Positions 1-5,550 of a DNA stretch of 5,550 bases are shown here, in pieces. Numbering within the stretch: the first letter of the stretch is position 1; every line of letters starts with the position of its first letter. Position numbers and translations under genes: made by a program. Source of the stretch: Kiritimatiellales bacterium (GTDB lineage: Bacteria; Verrucomicrobiota; Kiritimatiellia; Kiritimatiellales; Tichowtungiaceae); the NCBI GenBank assembly GCA_028692515.1, contig JAQUXG010000129.1, forward strand, positions 1 to 5,550, given 5' to 3'. Under the pieces are notes generated by a model. It was not told where the DNA came from. It searched no databases and saw only the letters and a program-made list of their open reading frames with translations.

Positions 1-12
1 TGAAGCTTACCG

Positions 13-447
13 CTAAACCGCCGAAATTTTTACCGGCGCGCCATTAAGCAGATTAAATGAGATCGGACAGCGGGCATCCACTTCGTGAATGAAGGCTTCT
101 TTTTCCTCCACCGTCATGTCGGCGTCAATGTCGGCCAAAATCCGGAACTCTTTAAACCCGACCGGATCGTCTGTCGGTTTGCCGAGCAGTCCGTTGACGT
201 TAATATCGCCTTCAACCGTAATTTTCATGCCGCGCAAGGCAATCCGCTTCTGCATCGCCATAATGCGGGCGATCGTGCCGATGCATCCGGCCAACGAAAC
301 CATCAGATATTCCAGTGGTGTCGGCCCGGCATCGGTTCCGCCTGCGTTCGCCGGCTGATCAACAATCACCGTGCGCCCGTGCGAGGTGCACTCGATCTTA
401 AACTTTTCATCCAGTACCGATTCCACTTTTACTGTTTTTGTTGCCAT
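13..447 (-). CDS. OsmC/Ohr-family protein (peroxiredoxin-like)
   Basis: This is a complete 144-residue protein of the OsmC fold. Family members reduce organic or inorganic hydroperoxides in the cytoplasm with a pair of cysteines. Seen here: the first conserved Cys (C55) in GPTPLEYLMVSLAGC (residues 41-55), and the second (C127) in RCPIS (126-130), spaced as in the family. The length matches the usual 135-145 residues. The ATG at 447 is well supported by AAAGGAG at 454-460, six bases upstream. The gene follows priA with a REPIN-like repeat between them (485-560). I saw no convincing promoter in the remaining 448-484, so it may be read from priA or from within the repeat. The sequence looks closer to the general OsmC/YhfA-like branch than to Ohr proper, so the substrate cannot be assigned. 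The family call is firm and the exact role is open. Confidence 0.92.
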   Translation of the reverse strand: MATKTVKVESVLDEKFKIECTSHGRTVIVDQPANAGGTDAGPTPLEYLMVSLAGCIGTIARIMAMQKRIALRGMKITVEGDINVNGLLGKPTDDPVGFKEFRILADIDADMTVEEKEAFIHEVDARCPISFNLLNGAPVKISAV

Positions 448-453
448 AAATAA

Positions 454-460
454 CTCCTTT
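454..460 (-). promoter_or_regulatory. Shine-Dalgarno site of the OsmC-family gene
   Basis: The minus strand reads AAAGGAG, then six bases, then ATG. It is one of only two strong ribosome binding sites in the window, and it fixes the start of the OsmC-like gene. Confidence 0.85.
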
Positions 461-484
461 TAACGGCCCCCATCGTAATTGCCC

Positions 485-560
485 GTAGACGAGGCTTCCA
501 GCCTTGTTATCACAAACAACACGTTTCGCATGCGCGAACGAGGCTGGAAGCCTCGTCTAC
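485..560 (+). repeat. REPIN-like REP doublet between priA and the OsmC-family gene
   Basis: Two 24-base arms (485-508 and 537-560) are inverted copies of each other with one mismatch, separated by 28 bases. Each arm starts at its outer end with GTAG, followed by a small hairpin: ACGAGGCT, loop TCC, AGCCTCGT. In the left arm one pair is a G-T wobble (AGCCTTGT). A GTAG tetranucleotide next to an imperfect palindrome, used in inverted pairs, is the hallmark of REP sequences mobilised by REP-associated tyrosine transposases (RAYTs), and such doublets are called REPINs. A second copy lies at 2447-2524. The right arm overlaps the end of priA, and its TAG (557-559 read on the minus strand) is the priA stop codon. 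As RNA the element could fold into one long hairpin after priA. There is no U-tract, so a terminator role is only possible. The RAYT link is inference from the structure. Confidence 0.85.
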
Positions 561-2884
561 AAAAGAGATGTCGCATCCACATCCACAGAAACTTTGACCG
601 TTTTCGGCCACTTCATCGCTTTTGAGGCCGCACGGATTGCATCGTTCATCGATTTTACCCGCACCGACCGCAATAAAATCTGCCAGCGGTATTCCCCTCG
701 CATCCGCGCAATCGGGGCAGGCATCGCCGGTGATACAATGATCCCTTTGGGCAGATCCTTTTCCAAACCTTGGAAACCGGTATCGCCCTCGCGCCGCAAA
801 GCGCTGAAATGCAGCCTGGCTGCTTCCAAGCATTGGAAAAACTTCTCGGCGGCTTTTTCAACCTCTGCATCGTCTTTGCCGCGCAGCGTAATACAGGTCA
901 GATGAGTATACGGCGGATACTCCAGTTCTTTACGAAATGCCATTTCCTGATCACAAAAGCCCTCAAAATCCATCCGCCGCGCAGCCTGTACCGCCGGATG
1001 GTGCGGCGTATAGGTCTGCACAATCACTTCGCCGCTCACCTCGCCGCGCCCTGCGCGACCCGCGACCTGCGTCAACAGCTGGAAAACCCGTTCACCCGCG
1101 CGGAAATCAGCCATATGCAACGCATGGTCGGGATTCACCACGCCAACCAGCGTCACGTTTGGAAAATCGAGCCCTTTAGCGATCATCTGCGTGCCGATCA
1201 AAATATCAATTTTCCCGGTGCGGAATTTTGCCAGCACATCGCGGTGCGCGTTCTTCCGCCGCATCGTGTCGGAATCCATCCGGGCAATCCGTGCTTTTGG
1301 AAATAACTTCAGCATCACTTCTTCAATTTTTTCGGTGCCCGCGCCTGCATAACGGAATTCCGGCGAGTTGCAGGATGGACAACGAAGCGGGGCTGGCTTT
1401 TCTTCGCCGCAAATGTGACAGACCAGCCGCGCACGGGCTTTATGGAACGTCATGCCGACACTGCAATGATCGCACTCGGTCACAAAGCCGCACTCGGGGC
1501 AAAGCAGCGAGGCGGAAAAGCCGCGCCGGTTCAGAAAAATCATCGTCTGCTCGGCACGGTCGAGACGGCAGCGGATCGCTTCGACCAGCTCACGCGAAAA
1601 GAGAACCGGCTTGCCCTCCTGTTGCGCCGCAATGCGCATATCGACAATCCGCATCATCGGCATGCGGCGGTCATCCACCCGGATCGGCAGGTCGGCGTAG
1701 CGATACTTGCCGCCCTTTGCATTGGAATAGGATTCCAGTGCGGGCGTCGCCGAACCGAGCACCACGGTGCATTTTTCGAGCCGCCCGCGCATCACCGCCA
1801 TATCGCGGGCGCTATAGCGCGGAGCTTCGTCCTGTTTGTAGGTCGGCTCGTGTTCCTCGTCTACGACAATCAGGCCGAGGTTGTGAGCCGGCGCGAAAAG
1901 CGCCGAACGTGCGCCGACCACAATCTGCGCTTCGCCGGAACGAATGCGGTGCCATTCATCGTAGCGCTCTCCGTCGGAAAGCGAGCTGTGCAGAACGGCA
2001 ACGCGTTCCGGCTTGTCAGCAAAGCGCGAGCGGAAACGGTCAACGGTCTGCGGAGTCAGCGCGATTTCCGGAACCAGCACAATCGCGCCGCGTCCCTGCT
2101 CGAGCGCATGGGAAATCGCCTGAAGATAAACCTCGGTCTTGCCGGAACCGGTTACGCCGTGAAGCAGCACAACCGGCGGCTCCGGTTCATCCATTGCCGC
2201 AAGTATCTGCTTCAGCGCAACCGTCTGCTGATCCATCAATGGAAGCGGATCGGTCTTCAGCAGTTCAACGCCCTCGTGCGGGTCGCGATAAACCGACTCA
2301 TTGGAAATGGTTACCAGTCCCTTTTTCTCCAGTGTTTTGATGGTTGCCGCAGAAACTTCTGCGGCAGCCGCCAGCTCCGACAGGAGCATCGGACCGTTTT
2401 TTTTCAACCATTGGAAAACCGCCTGCTGTTTGGGAGTCAGTTTGTCGTAGACGAGGCCTCCAGCCTCGTTCGCATCAGCCATGCGTTCCGGTTTGTACAG
2501 AACGAGGCTGGAAGCCTCGTCTACATTTAGCGAAACCATCAACTGCTTCTTTCCGCCGCTTTCCTTGTTGCGGACGACGGCGGGGAGAACCGCGCGAACG
2601 CAGACTTCAAAGGGGGCGAGATAATACGCCGACATCCAGCGCGCCAGCTCCATCACGGTCTCAGTCACCAGTGATTTATCGCCCAGCACTTTGCCAATGG
2701 GCTTAAGGTCGGCAAAAGACGATTTATCCGCGAAACCGACCACAAAGCCGGTTACATTGCGCAAGCGAAACGGCACCTCGACCCGCGAGCCGATTTCGAC
2801 CAGCGGCCGGAGCGGTTCGGGGATTAGATAGTCGAACTCCCGGTTCAACGAGAGGTCAACAGCGACTTTGGCGATGCGGTTCAT
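557..2884 (-). CDS. priA: Primosomal protein N' (PriA), replication-restart 3'-5' DNA helicase
   Basis: PriA recognises stalled or collapsed replication forks and starts reloading of the replicative helicase. The 775 residues show the full family order: N-terminal 3'-end-binding domain (about 1-110), winged helix (about 148-200), superfamily 2 helicase core with Walker A GVTGSGKT (243-250), Walker B DEEH (342-345) and SAT (378-380), eight zinc-binding cysteines (C462, C465, C471, C474, C489, C492, C502, C505), GTQMIAKGLDF (564-574), and motif VI QVAGRAGR (606-613). The C-terminal domain ends in VDVDATSLL. The ATG at 2884 is chosen because MNRIAKVAVDL is the normal PriA beginning. The open frame continues upstream to 3022, but only through a repeat and antisense to yjbQ. 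No Shine-Dalgarno sequence is visible. Two oddities stand out: residues 121-146 are encoded by an in-frame REPIN-like insertion (2447-2524), and the TAG stop lies inside another copy. Without the insert the length would be 749, near the usual 730-750. All catalytic motifs are intact, so the protein is probably functional. Confidence 0.97.
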   Translation of the reverse strand: MNRIAKVAVDLSLNREFDYLIPEPLRPLVEIGSRVEVPFRLRNVTGFVVGFADKSSFADLKPIGKVLGDKSLVTETVMELARWMSAYYLAPFEVCVRAVLPAVVRNKESGGKKQLMVSLNVDEASSLVLYKPERMADANEAGGLVYDKLTPKQQAVFQWLKKNGPMLLSELAAAAEVSAATIKTLEKKGLVTISNESVYRDPHEGVELLKTDPLPLMDQQTVALKQILAAMDEPEPPVVLLHGVTGSGKTEVYLQAISHALEQGRGAIVLVPEIALTPQTVDRFRSRFADKPERVAVLHSSLSDGERYDEWHRIRSGEAQIVVGARSALFAPAHNLGLIVVDEEHEPTYKQDEAPRYSARDMAVMRGRLEKCTVVLGSATPALESYSNAKGGKYRYADLPIRVDDRRMPMMRIVDMRIAAQQEGKPVLFSRELVEAIRCRLDRAEQTMIFLNRRGFSASLLCPECGFVTECDHCSVGMTFHKARARLVCHICGEEKPAPLRCPSCNSPEFRYAGAGTEKIEEVMLKLFPKARIARMDSDTMRRKNAHRDVLAKFRTGKIDILIGTQMIAKGLDFPNVTLVGVVNPDHALHMADFRAGERVFQLLTQVAGRAGRGEVSGEVIVQTYTPHHPAVQAARRMDFEGFCDQEMAFRKELEYPPYTHLTCITLRGKDDAEVEKAAEKFFQCLEAARLHFSALRREGDTGFQGLEKDLPKGIIVSPAMPAPIARMRGEYRWQILLRSVRVKSMNDAIRAASKAMKWPKTVKVSVDVDATSLL
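760..776. repeat. Short palindrome, TTTCCAA-3-TTGGAAA type, inside priA
   Basis: Perfect 7-base inverted arms TTTCCAA and TTGGAAA surround ACC. It lies in coding sequence (protein FQGLEK). It is one of four related palindromes in the window (also 824-838, 2401-2417 and 4184-4200). Confidence 0.6.
824..838. repeat. Short palindrome, TTCCAA-3-TTGGAA type, inside priA
   Basis: Perfect 6-base arms TTCCAA and TTGGAA surround GCA, about 50 bases from the previous copy. On the minus strand it reads as F-Q-C-L-E in PriA. It contains one of the six CATTGGAA octamers (831-838). Confidence 0.6.
2401..2417. repeat. Degenerate copy of the TTCCAA-3-TTGGAA palindrome in priA
   Basis: The left arm TTTTCAA and right arm TTGGAAA surround CCA, with one mismatch in seven pairs. 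It encodes F-Q-W-L-K in the winged-helix region of PriA and contains a CATTGGAA octamer (2409-2416). Confidence 0.45.
2447..2524 (-). repeat. REPIN-like element inserted in frame within priA
   Basis: The element is 78 bases long. The 24-base arms at 2447-2470 and 2501-2524 are inverted copies with one mismatch, and each begins at its outer end with GTAG followed by a hairpin-forming ACGAGGC...GCCTCGT. The 30-base middle, read on the minus strand, resembles the middle of the element at 485-560 read on the plus strand (shared ACAAAC, CGCATG and a final GCG in the same order). The two are therefore full-length relatives in opposite orientation, not just similar ends. The length is exactly 26 codons with no stop in the priA frame, and it encodes residues 121-146 of PriA (VDEASSLV ... 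NEAGGLVY). It sits in the linker between the 3'-end-binding domain and the winged helix, where an insertion should be tolerated. I saw no obvious target-site duplication. Confidence 0.85.
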
Positions 2885-2900
2885 TGGAAAAAGAGAGTAG

Positions 2901-2930
2901 CCACGAAACACACGAAAAGACACAAAAAAT
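2901..2930. repeat. 10-base periodic CACGAAA-type repeat upstream of priA
   Basis: Three consecutive 10-base units, CCACGAAACA, CACGAAAAGA and CACAAAAAAT, fill the short gap between yjbQ and priA. From memory, similar CACGAAA-rich stretches recur in intergenic regions of many environmental bacteria. I cannot confirm copy number here. The last unit overlaps the U-tract of the proposed yjbQ terminator. Confidence 0.55.
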
Positions 2931-2948
2931 AAGCAGCCAAAGCCGCTT
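2924..2948 (-). terminator. Probable intrinsic terminator after yjbQ
   Basis: On the minus strand a 7-pair stem, AAGCGGC with GCTGCTT (one G-U pair) and loop TTTG, is followed by A and six T residues. The stem begins inside the yjbQ stop codon region. The position and U-tract fit a Rho-independent terminator ending the nadD-rsfS-yjbQ transcript. The stem is short, so efficiency is uncertain. It implies a promoter for priA within about 40 bases, but I could not recognise one. Confidence 0.5.
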
Positions 2949-3363
2949 ACTCTCCGATAATTTTGACGAGGACGCGCTTGTCGCGCAGGCCGTCGAATTC
3001 GCCGTAGAAAATCTGCTCCCATGGGCCGAAATCGAGTTTTCCGTCCGTAACGGCGCAGACGACTTCACGCCCCATGATCTGGCGCTTGAGATGGGCATCG
3101 GCATTGTCTTCGAACCCATTGTGGGCGTACTGGCTGTGCGGTTTTTCCGGCGCCAGTTTTTCGAGCCACTTTTCAAAGTCCTGATGCAGGCCACCCTCGT
3201 CGTCGTTGATAAAGACGCTGGCGGTAATGTGCATGGCATTGACGAGGCAGAGCCCCTCTTTAATGCCACTTTCACGCAGACACTCACTCACGTCGGGCGT
3301 GATGTTGATAAACGAGCGCCGTTGCGGCACCTTAAACCAGAGTTCCTTGCGATAGGACTTCAC
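2947..3363 (-). CDS. yjbQ: YjbQ / UPF0047 family protein (putative secondary thiamine-phosphate synthase)
   Basis: This is a 138-residue single-domain protein of the YjbQ/UPF0047 family. Conserved blocks visible: [14 protein letters not shown] (3-16), [12 protein letters not shown] (45-56), [17 protein letters not shown] (86-102) and [15 protein letters not shown] (111-125). Conserved histidines H45, H60 and H91 lie in or near these blocks and are likely active-site or metal ligands. E. coli YjbQ has been reported to have weak thiamine-phosphate synthase activity, and the true role of the family is unsettled. I place the start at the GTG at 3363, not the upstream TTG at 3390: the GTG gives the usual family length and a 4-base GTGA overlap with the rsfS stop, the normal form of translational coupling. 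There is no clear Shine-Dalgarno sequence in front of it. A probable terminator follows directly. Confidence 0.93.
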
Positions 3364-3923
3364 AGCTTGATTCGCTTGGCGGATTTCCAAAGTTGTTCGA
3401 GATCGTAGAGGTTGCGCATTTCGAAACTGAATACGTGAACCATCACGCCGTCATAATCGACAATGACCCAGCCGCTGTCGCCGGTACCGGCGGCGCGGAA
3501 TCCTTTGTACTGCTCGTTTTTATAGAGCCGCTGCAGGCCGTCGCCGAGCGCCTTCAAATGCGGAGCATTGGCGGCGGTGGCAATTACAAAATAGTCGGAG
3601 AGATTCGCCAGCGGCTGAAGGTCGAGCACGGCAATGTTTTCGGCCTTCCTGGCATCGAGAAATTGTACCGCTTTCTGAACCACTTCGGGCAGAGAGGCCA
3701 GACCGGCCGGTTTCTTAGGAGCGGCCGTTGCAACCTTCGGTGCAGCTTTCACGGTTTTGGGCGCAGCCTTTGGATCAACTTTGGCTTTCGGGGCCGCTTT
3801 AGCAGTCTTCGGAGCCGCCTTGGCGGGTTTCTTGACAGGGGCCTTTTCCGGGGTGACCTTTTTCACCGTTTTCTTTACGACCTTCTTCACAGCCTTCGTC
3901 TTTTTCTCTGTCACCTTTTTCAT
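3360..3923 (-). CDS. rsfS: Ribosomal silencing factor RsfS with a Lys/Ala/Pro-rich N-terminal tail
   Basis: RsfS (formerly DUF143/YbeB) binds large-subunit protein uL14 and blocks subunit joining when nutrients are short. The RsfS domain occupies about residues 78-187 of 187: [19 protein letters not shown] (99-117), [15 protein letters not shown] (151-165) and [10 protein letters not shown] (170-179) are characteristic. It is preceded by about 73 low-complexity residues built from Lys, Ala, Pro and Val with repeated KAAPK-like units, resembling histone H1-type tails. Most RsfS proteins (about 105-130 residues) lack this tail. The start is set at the ATG at 3923, because GGAGG (3930-3934) lies six bases upstream; the ATG at 3926 would be only three bases away. 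The frame is open further, to an ATG at 4034 overlapping the nadD stop, but that part is translated repeat. The nadD-rsfS order is a widely conserved pairing. Confidence 0.93.
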
Positions 3924-3929
3924 CATGAT

Positions 3930-3934
3930 CCTCC
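3930..3934 (-). promoter_or_regulatory. Shine-Dalgarno site that fixes the rsfS start
   Basis: The minus strand reads GGAGG, ATC, ATG, ATG. Spacing favours the second ATG (3923) and argues against the much longer open frame that begins at 4034. Confidence 0.8.
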
Positions 3935-3960
3935 AGCTTCCAGTTTCAACCCCGACAGAA

Positions 3961-4031
3961 TTTTTAACAGAAGGAAACAAAGGAAATGAAGGGCTCTGCC
4001 CCTTGTTCTCTTCGTTACCTTCTGTAAAAAA
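3961..4031. repeat. Long imperfect inverted repeat with 9-base periodicity between nadD and rsfS
   Basis: The left arm (3961-3993) and right arm (3999-4031) are inverted copies agreeing at about 25 of 33 positions, including an unbroken ACAGAAGG/CCTTCTGT block and a central GGGC-TCT-GCCC stem (3991-4001). Each arm is itself a decayed tandem repeat: AACAGAAGG, AAACAAAGG, AAATGAAGG on the left. It fills most of the nadD-rsfS gap and would form a long hairpin in the shared transcript. It could be an attenuator, an RNA-processing site or a mobile miniature element. It is not a classic terminator, as the A/T runs lie at the base of the stem. Confidence 0.7.
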
Positions 4032-4033
4032 CA

Positions 4034-4654
4034 TTACGTGTAGAGGTGATGTTCTGCGATATACATTTCCACTTCAGGCGGCACAAGATAGCGGATACTC
4101 AGCCCCTCCGCCAGCCTCATCCGGATCTCGGAGGCCGAAATTTCGATCTCGTGAATCCGGATCAGCCGCTCCAAAAGCTGTTTTTTCCAAACATTGGAAA
4201 GCTGGATCTGCTCCGCGACCCGCGCCGGGTTCTCGCCGCCGCGCGCGAACGGAACAATCGTCCAGTTTTTGAGCAATTCATCGACGTTTCGCCACGAATG
4301 CAGAATGGTGAGCGAATCAAGGCCAACAATAAAAAACATCTCGGCACCGGGATGCTCCGCCTGAATCTGCGTCATGGTGTCGAAGGTGTAGGAAACTCCG
4401 CCACGCTGAAGCTCCATATTGGACACTTCAAAGCTCAGATTACCTTCGGTCGCCAGCTGGAGCATTTCGAAGCGCTGTTGTCCGTCGGCCAGCGTCTTGC
4501 CCTGCTTGTGCGGCGGAATTGCGGCGGGCACAAAGATGAGCCGGTCGAGCTCCAGCTGCTCGACGGCGTCCTGCGCAATCGTCAGGTGCCCCATGTGCAC
4601 CGGATCAAACGACCCGCCGAACACCCCGATTTTTTCTGATCTGTTTTTATCCAT
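4034..4654 (-). CDS. nadD: Nicotinate-nucleotide adenylyltransferase (NadD)
   Basis: NadD joins ATP and nicotinate mononucleotide to give deamido-NAD in the cytoplasm, a step in both de novo and salvage NAD synthesis. The 206 residues match the family length. Seen: the nucleotidyltransferase signature GGSFDPVHMGHL (13-24) with the HxGH motif at 20-23, PPHK (47-50), GLDSL (111-115) followed by HSWRN, the ATP-binding SASEIR motif (173-178, equivalent to the family's ISSTxIR), and YLVPPEVEMYI (189-199). The ATG at 4654 is the only reasonable start, as the signature begins only a few residues later. The upstream bases show no Shine-Dalgarno sequence, so translation may depend on the gene 13 bases upstream. 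Its TAA overlaps an ATG (4034), but I do not take that as the rsfS start. The rsfS neighbour supports the call. Confidence 0.96.
   Translation of the reverse strand: MDKNRSEKIGVFGGSFDPVHMGHLTIAQDAVEQLELDRLIFVPAAIPPHKQGKTLADGQQRFEMLQLATEGNLSFEVSNMELQRGGVSYTFDTMTQIQAEHPGAEMFFIVGLDSLTILHSWRNVDELLKNWTIVPFARGGENPARVAEQIQLSNVWKKQLLERLIRIHEIEISASEIRMRLAEGLSIRYLVPPEVEMYIAEHHLYT
4184..4200. repeat. Short palindrome, TTTCCAA-3-TTGGAAA type, inside nadD
   Basis: Perfect 7-base arms TTTCCAA and TTGGAAA surround ACA. Here it is read in a different frame (S-N-V-W-K in NadD) from the copies in priA, so a shared protein motif does not explain it. It contains a CATTGGAA octamer (4192-4199). Confidence 0.6.
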
Positions 4655-4667
4655 TTTTAAACAGCGG

Positions 4668-5186
4668 TCACTTACCGGCTTTTTTAATTGCCTGGGTTAA
4701 GCAAGAGGCCAAAACCTGAACCGATGGCTCGCGCAGAATATCACGATGTCCGCCGGGAACCAGATAGATGTCCTGATCTTCGGTCAGCGCGCCCCACTCC
4801 ATGGTCATATCGGGGAGGAACCACGATGCCAGATTATCCGAACGGAAAATCGCGACATGACCGGGATAAAAGCGGGGATAATATTTCAGCGCGGCATCGC
4901 GATTACGGCGGTAAACCTCTTCGCGGTTGGCCAGCACCCCCTCATTCATCTGCACGCCATCGAGCATTTTGACGGCATCGGCGGCATCATCATGGAACAG
5001 CCGTTTAAACCGCTCACAAAGAATTTCGATCCACTCCCGGAAACCGATCACGCGCATCAGCTGAATCCGCCGCCAGTAAAAATCTTTTCGCCGTTCGGAG
5101 GGCGGATAGGCCCAGGCATCAATCAGCGCCAGTAATTTCACCTCGCACCCCTGATCCTTCAGCTGGCGCGCCATTTCCATGGCCAC
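4668..5186 (-). CDS. C-terminal part of a thioesterase domain, cut off by an in-frame stop
   Basis: This is the second half of the alpha/beta-hydrolase thioesterase that ends an NRPS- or PKS-type protein, in the same frame as the upstream part (5187-5550). It contains the strand and helix after the nucleophile elbow (VAMEMARQL), the likely catalytic Asp in LLALIDAW (residue 23 of this part), a variable lid region (about 30-100), and the catalytic His in LVPGGHRDIL (residue 147), equivalent to the family's PGxHxxML. It ends in a normal way with TGA at 4668-4670. Counted from the GTG right after the stop it is 172 residues; ATGs also occur at 5180 and 5174, so reinitiation is conceivable. Without the nucleophile this half cannot be an active enzyme alone. 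Thirteen bases separate it from nadD. No further frameshift or stop is seen, so the break is recent, a sequencing error or recoding. Confidence 0.8.
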   Translation of the reverse strand: MAMEMARQLKDQGCEVKLLALIDAWAYPPSERRKDFYWRRIQLMRVIGFREWIEILCERFKRLFHDDAADAVKMLDGVQMNEGVLANREEVYRRNRDAALKYYPRFYPGHVAIFRSDNLASWFLPDMTMEWGALTEDQDIYLVPGGHRDILREPSVQVLASCLTQAIKKAGK

Positions 5187-5189
5187 TTA
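5187..5189 (-). other. In-frame TAA inside the thioesterase active-site region
   Basis: The minus strand reads GGC GGA TAA GTG GCC ATG, i.e. G-G-stop-V-A-M-E-M-A. In relatives this spot holds one ordinary residue (GGxVAxEMA). TTA (Leu) or AAA (Lys) would each differ from TAA by one base. The frame is the same on both sides, so this is a substitution-type break, not an indel. Confidence 0.85.
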
Positions 5190-5550
5190 TCCGCCGTAAC
5201 ACCAGCCGCCCAGCAGATAAGGCCCGTCCGGCAGAAATTCGCGCAATACTGACACATAGTGAGTGGCCATTTCCGGAATGGTGGAGTGTACCTTGTCCGG
5301 ATCAACCAGTCCGAGCGACTGAAAACCGTAAACCGGCTGATCCGTCGGCAGATTATGAACCAAATTGGAATAGCCCAGCAGGTCGCCGGGTGCGCTGTGC
5401 AACAGGAAGAACGGAGTATGGTTCGCCGCGCCGTCTTTGAGGCAGACCAGCGATTTATATTCCGTGCCTCCGCCGCGCAGACCGACCACTTCCGCCATCT
5501 GTTCGACAGTCGGATACTGAAACAGCTGTGCAACGGTCAGCGACAGACCG
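5187..5550 (-). CDS. Carrier-protein end plus N-terminal half of a thioesterase (partial; NRPS/PKS type), ending at an in-frame TAA
   Basis: The reading frame enters from the right edge, so the true start is outside the window; the ATG at 5498 is internal. The first visible residues (LSLTVAQLFQYPTVEQMAEVV) look like the last helix of an acyl/peptidyl carrier protein. After a short linker the thioesterase begins: PFFLLHSAPGDLLGYSNLV with the oxyanion-type segment, VYGFQSLGL, then the nucleophile elbow GGWCYGG, with TGT (5199-5201) giving Cys where Ser is usual. Thioesterase domains release the finished product from the assembly line by hydrolysis or cyclisation. Two codons after the active-site YG comes TAA (5187-5189), and homology continues in the same frame. 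The parent protein could be a multimodular NRPS, a PKS or a hybrid; the window does not show which. The gene is interrupted as written. Confidence 0.82.
   Translation of the reverse strand, partial: GLSLTVAQLFQYPTVEQMAEVVGLRGGGTEYKSLVCLKDGAANHTPFFLLHSAPGDLLGYSNLVHNLPTDQPVYGFQSLGLVDPDKVHSTIPEMATHYVSVLREFLPDGPYLLGGWCYGG

Follow-up and report, generated by a model that had tools for sequence, protein, structure and literature searches.

How does a palindromic repeat of the REP type come to be read as protein in the middle of the helicase PriA? The question is raised by the window analysed here, that is, the whole contig of 5,550 nucleotides from a Kiritimatiellales bacterium, in which a 78-base element lies within priA (Table 1). 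An earlier note on this DNA had described the element as a repeat in the priA frame, encoding residues 121-146 in an inter-domain linker of an otherwise intact protein, and this description is confirmed. The two arms of the element, of 25 nt each, are 96% complementary and separated by 28 nt, and the minus-strand frame runs through it without a stop to give VDEASSLVLYKPERMADANEAGGLVY as residues 121-146 of the 775-aa protein, between the 3'-DNA-binding domain and the winged helix (about residues 149-197). The flanking domains are complete by Pfam, with PriA_3primeBD, DEAD, Helicase_C, Zn_ribbon_PriA and PriA_C above their cut-offs. The element is a REPIN, since it consists of two inverted REPs as a unit and is repeated in the genome. 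In the structure model of the window PriA, residues 123-144 of the translated REPIN are predicted to be disordered (pLDDT <50). Besides, the stop codon of priA is provided by the GTAG of a second REPIN.

Table 1. Coordinates of priA, its domains and the REP-type elements in the window.
Feature	Position	Strand	Remarks
priA CDS, 775 aa	560..2884	minus	stop TAG at 557-559; Pfam domains above cut-off
3'-DNA-binding domain of PriA	2582..2869	minus	PF17764, residues 6-101
REPIN, two inverted GTAG-type REPs	2447..2524	minus	translated as PriA residues 121-146
REP arm, N-terminal side of the priA REPIN	2500..2524	minus	about residues 121-129; inverted pair
REP arm, C-terminal side of the priA REPIN	2447..2471	minus	about residues 138-146; one mismatch to the common REP
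Winged-helix region of PriA	2294..2440	minus	about residues 149-197; modelled helices and strand; boundaries approximate
Second REPIN, 76 bases, untranslated	485..560		adjoins the end of priA

The 24-nt REP arm occurs 17 times, with up to 3 mismatches, in the 1.81-Mb draft genome to which the window belongs (G000), against 0 occurrences of the reversed control, and this repetition is far beyond chance. The occurrences correspond to 8 dimers and one degenerate copy. Whereas the REPIN in priA has 78 bases, the other seven have 76, which is not divisible by 3; three of these dispersed copies carry an identical spacer, from which recent copying or duplication follows. The 10-aa peptide spacer of the window REPIN gives scores of -10 to -15 with the seven dispersed copies, and of 17 to 34 with 10 of 12 priA REPIN spacers of other species, values that were reached by no more than 2 of 2000 shuffles. 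The spacers of P0089, a PriA protein that bears a REP-associated tyrosine transposase (RAYT), match it poorly (their scores were reached by 1217 and 29 of 2000 shuffles). At the DNA level, the window spacer scores 12.5-14 against each dispersed spacer, in all seven cases above the shuffled mean (10.6-11.0), and it exceeds the 95% point for two of them (the REPIN at 485-560 and C211) but not for the other five. Spacers of 10 aa are found in the seven REPIN-only alleles of f1, the window included, and in both REPINs of P0242, P0261 and P0089; the best matches of the window spacer include the REPIN-only alleles P0268 and P0247 and the RAYT allele P0261. The possibility that the window REPIN is a copy of a dispersed one was rejected on its length and on its peptide spacer scores, and the one-off capture of an interspersed repeat proposed in the earlier note does not hold. 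Because length and spacer agree with the priA REPINs of other species and not with the seven dispersed copies, the window REPIN is taken to be an allele of an element resident in priA.

In relatives, the same linker is found empty, with REP remnants, with a REPIN alone, or with a complete RAYT flanked by REPs or REPINs. Among 111 PriA proteins, 38 linkers hold a RAYT, 13 (the window included) only a REPIN, 30 are otherwise short and 30 are empty, the last state being assigned by linker length. A gap of exactly 26 residues had been predicted for the relatives; empty linkers do exist (for example P0245, P0246 and P0248-P0253), but they measure 36 aa versus 57 aa in the window PriA, and the difference is not exactly 26 residues because about five native residues (TGxxx) are also absent from the window PriA. 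A RAYT at the same site, in one open frame with PriA, is carried by the same-genus genomes G003, G005, G006, G007, G010, G011 and G013 as well as by genomes of the same order. In P0089, which is 88% identical to the C-terminal part of the window PriA and is also PriA by TIGR00595 (659 bits, cut-off 230), the order is REPIN (NVDEASRLV..NEAGSLVYD), RAYT, REPIN (NVDEASSLVLQK..NESGSLVY) and then native KLTLKQQ. The same REPIN-RAYT-REPIN layout is found in P0242, which like P0089 is known from the protein alone, and in both of them the two REPINs that flank the RAYT differ from each other. REPIN-only alleles are present in both families, and three states occur within cultured Pontiella: RAYT in P. 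sulfatireligans (P0093), REPIN only in P. desulfatans (P0310) and empty in P. agarivorans (P0332). The source L121 is the named strain P. sulfatireligans F21(T). The close relative G002, whose linker reads N, and G004, whose contig ends at the linker, were left out. The idea of an interspersed repeat becoming protein stands in so far as a REP-type repeat is translated in PriA, but two families share this codon position as a hotspot that holds a REPIN, a RAYT or nothing.

The copies of the flanking REP were counted in 12 chosen genomes: there are 16-26 in all five whose PriA holds a RAYT with that REP, 10 in G025 (REPIN only) and 0 or 1 in the other six. Embedded RAYT and REP population go together. 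In G000, an 86%-complete draft, no RAYT of the embedded class was found, and the only two Y1_Tnp genes found are both stand-alone and of other classes.

The embedded RAYTs have the features of HUH transposases. Y1_Tnp is above its Pfam cut-off, and the best profile match in the PDB is TnpArep (4er8, E 7e-4). The HxH motif of the HUH histidines is present in 39 of 39 PriA-embedded RAYTs, and the catalytic Tyr was recognised by pattern in 37; in P0002 the motif that holds the Tyr is a variant, and only in G003 is the Tyr replaced by His. The 80-bit cut-off of NCBIfam NF047646 is missed by P0089 (55.6) and P0001 (60.6), as well as by the stand-alone member P0146 (55.5), which suggests that the embedded class is divergent from this model. 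REP arms with GTAGAC and/or GTCTAC are present in the DNA of the junctions of at least L012, L016, L030, L031, L034, L035 and L036, and the junctions of L013-L015 have a GTGGCAG variant. The RAYT frame does not end in a stop but runs on into PriA. Ahead of the RAYT core a Met is absent from 22 of the 39 linkers and present in 17, an ATG, GTG or TTG codon precedes the RAYT in all 15 loci read as DNA, and the RAYT may therefore also be expressed on its own from a start within the frame. As modelled, the REPINs are disordered tethers and the RAYT is folded with moderate confidence; the assignment of its fold rests on sequence profiles, because the 50 matches listed by Foldseek against the PDB were PriA and other helicase-type proteins. 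The dN/dS of the RAYT is 0.045-0.16 in the 13 usable pairs out of 15, of the same order as that of the PriA core. The dS of the RAYT, near saturation in most pairs, is higher than that of the PriA core in every pair for which the two values could be compared (11 of 11), as expected if RAYTs are exchanged.

Removal of the insert as an intron or intein was also considered and rejected, as no Rfam ribozyme reached the gathering score in six sources (the window, L012, L036, L121, L142 and L143) and the families listed at E 1e-5 for P0001 and P0089, from Pfam and from the best 25 of 31 NCBIfam matches, included no intein or Hint family.

A single clade of PriA RAYTs is rejected (p-AU 0.0065), and the PriA RAYTs are, as judged from this tree, of at least two origins. 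The RAYT tree was built with HMM-based extraction on 86 of 184 rows (4 changes; bootstrap not fully settled, no mixture model), an earlier tree of 184 rows showed three clades, and the claim is limited to the rejection of the single clade. The RAYT of P0089 groups with seven f2 RAYTs (support 100/99.9) and its PriA lies in f1; the RAYT of this close allele looks laterally acquired. In a smaller PriA tree, with rows chosen for RAYT, the PriA of G000 is sister to P0089 (98%). In the larger PriA tree, the empty P0245 and P0246 have the shortest paths to the window and RAYT alleles come next, with weak local forks (80-92%). At least 30 changes of RAYT state are required on the 111 rows, a number that does not stand out from shuffled labels: these gave 31.8 on average and 125 of 500 shuffles were as low. 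The change may have run in either direction, as the loss of a RAYT or as the arrival of one in an ancestral REPIN-only allele.

The same RAYT class is found in frame in XseA, RarA, ClpB, CarB, LeuRS, a CCA-type transferase, mevalonate decarboxylase and restriction enzymes. Each of nine genomes checked has a single copy of CarB, and in seven of them this copy contains the RAYT. It may be proposed, with about even confidence, that this RAYT is a resident mobile element: an unspliced in-frame domain of single-copy housekeeping proteins (PriA, XseA, RarA, ClpB, CarB, LeuRS and more), whose REP palindromes would double as protein linkers, which would home to the same codon position across species as inteins do, and which would be protected since only in-frame loss is survivable.

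Several known systems resemble this element, as far as the available parts of the papers cited below describe them. The likeness to REPtrons lies in a HUH Y1 transposase (RAYT, TnpAREP) flanked by GTAG-tagged palindromes; however, in the description of REPtrons the REPs flank a transposase that is a gene (PMC3733652), whereas here it lacks its own stop and is a domain within PriA. REPs within genes, notably those of replication and repair, have previously been reported (PMC3733652, in the part available), a precedent overlooked when the earlier note interpreted the in-gene REP. Those cases (GTAG/CGTC REPs and Rickettsia RPE) resemble the present one in that palindromes are read in frame as protein, often within genes for replication or repair, but palindromes alone are described there (PMC3733652), whereas the palindromes in priA are alleles of an element that bears a transposase and occupies a single common site. 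Inteins are also in-frame elements of conserved hosts, with host-specific lineages, patchy distribution and signs of lateral spread at the same site; unlike them, the present element has no intein family listed (P0001, P0089), leaves scars as linker residues and has a REP transposase as its enzyme. The ShiLan domain of a phage methylase is another non-intein in-frame insertion with homing-like evolution, but its endonuclease is read in another frame (PMC11855218, in the part available), whereas the transposase here is in the host frame. A 2018 survey discarded a few unexpectedly long TnpAY1 proteins as coming from gene fusions or annotation errors (PMC6006769, in the part available); such proteins are common in the present data. 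Among the titles and abstract openings listed from an open-licence library, no description of RAYTs inside host proteins was found, nor did that library yield any paper on RAYT or Y1_Tnp together with PriA.

As regards the origin of the 26 residues, they are probably a translated REPIN standing where relatives carry an in-frame RAYT between two REPINs, and most likely the remnant of a RAYT lost by recombination between those REPINs. The element would be a REPtron that resides, unspliced, as one domain of a housekeeping protein. Its REPs would have two roles, providing the RAYT with ssDNA substrates and the protein with flexible linkers at either junction, and the element would spread to this site in other lineages by a process that resembles homing. 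Loss of the RAYT would stay in frame, since the REPINs on either side are directly repeated and share one frame; a loss that shifted the frame would disrupt the host gene, and we propose that for this reason the element stays in frame and its scars are multiples of three. Confidence in the loss of a RAYT is lowered because the P0089 spacers match the window poorly. It is possible, although rather unlikely, that the REPIN-only allele is instead an ancestral landing pad at which RAYTs arrive by recombination, and that the window allele never held one. The presence of REPIN-only alleles in both families, the two or more origins of the PriA RAYTs, the difference between the two REPINs that enclose a RAYT (P0089, P0242) and the REPIN-only alleles P0268 and P0247 among the best spacer matches, as well as the RAYT allele P0261, all agree with it; nevertheless, it leaves the source of the first REPIN unexplained, and the sister position of G000 to a RAYT allele speaks against it, in a tree whose rows were chosen for RAYT. 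The tie of the window spacer to priA alleles makes this landing pad less likely, and likewise a fresh in-frame jump, by chance, of a dispersed-family REPIN into an empty priA linker of this lineage, which was the reading of the earlier note and is now very improbable. Such a jump is in line with the frequency of empty linkers (30 of 111 by length), also the nearest rows by path, with the same arm in 8 dimers of G000, with the three recently copied or duplicated spacers and with the slight DNA resemblance to all seven dispersed spacers; against it are the 78 versus 76 bases, the peptide spacer shared with 10 of 12 priA REPINs of other species and the in-frame single-REPIN alleles in 13 of 111 rows.

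Compatible with any of these readings, but doubtful, is that the fusion of RAYT and PriA has been kept for a host benefit, for example because it would direct the cleavage of REPs to forks that have stalled. PriA is a fork-binding protein, and the low dN/dS and the conserved HxH would fit such a role. The relatives of the RAYT in IS200/IS605 act on the lagging-strand template, according to the available part of PMC6006769. On the other hand, the distribution is very patchy, changes of state are frequent, and the same class in CarB, LeuRS and mevalonate decarboxylase has no link with forks. An artefact of assembly or binning is hardly credible: the window does make up an entire contig (5.5 kb) of a draft genome in 288 contigs, but the same architectures come from several independent sources and from named species (P0093, P0310; L121). 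The loss of a RAYT from between two REPINs is the reading preferred here.

RAYTs and REPs are a long-standing puzzle, as these transposases are not known to have a clear benefit for the host. A RAYT that is a domain of an essential-type protein would have a direct means of maintaining itself, with no need to earn its keep as a gene of its own, and the predictions are testable in cultured Pontiella with empty, REPIN-only and RAYT alleles. The results also suggest that a palindrome serving as DNA target can be selected as a protein linker, and hundreds of long RAYT-bearing proteins may be real fusions rather than annotation errors.

When the PriA protein of the window was searched against 58 genomes (its own and those of relatives), several relatives gave a match in two blocks; between these the frame stays open for roughly 200 residues, at the linker that joins the 3'-DNA-binding domain to the winged helix. 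This insert is a RAYT (REP-associated tyrosine transposase), with HWRQDGTTYFVTFRLADSLP followed by MPNHVHVLV, WQKESFDHIVR and YIxxNP; in P0001 and P0089 the Pfam family Y1_Tnp is matched after PriA_3primeBD and ahead of the helicase, and the full set of PriA domains is retained. Among the loci listed, the junction DNA carries in-frame REP arms (GTAGACG.., ..CGTCTAC or a GTGGCAG variant), and in G019, G031, G033 and G024 the RAYT is flanked at either end by a complete REPIN (two inverted REPs), the two sharing one frame.

PriA proteins chosen independently of the RAYT were obtained by searching window PriA against 5.8 billion proteins; of the best 120 of 7,977 hits (7,999 candidates scored), 111 were cut automatically and 9 left out. 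The linker of these 111 proteins holds a RAYT in 38, a REPIN in 13 and another short sequence in 30, and is empty in 30, the last two states being divided by length (up to 37 aa counted as empty) and motif; some of the other short linkers are REP-like by eye only, and a few empty ones may be worn remnants. Empty linkers typically read SLTGxxPxKxLTxxQQ or SLTGxxPEKITxxQ and REPIN linkers SLN[REPIN]DKLTPKQQ, about five native residues being missing at the REPIN entry point. The linker is empty in Pontiella agarivorans (P0332), holds a REPIN in Pontiella desulfatans (P0310) and a RAYT in Pontiella sulfatireligans (P0093), and contains part of a REP, judged by eye, in Tichowtungia aerotolerans (P0281).

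The window, 5,550 bases long, makes up the whole of contig C226 in the draft genome G000, which has 288 contigs, a total of 1.81 Mb and a completeness of 86%. Its 24-nt REP arm, GTAGACGAGGCTTCCAGCCTCGTT, has 17 matches there with up to 3 mismatches, corresponding to eight dimers and one degenerate copy, and the reversed control has none in the same genome at this threshold. Open frame extends for 100 aa or more to either side only at the priA-linker dimer (180 and 629); the frames running through two others are uneven (10 and 297 aa; 57 and 127 aa), and through the remaining five there is no frame above 80 aa in all. The last codon and stop of priA, TTG TAG, are also found in G013 and G003, there without the second REPIN. 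REP arms adjoin the priA 3' end in G033 as well (C120:5150-5266, in the region of locus L031; another family); a second place at which REPINs recur may thus lie at the priA stop. Identical 28-nt spacers occur in three dispersed REPINs of G000 (C251:161-236, C272:4208-4283 and C282:2020-2095), which are either recent copies or duplicated contig ends.

Features of the window
Feature	Position	Strand	Remarks
priA	2884 down to 560	minus	stop 557-559
REPIN	2447-2524		two inverted arms; in frame as PriA residues 121-146
Second REPIN	485-560		adjoins priA stop
Extra PriA stretch	about 757-839		residues about 683-710
TTCCAANNNTTGGAA	757-776, 820-839, 4181-4200		exact; coding
TTCCAANNNTTGGAA	2398-2417		one mismatch; coding
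Split frame	4668-5549	minus	in-frame TAA 5187-5189

The short palindrome TTCCAANNNTTGGAA, with four sites in the window, occurs 609 times in the 1.81 Mb of G000 and its reversed control 0 times; among the 40 genomes searched it reaches 1,177 occurrences (G018) and falls to 0-6 in G015, G016, G021, G026, G029, G030 and G039. It is a highly iterated palindrome, presumably HIP1-like. The second, shorter extra stretch of window PriA faces a 21-residue gap in P0089 and overlaps or adjoins two of these palindromes (TTCCAA..TTGGAA); residues 699-712 are predicted to be disordered. The split frame, which we take to be a thioesterase-like alpha/beta-hydrolase, is interrupted directly after GGWCYGG by a TAA that represents a nonsense mutation, a pseudogene or a sequence error.

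Regarding the origin of the window allele, P0242 and P0089 rank directly behind the window's own protein, and both are REPIN-RAYT-REPIN with window-type REPINs. P0089 is the sister of G000 (SH-aLRT 98) in a 60-row PriA tree, part of whose rows came from the RAYT-region search and were thus selected for carrying a RAYT. On the tree of 111 rows, those closest to the window are empty and the next RAYT, with weak forks. The trees therefore leave the direction unsettled, and the spacers help more. The spacer of the window REPIN has 30 nt (LYKPERMADA). Ten-residue spacers are found in all 7 REPIN-only alleles of f1 (the family of the window, itself included) and in both REPINs of P0242, P0261 and P0089; in the dispersed REPINs of G000 the spacer is 28 nt long in 7 of 7 cases. 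Scored against the window, 10 of 12 other priA spacers reach 17-34, values that no more than 2 of 2000 shuffles equal or exceed, led by P0261 upstream (34), P0268 (33) and P0247 (32); the two of P0089 give -8 and 8 (1217 and 29 of 2000 shuffles as high) and the seven dispersed ones, each read on both strands in the frame of the REP, -10 to -15. Since its spacer matches most of those of priA and not the dispersed ones, the window allele belongs to a priA-resident lineage. The simplest route to it would be recombination between direct-repeat REPINs, by which the RAYT would be lost and the frame kept.

The RAYT state changes at least 30 times on the 111-row tree, with an average of 31.8 for shuffled labels (125 of 500 as low), which indicates little phylogenetic signal; PriA recombination could contribute to these changes as well. 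The PriA copies are split in a 184-row RAYT tree, and a single PriA clade is rejected in an 86-row tree (p-AU 0.0065, for a group set by host gene and a test picked after the first tree). The RAYT of P0089 groups with seven RAYTs of f2, the other family (100/99.9), its PriA being f1, and dS is higher in the RAYT than in the PriA core in 11 of 11 pairs having both. The RarA, XseA and mevalonate-decarboxylase RAYTs form one clade apiece in the 86-row subset and those of ClpB do not; in the 184-row tree XseA is also split. The flanking REP GTAGACGGAGCTTCCAGCTCCGTT, counted with copies within priA in 12 genomes hand-picked by priA state, has 23 matches in G024, 20 in G019, 19 in G033, 16 in G031 and 26 in G038, five genomes whose PriA contains a RAYT together with this REP; G025 (REPIN only) has 10, G018 and G014 have 1 each, and G007, G020, G023 and G034 have 0.

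RAYTs are also embedded in other proteins. With the RAYT region as query and protein length confined to about 530-1690 aa, 1,669 candidates yielded 985 matches (E <=1e-4); the 120 listed were assigned by motif to PriA (31), RarA (23), ClpB (13), mevalonate decarboxylase (12) and others (41). By manual count, 45 of 50 matches of at least 160 bits in the 58 genomes lie within frames of at least 440 aa. For 30 loci, one per genome, the hosts (assigned by eye, with Pfam on 10) were PriA (13), XseA (7), radical-SAM/B12, DNA methylase and CCA-type transferase (2 each), mevalonate decarboxylase (1) and HypF with one stop (1), and 2 were stand-alone; stand-alone RAYTs of this class exist as well. Among the best 80 of 556 RAYT loci in named genomes, an open frame of at least 100 aa is present on both sides in 43, on one in 15 and on neither in 22; the first 25 of 54 Pfam families listed for those 43 include Y1_Tnp (33), carbamoyl-phosphate synthase (8), Eco57I (6), HsdR N-terminus (4), adenosine deaminase and poly(A)/CCA polymerase (3 each), and exonuclease VII and LeuRS (2 each). 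The CarB domain has one over-cut-off match per genome in 9 of 9 genomes checked, with the RAYT inside it in seven; the CarB frame has 1,356 aa in G058 (examined by length) and 1,109 aa in G059. In these two genomes the RAYT-bearing LeuRS is the sole strong LeuRS match, the weaker ones (E 6e-8 to 3e-5) being taken to be other synthetases. As single-copy hosts must work, this argues that the fused proteins function. At locus L120, in a Spartobacteria draft genome, a single open frame encodes both a RAYT, at its N-terminal end, and a protein judged RecF-like by eye.

Within PriA, the RAYT retains HxH in 39 of 39 cases and the catalytic Tyr in all except that of G003 (37 by pattern, P0002 by eye). 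Its dN/dS ranges from 0.045 to 0.16 over 13 of 15 pairs, with saturation in the other 2 (dS exceeds 1.5 in 14 of 15); the PriA core has values of 0.065-0.146 (11 pairs). A Met between linker start and RAYT core is absent from 22 of 39 linkers and present in 17; internal initiation may nevertheless occur, because an ATG, GTG or TTG codon precedes the core in all 15 loci with DNA. In the predicted structures, pLDDT is below 50 at residues 123-144 of window PriA and at 122-149 and 341-369 of P0089, which are its REPINs; across the RAYT of P0089 (171-340) the block means lie between 60 and 84. The pTM values (0.45 for P0089, 0.63 for the window) make domain placement unreliable.

GTAG REPs, RAYTs and REPtrons are already described, as are REPs within genes, often of replication or repair (PMC3733652); single-stranded REP is the cleavage substrate of TnpAREP, GTAG being important (PMC8266576); and a 2018 survey set long proteins aside as fusions or errors (PMC6006769). 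Six terms relating to fusion are all absent from PMC2817692, and among the entries listed for searches of an open-licence library none describes RAYTs within host proteins. The PriA-embedded RAYT element is called here a new variant of REPtron; should homing and retention without splicing be demonstrated, it would form a separate category.
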